Position numbers and translations under genes: made by a program. Below are positions 1 to 64,000 of a DNA stretch of 64,000 bases, one piece after another. The stretch is taken from NCBI GenBank assembly GCA_029834535.1, contig JAQMWT010000421.1, positions 62,001 to 126,000 of the forward strand, written 5' to 3'. The notes beneath the pieces are model-generated. The model had not been told where the DNA came from and made no database searches. It saw only the letters and a list, made by a program, of their open reading frames with translations. This DNA comes from Chrysophaeum taylorii. Its lineage: Eukaryota; Sar; Pelagophyceae; Pelagomonadales; Pelagomonadaceae. Within the stretch, counting starts at the first letter, position 1. Every line of letters starts with the position of its first letter.

Positions 1-94
1 TTGCGCGCGCGCGTGGCCCGTGCATCTGACGTGCACACTACGTCGTCGTCGACGGGTTCATCATCCAGCACCCTAAATACTAACGCAAATGTCG

Positions 95-3000
95 TCAGTT
101 CGTCGCCTGTTCGGATTCTTCTTTGGATTTTCGGGCCGCAAACGCCCGCTTCCATTCGCGCGTGCCGGGAGTCGCGACTTTACACTGCCCGCGGTGGCGC
201 TTGCGTCCACACTTCAAGCAGACTCTCTTGAACCATCCCGGGTTCGAGACGTCCTCCGACAGTTGCGGGGACGCCTCGTTCGCAGGCGCGTGAGTCGACT
301 CGGAGGAAGTGGTGCTGGGGGTGACGACCGCGCGCCGCGCCTGCCGGATGGACTGCTGGTCGACTTGGTCGACAGGTAACCGCCAGGGCGACGCGAGCCA
401 ATGGCGAATTTTGGCTCGCGGACCGAGCTTGACACCAATTGCAGACAAGTCGCTATCTTGAAGGCAGCGGCAGGTGTCAACGTCAAGAATTTCTTCCTCT
501 TGAAAAATGGCCACTAACGACTCGAGACCGAGCTCGACGAGCATGTCGCGCGTCGAGAGCGTCCCTGGTGGCTGGGGGAGTTCGGCGGGCGCGCGCGCGG
601 TTGGCGTATTCTTTTCTTTGCGATCTGGTACTTGCTTCGCCGCGTCATCGTTAGCAAGAGTGCTCTGCTGCTGATTCACTTTTTTCTTGCGCTTCTCCAT
701 ATCGGGTGGTGTCGCTGTTTTCTTGGAGGCAGGCTCCTCGCCGCGGCTCTCTTTGCCTCCTCTGGTCCCACCCGAACCGTGCAGTGGCGGTGTCGGCGCA
801 TCCCGCTTGCGCGATCCCTTCGTGTTCGGCGGTATTTCTGGTGCTGGATCTGCCGAATTTATTCGAAGTTGATGCCGGGGAGGCGTAGACGGCGATGCGA
901 GGATCGACGAAGCGTCCTTTTTGTCAGACGTCCGACTCGCACCACCTTTGTGCGAGCCCGGTGGCGCCGCCCCGTTGCGGTGCACCCCAGGCGAGTCGCG
1001 CAATTTGGACGCGGGGATATTCGGAGCAGTCGTCGAAAATGCGTCGTCCTTTCGCATCACGCCGCGCGAAGGGGATTTCGTTGGGCTCGTATTCAATCCT
1101 GGAGGTGTCGCACCGTTCTGCTGGCGCGGCGGCGTCGCGTACAAAGTCGCCGCCGCCGCCGCCGCCATTGATTGCGTCGGAGAGGGCGCCGCGGCCTGCT
1201 GTCTACTGGTCCGCGCGCGCATCGGATCGGGCGCCGCGATCTGCTGCTGCTGCTGCTGATACTGCGGCCGCGTAGCGGGCTCCGCGATCATCGATGATAT
1301 CGGCGCGGGTGCAACAATGGCAGGTGCGGCGGCGGACTGCGGATGTGGTTGCCGTGAAATCGGAGGGGGGGCAGCAGCCACAGGTGCATCAGCAGCGGGT
1401 TGCAAGCCGACCGGAGCGCGAGTAGCCACGGCACCAGGTTCAGCAACGGGACGCGGGCGCAGGCCGGGTGGCGAGGAGTTGGATTGAAGAGGCGCCGCAT
1501 GTGAATGGGGGGCAGGTGCTTGGACGTCGTCAAACCCGATGACCTCTGCATACGCGATGGGGACGGCCATCGAAAGGGCGAAAGCATTCGACAGGGGTGG
1601 ATCAATTGGCTTGCCATGCCCTCCAACCGAGGCGTCGAAGTCGGGGGGGGGGCGAGTTCCATTCTCAAAAAAGTGCAGTTGTGAATGGCTACTTATTTCG
1701 CCGCCGCCGCCGCCGCCGCCGCCGCCGACAGCCAGACCGACGAATCCTGCTGCTTCTGGAGGATTTTGCGTTTGCGCTTCGCGAACGTTATCTTCTGCGC
1801 GCAACCCGACACCGCGCGAAGGCGGCGGCGCGAGGCCCGGTGGTTCGAGGTAACCACGACGACGAGGCGAGTCGTCGCTCTGCGGTCTTGGCGGATGCCG
1901 CATACCCATCAGCCTCGCGGGCATCCCGCTTTTTCCCGGCTGCTCAGCAAAAGACGCGAACAACGGCGGCACAACGCTCCTCCTCATGCCGGGCGGCGCT
2001 TCCGTAAGGAGGTCGTCGTCGTCTTTCGGGAGGACCGACTCCGCGACAGCGCGCTGCTGTTCTTCGGCCTCGGTCTCGCGGTCCTCGTGGTCGTAACCAA
2101 GCTCTCGTTCAACGAAAACCCGCTGCTGCTGCTGCTGCTGTTGATTGGGTTGGTCGATTTCTCGCGCGAGCAGTCCGCGCGGCGCGGCGTCCGCGTCGTC
2201 GCTGTTTCGCGAGGTAGTATTGTTGTCGGAACAAAAACTATAGACGGAATGTTTTCGATCTTCCCTCTCGTCGTCGTCGTCGTCGTCGTCGGGTTCCGCG
2301 TCGTCGCTGGAGGTATTATAACTATCGGAACAATAGACGACGGCCTGCTTTCGTTGTCCTCGCTGCTGCTGCTGCTGCTGCTCGTCGTCGTCGTCGGGTT
2401 GCGCGCGGCCCCTAACGTTGTCGTCGTTGTTGTTCGCCCGATGATGATCATCATCATCGCCCGAGTCGTCCTCCTTCGCAACGGGGTGTCCGTTGTTGTT
2501 GGATCGCACCGCCAATGGCGAGCCCTGGTACGCAAAGATTTTGAAGTAAACGGCGGCCTTCTTGGACTCGAGGTCGGCGTTGGTCATGGCGACGCGCTCG
2601 AGTCGTTCCGCGTTGCGTTCATTTTTCTGGTGCTCTTCCTCTTCGAGGCGGTCGAAGAAAGCGGCGCGCGACGCGAGGTCGGCGCGGTTGGCGGCGGAGA
2701 AGCAGTCGGTCCGCTTGGCAGCCTCCCTTAAAGCGTTGGCCCAATCTCGAGGTTGGGCGCCGACGTCCGCGCGCTTGGCCTTGACGAGCCACTGGAAGGC
2801 CTCGTTGCACGTCGCCTTGGCGTTGGTCCTCGCCCGATTATTATGTTGGTTGTTGATGGCGCCGTTGGAGGAGGAAGAGGAGGTCGTCGAGGCGTGGTCG
2901 TCCTCCGCGACGAGGAAGACGTCGCGGGCGAACGAGGCGAAAGCCTCGGCGGCGTCGGCAAGGCCCGTTCGCGCGTTCGTCGCGAGGCGAAGCTTGAGGT

Positions 3001-4555
3001 TCTTGAGTGTGGAGCCGCGGAGCATGCGGTCGTGGTCCTTTGCTCGGCGGCGATCGCGCACTTCCGACGCGACCTTGAGCGCCGTATCCGCACGCTCGAG
3101 GGTTCGCGAGGCCCCGGAAAAGACGTCGACGAGGATTCTTCGTCGTTCGCGGCGAGCTCGCGACTCGGACAACGCCTCTTCTTCTTCTTCTTCTTCTTCG
3201 ACTTGTTCGCGGCGCGCGCGGTCGAGGAGCCCGGCTGCCTTGACCGTCAGGGCGTGGTGCAGGCTATTGCGCTTTCCCCTGAGCTCGCCAATCTTGGCGG
3301 CGGCCGCGCGCGCGGCGACCGCGCGGTCTACGGGCAAGCGGTTGTCGTCGGATAACTCGGAAAGAATCTTGTCGACGGCCTCGGCGTTGAGCTCGAGCTT
3401 GGTCCGCATCTCCTCGGCCTCCTCGAGCTCCTGCTCCTCGATGGGGTCCACCACCTCGATCGTCGCCGTGCGCGACCACGGCGACGCGCCGACGACGCCG
3501 TTCTCGCGCAGCCACAGCCGATATCTAATCTCGTGCGACCCCGCCTCTTTGACGTCCACGCGAATCGCGTTCGACGCGCCCTCGATGGGCCCCTTGTAGA
3601 GCGGCTCCCCAAACGAGCTCGCGACGCTCTCGATCTCGACCTCGTCCACGCACCCCAGGAGCCCGTCGGTGGGAACGACGAAGCTGACGAGCACGGGAAA
3701 CTCGCGTCGATCCGTCGACTCCGAGTCCGCGTCGACCCGGGGCGTCGCGGGTTGTCGATGCAGGAGCTCAGACTCGAGCAGTAGCGGGCCACCACCACCC
3801 TTGCGGAAGTGGTTCCCCGCAGAATAACCGCCACGGCCCTCGCGGCGTTTCTGGTGGAGGCGCTCCCTGGCGGCGGTCTCGTCGCCGTCCGAGTCGTCGT
3901 ACGCCTCGCGGTTCCGGTCCAACTTATCCATCAGCTTGCGATGCATCTCCTCGACGGACCACGAGAGGCGCTTCCCGACGGCCCCCGCCTGCAGCACCGT
4001 CCTCAGCGACTGGAAGTACTCGTAGCGGAACTTGGCGCTCTTGAGCGCGTCGGCGGCCGCCTTCATTTCCTCGTACCGCGACCGATTTCCGCCCTTGTCG
4101 GGGTGCCACAGCACCGATCGCCGCCGGAACTGGCTCTGGACGCACGATACCACGGCCGCCGTCTTCTCGTCGCAAGTTTCGGTCGCCCTCTTCACCCACT
4201 CCTTGCTCGCCTCCACCGCGATCGCCTTGCGCCGCTCCTCGCGCTCGGAGACCCGCAGCGCGTCCTCCGCCGCCGCCAGCGCCGCCATCGCCGCCGCGAC
4301 CTCGCCATTGGTCATCTTCTTTTTCTTCGTTTTGTGATCGCGCAACGCATTTGTCACGCGACGTTTCTCGCCTTTTGCCTTCATCTTCGCTTGCTGGACC
4401 TGTGCGAGCTCCTGCTTACATGCCTCGACGCGCCGCTCGGCCTTCCCCAACTCCTCCTCCGCCGCGATCTCCAACGCGAGCAGCCTCCCCAGATGCTCGT
4501 CGCCGCCGAAGCTGACGACCAACGGACACGACCGGAGGATTTGAGCAACATCCAT
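95..4555 (-). CDS. J-domain / FN3-like / SAM protein with C-terminal zinc knuckle
   Basis: Single-exon 1486-aa frame starting at ATG 4555. The N-terminus is a charged coiled coil (about aa 20-130). A J-domain-like segment follows at about aa 140-190 with HPDKGG, although the helix before it is degenerate. A beta-rich region (about aa 285-370) looks like a fibronectin-III fold. The middle is low-complexity with poly-Glu, poly-Asp, poly-Gln and Pro-rich stretches. A SAM domain lies near aa 1334-1392 (TRDMLVELGLESL...GVKLGPRAKI), and a CxxC-x4-H-x3-C knuckle follows at about aa 1446-1458, before a GTREWK motif. J-domains recruit Hsp70 and SAM domains oligomerise, so a scaffold or co-chaperone role is inferred. 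No ortholog is recognised. Its ATG faces the 3' end of the WW gene on the same strand. Confidence 0.8.
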   Translation of the reverse strand: MDVAQILRSCPLVVSFGGDEHLGRLLALEIAAEEELGKAERRVEACKQELAQVQQAKMKAKGEKRRVTNALRDHKTKKKKMTNGEVAAAMAALAAAEDALRVSEREERRKAIAVEASKEWVKRATETCDEKTAAVVSCVQSQFRRRSVLWHPDKGGNRSRYEEMKAAADALKSAKFRYEYFQSLRTVLQAGAVGKRLSWSVEEMHRKLMDKLDRNREAYDDSDGDETAARERLHQKRREGRGGYSAGNHFRKGGGGPLLLESELLHRQPATPRVDADSESTDRREFPVLVSFVVPTDGLLGCVDEVEIESVASSFGEPLYKGPIEGASNAIRVDVKEAGSHEIRYRLWLRENGVVGASPWSRTATIEVVDPIEEQELEEAEEMRTKLELNAEAVDKILSELSDDNRLPVDRAVAARAAAAKIGELRGKRNSLHHALTVKAAGLLDRARREQVEEEEEEEEALSESRARRERRRILVDVFSGASRTLERADTALKVASEVRDRRRAKDHDRMLRGSTLKNLKLRLATNARTGLADAAEAFASFARDVFLVAEDDHASTTSSSSSNGAINNQHNNRARTNAKATCNEAFQWLVKAKRADVGAQPRDWANALREAAKRTDCFSAANRADLASRAAFFDRLEEEEHQKNERNAERLERVAMTNADLESKKAAVYFKIFAYQGSPLAVRSNNNGHPVAKEDDSGDDDDHHRANNNDDNVRGRAQPDDDDEQQQQQQRGQRKQAVVYCSDSYNTSSDDAEPDDDDDDDEREDRKHSVYSFCSDNNTTSRNSDDADAAPRGLLAREIDQPNQQQQQQQRVFVERELGYDHEDRETEAEEQQRAVAESVLPKDDDDLLTEAPPGMRRSVVPPLFASFAEQPGKSGMPARLMGMRHPPRPQSDDSPRRRGYLEPPGLAPPPSRGVGLRAEDNVREAQTQNPPEAAGFVGLAVGGGGGGGGGEISSHSQLHFFENGTRPPPDFDASVGGHGKPIDPPLSNAFALSMAVPIAYAEVIGFDDVQAPAPHSHAAPLQSNSSPPGLRPRPVAEPGAVATRAPVGLQPAADAPVAAAPPPISRQPHPQSAAAPAIVAPAPISSMIAEPATRPQYQQQQQQIAAPDPMRARTSRQQAAAPSPTQSMAAAAAATLYATPPRQQNGATPPGLNTSPTKSPSRGVMRKDDAFSTTAPNIPASKLRDSPGVHRNGAAPPGSHKGGASRTSDKKDASSILASPSTPPRHQLRINSADPAPEIPPNTKGSRKRDAPTPPLHGSGGTRGGKESRGEEPASKKTATPPDMEKRKKKVNQQQSTLANDDAAKQVPDRKEKNTPTARAPAELPQPPGTLSTRDMLVELGLESLVAIFQEEEILDVDTCRCLQDSDLSAIGVKLGPRAKIRHWLASPWRLPVDQVDQQSIRQARRAVVTPSTTSSESTHAPANEASPQLSEDVSNPGWFKRVCLKCGRKRHRGQCKVATPGTREWKRAFAARKSKEESEQATN

Positions 4556-5219
4556 CAGAGATTTGTCAAAACTTCGAATTCCTGGACGCCATCGGCAGTC
4601 TGCCTTCGAATCAACCCTTCACCTTTTTTTCCGTTGGAAATAATAATAATAATAATAATAATAATGCCTGCCGGCACTTTTTTTTTTTTGTGTCCAGTCC
4701 ACTCCACCCCACCCTCTCAGCGCGGGGCCGCCCAGAAGAACAAGCTTCCTCCCGTCCTTCCTTCTGGTAGTCACAACTTTGCTTCCGTCGCGAGGCCTCT
4801 CTCCCGTCTCTCCGCAGCGTGCCTGCCTGCCGCCTCGAGAGTTTATCTATATCTAGACGCGGAGGCGGCGGCGGCGCATGGGAGCTGCGGCGGGGGTGAC
4901 GTCGTTAGGGTCGGATAAGAAAGTTCGTACGAGCCGTTAACTATGTTTCAGTTTGTACTAAGACATACTCAACGGATCGCTGAGCTATGTTCATTTGTAC
5001 TCAAGCAGTATGTGCCGCCACGCCGCGAGATCGTCGCGATGGAACTAGTCCCCATAGTGAAGTCGGCATCCTTTCGCCCCCTCACGCAAAAAAAGGAAAA
5101 AGCCCACGCGTTGTAGGACCCGTCGTTGCGGCGCGGGCTAGTCTCGTTTTCTTATCCGACCCTAACGTCGTCGTCGGCATCCAAGCTTTTTGCAGTCGTC
5201 ACGCCGCATTTTTTTATTC
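4556..5219. other. Intergenic region with AAT microsatellite and inverted repeat
   Basis: No gene seen. It holds an (AAT)n tract at about 4638-4664, a T-run at 4678-4690, and a 20-nt perfect inverted repeat whose arms are 4903-4922 and 5148-5167. Inside the loop, two imperfect copies of a CTATGTT..TTTGTACT..AAG motif lie near 4941-4965 and 4985-5010. Confidence 0.6.
4903..5167. repeat. Fold-back element candidate: 20-nt perfect terminal inverted repeats
   Basis: The 20 nt at 4903-4922 are the exact reverse complement of 5148-5167, enclosing about 225 bp without an open frame. Similarity continues imperfectly outward (GACGTCGTTAGGG against CCCTAACGTCGTC). The size and structure fit a small non-autonomous inverted-repeat element, but no clear target duplication is visible. 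Confidence 0.45.
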
Positions 5220-5701
5220 TTATTCCTTGCACACCCATGTAGCCTCGCCTGCAGGAAGAGAGCCATATGCCTCACGACGAGAAAGGAGAGGAGCGCACCC
5301 GTCGAGCTATTGAAATAATAATGCGAGCCCACCTCTTCGTCCCAATGTTGCGTCCACGTCGAGTTATTATCGGTCTCGAGCTCCGTTTCCGGCTTGGCGA
5401 AAAAATTGGGTGACGGCAGTATGCGAGGGTGGCCCGGCTTGGCAGGTGGCGGCGATGGGTGCATTGGAGCTATCCACGGGGTCGGTTGCTTGGCAATGCC
5501 GCTCGTCACTGCTGAGAGACTCACGACGGGTGGGCTGGCCTGGTTAACCACAAAGACGGACTGTTGTTTGAAGTCGTGCCCGCTATCCACTCTTCGGCGA
5601 TGCGGCGGCTTGGACTGTGCCGTTATCGGCGGCGGCGGCGGCGGCGGCTGCCTCCTCGACGCGGCCGATTGTCGTCCAGATGCACTGGAGGAGGAGGACA
5701 T
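5220..5701 (-). CDS. Small Pro-rich protein with C-terminal WW domain, two exons
   Basis: Exon 1 is 5299-5701 (ATG at 5701) and exon 2 is 5220-5248, giving 143 aa. The unspliced frame breaks the WW domain just after its YYFNSSTG turn. Removing a 50-nt GT-AG intron (5249-5298) continues it as GEATWVCKE and then TAA, which restores the second WW tryptophan. The usual Pro after that tryptophan is absent. The N-terminus is Ser-rich, then Pro-rich (PPPPPPP at about aa 19-25). WW domains bind Pro-rich ligands; no more specific function can be given. The ATG is only 57 bp from the ATG of the divergent actin-like gene, so a shared bidirectional promoter is likely. Confidence 0.65.
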
Positions 5702-5758
5702 TCTCACAAGAACACTTATATTACGTCATGTAGGGCTCCAGTAATAACGACGGTTACG

Positions 5759-6937
5759 ATGGAAGTTGGGAGTTGTATCGTGATCGACGCCGGCTCGGCG
5801 TCGGTGAAAGCTGGGTACTCCGGCGAAGATACGCCGCGGTCTGTGTTTCCGTCTGTCGCGCCGGAGAGTCAGGGCGAGGTAAACAATGGGGATAGCAACA
5901 AAACTTCCAGCAGCAAAGCAATCGCGAGTAGCAGTGGGCAACGACCCGAAGCGATCGAGTGTCATCCCGAAAACACGGGTTGCTATCCGATCCAACGGGG
6001 CGTGGTCGTCGACTGGGAGAAGATGGAACGGCTTTGGGACTCGACATTCGGCGACGAGCTCCACGCGTACCCAGAAAGCAGCTCGACGGGCGGGACGACG
6101 ACGAATGGACTGTCTGTACTCCTAGCCGAGCCCCCCGGGACGTCCTCTGCGGCGCGAGAGCGCGCGGCGCAGATCATGTTTGAGACCTTTAAGGCGCCGG
6201 CGTTGTGCTTTTTTAACTCGGCGCCTCTCGCTTTGTTCGCCTCGGGAAGGACGCGAGGGATCGTCCTCGAGTGCGGGGCTGGAGTGTCGCACGCCGTGCC
6301 GATCTTCGAAGGGTTTGCGCTCGCGCACGCCGTCCAACGCGCCGAGAGAGCCGGCGCCGACGTCACCGCCGCGCTCGCGGCGGACCTCGAGGAACGCGGC
6401 ATACGTCTCGACATGCGGACGTCGCGCGACGTCAAGGAACGGCTCTGTGGCGTCCGGAGCCTCCTCGAGACTCCGTCGACCAGCGAGACGCCCGACCTCG
6501 AGTACGAGCTACCGGACGGGAGCATGATAAAAATCGCGGGCGATTGTCAGCACGATGCCCCCGAGGTCCTGTTCGCGGGCGGAGACGTCGAGAGGGCGCC
6601 ACTTCCAGACCTCGTCGCCCAGTCGATCGGCATGTGCGACCGTGATCTGCAGACGGACCTCCGTGGGGCCGTCGTCCTTGCGGGCGGGACCACGATGCTG
6701 CCCGGCTTTTGCAATCGCATGAAGGAGGCGCTCGTCAAGGCGAGCCCGGCGGAGACGACGGTCCGCGTCATACCCAATCCGAGTGGGACGGCGGAGCGGG
6801 GCTACAACTCGCAGCGAAAGCACGCGTCCTGGATTGGTGGGAGTATTTTTGCATCCCTCGACACCTTCAAGGACATTCGCGTTATGAAGCAGGAGTGGGA
6901 GGACGACGAAACCGTAATCCATCGCAAGGCGTTTTAA
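5759..6937 (+). CDS. Divergent actin-like / actin-related protein
   Basis: 392 aa from ATG 5759; the open frame extends upstream but that part is not actin-like. Recognisable actin elements are the N-terminal phosphate-loop region (VIDAGSASVKAGYSG), the RGVVVDWEKMERLWD region, LAEPP, AAQIMFETF, a VVLAGGTTMLPGF segment and the WIGGSIFASL..HRKAF C-terminus. Key nucleotide-site residues differ: the second phosphate loop DSGDG reads ECGAG, and the position of actin Gln137 appears to be Ser. The length is close to actin (375 aa) with a small insertion after the first strand. Either an ARP or a degenerate actin paralog; ATP hydrolysis is probably impaired (inference). Head-to-head with the WW gene. 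Confidence 0.88.
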   Translation: MEVGSCIVIDAGSASVKAGYSGEDTPRSVFPSVAPESQGEVNNGDSNKTSSSKAIASSSGQRPEAIECHPENTGCYPIQRGVVVDWEKMERLWDSTFGDELHAYPESSSTGGTTTNGLSVLLAEPPGTSSAARERAAQIMFETFKAPALCFFNSAPLALFASGRTRGIVLECGAGVSHAVPIFEGFALAHAVQRAERAGADVTAALAADLEERGIRLDMRTSRDVKERLCGVRSLLETPSTSETPDLEYELPDGSMIKIAGDCQHDAPEVLFAGGDVERAPLPDLVAQSIGMCDRDLQTDLRGAVVLAGGTTMLPGFCNRMKEALVKASPAETTVRVIPNPSGTAERGYNSQRKHASWIGGSIFASLDTFKDIRVMKQEWEDDETVIHRKAF

Positions 6938-7363
6938 GCGAGCTGAGGTGTGGTGAGCCCCAGGGCCACCACGAAAACTTCTAAGTAGAGGCCAGCCCAA
7001 TGCTAGGGACGTTAGCTATAATCCCAGCGCCGCGTGGCGCGCGGGACCAATCAGAGTGTTACCGGGCGCGAGTTGATGGTCTGTCGCCAGTGCTCTCACC
7101 ACGGTCTTGAGCGAAAGAGTACCACGTGTCGTGTCTGTCTTCTTTGGTAGTATGTGGAAAAAAAAGGTGATGCCTTGTTGAGTCTCGTCGTCGTCGTCGT
7201 CAACGTCCTTCTACGCCTCCTGCCATACACATACACCCCGACGTTCCGGGTGCCGCCACCATCCTATATGGATGATGACGTCAACGGAAGTTTAAAGGGA
7301 TAATTTATTTATTCGAAACAACGCCATATATATTATGACGCGGGAGTTGGAGACCGTAGCGGC
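6938..7363. other. Intergenic region, no gene identified
   Basis: It lies between the actin-like stop and the TTC29-like frame. A CCAAT-box-like ACCAATCAGA is at about 7048-7057, an A-run at about 7157-7164 and a (CGT)n tract at about 7187-7203. The unidentified 5' exon of the TTC29-like gene is probably here. Confidence 0.4.
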
Positions 7364-8569
7364 GTGTTCGTCCAAACCTTCCAAGGCGACGCGGATGCGG
7401 CGGTCGCGACCCAGTCCTCCCTCCCCCCCCCCGTCGAAACGGCCGACCGGCGGCAGTTGTGCGAAGAGATGGTCCAGTCCGGTTACGTCCAGAGTTACGT
7501 GGATTTTTTTTACCTGACCCATCGGCCCGATCCGAACGTTGCCGAGAAGGAGATCGAGGTACCCCCGGATGAGATGGTGTTTCTGCGCGACAACCTGACG
7601 CGCGCGGAGACGGCGCGGCGCAAGGGCGAGACGGAGGCCGTGTACGAGTCGTACTCGAACGTCGCGGGGTACTTCCAACACCGCGGGGGCGACCCCAAGA
7701 CGGGGGTGTACTTTTACGAGAAGTGTCTCGAAATCGCGCGGCTGACGGGCGATTTTCGCGGGGAGATGCGCGCGAACCACGATCTCGGCAAGGCGAGCTC
7801 TCTCGCGGGGGACGTCGGCGCGGCGACGAAGTACCACGAACGTCAACTCGAGATTGCGCGCGGTCTCGATGAGAGCGACGAGACACTCGAGGCCCTCCGG
7901 GATCTGATCGATGCCTATCGCGCGGCGGCCGAGGAGCGCGAGGCGGCGAACGACAGCGAGGGCGCGGTGCGGCTCCGCGAGCGCTGCTTGGAAGTGGCGC
8001 GCGAGACGGGCGACGCGGCGAGCGAGGCGCGCGCCGCGCTGGCCCTCGGGACGGCGCTTAGGGACGATGCCTCTGAAGCGATCCGCGTCCTCGAGCTCGC
8101 CGAGGCGGCGTGCCGCAACCTGGACGACGCTCGGATCGAGGGGAAGACGTGCGACGCCCTCGGCGCCGCGTGGCGCTCCGAGGGCGACGACGACCGCGCG
8201 CTCGAATACCTCGACCGCTCCTTGGACCTCGCCGTCAAGACCCAGGACCTCCACGCGCAGGCTGCGGCCTGTCGGACGCTCGGCGTGCTCCACGTCGAGC
8301 GCGGCGACTACGACAGGGGAATCGACCTCTTCAAGCGCAGTTTTGATTTGGCCGAGAACCTCCAAGCTCGAGGCCAAGCGGACGCGCATAATCTCGTCGA
8401 CTGCGCGAGGGTTCACCTCCGCATCGCGACTGCCATGAAGACGGACCCCCGCCTGAGAACGGCCGACGACGTGCCCGCGCTCCTCAACAACGGTAGTACG
8501 AGCGAAATCGAGGAGTTTTTGGCGTCGAAGGACATCATCATCGAAGCGCCCGATTCGTCGTGCACGTAG
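7364..8569 (+). CDS. TTC29-like axonemal tetratricopeptide protein (5' end unresolved)
   Basis: About 400 aa. The region from LCEEMVQSGYVQSYVDFF onward resembles animal TTC29 (its ICVDMLRDGYHKSF stretch), including an LTRAETARR segment matching LTRAEDAER and five to six TPR units (about aa 95-370). TTC29 is an axonemal protein needed for flagellar beating. The frame opens at a GTG (7364); the first in-frame ATG (7469) would remove part of the conserved start. The ATG at 7335 is in another frame. A short upstream exon spliced near the AG at 7358-7359 is the likely explanation. The 3' end converges on the EME1-like gene, with a 96-bp gap. Confidence 0.78.
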   Translation: MFVQTFQGDADAAVATQSSLPPPVETADRRQLCEEMVQSGYVQSYVDFFYLTHRPDPNVAEKEIEVPPDEMVFLRDNLTRAETARRKGETEAVYESYSNVAGYFQHRGGDPKTGVYFYEKCLEIARLTGDFRGEMRANHDLGKASSLAGDVGAATKYHERQLEIARGLDESDETLEALRDLIDAYRAAAEEREAANDSEGAVRLRERCLEVARETGDAASEARAALALGTALRDDASEAIRVLELAEAACRNLDDARIEGKTCDALGAAWRSEGDDDRALEYLDRSLDLAVKTQDLHAQAAACRTLGVLHVERGDYDRGIDLFKRSFDLAENLQARGQADAHNLVDCARVHLRIATAMKTDPRLRTADDVPALLNNGSTSEIEEFLASKDIIIEAPDSSCT

Positions 8570-8665
8570 GCGCAACTATAAGACCACCACCCACCAGGAG
8601 GTAGGTGTCTCGGGTCACCTTTATATAATAAAAATGCAGCGCGTTCTTCGAGGTAGATAGAACGC

Positions 8666-9868
8666 TTACCGAGCGGGCTGCGGCTGGGCGTCGGGATCTC
8701 GGCTGGTCAGCACGGTTACGAGGCGATTCGCGAGCGCAGGCCCGATGCGCTGGCCCGAGGCAGTGCGGTTGGTGAGGTCGGCGGTGGCCGCAGCACCGTG
8801 GGTTTTGACGGCGTCGTGGAGGCGGCGGTAGGACGGGTACTCGGCGGATACGGCCGCGGCGCAGTTCGCGGGGACGACCGAGGCGAGAAAGGCAGGCCAC
8901 GACTTGGCCGAGGTCCTGGGCTTGGCCCCGTGCCACGCGCCGAGGTCCTTGACGTCGAGCCCCGAGAACAGGTCGGCAGCCTTGGGGGCCGCCCGCCTGG
9001 CATCCTTGGTGGTCTCGACTATCGCGTTCGTGTGCGCCTGCACCAACTCGGCGAGCTTGGCGGTGGCCTTGGCGTCGGGGTCGCGGCCCACCTTGGGCGC
9101 GATCACGCTCCGGACGGTCACAATCTGGTCCTCGAGCCAGGCGATGATCGGAAACAAGCGTTCGCGCTCGGGTCCGACGAGCGCGACGGTCGGTCGCCCG
9201 GCATCCTCCTCGAGATCGGCGACGAGTTCCCGGAGCGAGAGCGTCGGGTCGCGCGGCAATCGCGCCATGTCCACAATAACGATCCGGTGCCCGCTCGGCA
9301 CCCAGCCGTCCTTTCGCTCGAGCCACTCGAGAATGCTCCTCGACCCCTCGACGTCGCGCTCCAACTCGAAGCCTCTCCTGCTCAATAACTCGACCAACGC
9401 CGGCCATTCTCGTCGCAGGGCCGACGAGCACCGCAGCCGCAGGTCCACGCGGGTCGCCGCGGCGAACGCGCTCATCTCCGCGGCCTTTTGCGCCGCCTTT
9501 TCCGCCTTTTTCCGCTCGCGATCCTCCGCTCGCTTCGCCGCGCGCCGCGCCTTCTCCGACGGCGACAGATTGGCTTTCTTCTTTTGCCGCCTCAGAGGCC
9601 GCTCCTCCTCCTCCTCGTCGTCGTCCAGCTCCATGACCTCGCGCTCAAACGCGGACGAGTCGTCCTCGCGGGACCGCTTCTTCACGGTCGTCGTCGTCGA
9701 CTGCGTGGGCGCCTCGTCGGTGAGATCCAGCACCACGGACCCATCATCATCGCTGTTTAACACCACCCCCCCATCCCCGAACAACGAATCTTCGTCGATA
9801 TCCTTTCCTGGCTTGGCAACCGACGCCTCATCCCCCGACGAGTCGAGGAGGTCGATGACCTCCACCAT
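8666..9868 (-). CDS. EME1/Mms4-like subunit of a MUS81-type structure-specific endonuclease
   Basis: 400 aa from ATG 9868; the frame extends upstream only to a TTG. The N-terminus VEVIDLLDSSGDE is a good SUMO-interaction motif, followed by an acidic and then a Lys/Ala/Glu-rich coiled segment (about aa 95-150). The C-terminal half fits an inactive XPF/ERCC4-type fold (HRIVIVDMARL..W) ending in helix-hairpin-helix-like SGQRIGPALANRLVTVL, which resembles the EME1 C-terminus (RIGPELSRRI). EME1 pairs with MUS81 to cut branched DNA in recombination; it lacks the nuclease ERKxxxD motif, and none is seen here. EME2 or another non-catalytic XPF relative is possible. Confidence 0.62.
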   Translation of the reverse strand: MVEVIDLLDSSGDEASVAKPGKDIDEDSLFGDGGVVLNSDDDGSVVLDLTDEAPTQSTTTTVKKRSREDDSSAFEREVMELDDDEEEEERPLRRQKKKANLSPSEKARRAAKRAEDRERKKAEKAAQKAAEMSAFAAATRVDLRLRCSSALRREWPALVELLSRRGFELERDVEGSRSILEWLERKDGWVPSGHRIVIVDMARLPRDPTLSLRELVADLEEDAGRPTVALVGPERERLFPIIAWLEDQIVTVRSVIAPKVGRDPDAKATAKLAELVQAHTNAIVETTKDARRAAPKAADLFSGLDVKDLGAWHGAKPRTSAKSWPAFLASVVPANCAAAVSAEYPSYRRLHDAVKTHGAAATADLTNRTASGQRIGPALANRLVTVLTSRDPDAQPQPAR

Positions 9869-10082
9869 GCGCGCGGACCGTTGTTGCTGTGTGTGGTAGG
9901 ATGGATGGATCACTTTGTTCAAATAAATCTAGGATTATTTATTTATTTATTCATTATTGTGAGGGCGCAGGAAGGAGAAGGAAAGTGCACACGCAGCATC
10001 TTTGTCGTCGACAGTCGTCGTCGTCGGTCGGTTGGTCGCGAGAGTGCGCGCGGCGAGAGCTCTGCAAAGACGCGGGGACAGG

Positions 10083-11659
10083 CTAGAAGTGGATGGGGTT
10101 CATGCACGCCGCCATGCAGGCCTCCTTGAAGGCCTCGGAGAGGGTGGGGTGAGCCTGCGAGGCGAAAAGAGAAGTCACCACCAGAGGATAAAAGAGCGAC
10201 AACAAGAGAAATAAAAAACGCGGTGTTCGCTCACGTGGCAGGTTCGCGCGATGTCCTCGGAGGAAGCGCCGTACTCCATGCCGATGACACCCTCGGCGAT
10301 CATTTCGCCGGCGTTGGCGCCGATGATGTGGACGCCGAGGATGCGGTCGGTATCCTTGTCGGTGAGAATTTTGACGAGGCCTTCGGTATCGGCGACGCAG
10401 CGGGCGCGGGAGTTTGCCGAGAAGGGGAAGGTGCCGACCTTATAGGCGACGCCCTCGTCCTTGAGCTGCTCCTCGGTCTTGCCGGCGGTCGCGACCTCGG
10501 GGTGGGTGTAGATGACGCCCGGGATGACGTCGTAGTTGACGTGGCCCGCGAATCCCGCGACGTGCTCGGCGCAGGCGATGCCCTCCTCTTCGGCCTTGTG
10601 GGCGAGCATCGGTCCGTCGATGCAGTCGCCGATCGCGTAGATAGACGGAATTTTGGTCTGGAAGTGTTGGTCGACGACGACGCGACCCTGGCGGTCCATT
10701 TCGATGTCCATCGCCTCGAGGCCGAGGCCCTGGGTGAAGGGGCGGCGTCCCGTCGCAACGAGGACGACGTCGAAATCGAGCTTGGACTCGTCGCCGCCCT
10801 TTGAGGGGGCGACCGTGAGGGTGACGCCGTCGTCTTTAACCTCGCTCGCGACGACGCCCGTCGAGAGCTTGAATTTCATCCCCTGCTTCTTAAGAATGCG
10901 GAGGAAGTTTTTTCCGATCTCGAGGTCGATTCCCGGCAAAATTCTGTCGAGGTACTCGATGACGGTGACCTCCGCGCCGAGGCGGCGCCAGACGCTGCCC
11001 ATCTCGAGGCCGATCACGCCGCCGCCGACGACGGCGAGCTTCTTAGGAATTTCGGGAAGATCGAGAGCTCCCGTCGAGTCGACGATTTTCTTTTTGTCGT
11101 TGTCGACGGGGCACGGCTTGAGGGGGGTCGGCTCGGAGCCCGTCGCGATCATGATGTTCTTGGTCGACAGGAGCTCGTCGCCGCCGTCGTTCAGCTCGAC
11201 CGCGACAGAGTTCGGTCCCGTGATCTTGCCAAACCCCTGGAGGTAGTCGACCTTGTACTTCTTGAACAAAAACTCGATCCCCCCCGTGAGGCCTTCGACC
11301 GACTTGGCCTTGCTCGACATCATCGCGCCGAGGTCCACGTCGACCGACCCGTTGATCACCAGCCCGTGCTTCTTGAAGTGGGTCGTCGCTTCCTCGTAGA
11401 GATGCGACGAGTGCAGCAACGCCTTGCTCGGGATGCATCCCACGTTCAGGCACGTCCCGCCGAGCCGCCCGCGCGACTCGACGCACGCTGTTTTTAGCCC
11501 GAGCTGCGACGCCTTGATCGCCGCGACGTATCCCCCGGGACCCCCCCCGACAACAACCACGTCATACTGGTCCCCCGCGCTGCTGCTCAGGTACCGCGGT
11601 CCCACCGCCAACCGCGCCCGACCCGCGCTCTTCACGAATCCTCCGGCGATCTGGCGCAT
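10083..11659 (-). CDS. DLD: Dihydrolipoamide dehydrogenase (E3), mitochondrial, two exons
   Basis: Exon 1 is 10235-11659 and exon 2 is 10083-10154, with an 80-nt GT-AG intron, giving 498 aa. It begins with a basic Ser-rich presequence (about 28 aa), then the FAD motif VVVGGGPGGY, the redox-active disulfide GGTCLNVGCIPSK, an NAD site VVGGGVIGLEMG and YAIGDC. Unspliced, the protein would end in a nonsense tail after ARTCH. Splicing gives the conserved AHPTLSEAF with the His-Glu dyad, ending MNPIHF. The enzyme reoxidises dihydrolipoamide in pyruvate, 2-oxoglutarate and branched-chain dehydrogenase complexes and in the glycine cleavage system, reducing NAD+. The presequence indicates the mitochondrial matrix. 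Confidence 0.96.
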
Positions 11660-11730
11660 CTCTGGCTCGTACGATTCGTACTAGACGTCCGTCGTCTTCG
11701 TCGTCGTCGTCGTCGGAAAGTGCGGGAACG

Positions 11731-11748
11731 CGGGTTAGTTAGTGAGTG

Positions 11749-11790
<42 letters not shown>
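11731..11790. repeat. (GTTA)n microsatellite
   Basis: About 15 tandem GTTA/GTGA units, nearly perfect after 11748. They lie in the 241-bp spacer between the DLD start and the end of the PDZ gene. The rest of the spacer shows nothing else. Confidence 0.9.
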
Positions 11791-11791
<1 letters not shown>

Positions 11792-11900
11792 ATTACGCTA
11801 CTATAGTGTGTGTGCTGGTGCTGCTGCGAATTCGTTTCCCCCCATCCATCAGAGGGGGGCATAGTTAGTTTTCGTGTCGTGTCGCGTCGCGGGGGGTCAG

Positions 11901-14168
11901 TCAGTCACCGCCCCGGGGCAGCTCGTCGCCGTCGCCTTCGCCTTCGTCGCCGTCGTAGGGGGATTTGAAGATGTCGAAGGAAGTATCGTCGTCGCCGCCA
12001 TCTTTGTTGTTGTCGGTGGGAGTTGGTGGAGCAGAGCGAGCGACGGCCGAGGCGGCGAGGAGCTCCAATTGGGCGAGGTCGGCGAGAGAGAGCTCGACAG
12101 CCTTAGTCGCCTCGGGGCGGTCCTCTCTGATTCGGTGGAGCTCGAACTTTGTGGAGTTGACGCCGTCGAGGAGGGCGGTGAGGACGCGGGCCGCGTTGGG
12201 GTGCGCGCGCGCGAGCTCGACTCTGAGGGCGAGGGCGGCGAGCCTCGCGTGCGCGAGGCGGAGGTCGACGTCGAGGTTGGCGAGGTCGGCGGCCGCCGCG
12301 AGGATGTGGTCCGCGAAGTGCTTGAGGGCCTCGGGTGCGTCGGCGAGGAGGGAACGCTTGAGGACGGCAGCTCGCTTGGCGGCGACGGTCGCGGCTTCGA
12401 GCAACGCGAGGCGGCGTTCGAGGTTGGCGCGGGTGCGACGTCGGAAGGCCGTCGCCGCGGCGTACTGGTCTTCGACGTCGCGGCGCGCGAGGTTGAGCTC
12501 GCTTCGGGCGTCGTCGAAGGCGGCGATGATGCGCTCCCGGTCCCTGATCTGTCGACGGACGAGGTCGGCGCGCGCGCGGATCGAGTCGTCGGCGAGGTCA
12601 AAGTAACGCGGGAGGCCGGCCGTTTGGTCGTCGAGGCAGGCGACGAGACGGTCGCGGGCCGCGTCGGCCAGGTCGACCACCTGGCGCGCGTGGTTCTCGA
12701 GGAGCGTCGCCATCGTCTTGGCCTTGGCGGCCAGTTCGGTCTCGCGAACGCCGAGTTCGGCCGCGAGCGTCGCGCGCGTCGTCGCGTCGTCGACCGCCCA
12801 GGTGCACTCGGCGGCGGCGACCGAGGCCTTTGCCTCGTCGGCGTCGAGGTCGCAGTTCCGGTGGAGCTCGTCGACGATGGCGACGGCCGTCGCGAGCCGC
12901 TCGTCGATCGCGAGCCTCAGCTCGGACGCGGCCGCCGCGGCCTCGCACGCCATCTCGAACGCGGCCGACCGCGGCGACGTGGTCCCCACCGGCGGGGGGC
13001 GCGGCGGCGTCGAAAAGACGCCGTCCGAGGTCTCGCGGGCCGCGGCGACGCAGGCTTTGTGCGCCTCGCGCGATATATTCCTCGCGTCGCGGCACGCGCG
13101 CACGCCGTCGCGAAGCGCTTCGAACGCGCCCGTCACCGTCGCGTCGAGGTCCGTCTCCGAGAGCTCGCGGACGCTCGCGTCGCGGAGGCCCCGCGTGAGG
13201 GCCGCGAGCTCCACGGCGCGCCGCTCGCGCCGCTCGACCTCGCGCAGGCACCTCGAGCCCTCGCGGAACCTCGCCGCGAACGGCAATCTGGCCAGCTCGA
13301 CCGAAAGCGGAACGAGGCACCGGGACGCGGCGACCACCTCGGGGCACAAGAGCGCGGGCACGTTGAGGGTAAATCTGGCGCTGCGCAGAAACTCGGGCTT
13401 CGCGACCGCCTTGGCGCCCGACGCGAACGCGCTGCAGACGCGCGACACTCGCAGCGCTGCTCGCGCGTAGTGAGCCGGCTCGAGCGTCGTCGCCGCCTCG
13501 CACTGCTTGGCGACCTTCGCCGACACCTCGCTCACCCGCGCGAGCTCGCGACCGACCGCCGCCGCAACTCGCGCCGTCGAACCGCCGCTGCTCTCCTCGT
13601 GCAACGCACGCCGCGCCGCCGACGCCACGACCTTCCCGTAGTCGCCCGACGAGTTTTTCCCGTCGCGCGGCGACGACGACGCCTCGACGAGCCACGTCAG
13701 CCGCGCCCACGGCACGCGGAACCCCAAGGCCAGAGGGTCCGCGAACCGCGTCGATACGTCTCCGATATCATCCTCGGGCTCGGCGACCTTGGACCCCCCC
13801 CGGCGCGTCTTGGCCACCGTTATCGATAGCACCTGGTCCGCGCTGCTCATCATTTCCGCCACGGCCGCGGCCGTCTCGGTTGGGGCGCCGCCCACGCGGA
13901 TTATCGTGTCCCCCACCTCCAGCCGCGACCGCCCGTCTTCGCCCGAGGCGAGGGGTTCGATTCCGCGGATCACGCCGCCGACACCACCCTCCTCCAGAAA
14001 GATCCCGAACCCCCCGTGCCGGTCGCGCCGGACGTACAGGTCGACGCACTCCGACGCCTCCTCGACCGACGCGACGCTGCTTCCCGGAGCCTCGCCGCCG
14101 GAACCCTTTCCGGCCTTGCCGCTGGCCCCGGTGGTGGTCGTCGTCGTCGTTCGTTGGACCCACCACAT
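11901..14168 (-). CDS. PDZ-domain coiled-coil protein
   Basis: 755 aa from ATG 14168, apparently one exon. An N-terminal Thr/Gly-rich segment precedes a PDZ domain at about aa 40-125 (HGGFGIFLEEGG carboxylate loop; LEVGDTIIRVGG helix-strand). The remaining 600 aa are Ala/Arg/Glu-rich and predicted helical or coiled-coil, with an acidic C-terminus (DGDEGEGDGDE). PDZ domains usually bind C-terminal peptides, so a scaffold role is likely. It is divergently transcribed from another PDZ protein 578 bp away, which suggests either an old duplication of the PDZ part or a shared regulatory region. No named family is recognised. Confidence 0.8.
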   Translation of the reverse strand: MWWVQRTTTTTTTGASGKAGKGSGGEAPGSSVASVEEASECVDLYVRRDRHGGFGIFLEEGGVGGVIRGIEPLASGEDGRSRLEVGDTIIRVGGAPTETAAAVAEMMSSADQVLSITVAKTRRGGSKVAEPEDDIGDVSTRFADPLALGFRVPWARLTWLVEASSSPRDGKNSSGDYGKVVASAARRALHEESSGGSTARVAAAVGRELARVSEVSAKVAKQCEAATTLEPAHYARAALRVSRVCSAFASGAKAVAKPEFLRSARFTLNVPALLCPEVVAASRCLVPLSVELARLPFAARFREGSRCLREVERRERRAVELAALTRGLRDASVRELSETDLDATVTGAFEALRDGVRACRDARNISREAHKACVAAARETSDGVFSTPPRPPPVGTTSPRSAAFEMACEAAAAASELRLAIDERLATAVAIVDELHRNCDLDADEAKASVAAAECTWAVDDATTRATLAAELGVRETELAAKAKTMATLLENHARQVVDLADAARDRLVACLDDQTAGLPRYFDLADDSIRARADLVRRQIRDRERIIAAFDDARSELNLARRDVEDQYAAATAFRRRTRANLERRLALLEAATVAAKRAAVLKRSLLADAPEALKHFADHILAAAADLANLDVDLRLAHARLAALALRVELARAHPNAARVLTALLDGVNSTKFELHRIREDRPEATKAVELSLADLAQLELLAASAVARSAPPTPTDNNKDGGDDDTSFDIFKSPYDGDEGEGDGDELPRGGD

Positions 14169-14746
14169 CTTCTTCTTTCGGGAAACGAGAATACAAATAA
14201 TAATACTTTACCCTCGTCGGGTTATGCTTATGATGTGCGAAACGCCGACAACGTCAAGAAAAGCGACTCGGCAGCGCGCAGACAGGTGTCGTCGCCCAGT
14301 TGCCACACGCTCTATCTACCCGTATGTACCTCTCGCCGCCCCCCAGCCACCACATAGTTTCCCGGGCAGCACCGCCGAGCAACGCTTGCGCGCGCGTCGA
14401 TGACCTCTTCTCTACGGCGAGGAATAATAATACCACTCTCACCATTGCGCGCACGGATCGCCGGGTAGACAGCGGCAACACCACGCCGGCCAGAAGGGCC
14501 TCGCAGCGAACTTCGGCCCTTTTTGCTACTCTCGTCCACGTCGCCTCCTAGACTACTAGACAAAGCGGCCTATTTACCCTGGCCGCCCGCGCCCAGCAAG
14601 ACGGCATACTGCGTCGTGCGTACGTCCGGGCGGTAGGACGCGTATGCCCTGCGGTGGTGGGTGGGTGGGTGGGTGCCCAGGCTGTTGCAGCCGACCAACC
14701 CCCCCCTAAAACCAACCTAAAGAAAGAAAACCCTAGGTTTTGGAAG
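14169..14746. other. Divergent intergenic region between two PDZ genes
   Basis: No gene seen. It contains short AAT runs near 14195 and 14425, and a (GGGT)n tract at about 14658-14675 just upstream of the + strand start. It is presumably the promoter region for both genes. Confidence 0.5.
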
Positions 14747-17422
14747 ATGGACGAGGCGGAGGGAGAGAAGCTCGAGCCATCGTCGGAGACGTACTTTTCG
14801 ACCCCGCCGCAGGAGGAGAAACCGGCGCCGGAAGAAGATGGCGCACCCCATGGAGAAGGAAAAGCAGAAGAAGAAGAAGAAGAAGAAGAAGAGGGTTCGT
14901 TGGAGCAGGTTGTCGAGTTCGGGCACGGTCCTCTTGGGCTGACGATGCGGCGGACGCGCGAGGAGGCGATCGTGGTGCACCACATCGCGGAGGATACGCA
15001 GGCGGCGACGAAGGGTCTGCGCGTCGGCGACGGCATCCTCCAGCTTGGATCGTTCGATTTGCGGAACCGTCGCGTGGATAAGGACACTTGGAAGCGCGCG
15101 ATCGAGCACGTCAAAAAGTGTCCGCGACCCCTCGCTGTCGTCTACGTGCGGAAGGAAGAACCGCCGCAAGAAGTAGATCCTCTGGATAAGGCGCTCGCGT
15201 ACGCGCGCGAGCGGACGACGGCGGCCAAGCGAAAACTTTCTTGGACTAAGTTTTTTTCGGGCGAGTCGTCGCGGTGTCGCGCGATGGTCGAGGCGCGCGA
15301 CGCCAACCTCGTTTTCGACGGCGGGGTGTCTCTGTGGCGGCCGCCCCAGCGGTTCCGGGCCCTCTTGACCCTCGTCAAACACGGCGACTGCTTCCAGCGC
15401 GACCGGTACGCGCTCGCGTTCGAGCGCGGGGGCGCGATCGCGCTCGTCGTCGCCGCGCTTCCCCCGAATATCAGGGGTACCGGCAAGTGGATGCTTCCGG
15501 AGGGATCCCTCGAGGTCGAGCGATGCGTCGTCCTCGACGCCTGCAAGCTGCGACGCGACGCGAGCGTCCCTTTGCCAGCCTTCGAGATCTCGGCCCCCGA
15601 CGGCGACCTCGTGCTGGGCGTCGACGACCCCGACCGCAAGCAGGCCTGGCTCTCGCTGCTGGCGACGGCGCTCTTGAACACGACGCGGTCGGCGTACTCG
15701 GACGACGACCGGGCTACCGACGACGCGGCCGTTCAGGGCTTGTGGCGCCACCACGTCTTGCTCGGCACGCCGCACGCGCTCGCCGCCGGCGTCGCCGTCT
15801 CGAGCGACCGCCGAGACGCCGCTAGTCGCGACGAGGAAGACGACGCCGACGACGACGGGCACCACCACCCCCCCAATGCCGCCGCAGCCGCCGACCACAA
15901 GCCGGCGGCGCCGAGCGTGGAGGAGGAGCTCGAAGTGGTGCTGTCGCGGGGGTGCGGGGTCGACGTCCGCGACTCTAAAGGCCGCGCGGCGCTCCACGTG
16001 GCGGCGTTCCGCGGCGCGACGGACGCGGTTGCCGCCCTCCTCGAGCGCGGCGCCGACCCTACGGCGGCCGACGCGCGCCGCTCGACGCCGCTCCACGAGG
16101 CCGCGCGCGGCTGGCACGACTCGGCCGTCAGCCTCCTCCTCGCCGCGCCGCCGCCGCCGCTCAAGCGCGCCGACGATTCGTTCGAAGAAGCCGCCGCCGA
16201 TCGAGACGACGACGACCAGGCGGTCGAAACTCGCGACGCGCGCGGCGCGACGCCCGTGATCGCGACCGCGACCGACCTCCCGAGCGCCCCCGCGCTTCGC
16301 GAGGCCGACCTCGAGCGCCTCTCGCGGACGCTCCTCGCGCTCTCGGCCTGGGGCGCGCAGCTCGACGCGCGCGACGGCGCGGGCCTCTGCCTCGTGCACC
16401 GCCTCGCCCTCGCGCGCCGCGCTCGAGAACTCGAGGTCGCGTGCCGAGCGGCGCGTCTCGCAGCGACGACGCGCCTCATCGCGAGTCCCAAGAGCATCGA
16501 CGCGCGCGACGACGCGGCCTTCGCGCTTCTCCAGCGCGGCGCGACGCCCCTCCACGTCGCCTTCGCCGGCCAAGTCGCCGACGCGGAGACGAGCGCGAAC
16601 CTCGCCGCGACCTGCGACGTCCTTATTCGCCACGGCTGCGACCCCCGCGACGTCGACGCCGACGGCCTCACGGCGCCCGAGCTGGCAATCGCCGCCCTCG
16701 ACCGCGCCCCCGACTGCCCCACCGCCGTCGTCGGTGCCGTCTGCGCGATCTGCGTCAACGAACCCGATACCCAGACCAAGCCCCTCGTCGACCTCGTCCT
16801 CGCGCTCATCAAGCAGCGCAAAATACCCAGACAAAAAAACACCACCACCACCTCCTCCTCCTCCTCCTGGGCGACCTTGGTCGAAACCCTCGAGACGATC
16901 AAGAAGGACCGAAAACGCAACAACAAGGCCGCCGCCCGCGGCTTGGGCGGCTGGTTCTCTAACCTCGCTTCTTCTTCTTCTTCTTCTTCTTCTCCTGCAG
17001 GTCCCGACCTCTCTTCTGGAGGAGGAGACCCCGGAGACCCCGGAGACCCCGGCCGTCGGGCGAGCCAAGACAACAACAACAACAACAGCAGCAACAACAG
17101 CAGCAACAACAGCAGCAACAACAGCAACAACAACAGCAAACCCCTCCCGAGAAACTTTGCGAGTCGCGCCTACCAGAAGAGCACGACCGACGACGCGTAT
17201 CGCGCCGAGCTCTTTGGCCACCCGGACCAACAACCCTCGCACGCCGAAAAAATCGAGGCCCAGGCCGCGGGGTTCGACGATCTCAAAAACGAACTCGCCC
17301 AAAGGGGGGAGCGGCTCGGCAAGTTGTCTGACAAAGCCGAAGAGCTTGCCAGCGCCTCCGAACAGTTCGAGAAGATGTGCACGCAACTCAACCGCCAGCG
17401 CCAAAATGCCTCCTGGTGGTGA
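14747..17422 (+). CDS. PDZ-PH-ankyrin protein with C-terminal R-SNARE motif
   Basis: 891 aa from ATG 14747 (the frame opens upstream at a GTG). Order: acidic tail with poly-Glu; PDZ at about aa 52-136 (GPLGLTMRRT, LRVGDGILQL); a PH-like domain at about aa 170-315; ankyrin repeats at about aa 395-640 (GRAALHVAAFRGATDAV, STPLHEAARG); a Ser/Asn/Pro-rich linker with an (AAC/AGC)n Asn-Ser run; and a C-terminal 60 aa matching an R-SNARE helix. That helix has AQRGERLGKLSDKAEEL, close to VAMP7, with the zero-layer Arg, and ends in WW where VAMPs meet the membrane. No transmembrane helix follows. R-SNAREs form four-helix fusion complexes; a soluble one, as in tomosyn, usually regulates fusion. That role is inference. 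Confidence 0.82.
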   Translation: MDEAEGEKLEPSSETYFSTPPQEEKPAPEEDGAPHGEGKAEEEEEEEEEGSLEQVVEFGHGPLGLTMRRTREEAIVVHHIAEDTQAATKGLRVGDGILQLGSFDLRNRRVDKDTWKRAIEHVKKCPRPLAVVYVRKEEPPQEVDPLDKALAYARERTTAAKRKLSWTKFFSGESSRCRAMVEARDANLVFDGGVSLWRPPQRFRALLTLVKHGDCFQRDRYALAFERGGAIALVVAALPPNIRGTGKWMLPEGSLEVERCVVLDACKLRRDASVPLPAFEISAPDGDLVLGVDDPDRKQAWLSLLATALLNTTRSAYSDDDRATDDAAVQGLWRHHVLLGTPHALAAGVAVSSDRRDAASRDEEDDADDDGHHHPPNAAAAADHKPAAPSVEEELEVVLSRGCGVDVRDSKGRAALHVAAFRGATDAVAALLERGADPTAADARRSTPLHEAARGWHDSAVSLLLAAPPPPLKRADDSFEEAAADRDDDDQAVETRDARGATPVIATATDLPSAPALREADLERLSRTLLALSAWGAQLDARDGAGLCLVHRLALARRARELEVACRAARLAATTRLIASPKSIDARDDAAFALLQRGATPLHVAFAGQVADAETSANLAATCDVLIRHGCDPRDVDADGLTAPELAIAALDRAPDCPTAVVGAVCAICVNEPDTQTKPLVDLVLALIKQRKIPRQKNTTTTSSSSSWATLVETLETIKKDRKRNNKAAARGLGGWFSNLASSSSSSSSPAGPDLSSGGGDPGDPGDPGRRASQDNNNNNSSNNSSNNSSNNSNNNSKPLPRNFASRAYQKSTTDDAYRAELFGHPDQQPSHAEKIEAQAAGFDDLKNELAQRGERLGKLSDKAEELASASEQFEKMCTQLNRQRQNASWW

Positions 17423-17606
17423 TTGAGCGATCGGCCGATCCATCTCCATGTTCTAATACGATGATGATGATGATCAAGTTTAACTAGATGATGATGATGA
17501 TGACGACGTAGAGCCTTATTGGACGACGACGACGACGACGACGACGGGAAAAAAAGACAGGGTCTTGTTTGTTTTACAATAACGACGCGTCTTTGTCTTC
17601 TTTTAC

Positions 17607-18944
17607 TTACTTCGGGGCGCGAGCGTAGGAGCGACGATAGGCCGCGTCGATACCGGCGAGATAGAAAACGCCAGGGGCGAGGGGCAAGGTGCCCTTGGGT
17701 TCGAAGGGAGCCTTGCCGTAGGCGGCCTCGCGGAGGTCGCAGGCGAGGTGGAAGTCGTCCGGGGACGCGGCGAGGCGCGCGTCGAGCCTCGCAGAAACGG
17801 CAGTCGTTTCGGCGATCTTGGCGAGCGTGAAGCGCGCACCCTCGCGGAACGTCAGGGAGTACATGGTGGCCATCGACCCCGAGCCGTAGGAAAAGAGGAG
17901 GACGCGCTTGCCGAGGAGCTCGCGGGGCCCGGCGGCGATTAGAGATACGAGACCATAAAAGACGCTCGCCGTGTACGCGTTGCCAACGTTCTTCGGGAGG
18001 AGCGTCGTGGGCGCGACCTTGGCCTCGTAGGGCGCGGCCTTGCGGAGCGCCGCGTCGAGCGCCTTGTCCGAGAGCGACGCGTCGTACTCGGGCGACGCCC
18101 ACAAGGGCGACGACGACAGGTCGCGGCGCCACCGGTCGGACACGACGGGCGAATCAGATTCGAGCGCGTCGGCGAGCACGAGCCGCGCGAGACCCTTCTG
18201 GACGAGCTTGTTATAGGGCGCGTGAAAACAGTAGTAATCAAAGGTCTCGAGCGAACACCCTGCCTTGCGGTTCAGAAGACCCCAACATCGGTCGACCGAC
18301 GACAAATAACACGCCTGCGATAGCTTTCCGTCGACGGTCGCGTACTCCGAATCGCCGCGCGGCTTGTAAAAGTCCCAGACGTCCATGCCGCACGTGGCGC
18401 GCTTGGGATCCAGCACGATCGGCGCGTCGGGCCCCACCAACATCGCGACCGCCCCGCACCCGCCGCTCGGACGCGCCGGCCCCGCCTCGTATACGGCGAC
18501 GTCGCCGCACACGACGACCGCCAACCGGCCGTCCCAGGCCGACGACTCGACCCACGCCACAGAGTTCAAAAACGCGGCGGTGCCTCCGTAGCACGCATTC
18601 ACCGACGTCACGCCCTCCGCGTCGCTCTCCTCGCCTAACAACCGCAGCAAGCTCGTTTTTATCGACTTGCTCTTATCGACCAGGCTCTCGGTCCCAACTT
18701 CCAGCCGACCGATCTCCTTCGCCTCGATCCCATAGTTCTCCAGCAGCCGCGCACACGCCGTCAACAGCACGGACCCGATGTCCTCGCGATCGTCCACGAA
18801 TGCCATGCGCTCCTGGCCCAGTCCGGTCACGTACTTCCCGACGCACCCGTCCCGAATCTCGAGCTCGCGCTGCTCGACAAAGCTCATCGGCGAGTACCAC
18901 TCAATCGCGAGGATACCCACGTTCTTCGGACGCCGACCGTCCAT
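17607..18944 (-). CDS. Hydroxymethylglutaryl-CoA synthase
   Basis: 445 aa from ATG 18944; the frame starts two codons earlier at a GTG. Catalytic elements are visible: NACYGGTAA with the acyl-accepting Cys, FHAPYNKLVQK with the His, a VGTESLVDKSKS segment near the catalytic Glu, and the glycine-rich SYGSGSMATMY near the C-terminus. The enzyme condenses acetyl-CoA with acetoacetyl-CoA to HMG-CoA, the committed step to HMG-CoA reductase in the mevalonate route to sterols and isoprenoids. No targeting peptide is evident, so it is probably cytosolic. It is convergent with the PDZ-SNARE gene; the 184-bp spacer holds GAT/GAC microsatellites. Confidence 0.95.
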   Translation of the reverse strand: MDGRRPKNVGILAIEWYSPMSFVEQRELEIRDGCVGKYVTGLGQERMAFVDDREDIGSVLLTACARLLENYGIEAKEIGRLEVGTESLVDKSKSIKTSLLRLLGEESDAEGVTSVNACYGGTAAFLNSVAWVESSAWDGRLAVVVCGDVAVYEAGPARPSGGCGAVAMLVGPDAPIVLDPKRATCGMDVWDFYKPRGDSEYATVDGKLSQACYLSSVDRCWGLLNRKAGCSLETFDYYCFHAPYNKLVQKGLARLVLADALESDSPVVSDRWRRDLSSSPLWASPEYDASLSDKALDAALRKAAPYEAKVAPTTLLPKNVGNAYTASVFYGLVSLIAAGPRELLGKRVLLFSYGSGSMATMYSLTFREGARFTLAKIAETTAVSARLDARLAASPDDFHLACDLREAAYGKAPFEPKGTLPLAPGVFYLAGIDAAYRRSYARAPK

Positions 18945-19003
18945 CGCCACACAACTAATTAATTAATTTATAATTTAAATAAATGAATAAATAAATAAAT
19001 GAA

Positions 19004-19036
<33 letters not shown>

Positions 19037-19577
19037 AATTGGAGGATCACTGTCTGGCTCTCGCGCCTACCTGATCCTTACTCTCGCTCCTACCTGATCC
19101 TTACCCTAAATCGAGGGACAGACAAACAGACAGACAAACAGACAAACATCTGTCGATTAGTAGTTAGGATAAACTCTCGGAGGGTTACTGTACGAAGAAC
19201 GACGACGACGACATATTGTTGTATCCGGCGGGGGTGGTTTTGGTCAAAGAAACGAGGCGACCACGAACCAACCCCCCCACAACACCGCGGATCGACTACA
19301 CAGAAGGATGGATAATAATGCCCTCCTGGGGGGGGGCGCGCAGAGAAGAGAAAATCCAGCAGATGGGTGGGTACACGGGGCACATGCAATTGAATTTGGG
19401 CGCGCGCATTGAGGAGCGTTGCGGCACTCGTCGGATGATGGTCACCACCGCACGCAGGAGGAACAACCAGAGAAAATACAAACGCTCAAGACGATCCGAG
19501 AGAAGACCGGATAATGATGATGATACCGTTCAAATCCGGGCGTTTTCCGCGAGGCTTGGACTTGCGTGGGTCTGTCT
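18945..19577. other. Intergenic region with TAAA-rich repeat and decayed retroelement tail
   Basis: 18955-19038 is almost entirely (AAAT/AATG)n. 19051-19110 has a tandem duplication of a CTCGC(G/T)CCTACCTGATCCTTAC unit. 19113-19170 carries GACAGACAAACAGACAG..., then CATCTGTCGATTAGTAGTTAGG, which matches the tail at 22621-22661. No gene seen. Confidence 0.6.
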
Positions 19578-20277
19578 CTACTTGCGAAGCCGAAGCAAGA
19601 GCGACCGGTTGGCCTTGATCTTCTTCTGGAGCTGGATGAGCCCGTAGAGGAGAGCCTCCGCCGTCGGAGGACATCCCGGGACATAGATGTCGACGGGGAC
19701 GATGCGGTCGACACCGCGCACGACGGCATACGAGTAGTGGTAGTAACCACCGCCGTTAGCGCAGCTGCCCATGGAGAGAACCCACCGCGGCTCGGGCATC
19801 TGGTCGTAGACCTTGCGGAGCGCCGGCGCCATCTTGTTGGTGAGAGTACCGGCGACGATCATGACGTCCGACTGGCGCGGCGAGGCGCGGAAGACCATGC
19901 CAAACCTTTCGCAAAAACTTATCGCGACCAGCTCGCCGAGCTCACCTCTCCATGTCGTATCGCGACGCCGCCGAGTGCATCATCTCGACCGCGCAGCACG
20001 CGAGCCCAAAGGTCATCGGCCACAACGAGCCACGGCGAGCCCTGAATGCGGCTCAGCGCAGCATCAAACAAACCAACCAGTTCACGAGTTCGTCGACCTT
20101 GGTCACCATGTACTCGACGCCTTCGTTACCCTTCGACAGCATATTGTCCACCTTGGTCGCAGCAACTGGCGTCGAGCTGCTACTCGAAGACAACATTGCG
20201 CGCCGCGAACCGAGGGGCACGACCCGAGCGATGCTCGGGTGCGAACATACTGCACCTGCGAGTGGAACATTGACCAT
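19578..20277 (-). CDS. NDUFS7: NADH:ubiquinone oxidoreductase subunit NDUFS7 (PSST/NuoB), three or more exons
   Basis: Exons recoverable by homology are 19578-19905, 19946-20041 and one ending at 20078. Introns are 40 nt (19906-19945) and 36 nt (20042-20077). Joined, they read [50 protein letters not shown] and on to GSCANGGG and [10 protein letters not shown]. The cysteines in LACC, GSC and PGC are the four ligands of the N2 4Fe-4S cluster, the last cluster before ubiquinone. The 5' end is uncertain: in-frame ATGs are at 20277 and 20196, and a presequence-like MALRFLSRMPRVRQLL in another frame (near 20402) could be a spliced first exon. Nuclear-encoded, mitochondrial inner membrane. Confidence 0.92.
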
Positions 20278-20652
20278 CCAAAGACAAACAAAACAAGGCC
20301 ACACGCGCCCCAAGACACGACAACGCAGAGAGGAGGAGATCGTCTCGAAAACATGACAAGAGTTGTCGGACGCGGGGCATACGGCTGAGAAAACGTAAAG
20401 CCATCGACGCTTGCGTCGCTTGTGTCAGAGGCCTCCCAGTGTCGATACTAGCCCCCACTTCTCTCTCTGCAAGTAGGCCTCTACCTTTGAGTTTTATCCC
20501 TAACCCTTGGCCGTTTAACCTTTGGGTTTACTTTCGAATTACTCCCGGCCGGGAGGTAGACCTCCTTATACGGGCCGGCGCGGCAGGGCTTTGGTTGAAA
20601 GTTTATTTGTATTTATGAAAGTTAGAAAGTGTAGTGAACTTACGAAGCATGT

Positions 20653-21410
20653 GACAGATACTGATACCACCACGCTCGACAACAAGGAGCAACTCTACGA
20701 CATCAAAACCCTCGCTTGGGGTTCGTTGTACACCGCCCACGCCCTCCATCCCTCCCACCCGTCGCCTGTCGATCGGCGCGCAGCGCAAGTCCACTCCGAA
20801 TACCTCGCTCACGCCCGCGGCATCGACGCCATCATCCCCCAGCCGGGTACAGCACCACCGCCTGGCTTCTTGGGCCCTGTCGAACAGCGGCTACGTAGCT
20901 ACGGCACCGTCGCCGGCCTCGTCTTTGGTGCCTTCGGTGAGGCCAGCGCGGCGTGCCACGCTCTCGCCCAAACATGCGCAGAGCGCATCGCTGCGCGAAC
21001 CTGGGTGACAAGCGGCTGCGCCAACTTCACAGAGGCAAAGGCGGCCCAAACTCGCCGCATCTACCGTGAGTGGGGGATCGCCAACGCATTAGGCCGGGCT
21101 CGCTGTGCCCTCACCGCCCTCACCCATGTCGCCGCCTCGGGGAACCCCGCCCAGGCCGCCCGATCCCAGCAGGACGTCACCCTTCGTCGCACATACGTCC
21201 GGCGGCAGCATGCGTACGACCTACGGGCGGGGCCCGTCCTCTCTTCGCCTGCCCCACGCCTCGGCGATGACCCCGACTAGGTCCCGCGTACTTATCTCCG
21301 CCCGTCAAGCACATCCTTCATACCCCACAAACCCACCCACATCCTTCATGCTCCCAACACACACCCCCCCCTCTTAGCAGTCGACATTTAAAGACAGATA
21401 CTGATACCAC
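20653..21410 (+). mobile_element. 5'-truncated LINE-like retroelement copy with 18-bp flanking direct repeat
   Basis: The 18-mer GACAGATACTGATACCAC occurs at 20653-20670 and again at 21393-21410. Between them is 722 bp containing the end of an open frame (stop at 21278-21280) and a 3' UTR ending TTAGCAGTCGACATTTAAA. The encoded stretch (GPVEQRLRSYG..GLVFGAFGEAS) resembles the region downstream of reverse transcriptase in algal retroelement proteins, from memory of that family. Flanking duplication plus 5' truncation is typical of target-primed reverse transcription. A second, inverted copy of the 3' part is at 24913-25110. Confidence 0.7.
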
Positions 21411-21440
21411 GGGTCAGCTACAACAGAACATCACCGGGGG

Positions 21441-22302
21441 TTAGAAAGGGGGGGGGCGCGAGCGGGATTCGAAGCAAGGAAGGGTATGAGCGAGATCAAA
21501 GCATCTTCGTCTTTTGCAATTAGTTTGGCGTTGCGTAAATCTCTGAGATTTATTTTGCGACAAATAGGCGCTTTCCTCGTCGTCCAGGTCGCGAAATCTT
21601 GTCGCGTCTTCCGTCACGTACTCGAGGGATTCGTCCATACGTTCACCAAGAAGACGACGCATGCGCGCACGCTGCGCTTCGCGCTCGCGGTAAAACGCCA
21701 AGATTGCGGACTCGGTACCAGCATCAGCTTGTTTCTTTGTAGCATCGCGCGCTCGCTCGTGACTTCGACGGTTGGCCTCGCGTTCCCGCTCACATTGCAA
21801 CATCGCAGCCTCGTATCCAGTTCGTTTAGCTTCGCTGCGACTCTCGCACCTTGCGACGTGGCGCAGACGATCAACCTAGCGTTCGTCCTCGAGCGCGCGC
21901 ATCGCGTCCACGTCGCCGGCGTGCGCTTCTTCTAGACGATCATCACTCCGCTGTGCAATTGCAATACGCTCGGCCTCGCGTTGACGCTCAAGCAGCATCG
22001 CCGCATCCTCGTCGCCGGAGGCAACAGCTTCACGACGAGCGGCCCGCAAGCGCCCCATCTTCTCGCGACGGACCGCATGTTCGCGCTCGAGAAAGCTATC
22101 GTCTCAAACACGCGACAAGCGCTTCCACGCATGCACAGCGCGCTTGTACACTATATCTTCGCCATTCCACTCCTGGGCGAGGACACTCGAGTACCAGTTC
22201 CTTTTCAAAGGCTGTTAACAGCGCTTCTTTCGTTTTCCCGCATAAATCCGGCGGCGGGAATCTCTCCACGGAATGCACGAAATCCGGCGTTCCCCGTACC
22301 AT
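21441..22302 (-). pseudogene. Broken coiled-coil protein gene (two in-frame stops, one frame change)
   Basis: From ATG 22302 (MVRGTPDFVHSVERFPPPD) the reading passes to another frame near 22190-22200, then runs as a continuous Arg/Glu-rich coiled coil to about 21470. It is interrupted by TGA at 22104-22106 and TAG at 21876-21878. Both stops lie in one frame with coherent protein on each side (KRLSRV-stop-DDSFLEREHAVRREK; RALEDER-stop-VDRLRHVARCESRSE). Both are single C-to-T changes from CGA or CAG. A 22-nt GT-AG segment at the frame change is too short to trust as an intron. The family is unknown; the composition recalls trichoplein-like flagellar proteins, but this is weak. Confidence 0.55.
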
Positions 22303-22361
22303 GATCAACAAGGTGATCGACGGTTCATAGATTTTGTCGCCGCGAGTAAAAACGGAAACGT

Positions 22362-22498
22362 CCGAAGCAGTCTTGCGTCCTATAGGTAATTTCTCTTTTC
22401 TAGCAAGCAACGAGAAAATACGGAAAAAAAAACACCCGAAGCAGTCTTGCGTCCTATAGGTCATTTCTCTTTCTAGCAAGTAAAAAGAAAACACGGAA
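22362..22498. repeat. Tandem duplication of about 63 bp
   Basis: CCGAAGCAGTCTTGCGTCC and the following bases to CGGA recur, first at about 22362-22424 and again at about 22436-22498. There are a few substitutions and a short A-rich spacer. It lies upstream of the broken coiled-coil gene. Confidence 0.85.
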
Positions 22499-22544
22499 GA
22501 CTGACAGGACAGACAGACAGACCGACCGACCGACCGACCGACCG

Positions 22545-22672
22545 ACCCCCCCTCTTAGCAGTCGACCTTTACAGACAAACAGTCACCACGCACGCCCCCC
22601 TTCTTAGCAGTCGGCCTTTAAAGACAGACAGACAGACAGACATCTGCCAATTAGTAGTAAGGACAGGATAAG
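22545..22672 (+). mobile_element. Two nested LINE-like 3' ends with (GACA)n tail
   Basis: The element's terminal motif CTTAGCAGTCG(A/G)CCTTTA occurs at about 22553-22570 and again at about 22603-22620. The second continues into AAGACAGACAGACAGACAGACA and then TCTGCCAATTAGTAGTAAGG. A (GACA/GACC)n run precedes the first (22504-22546). The same 3' motif is found at 21373-21392, 24957-24975 (reverse) and 61714-61731 (reverse). Confidence 0.6.
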
Positions 22673-22771
22673 GACTACAAGCATATTCGACCATAAAACA
22701 TAACAACATAGTGCACGGTTTTGTAAGGGTTTAGTGTCAAGTTCGTTGTTCGGCCATGCAGGAGGGCCTAA

Positions 22772-22907
22772 GACGCGTCGATCCGCATCCCGGCCTAAGC
22801 TGGATTCGACGATAGCACACATCTAGTCTAGGAGTAAAAACCACTTTTGTCTGTAGAATCTGCTCAGCGTCGCCACTACCTTAGGCCAGGATGCCGATCG
22901 ACGCGTC
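22772..22907. repeat. Inverted repeat, 28-nt arms with two mismatches
   Basis: 22772-22799 and 22880-22907 are reverse complements except at two positions, separated by 80 bp. No open frame lies between the arms. It could be a fold-back element or a remnant of a transposon end. Confidence 0.65.
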
Positions 22908-23186
22908 CTCGACCTCCCTTTGACATCCAATATCAATTTTTTACCAAAAACCCTCCCAAATTCCTGCACGAGTCGTGTCAGTGTGAGCTAGCTGGTGAGC
23001 ACGCAGCGCGTTGGGTGGTAAGGAGTAAAATTAAAGGGTTAAGGATTATATTTAAGTGGTAAGGGAGAAAATAGAAGGGTTAGGGAGTAAATTCAGAGGT
23101 TAGAGTTTGCGGTGTCTCTTGATTTTCGCACGGCGCTGGTAGCGCCTCGCTGAGGACCGACGAGCGCGACAACATGTCGGCAGCGC

Positions 23187-24104
23187 ATGTACTGGAAATG
23201 CTGCTGGACACTCCTGCAACTGTTGATGGCCTCCACGGACGAAACGCGCTTCACACCAACTCGGCCCCACTGGTTTTACAACTCAGGTGACAAGCATAGA
23301 CAAGCTTCTTCAAGTAGCGACCAACGTGACAGATCCCGACGTTTACGACGAAGACGACGACGACGGCGACAACGATGTCGACCTCACGATCGATCCGACA
23401 ATCAAGCCCCCTTAGTCAAGTGGTTCCAGTCTGCGGCTCTCTAGACACTCAAGGTTGGCAAGCAGCACCAAGGCTTCTGGGACTCGGACAATTTTCTCCT
23501 TCAGGTCGAGGACGTCCTCGATGTCATGGAGATTTGGTGCCTTCGTCACCATTCCTAGTTGAGGTCGACCACTCGTTGGGACACGTATCAATCGCTCGGT
23601 GGCCAGCTCGACAAGTGCGGCGACATCGTTCCGGGGACCTCAACCAAGGAGATCCTCGGCAATTGCCCGAACTTCAAGAACGAACCCAACCTCCTCCAGC
23701 AGCTCGTTCTTGACCGTTGCCGCATCCTACTCTCGTCGCCGAAATCCACCCAGAGCTCACCGGCGATGGCGTTGAGGATGGCTGGGGCCAGTCAAAGCGG
23801 CACTACCGCCAACATAACACTAGAAAAGAATGTGAGATGGCGTGCCGACAACGTGAGCGCGTCTTCGACAGCATTGGCCCCAAAAACCGTCCGCCTCTCC
23901 GGCTCGTGCCGTTCTCTCGCGTCTCCCGCGAGTAAAAACTCGTCTACCGCTGCGAGGACGGGGGCACCGCGGAGTTCGAACACGCCAAAATCGAGCGACA
24001 AAGAGAGGCTGCGCGTCTCAAGCGCAAACACTCCTTCCATCGCGCGATCGACGCGTCAGTTCTATCCGCGTTTACTCTGGAGGAGGATAACGTCGCTGAC
24101 TAGC
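23187..24104 (+). pseudogene. Decayed DDE-type transposase
   Basis: No single frame is open, but fragments in successive frames read like one protein. These are a Glu/Asp-rich stretch (VTDPDVYDEDDDDG) at about 23328-23400, LVEVDHSLGH at about 23557-23586, LGNCPNFKNEPN at about 23655-23690, PELTGDGVEDGWGQSKRHYR at about 23751-23810 and an RxxAxxxKRKHSFHRAIDASV tail ending at TAG 24102-24104. The DHSxGH and ELxGxGxExxWG motifs resemble an uncharacterised DDE transposase family that I associate with algal genomes (from memory). At least two frameshifts and several stops are needed, so it is inactive. Confidence 0.5.
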
Positions 24105-24402
24105 TATGCGCATGGCTCTGATGATGAACTCGGCACACGAAAAGCGTGGCGAGGGTACTAGGAACAGTCCCCTCGCGTATCGGGGCCGCTCTGCGGTCCG
24201 ACTTGAGTCGCTTCCGACCGCTAGGGGCACGTAGGGCGCCGAAATTGGACTCGTAAAGCGGACGCCAACTTCAGGCATAGTGTATATAAGTCATACGGGC
24301 TCGCCCGGAGTCACTTGTACCTTCACGGATAGCCCAAGAGGACCTCCTCGGAGGCCCGAACGAAACTCCGGTCCAAATCGACCGATTTCCCCCTCAAAAA
24401 AA

Positions 24403-24837
24403 TCACAGACTCAAACGTTTTTGGTCGAATATGCTTGTAGTACTTCGAAAGTACACAGACAAGAAGAGGAAAGAGCGTTGGGAATTCACTTCATCAAGTG
24501 AACGTGCGAAAACGGAGAGGAATTCGTCGCAGCACTGGTCAGGGCCCGCACCAGCCTTCGGCCGGAGCGTGCGGTAAGTTTCGCGCAGTGCGACCGAGAG
24601 TGTGGCGACCCATTGCGGGTGGTAGGGGGGAGTGCGAAGGTCCTCCTTGCGGGCATGATGCTTGGAGACGAGCTGGCGCATGACGTCTGGGTGGCATGGG
24701 TCGGCGATGCCCAAGCTGGTGAGAATACGGCATGCCCGAGAGAGGTCGACACATTCAGCGAGTCGCAATGCACGAAGTTCGTCCGCGTCATCGTCACGGG
24801 CCGCCCGTGAGCGTACATGGGAGCGCACGCGAGTCAC
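24403..24837 (-). pseudogene. Fragment of a LINE-like ORF upstream of reverse transcriptase
   Basis: A 144-aa frame with LSRACRILTSLGIADPC and LRPKAGAGPDQCCDEFL. These resemble the segment just before the reverse-transcriptase domain in algal retroelement proteins (LSRAxRxLTSxGLAD...AxGPDGW). Similarity ends near 24480, where unrelated residues and a stop follow, and no catalytic YxDD is present. It is probably a truncated copy of the same family as 20653-21410, in the opposite orientation. Confidence 0.5.
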
Positions 24838-24912
24838 GTCGTGGAGGAAACCGCCAACGAGTAGTAGTAAGGGTTAGTCCTCTGGGTTGTGCTCACGCTC
24901 ATCTTCTTTTTC

Positions 24913-25110
24913 AGAATCTTTACTACTAATCGGCAAATTTTAGTCAGTTTGTTTGTCTTTAAAGGTCGACTGCTAAGATTGGGGTGTGTGTGTGGCGCAT
25001 GAAGGATGTGGGTGGTTTTGTGGGGTTGAAAGGATGTGCCTGACGGGCGGAGATAAGTATGCGGGACCTAGTCGGGGTCATCGCCGAGTCGTGGGGCAGG
25101 CGAAGAGAGG
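24913..25110 (-). mobile_element. Inverted, truncated 3' end of the LINE-like element
   Basis: The reverse complement of 24955-25110 matches 21240-21393 almost throughout: the end of the ORF (GGCGATGACCCCGACTAGGT), the AGATAAGTACGCGGGACC region, the GATGTGGGTGGGTTTGTGGGG region and TTAGCAGTCGACCTTTAAAGACA. It then continues into a GACAAACAAACTGACTAAAA tail and GCCGATTAGTAGTA. Identity is lost above about 25110, so only roughly the last 200 bp of the element are present. Confidence 0.65.
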
Positions 25111-25195
25111 TCTGTTTGTTTGTCCCCCACACGTGCTGCGCAATACCGATAAGCCCCCTCCCGGCGTCTACACGCGCACTGTACGTGAACTTGCT

Positions 25196-25475
25196 GGGAC
25201 CAGGTGAACTTACTGGAACCAGGTGAACTTACCGGGGTTAGAGATTGGGACTAGGTGAACTTACTGGGACCAGGTGAACTTACTGAGACCAGGTGAACTT
25301 ACTGGGGTTGTTAGAGTAAATTCAAAGGTCAGCGGCGGGTGCGGATCAAAGCAGCTTAGATTGGCGGGGGTGAGAGCGACGAGCTCAAAGGAGAGTGGGG
25401 TGAGTGGATGCGAGCACGAGTGGGTTTACGCCGAATTTACTGGGGTTGGAGATTGGGACTAGGTGAACTTACTGG
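25196..25475. repeat. Minisatellite: about 19-bp GGTGAACTTACTGGGACCA units
   Basis: GGTGAACTTACTGG(G/A)(A/G)CCA recurs about six times in 25196-25310, and once more at about 25452-25475 after a GGGGTTGGAGATTGGGACTA linker also present at 25236-25252. The interval 25326-25410 matches 63465-63535 in reverse complement, so this is part of a dispersed repeat. Confidence 0.75.
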
Positions 25476-28400
25476 CCTGCACTTGTCATGGCTTATTAGC
25501 GCGTCCCGTAGGTACGTAGGCTTCTTACATGTCAAACTAGGCGTAGTTCTACGTGTCGTTCTGTCGTCAGCTGAGGCTAGGGGAACTAAGAACCTGTTCC
25601 CTGAACTCGTTCAGTCACACGGTGAGGCGGGATGGTTCTTCAATGACTTTTAACGCTGCACTTCACACTCCTCTGGAAGATGATCCTACGGGCGATGTCG
25701 GGTGGCAGGTTGCCGGAAGACCCGGACGGACGGGCACCAAGGTCGTCGACATCGCGGAAGCGCCGGGAGTCTTGGAGTTCTCCCGTTTGTTTGGTGCAAT
25801 CGCGGTGTTCTTCTCTGAAAGCGTATGGATGAAGTAGTTGTTTGCGCGCGGGTGTAGGTGAAGGAGAACGGGATGTGCGGACTTGTCAGGTGTGGTGTAA
25901 ACCAAGCAACGAATCACGACCGGGTTCGCGTTCGACGCGCGAACTGGGCCCCGCAAAACGAAGTCCGCATCCGAACATCGCGCGAACGCGAACTGGGCTG
26001 AGAATTCGAACCGCGGAAGGCGAACCACGAATCCGACTCCAGGGGGGGTGTTTGATACATTCTGTTAGAGGGGGTTGGTTGTTCGAACGCGCGTTCCGTT
26101 GAAGAAGGAAATGGCACGCATCTCGACGCGGTTGTTCGTGGCCAGCGTGGTGATGCTCTCGAGACGAACGGGAGGGTTCGTCGCGTCTTTAGGTCGGACG
26201 TGCGGACTGTTCCTTCACGTTGGTTGGATCCATTTCGCGAGCCGGAGAAGCTGATCTGCGCCTCGAGGAGTTCGAGAACGCTCTTCTCGAGACGAAGGAC
26301 GCGGAGATCCCAAGGCTCCTGAAGTTCCTGGAGGAGCTGAAGCATTCTAAGGACTCGGAGATCCGGAGGCTCGAGGAGTCTAAGGAAGAGCTGAAGCAGT
26401 CCAAGGACTCGAGGAGTCTAAGCACGAGCTTCAACGGGAGCTGTTGCGGGCGGATGCGAAATACCGAGCCGTCGGCAATACGCGGGCGGATCCTCGAGAA
26501 TTGCGTCAAGTAGTGCTTCCCGCGTCTTTCGGCGACAGCTGGGACCAAAAAAATGGCCAAGCAAGCCCTCCCTCCCTCCTCCTCGTCGTCGTCGTATTCG
26601 TTGTCCTCGGACGCGAAGCGCCAGGAAGCTGGCTAGGAGCCGTTGAAGAAGATAGGGCGGTTCGCGGAGATACCCGCTGAAACCGTCGTCATAGGAAACG
26701 AAGACCCAACCTAGCCCGAGCTTCTTGCGACCGTCCTTGGAGTTTTCGTCAGATACCACCTCGGTAATGGTGCCGGATATTCAGTAGCAACCGGGAAAAC
26801 CCGACAACTCGCAGAGAACCTTGACGCACGAACCAACCAACGCCACGTCGATCGTCGGTAGCTTCGAGCTGGCACTCATTGGTGGCGAGACGTGCGGCAT
26901 TCTTCAACCTTGGCCTTGAGCTCGTCAACGCTCAAGTGACGCCTCGCGTCGAGTTCGACGCGCTGGGTCGTCGCGGTCCCGAGCATTGGCAGCTACCGTC
27001 GACGCTCGACCTGGACAAATAGCTCAGCAACTAACTCGCGGGAGTTGGTCTTGACTCTTCGTAGACTTACTTGAGGTGCGCCGTGAGGATTTCGACGTTG
27101 GCATTGGAACCGGCCTGGCCGACCGTCGGGTCCTTGCCCGATGCGTAGGACTTGGGTTTGAGGTCGCCCGTGCCCATGCTTACGACGTACCTCTTGATGT
27201 TCGCCTCGAGGACGTTCGACCGCGCAGCGTCGCTCGCGAGCTGCTTATGTGACGCGTCAAGTCGCCTTTTGACTGTCGAGAGCTGGGTCCTCCCGAAGAG
27301 TGCCTGATCGTGAACCACGACAGGGTCGACTTTCACGGCCGACTTTCATGGCCTCCAGAGCCTTGGCGTAGTCGTTTACCAGGCGCTCAGACGAGGGCCT
27401 TCTCAACAGTTACGCGAAATGGTCGTCGTCATCTTTTCCATCGTCCGGAAGAGAGGCTGGCGACGACCGCATCAACAAGAATAACGGCATGGTCCATAAA
27501 AGGCGTGGCAAACGTCAACACGAGACGTGACCTCTACGTCTTCACCAATGATAATATCTTGCTCTCTAGCATGTACGGAGAGTCCGGTCGTCGCCTTGTT
27601 CGGCAGCTTCGTCAAGACCAACAGGAGCGAGCAGCATGCCGACGAGATTCTGGGCGATCTCCAACGCATGGACATCGAGGATTATCTACGGGCCGATAAC
27701 CAGGCGATCGAGAGCGCCATGGGAGATGGCGAAGACGAGGAGGACGGCGAAAACGACGGAGACGTCCTCGTGTACTTCGAAGAGTTTGAGATCCCGCCGG
27801 GTTTCGCGTTCGTCAGAAACTGGCGACCTTCCTTTGCGAGAACGAACGTGAACCGCTTTACGTGTTGCTGTGCTACGAAGATACCTCCATGAGCTTCACG
27901 AACCACCTGTAGTGGTTCGGCAAATTCACGAGCACAAGCCAAGATCTCGAGTTTGCAATTACGACATTCGATGGGACAACACCGCGCCTCGGCGACAGCG
28001 ACTCAAACTCGACGACTACGTCGACGACCTCAATATCCGACGGTTGCGGCCGGGCGCTGATATTATTGGAAGAGGAGCGTCACTCCTCCGCAGCGAGGCC
28101 GCCCTTTTGATGCTGGCATTTAACAATGGCACCTCGGAGGTTCGCCGCACGTACACTGTATGTCGATCCTAGCCCCAACAACAACAAAACCGGCTCCAAC
28201 ACCGACACCAGGTGAGAAGACGTAAAAACCGACAGCCCTCTTTGCTCTTTGTGTGGGCCACACCCACGGAATCCTACGGCATCATTTCGAACAGCATCTT
28301 TTCGGACACTTTCTACCGCAACCGCCGCGCGTCTCGACAATCTTCTCCCTCGTTACTGGCAATTACCACGGAAGAACTACAGCATATTTTCGGAAATCAC

Positions 28401-31400
28401 CACCCCCTCTGGAGGCGAGGCATTACTGGTAATGTAGGAGTCACACCGGCGGCATGTGGGTTGACACGACCAAATGCCGGGTTTTCTGAACGTCGAATCC
28501 CTTGCTTAGGCCACTCCGCTCAGGATGGCAAGTCAAAGCGCAATGTCAATAATCTGCCGCGCCAACGTACACGTTGTCCGAGTGAAGAAGGACGAGAGCG
28601 ACCGCTAACTGGCCTAGCTACGTGGCGAGCTTGAATATGCCAAAGACCGTACTGTCTGCTTTGAGAATCGCAAAGACGCCGCCTTCAAATCCTGTGAGCA
28701 TTTCGCATCGTAACTCTCGTACGCCAGCAAGATTTGGAAGGCCATAGCTCCGTGCCCGGTCTGTCGAAGGCCTGTCAGTAGTATCGAAACGGCTTGTGAT
28801 TAACGTGAAGAACCATTGATCCCTCAAACAAACGACACGTTCTTTCGGATGAAGGCCTACTGATTGTCTTGATTTTGTCATCCTAAGCTCAAAGAGCCGG
28901 AAATGCTTGAGTATTCGGGATTTACAGATTTTGACTAAGTGTGCAAAATTCGTCCACGACTGCGACCTTTGTCGACCTTCGCAGTCTAGCCCCGTTTGGC
29001 TCATTGCAAAACATCTCCACTCGCTGCCAGCCGTGCTTGGTAGACGATGCAATGTGGTATTCGATTAGTAACACGCCGCGGTTCGGAGCTCCGGGTCAAC
29101 GCCTGCGGCCTCTGTTTCAAATTCTTTGCTGCGATTCAGTTCAATATCACAAAAACCGAAGCGCTGGGCATCGATAATTTCAGATCCTTCTCAATCTTGC
29201 GGCACAAAAGAGTTGGCGAACACGATACAGCCGTGCTATTTCTCCAGGAGCACTTGCAGTTTGGCGTCGATAACCCAGGTAATATCGGGCATTTGTTTGC
29301 CGAATGCGCCGAATTCCGCGAGAGCTTCGAGCCGTTCAGGCGACTCCGGATATCGCGCTATACCTATCCTGGAGCAACCTTGCTTATTTACCCCTTCCTT
29401 TTCGAACGTTTTGAAGCCGATTTTTGTGGATTCATTTCAACTTGAAGTGGAGTCCCTGTTGTTGTTGAAGCGAGCGCACAAGCAGGTCTACAAACTACAG
29501 CGAACCTTGGAGGCGCTGGATAACCATCATGGGTTGACTGAAATCATGCGGGTCGTTTGGAGTGGATGGCGCGTTTGTGGCATCAGGGTGGCCTAGCGGC
29601 ACGGCTGATAAAGGCCGCCCATTCGTCAGGCTCGAATGTATTTCGGCGCCAGTTACCCTGTCTTCGAATCCCGCCATATGCGTCCGATATCAAATGGATC
29701 ACCTCCATTGCCAAGGACTGCGAGCATTTCGGCTGGGTCTAGGGCGCCATATTGTCGGCCAGAGATAACAATGATATACACTCGTGGGGGGCGGTCCCCT
29801 CCCAGGCTCGGCCTCGGACTCTGATCAGACCCTTGTCGATCTTGCTCTCGCCGTTGGCTGGCCGGTCCCTGATAATAATTTTAATAATTTTATTATAATA
29901 TATACAATTTGATCAAGTTGCAGTGGGTGTGCCACTAAAGCGAGATTTGGTAGTCCACATCATTTCTCACGGACCGACGGCAGTAGTACCTTCGATGACA
30001 CGTGGATTCCGCCTTCGGACATTACCTCATTTGGATGCTGCGGGCTTTGTCGGCCCAGGTTTCGGTTTGATTGCACTATGGAATGGTGACGATGCCTTGT
30101 GCATCGTCGACGGCCACCTCCACTTGGTTGAGATGCAGAACACGGATGGTGACACTGCCCTGGTCTGTGAATTGAAACGATGTAATTGAAATGACGGATT
30201 TGATTGCTGACTGGGATCCTACGGCGTGGTTTGTCCCAGCTGCCACGGCCACTACGGTCTCTCGTGTCGGTATGCGCCGCATCCCCGTGAAACGCCACCA
30301 ATCCGCGGGCGAGTTCCACCGGGTGCCTTTCTCATTTCCGCGAAGCGATGCGTGACGAGATTGTTCGTTCCTATGGCCACCGCCGTACCTCCTTCCCTGA
30401 ATCCCCGCGGCGCCCTACTCTCCCTCAGACCTCAGCTCGGGCACCTACCAAGCAACCGTCGCCGCCTGGTTTCCTGCATGCGGTGAGCGACGCTTTGTTT
30501 TGCGAATAGTGGATGTGATGGCTTGCCAGCCGCGCCCTGGCCGTCTCTACGTGGCTAGCGATGGTTTCGTTTCCATGGCGCTCATGGCGCTGATATTGAC
30601 ATCTACGATACGCTCTTCCTTTTACACGTACAATTCCAATTGCACCCCGCTCCTGTTTCACGTTTTCATTCTCTGCGCCCTTCTCACTCCTTCGTCTTCC
30701 CTTCCACGTTTCCTCATTCTGGCTCTTTGGCCGGGGGGCACCGAAGGAAGTTGACGACGAAGTTGATTTGTAAGGCGCTTTAAGCCTGGCAAATGTACTC
30801 ATAGCTTCCTCTGCGAAATCGTTCTGGCTCTTCTCGCATTGCAGTTGCTTAACATAAAAATATTTTTCATAGACGCTTCATCATATTTTGACTACATGCC
30901 CACATCCTGCTGCTTTATCGACGGTGCGACAGAGTAATGTAGTAAAATTGCCGTTTCATCATCTTGTACTTGCGAGCACAACTTCGCGGGGCTGGTTGAC
31001 TTCCCGTTTCTCTGCTCCCTTTGTGCTTGTTTACGGACGTGCCGTTCTTCTGCTCTTCCCTTTGCCGATGGCACTGACGCTGCTTATAACTTCTTTCGCA
31101 GTTGCTTGCCGGCGGAGCTTATTGCCATCTTTGTTGGTTGTGCCGTTGATGCTGATGACATGTCGTGGCTACCCTGTGTTCTCGCGACATCTGCCCACCT
31201 CGAATCGAACAAAGTAAGGCGGCCTGTTTGCGATGTGTGGCATCGTGCTGCGACCGTTCCCTTGCGTCGTCTTCTCAATTTCCCCTTCTTAGCATCGTCT
31301 TCCGCTTTCTTCTTCTTTCTTTTCTTCGTCGCTTCTTGGCCCGATTGCTCCCTTACTGCCATATGTGCTCTTATCTTATTGCGTCGCCCCTTCTACGCGC

Positions 31401-32291
31401 ACCCTGTCTTCACACTTCATCTCCTGCCTCTTCATTTTGCTCTCTTTTCCTTCTAGGGCTTCTCGTCATCGTCGCTTTCTTTTGGTTTGCTCGTAATTGT
31501 CGCCTGTCTCCAAGCCGAGGACAATGACGACGCAGCGCCGCATAAGACACCAACGACGGACACGTCGCTTCGTTGGCGAGGAAAGAGCGCACTCACCGGG
31601 GAGAGAGAGTTTCCGATGGTGCAAATGTTATTTTCGTCATAGTCATTCCTTTAGCTCCTTTCCGCCCGCAGCCTTTGCTGTCCACTTCTTTCTACCCCAT
31701 GGCTTCATACTCCTGCCGTCCCTTTGTGCTTTCTTGCTTGTGCTTCGCCGTCCTCTGTTGTCTTTTCATCTTCTTTTCTCTCTCTTCCTCTGCAGTCACT
31801 CTGGCTCTTTGAGCCTACCATAATAATATTATTATAATAATAACAATATTAGTTGTCAATAATCGCGATAGTGACGAAAGAAATAAACCGTCCTCTGCGC
31901 TTGCGCGCGACCCACTGGGTGCTCCGCTTTCGTCGGGCGCCGCCTCTGCTTGAGTTGCATTACCTTACAGAATGCTGGGCTTCTTCGCTCGATCAGCCTC
32001 TCCCTTACAATTTCATCTTGTTTCGAGGTTCAAGGATTCTTTTTTGAAAGGAAAATCAATGTGACGAAGGAAGCGGGAAAGAAGTCCCTACACTGATCGA
32101 AAGAAAACCTCTATATAGTATATAGCTATGTGGCTGGCAGCGAAATCTACGACCTCGGGGATATCAATATCCATTACCAATATCTCCTTAAATCCCTACC
32201 ATACTTCGTAGTATGAAAAAAGGCACTCTCGAAAATCGGGAAATATTCAACGGTCAATTCAAAGTAAGGCAAATTCGGTGCCGTGGCAACG
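25476..32291. other. Gene-poor region of old repeats; no confident gene
   Basis: Open frames are short and lack conserved domains. Weak candidates: a coiled-coil fragment with repeated SKDSEIRRLEE at 26220-26410 (+); a 90-aa frame at 27067-27336 (-); an acidic frame at 27620-27800 (+); and a frame with GHLFAECAEFRESF at 29270-29340 (+) recalling a LINE C-terminal knuckle. 30480-31820 is pyrimidine-rich and related to 34260-35250. AT-rich islands lie at 29870-29910 and 31822-31860. Confidence 0.4.
30480..31830. repeat. Pyrimidine-rich dispersed repeat, copies in direct and inverted orientation
   Basis: 30620-30740 resembles 34380-34500 (for example GTCTTCCCCTTCCGCGTTTC and CTTTGGCCGGG). 31140-31190 resembles the reverse complement of 35150-35200 (both contain CCTGTGTTCTCGCGACAT or CTCTGTGTTCTCGCGACAT). 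31888-32005 resembles 33752-33870. At 31106-31260 a reading LPAELIAIFVGC..VDADDM..VCDVWHRAA looks like a decayed F-box start. Confidence 0.4.
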
Positions 32292-33554
32292 ATGGGTAAA
32301 GGCGGGCAGCTGACGAGAGGCGCGGTGGTTGCGGCGGCGCGCGATGAGACGGTGCTTATCGAGGGGGAGTTGTACGACGTATCGGATTTTCGACACCCCG
32401 GGGGCTCGATCGTCAAGTTCTTGACTGGCGCGGGGGATGCGACCGAGGCTTTCAAGGAGTTCCACGGCCGGAGCAAGAAGGCGAAGGCCATGCTGAAGGC
32501 ACTCCCGCACAAGAAGGCGACCAATGCCGAGATGAAGGCGCGCGGCTTCAACGGCGAGGAGGCGATGTCCAAAGACTTTGCCAAGCTCCGCTCGGACCTC
32601 GAGGCCGAGGGCTTTTTCGAGTCGAGCCCTAGCGAGGTCTTCTACCGCCTCTCCGAGATCGTGGTGATGCATGTCCTCGGGCTGTACCTCCTCATGAAGA
32701 CGCCTTACTACTTCGCAAGCATCACGATCTTGGGCATCGTCTCGGGCCGCTGCGGCTGGCTCATGCACGAGGGCGGCCACTACTCGCTTACAGCCAATAT
32801 CGCTGTCGACAAGTTCCTGCAGGAAGTGTTGTATGGGGTCGGCTGTGGGATGTCGGCCGCCTGGTGGCGCGTCCAACATAACAAGCACCACGCCGCCCCC
32901 CAGAAGCTCAAGCACGACGTCGACCTCGACACACTGCCGCTGGTCGCGTTTAACGCCAAGATCGCCGAGGATGCTGAGGGGGTCGTGAAGTTTTGGCTCA
33001 AGCTCCAGGGCGTTCTGTTCATCCCTGTCTCCTGCTTCCTTGTCGCCCTCGGGTGGCAGTACTTCCTGCACCCGCGCTACGTACTGCGCGCGAAGAAGTA
33101 CCGAGAGGCATTCTTCATTATCCTCCGCAACCTGCTGATCTTCGGCGTCGTTCTCAAAGGCTACTCGTGGCCGGCGGCCCTTGTCACCTACTTCCTCTAC
33201 GGCCAAATTGCGTCCTCCTACATTTTCACCAACTTCGCGCTGTCTCACTCGCACCTACCTGTCACCGAACCCACCAAGTACCTCAACTGGACCGAGTATG
33301 CAGCAAAGCACACGACAAACATCGCCCCCAACTTCTTGATCAACTGGTGGATGGCCTACCTCAATTTCCAGATCGAGCACCACCTCTTCCCCTCGATGCC
33401 GCAGTTCCGCCACAGGACCATCGCTCCGCGGGTTAAGGCCCTCTTCGAGAAGCACGGTCTTCCTTACGACGTCCGTCCATACTTTTCGTGCCTTGGTGAG
33501 ACTCTGTGGAACCTCCACGTCGTCGGCAACGATTCGCACGCCAAGGTCGAATAA
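32292..33554 (+). CDS. Cytochrome b5-fused front-end fatty-acid desaturase, copy A (delta-6-like)
   Basis: 420 aa, single exon, ATG 32292 (three codons after a GTG opening). The N-terminal cytochrome b5 domain carries the haem-binding HPGG at aa 35-38. The desaturase has three His boxes, HEGGH, QHNKHH and QIEHH; the Gln in the third box is diagnostic of front-end desaturases. Overall order and motifs (DATEAFKEFHxRSxKA, GWxxHEGGHxSLTxNI, HDVDLDT) closely parallel the Ostreococcus delta-6 desaturase. Regioselectivity (delta-6, -8, -5 or -4) cannot be set from sequence alone. It inserts a double bond between the carboxyl end and an existing one in long-chain polyunsaturated fatty acid synthesis, at the ER membrane. 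Paralog at 36609-37871. Confidence 0.92.
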   Translation: MGKGGQLTRGAVVAAARDETVLIEGELYDVSDFRHPGGSIVKFLTGAGDATEAFKEFHGRSKKAKAMLKALPHKKATNAEMKARGFNGEEAMSKDFAKLRSDLEAEGFFESSPSEVFYRLSEIVVMHVLGLYLLMKTPYYFASITILGIVSGRCGWLMHEGGHYSLTANIAVDKFLQEVLYGVGCGMSAAWWRVQHNKHHAAPQKLKHDVDLDTLPLVAFNAKIAEDAEGVVKFWLKLQGVLFIPVSCFLVALGWQYFLHPRYVLRAKKYREAFFIILRNLLIFGVVLKGYSWPAALVTYFLYGQIASSYIFTNFALSHSHLPVTEPTKYLNWTEYAAKHTTNIAPNFLINWWMAYLNFQIEHHLFPSMPQFRHRTIAPRVKALFEKHGLPYDVRPYFSCLGETLWNLHVVGNDSHAKVE

Positions 33555-35348
33555 AGGCCCTCGCATGGTCGGTCACCAGTCATATCATCTCGGGTTGGCG
33601 AGGATGGAGCGCAAATTGCGAGTGCGTGTCAGTGCGCCGAGGACGACACAAAAATCCCATAATCATCCAGCTGTCGGCTAACTTCAAACGCGCTCTCGCT
33701 GATGCGCTCGATGGTTGGGCTTGATTCTTCGTTTTTGCCATAGGCGGACGGACCCAGTGTGTTTGTTTGCGCATAGCCCGCGGGGTGCTCCGGCTTTCGT
33801 CGTGCATCGCCCCTGCTTGAGTTACAGCAGTTCGCGAATAGGGCTTCGCTTGATCCGCCTCTCTCATATGTTTTTTATGGCCCAGTTCCGACTCCGCTTC
33901 ACACAACAAGCCCTGCGTGCGGTAAGTCTCCTGCGTTAGCACTGCGGCGGGCTTGGAATGCCCCTCACTCGGTGCGTGGCAGAGTCCCAACATATAAGAT
34001 GTAAGTTCTTTTCCTACTCGGATTCCTATTCCCCCCTTTCTTTTGCCTCACCTGCGATACGGTGGCGCTGTGGATACCCGCCCCTTTTCGTACCCTTGCA
34101 CGTGTTTTTGCGAGCCTTGCGATGTCCAATTCTGGATTTTTGAGCTTGGAGGTTGCTTTACATATGTCACGACCCCCCCTCCTCGATACTTCCGGTTCGC
34201 CGTGCACCGTGACCCATCGCCCCGGGAATTCGACTTGCCCCTTTGGGCTTGATGCGCGTTGTGCGCGCTTTTAGTGTCCAGAGTGCGTTACGTCGCCGCA
34301 GCCGCCGCCACCATCAGGTTTGCCAGTCTTCTTCATCTTCCGTGCTCGCCGTTTTGTCCTGGGGCTCAGCCATCATTACATGCTTTCCCGCTCTTTCGTT
34401 GCAAGCGCACCTCCATTTCGCACTTCTTTCATCCACCGCGCCACTCTCGCTCCGTTGTCTTCCCCTTCCGCGTTTCACCACTTTGACCTTTGGGCCGGGT
34501 CGATCTTTTTGTTTCTCTTCCTCTGCATTCGTGCTCTTTAAGCCTAGGAGTTGCTCGCGGTCATATACTTTTGCACAAAAAATAACAGTGATACTGCGGC
34601 GAAAGAGCCCCAAATTAAATATCAATTCAGCATTGAGCCTAGATTTATTGCCTGGTACAAAAATAATATTACAGTTGCCACAATAATAGTACAAATCCAA
34701 TGTTCAAAAGAGCCTGAATGGACGCGCGTAGAAGAAGAAGAAGAAGAAGAAGGAATTGAAACGAACAGAGAGAGGACGGCCAAGAAGAAGCAAGAAAGCG
34801 CAAGGGGGGCGACAAAAGCAGAGAGTAGGGAGATAATGGAGAGAAAATGTAAGAAGAAGGGGTGAGGGCAGCAAAGAAGGAAGCAGGAAAAGAGCAAATT
34901 TGAAGAAAAAGCAACATGGAGACGTATGGGAAGAAGGGGGAAGAAAAGGTGCAAGCAGAAGGGGCGACTCAAGAAGAGCACAAAGATCATCAAAGGTGTA
35001 GAAAAACGATAGAAGAAAGAAGAAAGTCAAAAAGGAAATAAGTTCATGGAAAAAACGAAAGGCGATGAAGAAAGACACGTAAAGACGTCGCCAGAAAAAA
35101 GGTCGCAGCAAATGATGCCATACTTCCCGAACAGGCCGCTATTAGTGTGTTCTTGGCGAGGCGGCCAAATGTCGCGAGAACACAGAGTTACCACATGTTA
35201 TCAGTTAGCAATCCGGAGGCTCAACTATGATGATTATAGCAAGTAAACTCCCAAGCTCAAGAGTCCGGGTGAAGGATCCTACCGCTCGTAGTAAATGGCG
35301 GTCGTGATACCCGATACCCCCGAAGAAGAGAGGGTCGGGTGTTGCCGT
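33555..35348. other. Spacer between desaturase A and the Sel1 gene; repeats only
   Basis: 33720-33990 and 34260-34550 duplicate material from 31888-32005 and 30620-30800. 34720-35110 is purine-rich on the + strand ((GAA)n at about 34730-34752), and in reverse complement parallels 31260-31450. No supported gene. Confidence 0.45.
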
Positions 35349-36398
35349 TTATCGCGGACGGTCAATAATGTGCTCATTGACTGCAGCAACATCTCGCGGG
35401 GGGTCCGAATCCTCTACGCGTGTTTCATTGTCCTCTGCTTGTGAAGCGCGTTTCTTCGGTTTGTGTTGCAAGCCAGTGGAGGACTCGTCATGGCTTTGTT
35501 CGTGATCGGCGTCGTCGGCCTCGGTGTCAACGTTGTGCGGCTTGTTGTCGTTTTCCGTGGCACGCGCGATGACGTCGAGGCGCTCAGCGGCTCTTTCGTA
35601 GCCGAGGGAGAGGGCGCGGTCGTAGTAAAAGATTGCGAAGGCGAGGCGGTGATCGTCGTTGCATTTGTCGAGTTTCAAAAGATTCAGCTCGTAGACCCGA
35701 CCGAGATTGAAAGCCGAGCGCGCGCAACCTTGGTGGGCGGCGGCGGCATACATGCGCTTGGCGACGTTAGGATCGGGTTTGAGGCCGCCGATGCCTTTCT
35801 CGTGGCAGTAGCCGAGAGCGGCCTGCGCCGCGCGGTGGTGCTTCATTAATGCTGTCTCCCAGAGAACGCGCGCGTTGTGCTTGTTTTGCCTTTGGCCGAG
35901 CAGGCCGTGGTACTGAATCCGCGCGATATTGCACTGCGCCCTCGCGTCTCCCGACCTCGCGGCAACGCGGTAGCACTCCCACGCCTTTTTGGCGTTGCGC
36001 TTGATGACAATACCGCGCTCGTAATACTCGCCCATGATGCCCTTAGACCGCATCTGGCCGAGCTCGGAGGCGAAGACGTGACACTGAAGCGCGTCGTATT
36101 CGCTCTTGGCGACGCCCAAGCCGCCCGTCTCAAACATGAGCGCGAGCTGAAGCATGTGGTCTCCCGTTGGCACAAAGCGGTCATTCAAGGATCTCCGGAG
36201 GACGGGGTGGCCGCGAATGTAGGCCTTGGCTGCCTGTTGCGTTTTCAGCGTGGCGAAGTCTTCCGGCGAGAGCTCATTTTTCTTGGCGCGCACGGCGTCG
36301 GCCGCTGACGCTTTCTTCTTCAGCCGCTCGGCCTGAACAACGGCCACTGCGGTAGTCGCGAGCGACGCCTTGCTGTCGTCGTCCGCGCTCAACTTCAT
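35349..36398 (-). CDS. Sel1-like repeat protein
   Basis: 349 aa from ATG 36398 (the frame opens eight codons upstream at a GTG). Four to five Sel1-type repeats span about aa 75-270, for example AQCNIARIQYHGLL, AQAALGYCHEKGIG and ARSAFNLGRVYE, each with the A/G-rich helix pair typical of SLR. The last 70 aa are charged and low-complexity (DEADD, KPKKRASQAE). SLR proteins are adaptors, the best known being SEL1L in ER-associated degradation; no signal peptide is seen here, so that role is not implied. It lies between the two desaturase copies on the opposite strand. Its start is 211 bp from the start of desaturase B, divergent. Confidence 0.8.
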   Translation of the reverse strand: MKLSADDDSKASLATTAVAVVQAERLKKKASAADAVRAKKNELSPEDFATLKTQQAAKAYIRGHPVLRRSLNDRFVPTGDHMLQLALMFETGGLGVAKSEYDALQCHVFASELGQMRSKGIMGEYYERGIVIKRNAKKAWECYRVAARSGDARAQCNIARIQYHGLLGQRQNKHNARVLWETALMKHHRAAQAALGYCHEKGIGGLKPDPNVAKRMYAAAAHQGCARSAFNLGRVYELNLLKLDKCNDDHRLAFAIFYYDRALSLGYERAAERLDVIARATENDNKPHNVDTEADDADHEQSHDESSTGLQHKPKKRASQAEDNETRVEDSDPPRDVAAVNEHIIDRPR

Positions 36399-36608
36399 CA
36401 CGTTCGATATCACCGAGACCACCGAAATGTATCCTTAGAGCAGCCGTTGAACGGTCAGTTCATGAATCAATTTTTTCTTGTAGAATTCTTCAACAAAGAG
36501 GGGAGGTAGCCACTACTACCCCTGGGGCATCCATCATCTGTTCGAGGCAAATTCGCGACGCCACGTCGACAGTACGCAAGGGCCGACCAAACCAACGCAG
36601 CAGAGAAA

Positions 36609-37871
36609 ATGGGCAAAGGTGGGCAGCTGACAAGCGGTGCGGTGGTAGCGGCGGCGCGCGATGAGACGGTGCTAATCGAGGGGGAGTTGTACGACGTGTC
36701 GGATTTCCGACACCCGGGTGGCTCGATTGTCAAGTTCCTGACGGGCGCGGGGGATGCGACCGAGGCTTTCAAGGAGTTCCACGGCCGGAGCAAGAAGGCG
36801 AAGGCCATGCTGAAGGCACTCCCGCACAAGAAGGCGACCAATGCCGAGATGAAGACGCGCGGCTTTAACGGCGAGGAGGCGATGTCCAAAGACTTTGCCA
36901 AGCTCCGCTCGGACCTCGAGGCCGAGGGCTTTTTCGAGTCGAGCCCTAGCGAGGTCTTCTACCGCCTCTCCGAGATCGTGGTGATGCACGTCCTTGGGGT
37001 GTACCTCCTCATGAAGACGCCTTACTACTTCACAGGCATCACGATCCTTGGCATCGTCTCTGGTCGCTGCGGCTGGCTCATGCACGAGGGCGGCCACTAC
37101 TCGCTTACGTCCAATATTGCCGTCGACAAATTCCTCCAGGAAGTGTTGTATGGGGTCGGCTGTGGGATGTCGGCCGCGTGGTGGCGCAACCAACACAACA
37201 AGCACCACGCCGTACCCCAAAAGCTCAAGCACGACGTCGACCTCGACACGCTACCGCTCGTCGCTTTCAACGCCAAGATCGCCAAGGATGCCAAGGGGTT
37301 CATGAAGTTTTGGCTCAAGCTCCAGGGCGTTCTGTTCATCCCTGTCTCGTGTGTGCTCGTCGCCCTCGGATGGCAGTATTTTCTGCACCCGCGCCACGTG
37401 CTCCGGACGAAGAGGTACCGCGAGGGTTTCTTCATTACCCTCCGCAACGTGCTCATCTTCGGCGTTGTTCTCAAGGGGTACTCGTGGCCGGCGGCCCTAG
37501 GCACGTACGTTCTCTATGACCAAATTGCGGCGTCGTATATCTTCACGAACTTCGCGCTGTCGCACACGCACCTTCCCGTGACCGAACCTAACGAGTACCT
37601 CCACTGGGTTGAGTATGCGGCCAAGCACACGACAAACATCGCCCCCAACTTCGCGACCAACTGGTGGATGGCCTACCTCAATTTCCAGATCGAGCACCAC
37701 CTCTTCCCGTCGATGCCGCAGTTCCGCCACAAGATCATTTCCCCGCGCGTCAAGGCCCTCTTCGAGAAGCATGGTCTCCCTTACGACGTTCGTCCCTACT
37801 TCTCGTGCCTTGGTGAGACCCTCTGGAACCTCCATGTCGTCGGCAACGATTCGCACGCCAAGGCCGACTAA
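36609..37871 (+). CDS. Cytochrome b5-fused front-end fatty-acid desaturase, copy B (delta-6-like)
   Basis: 420 aa, same length as copy A with no indels and about 35 amino-acid differences. All functional motifs are kept: HPGG, HEGGH, QHNKHH, QIEHH. Differences cluster in the second half (for example IAKDAKGFMKF for IAEDAEGVVKF). A 245-bp tract (36744-36988) is almost identical to 32427-32671, while sequence on both sides has diverged. It has its own upstream region, which differs largely from copy A except for short matches around CAACGGTCA and GGCAAATTCG. Both copies appear intact; they may differ in specificity or expression. Confidence 0.92.
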   Translation: MGKGGQLTSGAVVAAARDETVLIEGELYDVSDFRHPGGSIVKFLTGAGDATEAFKEFHGRSKKAKAMLKALPHKKATNAEMKTRGFNGEEAMSKDFAKLRSDLEAEGFFESSPSEVFYRLSEIVVMHVLGVYLLMKTPYYFTGITILGIVSGRCGWLMHEGGHYSLTSNIAVDKFLQEVLYGVGCGMSAAWWRNQHNKHHAVPQKLKHDVDLDTLPLVAFNAKIAKDAKGFMKFWLKLQGVLFIPVSCVLVALGWQYFLHPRHVLRTKRYREGFFITLRNVLIFGVVLKGYSWPAALGTYVLYDQIAASYIFTNFALSHTHLPVTEPNEYLHWVEYAAKHTTNIAPNFATNWWMAYLNFQIEHHLFPSMPQFRHKIISPRVKALFEKHGLPYDVRPYFSCLGETLWNLHVVGNDSHAKAD

Positions 37872-38343
37872 AAAAAAATTTTTGCACGGCTTATTACTCG
37901 CGCGCGTTTGTTTCGTTGTTTGTGTGGCAACAAGCAACAACAACAAAGTCCCTGCCACACCCTTGTGTGAACCCAACGCGCAAGAACTATCGTCGTCGTC
38001 GTCGTCGTCGTCGTCGTCTGACAATCCAACAGTACTTTATGACGGTACTTCCCTCGCCTCTCCTCTTGTCTTCTTGAACTTTGGCGGCCAAGTTCTTTAG
38101 GTGGTCCCGTCCGTGTGTGCACTGTTTATGCGACCTTGGCATCTATCTTCTTCTTCTCCTTCATTCATATGTTCGGTGTCGCACAACATCATAGCCCGTG
38201 TTTTTACCTACCTAGTGCTAAGTGGAACATGGAATGAAACTGAATCTTATTACGGAAAGGCGCGGATACGCCACAGCTGTCGTATGGACGGACTGTGGGC
38301 GGGAGGAGTAGTAGTACGTCTGGAGTTGGGATCTTTGAGAGCT

Positions 38344-38379
<36 letters not shown>

Positions 38380-38645
38380 GTGGTAAAAAAAGCAGTGTCA
38401 TTGAAATACCCCCCCCCCCCCTTTCGACGACGAGAAAAAACAGGACCAAATCGAAGATGCCCCAGAAGGAACTCGACCCATCAAAGCCAACAAGGCAGCA
38501 CCAGACGCCGTAAAAAATGCGCCGCTCACAAACCCCGACGAGAGCCCTCTCGCAACAACAACTATCTTCGAAGAACTTACCTTACGAGGCGCCAGGACGT
38601 CTACCGTATATAGAGCGCATGCGTCGGACGAGGGGGGGGCGTGTC
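37872..38645. other. Intergenic region with CGT and GAT microsatellites
   Basis: (CGT)n at about 37993-38020 and (GAT)n at about 38347-38380, then a run of 13 C at 38409-38421. A possible frame-broken acidic ORF on the + strand (about 38295-38760) is described in the findings. Confidence 0.5.
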
Positions 38646-40129
38646 TCAGACTTCGACTTGACGATTGCGCAACACCTGACAGGAGCACGGTATCACAACA
38701 AGATGAACATTCCACGAGAGACGCACCATCCCGAGCATTTCTTCGTCGCGTTTGAGCCTCTCCGGGTCGATGAAACCTCGATGGACGGCCTCGCGCGCGA
38801 GCTGCTCGATACGCTCGCGGCGCGCGAGCGAAACCTTGGTGAAGGCAAGAATATCAATGATGTTCTGCGCCGCGGCGCCGGCGGCGCCGCCATCAGGGTC
38901 TCTGAGGCACGCGGTGAGAGCGGCGCCGAACGCCGCATCCTGAACAACAAATAATGCGACGACGACGACAAAACGCGGAAAGTACTGACCGCCGGCGGGG
39001 CGTCGCAGTGTTTGACATGGGCGCGGAGGAGCTCGACTGCTGCCGCCGAATTGTTCGCTTGCGCGGCACCGTTGATCGCGGTCCCGAAGGTTACCTCGGT
39101 CGGAGCGATGCTCGAAGATTCCATGCGGTCCAAGAGCTCGAGCATTTCGACAAAGCGGCCTCGGACTGCGAGCGAGTTCAGCGCGATGTTGTAGGAGACC
39201 ACGTTGAGCGAGATGCCCCGCGCCGTCATTTCAGCCAGGATCGCCGTCGTGGCGTTGGCGTTGACGTCGTCGTCGTCTTTGGAGCCCTGCGCGCAATGCA
39301 GGAGCGCGTTGTAGGTCGCGCGGGAAATCTGGTCCCCGAAGCCGTCCTTCTTCATGCGCCTCCACAACAACATTGCTGTTTTGCCCTTGGGAGGCTTGGC
39401 CTTGCCGCACGCCGCGATCGCCGCGTGGTAGAGCTGCGGCGAGCGGCGCTCTACGGGCAGCGCGTCGATGATCGCGAACGGCGTGCGGTAGTCCCCCGAT
39501 TTTCCCATGACCTTGATGGCGAATTTCAGCGTATCCTCGTCGAGGTCGCTGCCGCCGTCGTGCTTCATCTCCTGCAACGCTGCCTGGACCATTTTTTTTA
39601 CCTTTGACGCGTCGTCGAGCCGCGCCGCGGCGACGATGCCGACGCGCGAGTCGCGCGCGCACTGGCGAGTGCTCAGTGATTGGATCGCCGTTAACGACTC
39701 GTTGTTTTTCCGCGCTTTCAAGAGGGCCGCTGCGAGAGGGCTCAGGAGCTTGTCGCTCATGCAGGCCGTCGCCGCGTCGGGCCGTTTCTTGAGACGCGCC
39801 ATCGCGTGGCCCACGAGCGCGCCAGCCGCCGGATTCGGGGCGCGCTCTGCGATCACTTCCATCGTCGCGGCAAACGCGTCCGTCGTCACGAGCTCGGACT
39901 TGATGTCTAGCGCGCGCACGGCGTCCACGGCGCTTTCGAGATTCTTGATGGCGGAGGCGAACGCCTCCTTGGTGGTCGATGGGGTCCGTGCGAGAGCAAC
40001 CACCGTCTCGAGTGTCGAGGCCGTCTCCGGCTCGGCGACCGATGCCCGCCGCGGTCGCAGTGACCCGGTCGGCACCTGCTGCTGCTGGAACCCGCCGACG
40101 ACCACGCACCACCAAGCAAACTTCATCAT
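38646..40129 (-). CDS. Pentatricopeptide repeat protein, probably plastid-targeted, two exons
   Basis: Exon 1 is 38990-40129 and exon 2 is 38646-38939, with a 50-nt GT-AG intron, giving 477 aa. Unspliced, the end is a Ser/Arg-rich nonsense tail. Spliced, it reads DAAFGAALTACLRDPDGG...RRERIEQLAREAVHRGFIDPERLKRDEEM, clearly coding. At least four PPR-type units lie at about aa 200-370 (TLKFAIKVMGKSGDYRTPFAIID; ATYNALLHCAQGS; VVSYNIALNSLAVRGRFVEML; VTFGTAINGAAQANN). The start MMKFAWWCVVVGG-F then basic Ser/Arg resembles the signal-plus-transit leader of secondary plastids, with Phe at the cleavage site. PPR proteins bind organellar RNA for processing or stability. Starts at ATG 40129; the frame's upstream TTG is not used. 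Confidence 0.85.
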
Positions 40130-40358
40130 GGCCACGTCAAACTTCTGCGTGTCTGCGACGAAAGAAAGGGTATTATGCAAAACCTAAGCCCCGGGCTTTA
40201 AACTTTTTTTCTCTCATCGGGCTGTGTGTGTGTTTCAATTACTAGGAGCTCCCCAGCACGGACGGATGAGGGGAAGTTAGTTAGTTTCTAGGGTTCTCGT
40301 GGGGCGAGATCAAAAGATACTCGGATCTTCAGAAGAAAAAGGCGCGCTACTACCTACT

Positions 40359-40984
40359 ATGGCCTTCTTCGGGTTGACGAGGCTCGGGCCGCAGAACTCG
40401 TTCCACGAGGCGCTCAGGGCGCGGTCCAAGCTGAACATCTTCGAGGCCGCGGAGTTCGAGACTGCGTTTGCGCAAGTGGGTCGCGACGGCGACGTGAGGC
40501 TTGCCCAAGTGCCGGAGGTGTTCGAAATTTTGTACCGCGGTCCGGCGCCCCCGGCGGACGTCGAACGATGCGAGAAGCACTTGCCCAAGACGAGCCTCGT
40601 GAGTCGCGACGAGTTTCTCAAAGCCGTCAAGTGAGTTGCGTTCGCTGTGTTCGCGATAAAAACCGAGTTCCGCAGAAACGCGCAACTGGAGGAAGAGGAG
40701 TGGGCTGCGAAGGAAGGGGAGCGTGTCTCCGGCGAATTCTCCTCGGGCGTGTGAGTTAATTGTGGTGCGAAGGTGACGCCGATCGCAGCTTTTACCGCGA
40801 GTGCAACATTCGGCACAAGCGCATGAACGACGATCCGGCAGAAAAGTACAACCAGCCCGTGACGGCTGCGATGGAGATCGGCTGGACGCGACCATCCAAT
40901 CTCGAGCCGCCCAAAGCCGCGAAGAAGAGCTGCGACGAGACCGTGTACGCCGCCGAGTTGATCAAAGCCGGCGTCTACTTTTGA
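40359..40984 (+). CDS. Small EF-hand-like / CFAP-like protein, three exons
   Basis: Exons 40359-40630, 40676-40750 and 40789-40984, giving 180 aa; introns are 45 and 38 nt, both GTGAG...AG. The N-terminus MAFFGLTRLGPQNSF leads to a calmodulin-like pair of helices (FEAAEFETAFAQVGRDGDVRLAQV), whose calcium loop is degenerate. The C-terminal half (YRECNIRHKRMNDDPAEKY, PVTAAMEIGW, ETVYAAELIKAG) resembles the conserved end of FAM183/CFAP144-type axonemal proteins (EIGW core), from memory. A flagellar role fits three other ciliary genes in the window, but the assignment is tentative. All three exons join in frame and the last ends at TGA 40982-40984. Confidence 0.7.
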
Positions 40985-41087
40985 TTGATTGACTGACTGA
41001 CTGACTTACTGACTGACGGACACGCGGTGCTCATCTCTCCCCGCCCGTCGCACAGCGCTCGCAAAAAAGGCATTGTTACGAGTCGGA

Positions 41088-41131
<44 letters not shown>

Positions 41132-41369
41132 TATGTCGGGTAGGGTCCTAAAGTAAAAAGAAAGAGTCGCGCCCGGCGGATGGATATGCGATATCCTCGC
41201 GGGAAGGAAAGGAGGGGAGGGAGAAGAAGTAAGGAGAGTCCATGCATGGGTAATAAGGCGCAAGAAAGAAGGAAGGAAGGAAGGAAGGAAGGAAGAAAGG
41301 GTCGATCCATTGGTGCCGAGGGTGGTGGTCGAGTCTCTTAGTCCGAGAAAAGAGAGCGACAGAAGAGAA
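40985..41369. other. Intergenic region with GACT, CGT and GGAA microsatellites
   Basis: (GACT)n at 40985-41020, (CGT)n at about 41086-41127 and (GGAA)n at about 41268-41297. No gene seen. Confidence 0.6.
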
Positions 41370-44279
41370 TCAGCCAAAGGCGAGCAACCGAAGTTCTCGA
41401 TTAATGTTCCGGGCTTTGGCGTCGTCGAGGTCGAGTCTGCCGTCGTTGACGGCGTCGTCGACCGAGGCCTTGAGCTCGCGGGCTTCTCTGAGGGCGGCCT
41501 TTTTGTCGCGGAGGCAGGACTTGTCGGCGAGGAGCTTCTCGAGTTTGTCGAGAGCGTCCTTGGCCGCCGTGGCGGAGTTTTGGCGATTGCGCTCGACGCG
41601 CGCGGCATGTTCGGCTACGACGGAAGGCGACGCCTTGGAGACGGCGCAGATGGGGTAGGAGGTGGGCCTGAACTCGTCGAGGAGCTTGGGTTCCATCACG
41701 ACGCGGGTCTGGGGCCGAGGTCTGGAAGAAAGGGCGGCGAGCGTCGCGGCGTCGTCGCCGTGAGGTTGTACGAGCCACTGGACGGCTGCGTCGGCCGACG
41801 CCGGGACGCCGTGGGGCGAGGAGGTCGCCGCGAGCGCGAGGCGCGCGCGCTGCTCGTCGAAGCCCATTTCGAGGACGGCGGCGAGGGCGTCGGGGTCGAC
41901 GACTTTTGTCGGGTCATCCTCGATCCGGTGCGAGGGGGCCATAACGGATACGACGTCGACGTCGACGATTCCCGGGAGAGCTTCGGGGCACTTGCTCCCG
42001 CAGTTGCGGCACCGGCGGTCCCTGAATTTTGGGGGTTCGCGGGGCACCTCGTCGCGCTCGACGGCGGCCTCCGAGTCGTCGCGAATCAGGAGACCGACGG
42101 GAAGGGGTCCCCTGAGAATTCCGAGCGCGCCGTCGGGGAGCTCGACGAGGTCGCCAGGCAAGGGGGATTGGTGCTCGACGAACCGCGTCTCGACCGGCCG
42201 CGGCCGTCGCGGCCCGCTTTGTTGCTGCCGGGGGTGTTCGTCGTCCTCCTCGTCGTCGTCCTCCAAGCCTTCGTCGTACTCGTCGTCGTCGTCGTCGTCG
42301 TCGTCGTCCTCGTCGTCTTCGCGGCCCGCAGGAGGAGGAGGAGGAGGAGGAGGCGGACCCCCGGTTGAGGAGGAGGTGGTCGTCTGGGCCTGGGCCTGGG
42401 CGGCGGCAGCAGCAGCTAGCAGGACGTCGTCTTCCTCGTCGTCGTCGTCGTCGTCGTCGGCAGAATCGTCGGCCACGAGGACGGCGACCACCTCGGAGCC
42501 GTCGGCGAGGATAGCGTAGTCGAGGGCGCGGCCCGAGGCGTCGACGCCAAAGAGGCCGTCCTTGCGCTTGGTCGCCTCGACGGCGCGCTTGGTCGCGTCG
42601 TCCGCGCACGCGCCCGCGGCGAGGGCGTCCGCGTACTCTTGCGTCGTCCTGACGTCGACGACCGCGACCGAGGCGTCGTCGCCGAACGAGTTCACGTGGA
42701 GGTGCAGCACGTTGATGCCGTTCGAGATGGGCGCCGTGTAGAGCTCGACCGGGTCGAGCGAGAGCGAATTCGCGCGCCGAGACCGGCACCGGATCCGCGC
42801 GCCCGTCGCCGCGTGCCGCACGCGGAGCCGCGTCTTGCGGCGCTGGGATGTCGAGGGCCGCGGCGGCCACAGCCCGCCGTAGGACTCGTCCTCCTCGTCG
42901 TTGCTGCGCGGCGCGAGCTGCGTCGGAAGCGCGACGGCGCGCCGGGCGCGCGACGGACCCTCGTCGGCGGCGGCGGGGGCCGGAGCGGCGCGCGGCAGCG
43001 AAGCGAACGGCCGGCGGCGCGGGACCTCGTAGTCGATGTGATACTGCGCGAGCGGCACGTCGCTCGGCTCGACCTTGACGGGGCAGGCCTCGTCGTTGTC
43101 GACGATGTAGTGGACGACCACCTCGCGCTCCGAAAGTTCGGACGAAATGCGCCGGATCTCCTCCTCGTGCTCGATGAGGCGCGCGCCGCCCAGCCTCTCG
43201 AGCGTCAAGAGGCGGCACGCGGGCGCGGGCGTCCGCGAGTCCGAATCCCACGGCGCGAACGGCCACGCGTGGTGCCTCGGGAAGAGGCGCTCGAAGCCCG
43301 AACCGCCGACGCAGTCGGCACGGATCGGGAGCCGGTTCGGGTCGAGGAGAGGCTCCACGCACACGGCGCCCACGAACCCGCCGCCGTCCCTGCGGCTCGA
43401 CGACAACGCCGACCGGTGGTACCCCAACGCGACCTGCTGCGCCGAGGCGGGCGATCCCCGCAGCCGCCCGAGGGCGTCGGCCTCGGGCGTCGCGACGCCC
43501 ATCACGCGCACCACCCATCCGCTCGGGGCCCCCGTCTCCCGGACCTCGAGGTAGGTACCGCGCGACGCGTCCGCGAGCCGCGCCCACGCGCTCGCCGCCG
43601 CGCGCACCGGATCCACGCGCCCGGCGGCCGCGCGGCTCGACGCCGCCGCCGCGCGTTCGCGCTCGCGCGTCAGCGACGTCGCGCGCTCCGCCGCGCCCTC
43701 GCGCGCGATCTCGAACAGCAGCGCCCTCTCGGCCGCGTTCGCCGCCTCCAAAGCCTGGCTGTGCTGCTGGCACGCCGCGATCGCCGCCTTTACCCGCGTC
43801 TTGCGTTCCGACGCCTCCCGCCACTCCTCTCCTTCGTCATCATCATCTTCATCGTAGTCGTCTTCATCGTATTCATCGTCTTCGTCATCCTCATCATCCT
43901 CCTCCTCGAGCTCCTCCTGGTCGTCGTCCAAATCCTCCTCCTCCTCCTCCTCCATATCCTCCATATCCTCCTCGTCCTCCTCGTCGTCGTCGTACGCGAC
44001 TCGCGGCGGAAAAGTGGCCTCCCCCTCGAGGAGGAGGTCCGCCTCGCGCGGGTTCGCCGCCGCCGCCGCCGGCTCGAGGTGCCGGCGCCCCATAAAGCTC
44101 GCGACCACCGAACGGGCGTGGCGCGGGAGCGCCCGCAGGAGGTCGAGGGGAGCCGAGACGATGCTTCGCGCCAGAAACGTCAGGGGCGGACTCCATCGCG
44201 TCTTCTTAGCGAGCGCAGTTCGCAGCTGCTCGACCTCGCGTTCGAGCGCCTCGTTCCGCGCGACGAGCGCCTCTGCCAT
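41370..44279 (-). CDS. Large acidic UBA-domain protein
   Basis: 969 aa from ATG 44279. A short Leu/Glu heptad coil is at the N-terminus, followed by a Asp/Glu-rich stretch at about aa 95-160 and a second at about aa 610-690, next to a polyproline run. Between them is a folded Arg-rich region with no family recognised. Near aa 765-780 a CxxCxxxC motif (CRNCGSKC) is present. A UBA domain lies at about aa 795-841 (LAAVLEMGFDEQRARLAL...ADAAVQWL), and the C-terminus is a helical Lys/Ala/Leu segment that could be BAG-like. UBA domains bind ubiquitin, so a role in ubiquitin-linked protein handling is plausible. No ortholog recognised. Confidence 0.78.
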   Translation of the reverse strand: MAEALVARNEALEREVEQLRTALAKKTRWSPPLTFLARSIVSAPLDLLRALPRHARSVVASFMGRRHLEPAAAAANPREADLLLEGEATFPPRVAYDDDEEDEEDMEDMEEEEEEDLDDDQEELEEEDDEDDEDDEYDEDDYDEDDDDEGEEWREASERKTRVKAAIAACQQHSQALEAANAAERALLFEIAREGAAERATSLTRERERAAAASSRAAAGRVDPVRAAASAWARLADASRGTYLEVRETGAPSGWVVRVMGVATPEADALGRLRGSPASAQQVALGYHRSALSSSRRDGGGFVGAVCVEPLLDPNRLPIRADCVGGSGFERLFPRHHAWPFAPWDSDSRTPAPACRLLTLERLGGARLIEHEEEIRRISSELSEREVVVHYIVDNDEACPVKVEPSDVPLAQYHIDYEVPRRRPFASLPRAAPAPAAADEGPSRARRAVALPTQLAPRSNDEEDESYGGLWPPRPSTSQRRKTRLRVRHAATGARIRCRSRRANSLSLDPVELYTAPISNGINVLHLHVNSFGDDASVAVVDVRTTQEYADALAAGACADDATKRAVEATKRKDGLFGVDASGRALDYAILADGSEVVAVLVADDSADDDDDDDEEDDVLLAAAAAAQAQAQTTTSSSTGGPPPPPPPPPAGREDDEDDDDDDDDDEYDEGLEDDDEEDDEHPRQQQSGPRRPRPVETRFVEHQSPLPGDLVELPDGALGILRGPLPVGLLIRDDSEAAVERDEVPREPPKFRDRRCRNCGSKCPEALPGIVDVDVVSVMAPSHRIEDDPTKVVDPDALAAVLEMGFDEQRARLALAATSSPHGVPASADAAVQWLVQPHGDDAATLAALSSRPRPQTRVVMEPKLLDEFRPTSYPICAVSKASPSVVAEHAARVERNRQNSATAAKDALDKLEKLLADKSCLRDKKAALREARELKASVDDAVNDGRLDLDDAKARNINRELRLLAFG

Positions 44280-44409
44280 AACTGATTGAACTGCCTTTCT
44301 TGGGACAATCGACAGCACCGCCACCACTCGGGGTGGGTGGGTGGGTGGGTGACTCGACTACTACTACTACCGTTGCGAAACTTTCTTGACCCGTTGAAAA
44401 AAGAAATAT

Positions 44410-46662
44410 ATGGGTGCCTCTCCCGCACTTCCGCCGCCGCCGCCGCCAAATTTGAAGGTAGAAAAAGAAGAAGCAGCCACTGCATCATCAAAAGCCGTGG
44501 TGGCGGCGGCGGCGGCGCACAGACCGATCAGCACGGCACACGAGGTGCGGGGGATCTACGCGCACGAGGACGAGGCCTTCGAGTACTTGCGCAAGGGGTG
44601 GCCCAAGTTTGAGACCAAGGCGGAGTGCATGGCCTTTGTGCGCTCTCACTGCCGGGCCAACCCGGGGTCGAACCCCGAGCGGCCGCACATGACGCAGATG
44701 ATAACGACGCTCGTGAACTGGGAACAGGTGGAAAAGTATCTTCTGGGCGCGCGCCGCGAGTACGACGAGAGATGGCCCGCGCGGCCGGCGGCGGCGAAAA
44801 TCCCCGATTCGCTGAGCGAGAACTTGTGGGTCTCGGAGGACGACGCTGCCGCCTCGCTGGTTGATGGCGAGATCCGGAAACGGCTCGAGCTGCCGATGCA
44901 CCGTCGGCTGACGCCTTTCTCGGTCGAGTCGACGCTTCGGTACCTGTTCGAGCACATGCGGTGCGGAATCTACGTGATGCTCCGGCGGAACAAGGTGGCC
45001 ATGTTCGTGCCGTTCGTGAACGAAAATTTCCAGAACAACTGGGGGGATCGGCTGCGGGTCGAGGACGACCTCGAGACGCGGACGTACTACGAGCGGAAGC
45101 GGAGCGAGGTCGGCGGCAGGGTCGAACACGCGTTGGCTTCGCGGTCGTCGTGGTGGGCCAACGGGAACATCATGTGCAACGAACACTCGAGCAAGGGCGA
45201 GCCCGCCGAAAAGTCCCAGCTCTGGGGCGACCGGTTCGTCGCCTCGCTCAGGGACGTGCTCGACGCGGCGTGTTCGGAGCGCGTTTTGCCCGACTGCGAA
45301 TTCTTCGTCAACAAGCGCGATTACCCGCAGCTCAAGTACCACGTGTTCGAGGATCAGCAGCAGGAGCCCCAGCCCGTCGAACCGTACGGATTTCTGGTCG
45401 ACGCCGACGACCGCGACCCCGAGGCCGACGCGACGCTCCCGCGGCCGCACCGATCGACGAGCCTCGCTCCCGTCGTCAGCTTCTACTGCTCGGACAGGTT
45501 TTCCGACATCCCGTGGCCACCCTCGGAGGACTGGGAGGCGGCGATCGGGACCATCATGCCCCCCTCCTTCGACCACGAGATCCGCGACGACGGCGAGATT
45601 GAACTCGACGCCGAGCCGCGAGACCTCTTTACCGACGCGAAATTTCGCCAGTTCGACTGCGCGTGGGACGACAAAGTCGAGACGGCCTTTTTCCGGGGAA
45701 CGGCCACGGGCGGCGGGGTCACCGTCCTCGACAACCAGCGCCTCGCGATCGCCTCGCTCTCTCACGAATGGAAGACGGCCGCCGCCCGGGCCAACGGTCC
45801 TGCAGGACTTCGCGAGCGTCGCGCCGCGCGCGCCGGCCGGGAAAAGCTTCTCGACGCCGCCCTCACCGGCTGGAACAGGCGCGACAAGAAGCTTGGCGCC
45901 AAGCCGATGACCTACATCCGCCCCCACGACTTTTTGTTCGAGGCCGGCCGCGACAACTTCGTCCCTATCTTCCAGCAATCCCGCTACAAGTACCTGATTT
46001 ACGTCGAGGGTCACTGCGCCGCCTGCCGCTACGGCTTCATGATGCGCCTGGGATCGGTCATTCTCAAGGTCGAGAGCCGCTGCGTCGCCGACAAGATATG
46101 GTTCTTCCCGCTCCTCCGTCCCTTCGTCGATCATATCCCCGTTCGCGCCGACCTCTCGGACCTCGCCGACAAGATTCGATGGTGTCGCGCCAACGACGCC
46201 AAGTGCCAAAAGATAGCCCGGAACGCCAAAACTCTCTGGGACACCTACGTCTCGAAGCGCGGCTTGCTCGACTACGTCCAGCTCGTCGTCTCCCGCGTCG
46301 CCGAGCGCTTCGAGTACCCCCGAGCCCCCTGGCTCTTCGACGACGACGCGAGGACGACTGCCTTCGAGCCCCTCTTGCCGCCAAAGCTCGCCAATCGAGA
46401 CCCGGCATCTCCCTGCCGCGACGAGGGCCTCTGCGACCGCTGCGCCGACGACCTCCTCCGCGAACGCGAGGCCGCGGAAAAAGAAAACCAACGCGCGGCC
46501 GCCAGGCTCCGCCGCCGCGATCAACGCGCGCCCGAGAGGCCTGACCTCAAGCGGAAGGCGGCGGCGGCGGGGGCAGACCACCCAGAGGATTCGGCAGGAG
46601 CGGCCACCACCGACGACGCGGCCCTTCGCCAGCGCATGATGAAGGCGCGCCGCAATAAATAA
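44410..46662 (+). CDS. Glycosyltransferase family 90 (CAP10-like) protein
   Basis: 750 aa from ATG 44410. The C-terminal half carries the GT90/CAP10 signature: KYLIYVEGHCAACRYGFMMRLGSVILKVES, then WFFPLLRPFVDHIPVRADLSDLADKIRW and an ARNAKTLWDTYVS helix. Relatives include protein O-glucosyltransferases (POGLUT) and the fungal capsule xylosyltransferase CAP10. The N-terminal 370 aa are unlike POGLUTs, and there is no signal peptide or membrane anchor at the start, which is unusual for an ER/Golgi enzyme. A missed upstream exon could supply one. A Lys/Arg-rich tail ends the protein. It starts 130 bp from the divergent UBA protein. The donor sugar cannot be inferred. Confidence 0.82.
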   Translation: MGASPALPPPPPPNLKVEKEEAATASSKAVVAAAAAHRPISTAHEVRGIYAHEDEAFEYLRKGWPKFETKAECMAFVRSHCRANPGSNPERPHMTQMITTLVNWEQVEKYLLGARREYDERWPARPAAAKIPDSLSENLWVSEDDAAASLVDGEIRKRLELPMHRRLTPFSVESTLRYLFEHMRCGIYVMLRRNKVAMFVPFVNENFQNNWGDRLRVEDDLETRTYYERKRSEVGGRVEHALASRSSWWANGNIMCNEHSSKGEPAEKSQLWGDRFVASLRDVLDAACSERVLPDCEFFVNKRDYPQLKYHVFEDQQQEPQPVEPYGFLVDADDRDPEADATLPRPHRSTSLAPVVSFYCSDRFSDIPWPPSEDWEAAIGTIMPPSFDHEIRDDGEIELDAEPRDLFTDAKFRQFDCAWDDKVETAFFRGTATGGGVTVLDNQRLAIASLSHEWKTAAARANGPAGLRERRAARAGREKLLDAALTGWNRRDKKLGAKPMTYIRPHDFLFEAGRDNFVPIFQQSRYKYLIYVEGHCAACRYGFMMRLGSVILKVESRCVADKIWFFPLLRPFVDHIPVRADLSDLADKIRWCRANDAKCQKIARNAKTLWDTYVSKRGLLDYVQLVVSRVAERFEYPRAPWLFDDDARTTAFEPLLPPKLANRDPASPCRDEGLCDRCADDLLREREAAEKENQRAAARLRRRDQRAPERPDLKRKAAAAGADHPEDSAGAATTDDAALRQRMMKARRNK

Positions 46663-46712
46663 TAAATAATAAATAAATAAATAAACAAACAAACAAATAA
46701 ACAAATAAGTAG
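46657..46712. repeat. (AATA/AACA)n microsatellite
   Basis: An AT-rich tetranucleotide run sits between the GT90 stop and the 3' end of the secreted-protein gene; the two genes converge with less than 60 bp between them. Confidence 0.85.
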
Positions 46713-46720
46713 TAGACTTA

Positions 46721-47749
46721 TCATCCATCAATCGCGAGCGTGGTTTTGGAGAGAACGGTGGTGGTACGGACCGTCATCGTCTCGAAGTAGCCCCACTTTG
46801 CTTGGCCATTGGGCATGTCGTCGAAGTTGGGCTGGCCGGCCTCGTCGTCGGGATCGAAGTTGGTGACGGCAAAGACGACCGGACGGTCGCATTCGGACGC
46901 GTTCGACGGCGGAAACGCGGCGTCGACGAGACGCCTCGCGGCATGGACGGCAAAAGCGGTCTCGTTGTCGCGCGGCGCGAAGGACTCGTAGTAAAACAGA
47001 TTCGGCGCCACCCAGCGCGGAAAGCCGGGCGTTGCGCATCTCTCGTCGCCCGCCGAAAAGCAGATGGTGCCCGCGTAGGGCAAGTAGAGCGCGCCGGCGG
47101 GGTGGAGGTGGTACCAGACGAAGGCCAAATCCGGGTAATGGTCAAAGTTGCAGTTCAGCACGGTGATCGAGGGCGGGTCGACGCGCGTCCTGCCCTTGGA
47201 GAATGTCAGATCCCTCGCGTTCGACGTCCCGTTACCGACGTGCGGGTCGTGCGCGTTCGACGCCGTCGGGTCCGTTCCGTCGATCGCTCGCTTCGACGAA
47301 TAAAATCTTTTGCGCGGCGCGCGGAACGCCAGCGACGTCGGCGACACGTACTTTCCCGAGAGCTCGAAGACCCCGCCGACGACGTACACCAAAGAATTCG
47401 GAAATATCGACGCCGACGTCGCCGCTCCCTCGCCAACCCAGTACGCGTCGCCCATCCACTCCAGCGTTTCGTTGTCGAGGGCCGCCGACCCGTACACGAG
47501 GTAAAAGCTCAAAGCCTCGACGGCCGCGCCGCTCGCGTTCAAGCCCGCCGACGGCCCGCACCGCACCGTGCTCAGCCAAGGCGGCCCGGCGACGCCCAAC
47601 GGATCTGTCCCGTTCCACGAAGCGACCACACATCCCCCGCTCGCGATCGACTCCGAGGCGACGGTCGTCGTGTCGTAGAAAAACTGCAGCGTCGTCTTTT
47701 GCGCCGCCCACGCCTTGGCGACAACGACGACCCACCACAGCTTCATCAT
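46721..47749 (-). CDS. Secreted protein of unknown function
   Basis: 342 aa from ATG 47749 (the frame opens six codons upstream at a TTG). MMKLWWVVVVAKAWAAQ is a clear signal peptide. There are about six N-glycosylation sequons (NGT, NAS, NET, NGT, NAS and others) and several Cys that could pair. A central block FDHYPDLAFVWYHLHPAGALYLPYAGTICF is hydrophobic and beta-like, with an H-x-H pair reminiscent of cupin metal sites, but no family is recognised. The protein probably enters the secretory pathway or the cell surface. Confidence 0.75.
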   Translation of the reverse strand: MMKLWWVVVVAKAWAAQKTTLQFFYDTTTVASESIASGGCVVASWNGTDPLGVAGPPWLSTVRCGPSAGLNASGAAVEALSFYLVYGSAALDNETLEWMGDAYWVGEGAATSASIFPNSLVYVVGGVFELSGKYVSPTSLAFRAPRKRFYSSKRAIDGTDPTASNAHDPHVGNGTSNARDLTFSKGRTRVDPPSITVLNCNFDHYPDLAFVWYHLHPAGALYLPYAGTICFSAGDERCATPGFPRWVAPNLFYYESFAPRDNETAFAVHAARRLVDAAFPPSNASECDRPVVFAVTNFDPDDEAGQPNFDDMPNGQAKWGYFETMTVRTTTVLSKTTLAIDG

Positions 47750-48308
47750 CTTCTCGAAGGAACACAAGGGTAAGCATTCTTCATACTTTTTTTTTCAGAA
47801 AAGAAAACAACATGGTGATCCTCAGCGTCGCTGATTATGAAAGAAAGAACGCCTTCAAAGTTCCCTGAGCTCTTGTTGTTGTTGTGATGACTCGGCTATC
47901 GTTCCAAGATGAGACGCGCGCAGGTCGTCGGTGCGTCTCCGGTCGAGCGAGGTGCGTCTCCGCCGCGCTTCTACAAGCCGTCGTTCGCGCCCGGCTCCAA
48001 AATGGAGGAGGAAAAACGGAACCGACGGCGGAGGATGGGCGCGGAAGATCAAACAACGCATTTTAACCGCTTGCTGCGTCGCAGCGAGCGACCTGTCTCG
48101 CGAAACATATCGACTACAGGTCCGTCGGATGATGTGATCTCACACGAACCAACGAGAACGATTGAATGATTGAACGAACGATTCAACTCGCTCGCTCGCT
48201 CGCTCGCTCAGTCACTCGTCGTGAGTGTAATATTTATTTGTGCGTGTCTGACGACGACGACGACGGTGCTTTTTCTTTTCTTTGCGCAGGCGGAGGAGGA
48301 GGAGAGCT
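47750..48308. other. Intergenic region with a possible small multi-exon gene on the + strand
   Basis: An 86-aa frame starts at ATG 47909 (MRRAQVVGASPVERG..FYKPSFAPG). In the same frame, after a stop, lies a strong donor GTGAGTGTAA at 48221 and a pyrimidine-rich acceptor TTTGCGCAG ending at about 48290. The following AEEEESSSASPAG.. ends at 48394, overlapping the DysF gene. The pieces cannot be joined confidently. (CGCT)n is at about 48190-48209. Confidence 0.3.
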
Positions 48309-49727
48309 CTAGCGCGAGCCCTGCGGGGATGACGCAACTCGTCTCAGAGGCCACGCCGACTTTGGGAAGCCAGGGAAAAAGGGTCTCATCGTAAAGATCA
48401 CCGAACCGCGCCAAAGTCGGAAAGGAGGGCTTTGTTGTTGTTGTTGTTGTCTCTCGTGGTCCGTGTAGAGGTCGGCCTCGAGGGGGAGGAACGAGTAGCC
48501 AAGGAAGGAGGTTTTGGAGTCCCACCAGGCCTTAGCAGTCCGGAAGGCGTCGAGGCCGCGCGCGAGGGGGCCAGTAGGACGGCGTCGGTTGAGCGCGCGC
48601 AGCCGTCTCGCGGTGATCGCGACCCTTGTTTGTGCCGTCGAGGCGTTGAGCGTTATCGTGGCGTTGGATTTAGACGCATTCGTCGTCGTCGTCGCGGTAT
48701 TCGTCCCCGAGGCGTCGTCGAGGGTCGAAGGACTCGTCGCGGCGTCGTCGACGGGGTCGAGGCGTTGGGCGAGGGCGAGGACGACGGCGTCGAGGAGGAC
48801 GCCGAGGAGGCGAAGGCCGGGGGCGTACATGACCCAGGGTCGGAGCTGAACCGCGCTGACGTGCAAGTTGAGGAGGCTCCGCGGACCGACGCGGACGCGA
48901 GAAGCTACGGAGAAGCCGACGCGTTGCACGGAGCGCTTGCCGAGACGGAGTTGTTGCTTCTGCTCCTCGGTGCTTCGCCGTCGTATCCGAAAAAAGGGTC
49001 GCGCGCAGGACTCCCAGCCCCGGCGGATCGCGTCGAGGGGGTACGAGACGCTCAAAATAACTACGGCGACGACGGCGGCGTCGGCCGACGGAGGATACGC
49101 AATAAGGAGGAGGTTAACCATCGGCAAGTAGGTCGATCGCCGCTCCCAGGAAGCGAAGTTTGGCGTAATCGGGCACGAGATAACGAGGCCGGCCGTGCGG
49201 CGCGAGGTCGTCTTGGGCCATCCGAAGGCGGCCGCGCTGACGCCGAGGCCAAAACCGCGAAACGTGAAGTCTTCTCGCGCCAACGCCGCCAACGCCGCGA
49301 GACGTCGCCTGAAAACACTCGCGACCTGCGGCGGCTTGGGCTTGGCCACCTTCGGGGGCTCCTTGGACGAGGGCGTCAGGACTCGAACCCATCGTCGTCG
49401 CCGGAGACGCGCCTTGAGCCGTCGCACCGCGCGCCAGTCCTCGCGCGCTCGCGAGTACTCCCATCCGTCGTCGCCGCCGTAGCTTCCGTCGAGGATCCAG
49501 TCGGTCGTCCACTCCCACCCATCCGGCGCGCGGTTCTCCTCGCCCGGACCCATTCCCACCACCTCGCCCGATGCCGTCGCGAACCCGATCGACGCCCACG
49601 AAGATCTCGCCCGGCTCTCGACTTCGAACACTTCAACAAGTTTCTGCCGCGGCACCGACGACTCCCCCGCGACGAGACGGCTCGCCACGACCAAAGCGCA
49701 CAACCTCTTCATCAAAAAACGCGACAT
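48309..49727 (-). CDS. DysF (peroxin/dysferlin) domain membrane protein
   Basis: 472 aa from ATG 49727; MKRLCALVVASRLVAGESS (aa 6-24) resembles a signal peptide. A DysF pair follows at about aa 30-115: VEVFEVESRARSSWA, WEWTTDWILD and GDDGWEYSRAREDWRAVRRLKARLRRRRWVRV. The Trp/Arg-stacked ending is typical of the peroxin/dysferlin fold. One or two hydrophobic helices follow (around aa 205-235 and 305-325), and two Thr/Asn-rich sequon clusters at about aa 340-360. DysF domains occur in ferlins, in TECPR1 (which binds sphingomyelin) and in yeast Pex30 at ER membranes. The C-terminus MRPFFPGFPKSAWPLRR is conserved-looking. Exact role unknown. Confidence 0.75.
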   Translation of the reverse strand: MSRFLMKRLCALVVASRLVAGESSVPRQKLVEVFEVESRARSSWASIGFATASGEVVGMGPGEENRAPDGWEWTTDWILDGSYGGDDGWEYSRAREDWRAVRRLKARLRRRRWVRVLTPSSKEPPKVAKPKPPQVASVFRRRLAALAALAREDFTFRGFGLGVSAAAFGWPKTTSRRTAGLVISCPITPNFASWERRSTYLPMVNLLLIAYPPSADAAVVAVVILSVSYPLDAIRRGWESCARPFFRIRRRSTEEQKQQLRLGKRSVQRVGFSVASRVRVGPRSLLNLHVSAVQLRPWVMYAPGLRLLGVLLDAVVLALAQRLDPVDDAATSPSTLDDASGTNTATTTTNASKSNATITLNASTAQTRVAITARRLRALNRRRPTGPLARGLDAFRTAKAWWDSKTSFLGYSFLPLEADLYTDHERQQQQQQSPPFRLWRGSVIFTMRPFFPGFPKSAWPLRRVASSPQGSR

Positions 49728-49832
49728 GCTCGTCTACTCGTCGACGACGCATCACATCCTACGTGGGTTAATAATAAGTAAGGGGGGTTAGGGAACAAAC
49801 CACAGAGGGGAAGGACGGACTCGTCTCTCGAT

Positions 49833-50402
49833 ATGAGAGCGGTGCTGCTGCTGCTGCTTGTTATTGTCATCATCGTTGGAGCGGTGGGTGGCGCACCGAC
49901 GGCGGCTCCGAGCGCCGCCGCCGACGGCCCCCTCGAGCCCTGCGTCAAGCGCATCGAACTCCATAGAATTCAAATGTCCCGCGTCCTGCTCACGGTGGCC
50001 ATCGTCGCATTTTTTCTCGGCGTCTGCCTCTGCTCGTGCGTCGTGTGTTGCCTGTGGTGCATTGCCTCGCGAGTCAATTACTCTGTCGACGAGGGCTTCA
50101 CCAACACCTTCGACGGTCTCGGGATCGTCGACCGGATACGGCATCTCGGAGACCGGTACGCGAGGGACGACGAGAATCCGCGGGGCGACGAGGAGCATCC
50201 GCGTCGCGCCCCGAGATCGAGGGTCGCCTACACCCGCGTCGCAGCTCGCGACACCGAAATGCCAGCCCGCGGACCCCCCGACCAGGGCAAAAAGAACAAG
50301 CCGGTGGGCCGGAGAAGACGGGGAGGAGACCCGGGCGCCGTCGTCGCGCCGCCGGCAAACGACGACGACGACGACGTCGGGGAGGTGGCCTCCTCGGTAT
50401 GA
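49833..50402 (+). CDS. Small signal-peptide/single-pass membrane protein
   Basis: 189 aa from ATG 49833. MRAVLLLLLVIVIIVGAVGGA is a signal peptide. A second hydrophobic helix rich in Cys (VAFFLGVCLCSCVVCCLWC, about aa 58-76) is a likely transmembrane segment with possible palmitoylation. The remaining 110 aa are basic, disordered and end in a D-rich run (DDDDDVGEVASSV) with a C-terminal SSV, which could fit a class-I-like PDZ ligand (S-S-V). PDZ proteins are encoded at 11901 and 14747; any link is inference. No family recognised. It is followed by (ATT)n at about 50418-50437. Confidence 0.68.
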   Translation: MRAVLLLLLVIVIIVGAVGGAPTAAPSAAADGPLEPCVKRIELHRIQMSRVLLTVAIVAFFLGVCLCSCVVCCLWCIASRVNYSVDEGFTNTFDGLGIVDRIRHLGDRYARDDENPRGDEEHPRRAPRSRVAYTRVAARDTEMPARGPPDQGKKNKPVGRRRRGGDPGAVVAPPANDDDDDVGEVASSV

Positions 50403-50505
50403 TTCCAGGGATTTTATTATTATTATTATTATTATTACGCTATGGCCGAGGCGACTGACTGTTGTTCGGAGTAGCAATATTCAATCATACTCTCGGGCGG
50501 TCGAG

Positions 50506-51195
50506 TCAACCGAGGGCATGTAACGCGATCTTTTGGAGCGGTGGTCTCTTGTTGGGCGCAATAATCCAGGCGGCCTGCTGGGAGTCGTGCCAGACGCCGA
50601 TAAGCTGGGAGACGGCGAGAAAGGCGAAGGCGAGGGTCGCGAGACACCTCGGGTCGAGACGGCTGGCGATCCTCGCGGCGCCGAGAGAGCCAAGTTTGTG
50701 GCCGAGGAACATGAGGAAAAATGATGCGACAAAGGCGGCGAGACCCATCCTTGCGGGGCCGAGGTGCGCGATGCCGCCGGCGACCCCGCCGGCGATGTTG
50801 TTAAGGGTCATAGGGATCGCGAGACGCCAAGCGACGCCCTCGAGCGCGAGCGCCGAGAGCGGGGAGGGTTCTCTGCGCCAATAGCCCGTCGCTTCGCCGT
50901 AGGCGAGGTACAGAAAAATGGCTGCCGCCATCGCGCCCGCCGCTGTGGGCGCGGCGGCACCCAGGATCGCCCCCGCGCGCGCCGAGACGCAGGCCCCGAC
51001 CGCGTTGGCCGCCGACACGGTCAAGTTGAGCCTCGCCGACAGGAGCGATTCGCGGAGGCCGAGGGAGACGCCCACGATGAAGTTGTCGAGGCTCGAGGAG
51101 ACCGAGAGCAGTACGAGGTCGAGTTGGGTCGGCCAGATGTGGGTTGTCATCGGGCGAGACATCGCGCCTTTGGTGTTCTTGTACAAAACATACAT
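50506..51195 (-). CDS. MntP/YtaF-like manganese-efflux family membrane protein
   Basis: 229 aa from ATG 51195 (ATGs at 51162 and 51150 are also possible). The protein is highly hydrophobic with about six transmembrane helices. The first half carries LSVSSSLDNFIVGVSLGLR and the second IPMTLNNIAGGVAGGI, the two repeated D/N-N-x3-G signatures of the MntP/YtaF (DUF204) fold; E. coli MntP exports Mn2+. In this protein both halves keep an Asn-rich motif as in YtaF rather than the DAF of MntP, so metal specificity is open. Such proteins are rarely described in eukaryotes. It is divergent from the J-domain gene, whose ATG is 108 bp away. Confidence 0.72.
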   Translation of the reverse strand: MYVLYKNTKGAMSRPMTTHIWPTQLDLVLLSVSSSLDNFIVGVSLGLRESLLSARLNLTVSAANAVGACVSARAGAILGAAAPTAAGAMAAAIFLYLAYGEATGYWRREPSPLSALALEGVAWRLAIPMTLNNIAGGVAGGIAHLGPARMGLAAFVASFFLMFLGHKLGSLGAARIASRLDPRCLATLAFAFLAVSQLIGVWHDSQQAAWIIAPNKRPPLQKIALHALG

Positions 51196-51303
51196 TCACG
51201 AGTGGTTTACTCTCTCTTCAACACACACTGTGTGCAGGCTTAGACGACCGGCTCCGGCACCCGCGAGCGACGCTGGGCTGGCAGCCTCGAGGGGCGCACC
51301 ACC

Positions 51304-54300
51304 ATGAGGGTGAAAAAGGCGGCGCAGGTGCTGGGCGTCAGAGAGGACGACGGCGAGCAGGCCATCCGAGCGGCATATCGGTGCGTTGTGTCCCGAGAGA
51401 GAGGATGTCAAAGTAGCGCCCGGAGGGAGGGAGGGATGTTGTCTCGAGAGGTCCGCGGTACCGAGCGCTGAGCCCGTGTTTCGCAGACGACTAGCGATCA
51501 AATGGCATCCGGACAAATGCAAAGACGTGCGTCGCGGCGTCCTTTGGTGCTTTTTTTGGCGTCGCGACGACGATTACGACGACGACTCCTCGAGAACCAC
51601 CTTTCCGATGATGATGATGATGTCGGTCGTGCGCGCGCAGGTGCCTCGCGAAGAAGCGACGCGCAAGTTCCAGGAGATCAACCAGGCGTTCCAGGCTTTG
51701 TCTCACTTCAAGGAGACGGGCGTCGAGGCGGACTCGGAGAACGACGCGCCGTGCTCGCGCGGCGGCGGCCGGAACGACAGGTTCATGGACCTCGCGGAAA
51801 TGATGATGTTCTTCGAGTTCATGATGGGCGGCGCGCGGGGGTCCTCGCCCAACGGGAGGCGGGGGTTCGTCGACGTGGATATGATGTTCGACTTCGCGTT
51901 CGGAGCGCGACGCGGCGCTCCGGCGCACTGGGGGGCGATGGACGACGAGGAGGACGACGACTACGAGGACGACGACGACTACGAATACGACGACGACGAC
52001 GATTTTGACGACGACGACGAGGAGGAGGAGGAGGAGGAGGAGGAGGATCTTCGAGGGACGCTCGGGCGGGGTCCCGCGCCGGCCAAGGCGGGGGCGCACC
52101 AAAAGAACAACGAGGTGCCGCGCGACAAGCCGGCGTACGCGAGCGCGGACGACGCGCGCAAGCTTACGGTCGGCGAGCTCAAATCGCTGCTGCGCGAGCG
52201 CGACGTCGACTTCTCGGGCTGTTTGGAGAAGTCGGAGATGCTCGCGTTGCTTCTCGAATGGGAGGCCGCGCACGTCGCGGGCGCGCCTTCGTCTCGTAGT
52301 CGCGACGAGGGTCGTCCCGACGAGGAGGAGGAGGACGACGAGGACGACGACGAAGAGGGCTGCGCGCTCGACGACGACGACAACGCCAAAAAAGACTCGG
52401 CGGCCAAATCGGGGAGCTGTGACGACGACGGCGGCGGCGGCGTCGAGAAGAACGGGGTGGATGTTGGCGGGTTCTCGACGACGACGACGACGACGACGAA
52501 AGCGCGGCGCGCGGCGCGAAAAAAGGCGCAGCAGAAGCGCAAGAAGGAGCGGCAGAAGGCCGAGCGATCGGCGGCCACCAAGGCGGACGACGACGCGCGG
52601 CCCGAGGAGGGCGGCGACGACGCGACGCTCGAGCACCACCACCACCACCACCGTAAGGATGCCGAGGATTCCGCGGCGAAGAACGGGGCTGTCGTCGAGG
52701 ACGCCGAGTCGGACGTTTCGTCGAAGCGAAGATATTCGCAGCTCCGCGACGAGGTGTTGGTCGACGTGGCGAACGCGGTCGACGCGGGCGACGCGCGCGG
52801 CGCGGCCCGGGCGCTCGAGGCGGCGGCGCGCGTGGGCCTCGAGCCGGGCGGCCAGTACCGCGCGCTCTTCGAGCACGCGGCGCGCCTCGTCAAGGCCGCC
52901 GACGAGCGCGACGCCGAGGCCGACAGACAGAAGGCCAAGGAGGAGGCGGCCAAGAGGAAGCACGACGACAAGCGCGCGCGGCGCGAGGCTCGCAAGAAGG
53001 CGCTCGCCGACAAGGTCGAGGTCGAGGAGCGCGAGCGCGAGCGCCGCGAGGCGGAGCGGCGCGAGAAGAAGGCTGCCAAGAAGAAGGAGAAGCAGTCCGA
53101 GGCTCCTCCGGCCAACAACAACAACAACAAGGCCGAAGTGAAGAAGAAGGGCGAAGACGAAGACGAAGAAGAAGAAGAAGAGGGCCGCCGCGACGACGAC
53201 CCCGGTGTGGCGAGCGCGAGTTCGAGTCTCGGGAACGACGAGGGCGAAGAGGTCCTCTTCCGAGGCGGCGCGGCCGGGTCTTCGTCGTCGTCCTCGTCGT
53301 CCTCCTCCCCCGCGGCGGCGGCGTTGAAGCAGGAGGATGGCGTCAAGAGGACGTCGGAGCGCGAGTCGAGCGCCAAGCGGGTCAAGGGCGCGTCGCCGTC
53401 GCCGTCGCGCGGGCCCGAGATCTACGCGCAGGCCTCGGCGAGCAACAGTAAAATGGGCAGCGGGAAGAAGAACAACAAAAGCGCGGCGCCCAAGGGAGGA
53501 GGAAGCGAGAACAGGCCGCCCAAGACGAACCACGCGGCGGCGGTTTCGAGCAAGCAGGGCGGGACGACGACGACGGCCGGGGGGGCGTCGTCGTCGCCGT
53601 CGAAGAGCGACGCGAAGAACGGCGAGGACCAGATGGACCTCGACGAGCTCGAGGCGGAGCAGCTACGGCAGGTGCTGCAGATGTCGCTCGACCAGGCGGC
53701 CAAAGAAGAGGAGGAGCGCAAGGCGGCGGCGCGGGCGGTGGAGCGCGCGGACCTCGCGTCGCGGCGAGAGCGCGAGCGCGCGCTCCAGCGGGAGTGGAAC
53801 TCGACGCAGCGGCGAGCGGCCGTGCAGCAGACCAAGGCGCGCGAGGCCGACGCGCGCCGCGAGGCCGAGCTCCAGCGCGCGTCGGCGACGGCGGCTGCGG
53901 TTGCGCTGAGCGGGCTGCCGGGTTTCGAAGACCTCGCCGGTCACCGGGCGCAAGCCGCGGCCGCGGGGATCGGGGTCTTTCCGCCGGCGTTGGGGTCGCA
54001 GCGGGGCCGGTCTGCCCCGGCGGGCCGATCGACGGGGAAGCTCCCGGGAGGGCAGCGGCCCGCGAGGGCGCCGGTGCCCGCGCCCTTCGGGTCGGCGGCG
54101 GCGGCGTTGGACGGCGGCTTAGAAGAAGACGACGACGACGACGACGGCCTACAAATCGCCGAGCAGGCCGTATCGGGCGTGCTCGACGACGACGACCTCT
54201 TCTCCTCTTCGGGCGGCGATCTGCTGCGAGAACGACCCGCGGTGGCGCCGGCGGCGGCTTCCGGCGCGAAAGACTTCCTCCTCAAGGGGTCCTTGGCCGG

Positions 54301-55813
54301 TCTCGAGCCGCCGGCCCCGTTCGGCCGATCGTCCTCGGTCGGGAGCCGGGCCCAACAACAACAACAACAGCAACAGCAACAACAACAACAACAACAACAA
54401 CAACAGGTCGCGTCGCCCCCTCGCGGCGGCGGGGGGTTCGACCCGCCTCGTCCGCAGCGGTCGAGCTCGCTCCAGCCGCACGCCCCCGCGTTTTCGGCGG
54501 CGGCGGCGGGACGCGGCGCGCAGCAGCAGCAGCAGGCGCGCGTTTCGGGCATCTACGGCGCGCCGGCGCCCGCGGTCGCTCGGGGACCATCGCCCTCGAC
54601 GCTGCCCGCCGCGGCGCAGCGAGGGCCGTCGCGGCCCGGCAGCTCGGCGGCTCCGCCCGCCGCGGCGCAGCGCGCGGGCTTTGGCGCGGCGAGCTCGATG
54701 CAGTCGCAGCTCCTCGCGCTCGGGGGCTCGCCGCTCTTTATTCCGCAGCAGCAGGCCTCGGCCCGCCCGCCCTCGCCGCCGCCGTCCGGCGGGATGTCTC
54801 CCCTCGTGCCGCCGCCGCCGCCGCCGCGCCCCCCCCCGCCGCCGGGAAAGCAAGCCGCCGCGTCGACGCGGCTCGGACCGGGGGCGACGGCGAACGCCTA
54901 CGCGCGGCAGCAACAGCCGCCCTACGTCCCGTCGTCCCAGCAGCAGCAATATAGCGGCGTGCCGAGACCCGCGACCTACGTTTCGGCCTCGAATCCGCAA
55001 CCGCGATGGATCGCGAGCGACGCGGGCGGACGCGGACCGAGATCTACAAACCTCTACGCGCAGCGGAACCTCGCCGCGGCGCCCCCTTTCGTGCCCGCGC
55101 ACCAGCGAGGCGTCCAGCAGATGCAAACCGCGCCGCCGCGAGGTCCGCCGGGCGTGGTGAAACCGGTCGGCATCGCCAGGTCGGGCCTCGCTCCCGCGGC
55201 GGGCTTCGCGACCGCGCCGCCCTACGCCAAGCCCGCCGTTCCGCTCGGTACCCTCGCGACGGCGCAACAACGAACGGCCGCCCAGCGACCGCCTCACCTC
55301 GGAGCCGTCCCGACGGGCGCGACCGCCTTGCCCTCGGGACCGACCAATCCCTACGCGGCGGCGGCCGCGCGTTCCGCGACGCCCCACCAGCGCCTCGCGC
55401 GCCAACCGCCGCCCCGCGCGCAACCCGCTCGACTCGACGGCGCCTCCTCGGCCTTGGACGCGAGCAGGCTCGGCCTGCAGCGAATCGCGGCGATCCGCCA
55501 GGGTCGGTCCTCGCCCCTTTCTCTCTCGGAACAACAACAAGCCCCGCGCTGGTCACCCGCCGTCGACGATTCCCTTCGTCTCGCCATGGAAATGTCGCGC
55601 CAGTCGGAACTTGCCGACGCCCTCTCGACCCTCGACGACTCCCCCGCTTCGCTTCCTCAAAGACACGCCGACGCCGTCGACGCCAGACTCGCCGCGGCAG
55701 CCCCCGAGTGGGTCCCGGCCTCGGTCCGCGAGGCCCGCGCTAAGGAGGCCGCGACTCTCGTCGACGAACCGACCGACCTCCCAGATCCCCCCGCCAAGTT
55801 GGCTTCTATATGA
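51304..55813 (+). CDS. Large J-domain protein with SAP-like and UIM motifs, three exons
   Basis: Exons 51304-51380, 51487-51526 and 51641-55813; introns are 106 and 114 nt. It encodes 1429 aa. The J-domain only becomes complete by splicing: AAQVLGVREDDGEQAIRAAY-RRLAIKWHPDKCKD-VPREEATRKFQEINQAFQALS, with HPDK. Downstream are an acidic stretch, a SAP-like motif similar to the MANF/ARMET C-domain (TVGELKSLLRERDVDFSGCLEKSEM, about aa 212-236), a long Lys/Arg/Glu coiled coil, and a UIM-like LRQVLQMSLDQAA near aa 710-722. A poly-Gln run (about aa 944-961), Pro-rich segments and a second UIM-like SLRLAMEMSRQSE (about aa 1346-1358) follow. J plus UIM is the DNAJB2/HSJ1 logic of delivering ubiquitylated clients with Hsp70; this much larger protein may act similarly. 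Confidence 0.85.
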
Positions 55814-57856
55814 GGACGACGCCGACGCCTCAACTGCCAAATGAAACCAAACGAAACGAAACCAAACGACGGGCGGCAGTTTTGGTCGCGAGCTTGCCCC
55901 TTTCCTTTCAGAAAGCTGCACCTTTTTCCTCCTCTTCGACATTCTCTATCGTGGCGCGCCTTTTCTCTCCCTTTTTTCCGGCCAACTACCTCGCGGCCTC
56001 TGCCACCACTACCCGCCGAATAACGCTAGCTCTTTCGCGCTCTATCATTCACTCACTCGCTCACTCCCTCCCTCCCTCCCTCCCTAGGGCCTGTACCCGT
56101 CTGCTTCGATCTATTCCCGCGGACGGAATGGGGCCTACCACTGCTACGCGACCGCGCCCTTCCACAATTTCCCTACGAGGAAGGAAGGAAGGAAGGAAGG
56201 AAGGACGGACGGACGAGCGAGCTCGCCGCTTCCAAGCCTGGCTACATTTCTGTCTTGGCGGACGGACCGACATCTCTTCATTTTCGCAGTCTCTCGGCAG
56301 CGCGCCCCGCCACGCACCCAACCTTCGCTCTGCTCTGCTCGTTTCCCCCCGCGAGCCAAGAGCCGACGGTGCTGGCTGGGCTTCGACCAGCCGCGGTCTG
56401 CTCAGGGGATCATCTTCTTCACTGTGGTGGTGGTGGTGGTGGTGGTGGTGGTGGTGGTGGTGGTGGTGGCGCAAAGCCCTTGGCGCGCGTCGTCGGGCTT
56501 CTCGGTTTATTCTATATTAATATCAATGACGGCGCGGCGATGACCGGGTTCATTCATTCATTCATTCATTCATTCACCATACGCTCCCGTGCACTGGAGG
56601 ATGGATTCCCCTCCTCCGCGGAGAGAAGGAGACCCTTAGCTTTGCGCCGCCAAAATTGTATGGCACGTCGTAGGATCAGAGTCGCGTGGCCGAGAGACGA
56701 GGGGCGCTGGAAGGAGCGTCGAGGGAGATTCGACGCCTGGCGCCGCGATGCGGAGACCGCGATTTGAATGAATGACTACACCCACCATCTCGTCGTTAGC
56801 CTTTCCACTGCGCCCCCCGGCCGTAATTATTACCTGTCCCGTACCGCGTCGCAAGCCTACAGCACGCCAAGCGGCACACAAGTTTTCTGAGCAGCTGCTA
56901 AGGTGTTCTGCGGAGATATGGGCGACTTTGCGAAAATACTGAATCGAGCGAGCACTACGGGCGGCGACGAGATCGCTCGCGTCGTCGTAACGACGGAAAT
57001 GCAGCGACAGGGCGGAAGGTGACTGGCAGAACGAAGGGCCCAAAGCATAACACGCACGTAGCGATGCTGGCCATCTGCGGTGGCGAGACGCCGTCACGGT
57101 CCAAGCGAGATCAACTGCACGCTGGACACTACGCGGTCCGCTCTCCCGCGTCGTCGATCGCATCGACGTCTTGGATTTATTTCGCGAGGGCTGCGGGAGG
57201 CGCAGGACGAGGCGAGCGACCAAATTCATCGGCGCTCCCGCGGACTTAATTTACCGACGAAGAATTCGCAAGACGGGTTCGCAGCGTTCGAAAAATCCGT
57301 GCGATTTTCTCGACGAGTTGTTTCCGCGGCGACGCCGTGGCATCAGGATGGCGGCAACTGGTGCGCTGCGGGCGAGGACCTTCCCGCTTGATGTCGTCAA
57401 AACCCGCGAGTGTCTCGCGTTCCTCCCCGGAACGCAGCGCTGGCCCCTCCACAACGCCTCGCACTTCGCCGACGGCACGCCCTACACGGGCACGACTCTT
57501 CCACCGCTCCCAGATGTTGACGCGATTATCGACAACCAAAATCCACTCCGCTAGTTCGACCTCGAACTGGACCAATGACTACGAAGTCGTGTTCGCATTC
57601 GCCAGCCGCAACGAAGCCGCTGTCATCGTCCGAAGAGCGCCACCCCCACGGACTTCGCCACGTCAGTTCGGTCCTTCCGTTAAATTTCAGAAGAATTGCG
57701 CCCTGTACATACATACATACATGCAAAGTGGTAGCTTTTGGATTGTGTATCTTATTCGTGTTGAACAACAACCACATAAACACTTACGTGGTGGTATGAT
57801 ATCCGTAGTCGAAAATCTTGCGGAGCCACTATAGCGCGCAAGCCTGCCTAACGACC
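55814..57856. other. Intergenic region with several microsatellites; no confident gene
   Basis: (CCCT)n near 56060-56086, (GGAA)n at about 56178-56203, (GGT)n at 56423-56468 (about 15 units), (CATT)n at about 56550-56575 and (ACAT)n at about 57705-57721. A 127-aa frame at 57171-57554 (+) and overlapping frames (VDRIDVLDLFREGLREAQ..) hint at decayed coding sequence, but no family is recognised. Confidence 0.5.
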
Positions 57857-58985
57857 ATGCCGGCGATGAGCCTCCCTCGCAACGATTTGAAGGTGCGCGA
57901 AGAAACAATTAGCCCGGCGTCGATCGACGTTCCTGATTGATGTGCAGGTTCGCCAGCGCGAAATTCATTTCAAAGAGACTGGGTCCTGCTTCGACAGCAC
58001 CGACATCCTAAAGATACAGGTGTGACTTCGCTGTCCCTATGTCAGCACAGAGCAAACAGCACCTCGGGGCAGGCTCGAGCCGGTGGTCACGAAAGCCTTC
58101 CGCGAAAATTGGCGGATCCTGCGGCGTTCAGCCTGTGCAGGCGAACATCCAAGGAGTCCCCGAGGACATTCCTGAAGAAGGGCACGGGCACTGGTGGTAC
58201 CGACGTGAGGCCTGCGACGGCGAACGCTGAGACCAAAATTATTTCAAAGCCCAAGACAAAGATGGTGGACTATCAGGCTTTCGCGGAAAGACCTAACCCG
58301 CCCAACACCGAATTCCGCCGATTCTACGAGCGCGGAGATTTGCCAGTGCAGATCGACCACGGAGGCGTCACAAACAGGATTGCCTGGAAGGTCGATATTC
58401 AAAAGGTCCGCCGCTGACACTCTTTTTCCTGATCCTTCGTGAGTCGTCTTCACAGCTCGACTTCCACCACTATCTCCCGATCTTCTTCGACGGTCTGCGC
58501 GAGGTCGAGCAACCCTACGCCTTCCTCGCCGAGCAGGGCGTCTACGACATGATGTCCAGCGGCTGGCAAAAGGTCCTCCCTGTTATCCCTCAGCTCATCA
58601 TCCCGATCAAGACCGCACTCAACACGCGCAAGAAGGATGTCATCGTCAAAGTCCTCAAGGTCCTCCAAGTTCTCGTCGTCTGCGACACCGTGCCAGAAGG
58701 CCAGCACCTGATTGGCCAGGCCCTCGTGCCATACTACCGCCAGATTCTTCCTATCTTGAACATTTTCATTCGACAAAACGGTAAGTAAGACGCCCTAGTC
58801 CCTTGCATTACTTGCGCGCCACAGACAACTTGGGTGATGGCATCGACTACGGCCAGCAGCGACGCGAAAATCTCGGAGAATTGATTATGGAGACCCTCGA
58901 GTATTTCGAAATACACGGTGGCGAAGATGCTTTCATCAACATCAAATACCTCGTCCCGACCTACCAGAGTGTCGTGATCACATAA
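57857..58985 (+). CDS. PACRG: PACRG (Parkin co-regulated gene) axonemal protein, five exons
   Basis: Proposed exons are 57857-57892, 57948-58019, 58073-58405, 58456-58780 and 58825-58985, giving 308 aa; introns are 44-55 nt. The last three exons rebuild [34 protein letters not shown], then [46 protein letters not shown], then [21 protein letters not shown] and [20 protein letters not shown] is an inner-junction protein that binds tubulin and FAP20 where the A and B tubules of the doublet meet. The first two exons (ATG 57857) fit by frame and splice sites only; otherwise ATG 58262 is the start. Confidence 0.92.
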
Positions 58986-59607
58986 GCCCACAGCACCAGC
59001 AACAACAACAACGAATACGACAAGAATTTCAATGTGCGAGCCACGCGTGCGCTCATCTCACACAAGAAAAATTCTCCTACCCTCCCTGTTTCGATTCACC
59101 CGTTCACTACTCATCTGCGATGAACACATCAATCGCTGATGTCCCCCCCCCACTTGGACTTGTCGATCACAGTTCTATGCAGCCGACGTTGGTTGTGTGA
59201 CACTGTTTCCGGCGGCGCGAGTGCTATATCCCCCTTTGCTGCGGCACGACGAACCAGTCTTGGTGCTGCTCTTAATTAACTCGCGTTAAGCCTTACTTCG
59301 TATCTGTTTTACACAATGAACCCCACTACATTTTTTTTGCTGCTGCTGCTGCTGCATCACGCACGACCCCTTCTGAGACTAGCGAAATCTAAAATAGACT
59401 CCCCCTATGGCCGAGTATCGTAAACGAGACCACCCACTGCAAAAAAAAGCTCGAACGTAGTACGGCACCTTTGCGTTCTTGCTTCTTCCTTGTTTCCCTC
59501 TGCGCTTTGAAATCTCGCACGCGTGCTCTACTCTAGAACATTCGAGCAGTACCACGTCGACTGAACATGTTTTTCACGTGGTGTCGTGATTCAAAATACT
59601 AGCACCG
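58986..59607. other. Intergenic region between convergent PACRG and GH28 genes
   Basis: It holds the presumed 3' UTRs, (CAA)n near 58998-59010 and (TGC)n at 59338-59354. No open frame of note. Confidence 0.6.
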
Positions 59608-61005
59608 TTACATCTCATCGAAGCAAGGCCGCGGAAAAGTGTCCTCGGCAATGCCTGAGCAAAAGTCACAGGTCGACGGGATACGCGTGGTTTGTTGCCC
59701 CTCGACATTGACGATAACATTGCTAAAGCGAAGTTGGCTGATGTGCGATTCATTCAAGCCGACACATTCGAGGTAGGAATAGTTGGTATAGTGATCGCCC
59801 GATTGAGGTGGAAAATTTATGACTGTGAGCGCGCTGTTTTCGAGCATGATGTCATAGACTTCTGGCGTGGCCGACGCGTTCGTTATGTTAAGGTCTGAGC
59901 CGTGTTGCAGCGAAAACGAAAGCGCGTCGTCGACATCACCTTGGAGATTCCGGAGTGTGACGTTCCTCGCGCCACCGCCTCGACCACGTGCCGACTTGAT
60001 CTTGATGGCGTACTCGGCGGTGTCAAATCGAGCATTTCGCACCACAATGTCTTCAATCCAAGCTGAGGTTTCCGATCCGATCGCGACACCGCTATAACCT
60101 TTGAGGAATGTGTTGTTTTCGATCATCACGTTCCGTGTGGAAATGTTCACCATTCGGCCCGACCAATCCCGACCAGATTTGAGGGCAATGCAGTCGTCGC
60201 CCGTAGAAAGGATGTTGCCAGCAATGTAGACGTTCCATGTCGAGTCTGGATCGACCCCGTCGGTATTTCCTCCCGACGTGACGATCGAGTTGTTTTCGAC
60301 ACGCACGTTGTCGCAAAAGCAAGGATGGACAGTCCAATAGCCTGGCCGAATAATGCGCAGGTCGCGTATTGTCAGTCCACGCACCCAGAGCAAATCGAGC
60401 ATGATAGGTCGAGTCTTCTCGTCAAAATCGTCTTGCTTATCACTAAACCAGCCCTTTGCGTTCGCATCGAGAATGCCGCCGCCCTCAACCACGACGTTTT
60501 CTAGCTTGGTCCATTCGGCACAATCGCCCCACCCAACAAGCGGATCCTTGAGCCGCACGCACCTGCCGCCATTCAACAGCCCTGCGTGTGCCCAGCGCAT
60601 CGTCGATTCGCGACGCGTGTACACCATCGGCGCGTCGGTGGCATTTGTGTTCGCGGGGTCGGTCTTGTTGCCGCGGCCCGTCGCCGTGCCAACGAGCGTC
60701 CCCTCGACCCGCAGTGTCAGGTTAGAGCGCAGCCAGAGCGACGCCGTGTGGAGCGTCAACCCCAAACTGACGACCACGACGCCGCCCTCCGGTAAGTCGC
60801 CGCACTCGTCGATCGCCGCTTGAAGTTCGGACGTCGCGTTCGTTCCGTTCAGCCAAGCTTGAAGCGTGCACATCCGAGGAGCACCAAACTCCATCGCGCC
60901 AGGCACCGGCTGCTCCAGCACGACCTCTCCAAAAGGGCCCGGCCCAGGAGGCAACGCGCCCTCAGCGATTGTTACTGCGGCCAGAACCAAGCTTCGCAAA
61001 CCCAT
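59608..61005 (-). CDS. Glycoside hydrolase family 28 (polygalacturonase-like), secreted
   Basis: 465 aa from ATG 61005. A signal peptide (MGLRSLVLAAVTIAEGA) is followed by a right-handed beta-helix protein. GH28 motifs are present: NTDGVDPDS and GDDCIALKSG with the catalytic Asp residues, KIKS for RIK, and GVAIGSE. The histidine of the usual GHG motif is absent (GYS precedes GVAIGSE), so the active site is atypical. There are about ten sequons for N-glycosylation. GH28 enzymes cut galacturonan or rhamnogalacturonan; in an alga they may remodel its own acidic polysaccharides or feed on pectin-like material. No intron seen. Confidence 0.88.
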   Translation of the reverse strand: MGLRSLVLAAVTIAEGALPPGPGPFGEVVLEQPVPGAMEFGAPRMCTLQAWLNGTNATSELQAAIDECGDLPEGGVVVVSLGLTLHTASLWLRSNLTLRVEGTLVGTATGRGNKTDPANTNATDAPMVYTRRESTMRWAHAGLLNGGRCVRLKDPLVGWGDCAEWTKLENVVVEGGGILDANAKGWFSDKQDDFDEKTRPIMLDLLWVRGLTIRDLRIIRPGYWTVHPCFCDNVRVENNSIVTSGGNTDGVDPDSTWNVYIAGNILSTGDDCIALKSGRDWSGRMVNISTRNVMIENNTFLKGYSGVAIGSETSAWIEDIVVRNARFDTAEYAIKIKSARGRGGGARNVTLRNLQGDVDDALSFSLQHGSDLNITNASATPEVYDIMLENSALTVINFPPQSGDHYTNYSYLECVGLNESHISQLRFSNVIVNVEGQQTTRIPSTCDFCSGIAEDTFPRPCFDEM

Positions 61006-61555
61006 ACGAAAAAATCATTGCCCCTATTTTTGCGTCGTCTATTCACACACAGCTAGACGTAGCGGAATTGACTAGAGATATCAGGCAGATCCGGAGAAGC
61101 CGCCCCGTTTTTTAGAGCTGCGGGGTGGCGGTGATCGACGTACTACTCCTTGTCGATTTTCAGGTGGCGTCGTCGCCGTCGTCGTCATAGGTGCGCACCG
61201 CGCTCCGAGTCCCCCTCCCATACTACCCCTGTCTGCGAACACGTTGGTCGACTCGGTGTCCTTGAGCGCCCTGCTCTAACGCCGCGGTCTTTCGAGTTTT
61301 GAAGACGCCCGACCCTTTTCATCATCATCTGGTGGGAATCGAGCCATCTAGGAGTCTACCTACCATGGTAAACAAAAGCCGTATATTATTAATGAAATAC
61401 CCTGCGTTCAAAACAGGCATACTGCAAGGTCTGGTGAGTTTATTCCCGGGTAACGAACATGGCAAGGTCTGGTATCAAGTGACTCCAACAAACACTGTTC
61501 GGAAAGAGCAGCAGAGTGGCTAGCGGCAAAGTCCCAACCAGAGAGCGAGCGAGCG

Positions 61556-61602
<47 letters not shown>

Positions 61603-61844
61603 GAGGGGGAGAAAGAGAGAGGGGGAGAAAGAGAGAGGGGGAGAAAGAGGGGGGTAGAGAGGGGGGGAGAGGGGGGGAGGGGAGGTGGAGGAGTGAACGC
61701 TAGTTGGCACGTAAAGGTCGACTGCTAAGAGCCGGGGGTGCGGACGGGAGCTCGCGGGGTTGGTATGTTTAACTATGGCAGAATTATGTGTGCCTCGCGC
61801 AGAGAATCGCGGAGAAAAAAAAGGTGCCACTGCCTGATGGCACG
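61006..61844. other. Intergenic region with GA-rich microsatellite and LINE 3' remnant
   Basis: (GA)n with interspersed G runs spans 61543-61690. 61714-61731 is the reverse complement of the LINE 3' motif CTTAGCAGTCGACCTTTA, so a short tail of that element is inserted here on the minus strand. 61133-61200 contains GTCGTCGCCGTCGTCGT. No gene seen. Confidence 0.6.
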
Positions 61845-63232
61845 TCAAAATTCACCAGTGGAGCTGTGGCCGCTCGCATAGTTGGATTCATCTTCTTCGC
61901 CCTCGGACATTTCTGAGGCTTCGTCGTCGTCGTCGATATCATCCGAGCCGTTGTTGGAGGAGGGTGCGATGGAGACGGAGTCGGACTCGCTGTCGTGTGA
62001 GATTTCGTCCGAGTCGATGTCGCTTTCGTCGTCGTCGGCGTCGACCGAGGGGTCCATGGTGCCCTGAACGCGCGAGGAGGGGCCGTCTCTCGCGTGACTG
62101 GATCGGCGCCTATTAGCGGCATTTGAGGAGGAGGAGGCGGCCTTGGGTTTGGTTGTGATGGCGTCGTCGTCGGCGGCGCGCTTGTTGCGCGAGGCGTCTC
62201 TATTTGTGTCGGCCGCGGCGAGAGTCTCGTCGAGGCTCTGGTCGTTGAGCTCCTCGTCGCCGCGCAACAATCGAAGCTCTTCCTCTCGAAGACGCTTCTG
62301 CATGCGCTTGAGGGAGCGGTCGTTTTCTTCCATCTTTTCTTTCTCCGTTTTGTTGTACGTGTCGAGCTCGAACTGCAGGTAGTCGAGGTTTCTATAGCGC
62401 TCGAGGTAAGCCGCGTACTGCTTCTCCAGGTCTTTCTCGAGCTTTTCGTACTCGTCCATGAAGGCCGGGCGCACCGTCTGTAGACTCTTGAGGCGCTTCT
62501 CGTGGCGTTCGAGCTCGGATTGCTTCTTCTTGATCTTGGCATCCAGAGCGCGCTCGTCCGCTTGGAGTTCGTCGCACTGCTTCTTCGTATTTTCCGCGTC
62601 GTCTCGCGCCGTGGCTATGAGGTCGTTGATCGATTTCTGGATGTGACGGTGCTCGGGTGTGTTGTCGAGCGTGCTGGAGATGGTGTCCAAAAATGAGAGC
62701 GCGCGCTGTCGTTCGGGCTTGACTTCCTTTTCGGTCCCGAGCAAATCGTAGAGCTTGGCGCCCAACTCGGTCACGTCCGTCGCGAGCGTCCGCGCCGCTT
62801 TGATGTCCTTGATTCGAGAACTCAACGAGATCACCTCTGGGGGGGCCGCCGTCTCCTCTTCGTTGACGCGCGATGCGCGATACAGCATTGACGCCACTTT
62901 CAGAAGTTCCTTGACGGCTCGCCCGTCGGCCGCGTACAGCTTCTTCGTGTTGAGCCGAATCTTTGCCTTGCTCGCGAAAGCATTCGCCACTGTCGTCAGG
63001 AACTCGATGCGGTCGTCCTCCGTCTCGATCGAGTCCGAAACGCTGATGTCGGGGTCGTACCGCTTTACCATCCAATACAGCACCGACGCCACTAGCTCAA
63101 AGTTTGGCGTGCGAAAGTTCTGCGAGAAGGGGTGGGACGGGTCGACCAAGCACACACCTCCACGGACACGATCCGCTGGTACCCGAGGGCGCGCATCTGC
63201 TCGGCGAAGTTCCGCAGTTCCCTATACGACAT
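61845..63232 (-). CDS. IFT38: CLUAP1 / IFT38 intraflagellar transport protein, two exons
   Basis: Exon 1 is 63158-63232 (ATG 63232), exon 2 is 61845-63119, with a 38-nt intron GTGTGTGC...TCGCAG, giving 449 aa. Splicing rebuilds the conserved start: SYRELRNFAEQMRALGYQRIVSVE then NFRTPNFELVASVLYWMVKRYDP, matching CLUAP1 ([30 protein letters not shown]). An N-terminal calponin-homology-like domain (about aa 1-140) includes IRLNTKKLYAADGRAVKELLK. A long coiled coil carries SLQTVRPAFMDEYEKLE, then an acidic Ser/Asp-rich tail. CLUAP1 is an IFT-B peripheral subunit needed for flagellum assembly. It is the fourth ciliary gene in the window. Confidence 0.95.
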
Positions 63233-63464
63233 TTCGGCGTTGAGGAGTATAGTATACGCCAGTACCAAAGAACTGGTTACCAAAAATTACTCTTTTTTCA
63301 AATCAGTTTTGCGACGCGCCGTAGGCCACCGGCGCGATGATGGCGAAATAAACGGCCCCCTAACCCAAGTCGGAAAAACAAACGCCAACGGCCCCTACGT
63401 CTCTCGGCCGCCGGGCCCCTGGCGGCGCCCGGACGGTTAGGCTAACGCCTTGCCGTCCCCTTTC

Positions 63465-64000
63465 CCACCCACCCCACTCTCATTTCAGCTCGACGCTCTC
63501 ACCCCGCCAATCTAAGCTGCTTTGATCAGCGCACGTTCGCTAACCTTAGAGTTTACTCCTAAACCCAAGTCGAAGCGCCGGGCGGCGAAAGGATACATCC
63601 AAAAACCGGCGGCCCTTCGACGAGACGACGGCGGCGGATGCCGTTGCTGCGAAGAAGCGGAAGTAGCAATAGACTCTGACGAGGCAGCCTCGAAATACAA
63701 TACTGCCGTTAGGAAGGCGTCGCGGAGCGAAGAAGTGCTTGTCGAAGACGAACTCCGAGTGGAAGGAACGAATGTCGTGTGTGCGGCAGGATGATTGATT
63801 GGCTACGTCGAGCTGCGAGTGCGTCGGGGCCAGTCCCTGTTGACGGAGGTCGAGGAGAACTCACTGGTGATGTGGGCGATCGCGAAGAACCGGGCGCAGG
63901 ACGCGCGGGTCGGGGACAATGAGCTGGGCATGAAGGTGCGCCACATTTCGCTGGCGCGGCGCCATCAGAACCGGAAGGGCGGCCGCACGCACTTGCCCTA
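63465..64000 (+). mobile_element. 5' part of a transposon encoding a CENP-B/pogo-like transposase N-terminus (partial)
   Basis: 63465-63535 matches the reverse complement of 25340-25410, marking a dispersed element. After 63515 a frame opens with basic residues (KPKSKRRAAKGY) and AASKYNTAVRKASRSEE. In another frame, from about 63797, VRRGQSLLTEVEENSLVMWAIAKNRAQDAR resembles the helix-turn-helix region of pogo/Tc5-type transposases (RGxxxLLTxxEExxLVxW). It runs off the window. The frame change between the parts suggests decay or an intron. Confidence 0.42.

Follow-up and report, generated by a model that had tools for sequence, protein, structure and literature searches.

An anchorless R-SNARE motif joined to PDZ, putative PH-like and ankyrin modules in one open reading frame of the alga Chrysophaeum taylorii

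Anchorless R-SNAREs and the algal protein

The regulatory R-SNAREs named in a phylogenetic study are tomosyn and amisyn, which lack a membrane anchor and limit access to the acceptor complex (PMC6143360). Tomosyn (STXBP5 and relatives) is a large, soluble protein that bears WD40 beta-propellers and ends in an R-SNARE motif with no anchor behind it (PMC10495110). The title of the same paper assigns to tomosyn an effect on dense core vesicle composition and not on exocytosis, so that the role of inhibitor is not general even for tomosyn. Amisyn (STXBP6), a protein of 210 aa, combines a PH domain, through which it associates with membranes, with a C-terminal coiled coil and has no hydrophobic anchor (PMC10670990). 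Its PH domain is described as N-terminal (PMC10670990, PMC6557626), and the former source oddly gives aa 151-210. Among protists, the very large LmjF32.2160 of Leishmania major has an apparent R-SNARE motif and is anchorless, with no lipidation site and no significant similarity to tomosyn; its authors consider the motif unlikely to be functional, and their description names no PDZ, PH or ankyrin domain (PMC1626469). A partial likeness is offered by VARP (ANKRD27), an ankyrin-repeat protein that binds the R-SNARE VAMP7 (PMC11817943) and that, according to a title cited in that paper, traps VAMP7 in a closed state.

The gene analysed here lies in a window of 64,000 nucleotides, by which we mean the whole stretch of DNA studied, and encodes a protein of 891 aa in which PDZ, PH-like and ankyrin modules precede a C-terminal R-SNARE motif (Table 1). 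Like tomosyn, it is large and ends in an R-SNARE motif without an anchor. However, no WD40 or Lgl family was found in it by Pfam, and its tail is identical to the tomosyn motif in 8 of 56 columns, five of the 56 being empty in the tomosyn row. Like amisyn, it has a C-terminal helix with no hydrophobic anchor, and a PH-like domain is suggested as well, but the two proteins differ greatly in length. In addition, PF15277 (Sec3-PIP2_bind), the Sec3-type PH family of amisyn, gave no match in the algal protein; amisyn itself is not known to have a PDZ domain or ankyrin repeats. The resemblance to LmjF32.2160 is one of description. VARP and VAMP7 are two separate proteins, whereas the ankyrin repeats and the R-SNARE motif of the algal protein stand on one chain.

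Judged by domain content, the algal protein is neither a tomosyn nor an amisyn. The sequence-only reading had described these two as soluble R-SNAREs with other domains; soluble they are, but the second part fails for amisyn, which has a PH domain (PMC10670990, PMC6557626), and a PH domain with a soluble R-SNARE is therefore not in itself new. Anchorless R-SNAREs are a kind already known from LmjF32.2160 and from the PH domain and R-SNARE-like coil of amisyn, and it is the combination of domains that is new. No protein uniting PDZ, PH, ankyrin and R-SNARE parts was found among the open-licence PMC papers listed, by their titles and the starts of their abstracts.

The genome searches covered a 70.8-Mb assembly of 697 contigs, with the window on contig C421. 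A RuBisCO large subunit is encoded on its contig C697, and the solved enzymes nearest to it (7yk5, 5mz2, 5n9z, 5oya and 6ftl) come mostly from diatoms, so that a photosynthetic stramenopile is the most probable host. The tomosyn-type families PF08596 and PF08366, as well as Sec3-PIP2_bind, gave no match in it, and since the controls were likewise matchless, these results do not show absence. The solved tomosyn motif, used as a protein query in a search that had no positive control, matched nothing in the genome either. Two scans of viral_contigs and one of genome_contigs (viral / prokaryote) returned no relatives, which are hardly to be expected there for a nuclear gene of an alga.

Table 1. 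Positions of the features of the gene and of its two neighbours in the window (limits of the PH-like domain and of the linker set by eye)
Feature	Position	Strand	Basis or remark
Divergent gene upstream, another PDZ protein	11901-14168	-	PDZ 20.4 bits, below cut-off 23.2
Whole coding sequence	14747..17422	+	891 aa followed by a stop codon; can be read without introns
PDZ domain, aa 54-138, GPLGL motif	14906..15160	+	PF00595 on segment; InaD-like PDZ in PDB
Putative PH-like domain, about aa 191-312	15317..15682	+	Genome PH profile
Ankyrin repeats, aa 398-465	15938..16141	+	PF12796 E 6.1e-13, PF00023 E 2.9e-12
Additional ankyrin repeats (possible, divergent), about aa 564-650	16436..16696	+	PF12796 E 0.023, below cut-off
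Low-complexity linker (Thr/Ser, Ser8, GDP repeats, Asn/Ser run)	16838..17190	+	
47-nt intron-like stretch GT...CTGCAG in linker	16954-17000	+	
Single continuous C-terminal helix (predicted), aa 832-889	17240..17413	+	AlphaFold2 without alignment
R-SNARE motif, layers -5 to +8 (aa 836-881)	17252..17389	+	Profiles, layer alignment
Zero-layer Arg853 codon	17303-17305	+	
Terminal Trp-Trp with stop codon; neither a membrane anchor nor a CaaX cysteine behind it	17414..17422	+	
Convergent HMG-CoA synthase gene, downstream	17607-18950	-	

The R-SNARE motif of the tail

An HMM search of the tail, proposed as a check by the sequence-only reading, returned an R-SNARE family: PF00957 (Synaptobrevin) matched the last 76 aa with 29.3 bits (E 7.6e-7), above its cut-off of 26.4. 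The gene also passed this cut-off in a six-frame search of the genome (27.8 bits), and the whole protein scored 24.4 bits, just below it. The runners-up on the tail, Spectrin (22.9 bits) and APG6_N (20.7 bits), both stayed below their own cut-offs. We then scored the tail on a profile of seven R-SNARE motifs from the same genome, from which the window gene and tomosyn were left out. It reached 26.5 bits, compared with 0.1 bits on a Q-SNARE profile, and none of 4000 shuffled tails came to this score (2000 plain shuffles, maximum 11.6; 2000 heptad-preserving shuffles, in which core and non-core positions were kept apart, maximum 14.1). On the same R-SNARE profile, solved tomosyn (1URQ, 53 residues) obtained 18.7 bits, and ten Q-SNARE matches from the genome, including one retained row of low-complexity appearance (L070), obtained at most 10.4. 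Among the 602 stop-to-stop frames of at least 60 aa in the window, the frame of the gene ranked first, with 21.2 bits at full length against 6.2 for the second. The seven R-SNARE motifs themselves, each scored with itself left out, gave 33.9-99.4 bits, the lowest being L005, which has Asn at the zero layer. Seen against this range, the tail is on profile evidence a divergent but real R-SNARE motif, of R- rather than Q-SNARE identity. Its assignment to a VAMP7 subtype found no support: among solved chains, yeast Snc1 (E 0.0013) and VAMP4 (E 0.006) come closest, ahead of VAMP7 (E 0.17).

The zero-layer arginine proposed earlier is Arg853, which stands in QRGERL with Gly directly after it. In an alignment centred on this residue, layers -3 to +8 are canonical, with the series F L L R L L A L S F C L. 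Layer -5 (I) fits as well, and layers -4 (Q), -6 (H) and -7 (Q) are non-canonical, which suggests that any pairing would proceed mainly via the C-terminal two thirds of the motif. AlphaFold2, run without an alignment, predicted the continuous helix listed in Table 1 with mean pLDDT of 73-91 in ten-residue blocks over aa 835-884. The model of aa 385-891 has a mean pLDDT of 48 and lies mostly below 50 outside the SNARE helix, so that only this helix is trustworthy.

As had been noticed at first sight, no transmembrane segment follows the helix, and none occurs elsewhere in the ORF, where the Kyte-Doolittle mean over 19 residues is 1.38 at most. The terminal Trp-Trp had been placed at the point where VAMPs enter the membrane. 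In fact it is found at +9/+10 after layer +8, compared with +5/+6 in L005 of the same genome, that is, four residues beyond the VAMP position. The idea that this end could be a class I ligand for the PDZ domain of the protein itself is unsupported: the C-terminus, A-S-W-W, does have Ser at -2, but the PDZ domain has Trp at what we take to be the usual class I His site, and a C-terminal Trp is unusual for a PDZ ligand.

A structural coiled coil that only resembles an R-SNARE and works outside SNARE bundles, in a protein that would then be a membrane scaffold, could also explain such a tail. It would fit the low identity to the seven R-SNARE motifs of the genome (11-14 of 56 positions), the degenerate N-terminal layers and the weak matches to Spectrin and APG6_N. 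We regard it as rather unlikely, because shuffles that keep the heptads do not exceed 14.1 bits against 26.5, because the tail outscores solved tomosyn, a protein reported to bind syntaxin-1 and SNAP25 through its SNARE domain (PMC10495110), and because the arginine of the zero layer is present with its following Gly. A genome search with the SNARE part turned up no paralogue. The only other row of that search (L022, E 1.08) is RhoGAP-like by eye and was rejected as a second soluble R-SNARE.

Upstream modules and integrity of the reading frame

The domains proposed upstream of the helix differ in how well they were recovered. PF00595 matched the PDZ segment alone with 25.2 bits (E 2.1e-5), above the cut-off of 23.2, and gave 20.7 bits, below the cut-off, in the whole protein. 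In the PDB it matches an InaD-like PDZ (E 0.0015), and GPLGL is presumably the carboxylate-loop-like motif of the domain. The ankyrin repeats are clear, and the possible extra repeats at aa 564-650 have E values of 0.02-0.3, all below cut-off. When the whole protein was searched against the genome, all 103 rows besides the gene itself (from the 51 of 291 candidates that were scored) fell within aa 329-542, which is the ankyrin part with the stretch before it.

The PH domain fared less well: Pfam gave no family at E<=10 on this segment, and a profile of PH domains from the genome did recognise it. This profile holds 29 domains, from 30 loci in 88 matches, L040 being left out (its score equals that of L039). 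The segment scored 15.2 bits, a value reached by none of 1000 shuffles (maximum 4.5) or by the reversed segment (-1.1), and the match spans aa 253-307 only, the C-terminal half, with the conserved Trp in place. In addition, a genome search with the PDZ-PH segment returned two weak matches outside the PDZ part, L027 and L028 (E 0.90 and 1.16), and both overlap independently found PH domains. A single-sequence AlphaFold model of the region (mean pLDDT 36) was unusable. These data suggest a PH-like domain, a weaker call than those of the PDZ, ankyrin and SNARE parts. None of the 11 rows that Pfam gave at E<=10 was a longin family; a divergent longin could escape this search, as the longin-like L005 was also missed by Pfam (E<=0.01).

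The ORF is free of stops over 891 aa, ends in ...NASWW* and lies in an in-frame open frame of 956 aa. The antisense strand of the gene also holds an ORF, of 910 aa, and with the high G+C content the length of an ORF is in itself little proof of coding. We therefore used a codon-usage score, given per codon, whose training set was 3683 codons taken from other genes in the same genome. Frame 0 is the best of the six frames in the PDZ (0.18), PH-like (0.38), both ankyrin (0.19 and 0.19) and SNARE (0.25) segments, where the remaining forward frames are all negative and the best reverse frames do not exceed 0.04; for the SNARE segment the values are -0.60 and -0.81 forward and at most 0.01 reverse. 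In the low-complexity linker, frame 0 (-0.27) is the top forward frame and stands below one reverse frame (-0.20). Past the stop codon it drops to -1.48. The plus strand has no ATG in any frame between 15876 and 17375, and the SNARE segment thus lacks a nearby start codon for itself. The single preferred codon frame across the domains and the missing ATG make a separate SNARE gene at the 3' end unlikely.

The gene model could nevertheless mislead if splicing detached the R-SNARE motif from the upstream domains or added an exon with an anchor. The genome has tiny introns (46, 49 and 56 nt in three cases, deduced by comparison with paralogues or where a hydrophobic tail is split), and the linker contains a 47-nt stretch that resembles one. 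Its removal would shift the frame and lead to a stop at 17329, and within it frame 0 has the worst forward codon score (-3.27, against -1.94 and -1.91). However, its donor, GTTCTC, does not resemble those of the three deduced introns (GTGCGA, GTGAGC and GTGAGC), and frame 0 is preferred on either side: in 16841-16953 it scores 0.20 against -1.50 and -0.26, and in 17140-17230 it scores 0.16 against -0.66 and -0.66, the preference continuing through 17140-17419. In 17001-17070, frame 1 is highest (0.03), followed by frame 0 (-0.71) and by frame 2 (-1.06), which is the spliced frame. The linker pieces are short and repetitive, and their scores carry little weight. The stretch leaves some doubt on a single colinear fused protein.

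A hidden anchor exon was considered because one R-SNARE gene of this genome, L006, has an intron between its motif and its hydrophobic tail. We made 423 donor-acceptor joins around the 3' end of the gene. Twelve of them yield a 19-residue stretch with a mean hydrophobicity of at least 1.6, four with GT donors, and the ten listed all use one and the same stretch, which has an internal Arg and runs into antisense of the HMG-CoA synthase gene. No credible next anchor exon is thus present among the joins listed; the same procedure was noisy on the L006 gene (44 of 300 joins passed, and the true exon was absent from the ten listed), so that it rules out only an obvious anchor. Taken with the unusual donor, the codon frame on both sides and the lack of an ATG for a separate gene, these joins make an artefact of the gene model improbable.

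Proposed role and genomic setting

The explanation that we favour, with a probability of roughly 0.55, is that the protein is a regulatory R-SNARE of several domains, soluble and non-fusogenic in the manner of tomosyn and amisyn and equipped with its own targeting modules. The domains are fused in one ORF, the helix has R-SNARE identity and the ORF holds no anchor. The PDZ, PH-like and ankyrin modules would keep the protein on a particular membrane or scaffold, and the C-terminal helix could then join Qa, Qb and Qc SNAREs in a bundle as the R partner. Since no anchor is present, such a bundle would be unable to pull two membranes together, and the protein might then block, delay or reserve the site for the anchored R-SNAREs of the cell. 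These are available in the same genome for a soluble protein to compete with: L001-L005 have hydrophobic tails, that of L006 is encoded by the following exon, and L007 has CCVIA at its C-terminus, like Ykt6. Pairing with SNAREs, inhibition of fusion and the ligands of the three upstream modules are what we infer. A role in inhibiting fusion or in tethering, with phosphoinositides and PDZ ligands as the address, was suggested at first and would be a reasonable expectation. Against this explanation we count the sub-cut-off Synaptobrevin score of the whole protein, the Q/H/Q layers, the lack of a SNARE paralogue and the weak PH call, together with the two precedents described above, tomosyn with its limited role as inhibitor and LmjF32.2160 with its doubtful motif.

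An active R-SNARE attached to one membrane by the PH-like and PDZ domains and the terminal Trp-Trp, which would need no transmembrane segment (compare the lipid anchor of Ykt6), is quite improbable: the Trp-Trp that ends the helix (to aa 889) could sit in the membrane surface and a PH-like domain is suggested, but about 520 residues, including low-complexity stretches, between that domain and the helix would transfer no force near the membrane, and a CaaX cysteine is absent.

A broader and tentative idea, which we hold to be possible but more doubtful than a regulatory role for this one protein, is that address-carrying competitor R-SNAREs form a separately evolved class in photosynthetic stramenopiles. 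The anchorless helix on a PDZ-PH-ankyrin scaffold would then be a fusion brake or tether aimed by a lipid and a PDZ ligand, possibly clamped by its own ankyrin repeats as VARP clamps VAMP7, and possibly switched by retention or removal of the 47-nt stretch. A third design with other targeting modules would suggest that loss of the anchor together with gain of an address is a repeatable route to the control of fusion, and the algal protein would offer a concrete target for studies of algal secretion.

Upstream of the gene, in divergent orientation, lies a second gene whose product has a PDZ domain, and downstream lies the convergent HMG-CoA synthase gene (Table 1). A close common origin of the two neighbouring PDZ domains was set aside, as BLASTP gave no noteworthy PDZ-to-PDZ alignment. 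Elsewhere in the genome, a PDZ domain is also joined to a trafficking domain at locus L025, which encodes an ArfGAP with PDZ.

A possible splice switch before the R-SNARE motif

The low-complexity linker of the PDZ-PH-ankyrin-R-SNARE gene contains a stretch of 47 nt, a length close to that of the introns of this genome (see table). When the stretch is kept, the R-SNARE is encoded; if it were taken out, the frame would be shifted and a stop would be reached at 17329. It is possible that the stretch acts as a splice switch.

Positions of the features discussed (L, matched loci elsewhere in the genome; C, contigs of the assembly)
Feature	Location	Strand	Description
47-nt stretch	16954-17000		GT...CTAAC...(TTC)n...CTGCAG, within the linker
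Neighbour gene	11901-14168	-	Divergent, head to head with the PDZ-PH-ankyrin-R-SNARE gene, 578 bp between
L025	L025 727-2172 (C584)		ArfGAP and at least two PDZ stretches in a single ORF (Pfam)
L005	C156:24999-25250		R-SNARE, zero-layer Asn, LANCVALE
L030	C115:81552-81831		R-SNARE, zero-layer Asn, LKNCVSLE
L029	C262:72000-76000		R-SNARE gene, match L006
L039	C6:43753-44025		PH match
L040	C268:44438-44710		PH match

PDZ genes in the neighbourhood and elsewhere

Besides the ArfGAP-PDZ ORF, a long ORF at L024 (C479), phosphatase-like by eye, includes a stretch that matches the PDZ portion of the query. Fusions of PDZ with trafficking domains may be a recurrent feature in this lineage. The neighbour gene encodes a protein of 755 aa with a PDZ at its N-terminus (20.4 bits, slightly below the cut-off), followed by a long body rich in Ala and Arg that looks helical by eye. 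The upstream region between 14168 and 14747 is common to two PDZ genes, this neighbour and the PDZ-PH-ankyrin-R-SNARE gene.

Related R-SNARE and PH loci

The L005 and L030 loci are two related R-SNAREs of the same genome, with Asn instead of Arg at the zero layer. In the L029 gene, a 46-nt intron lies directly after the SNARE motif and is followed by a separate exon encoding a hydrophobic tail. The two PH matches, located on different contigs, are identical in score and in open-frame length; they are perhaps two haplotypes held separate in the assembly.
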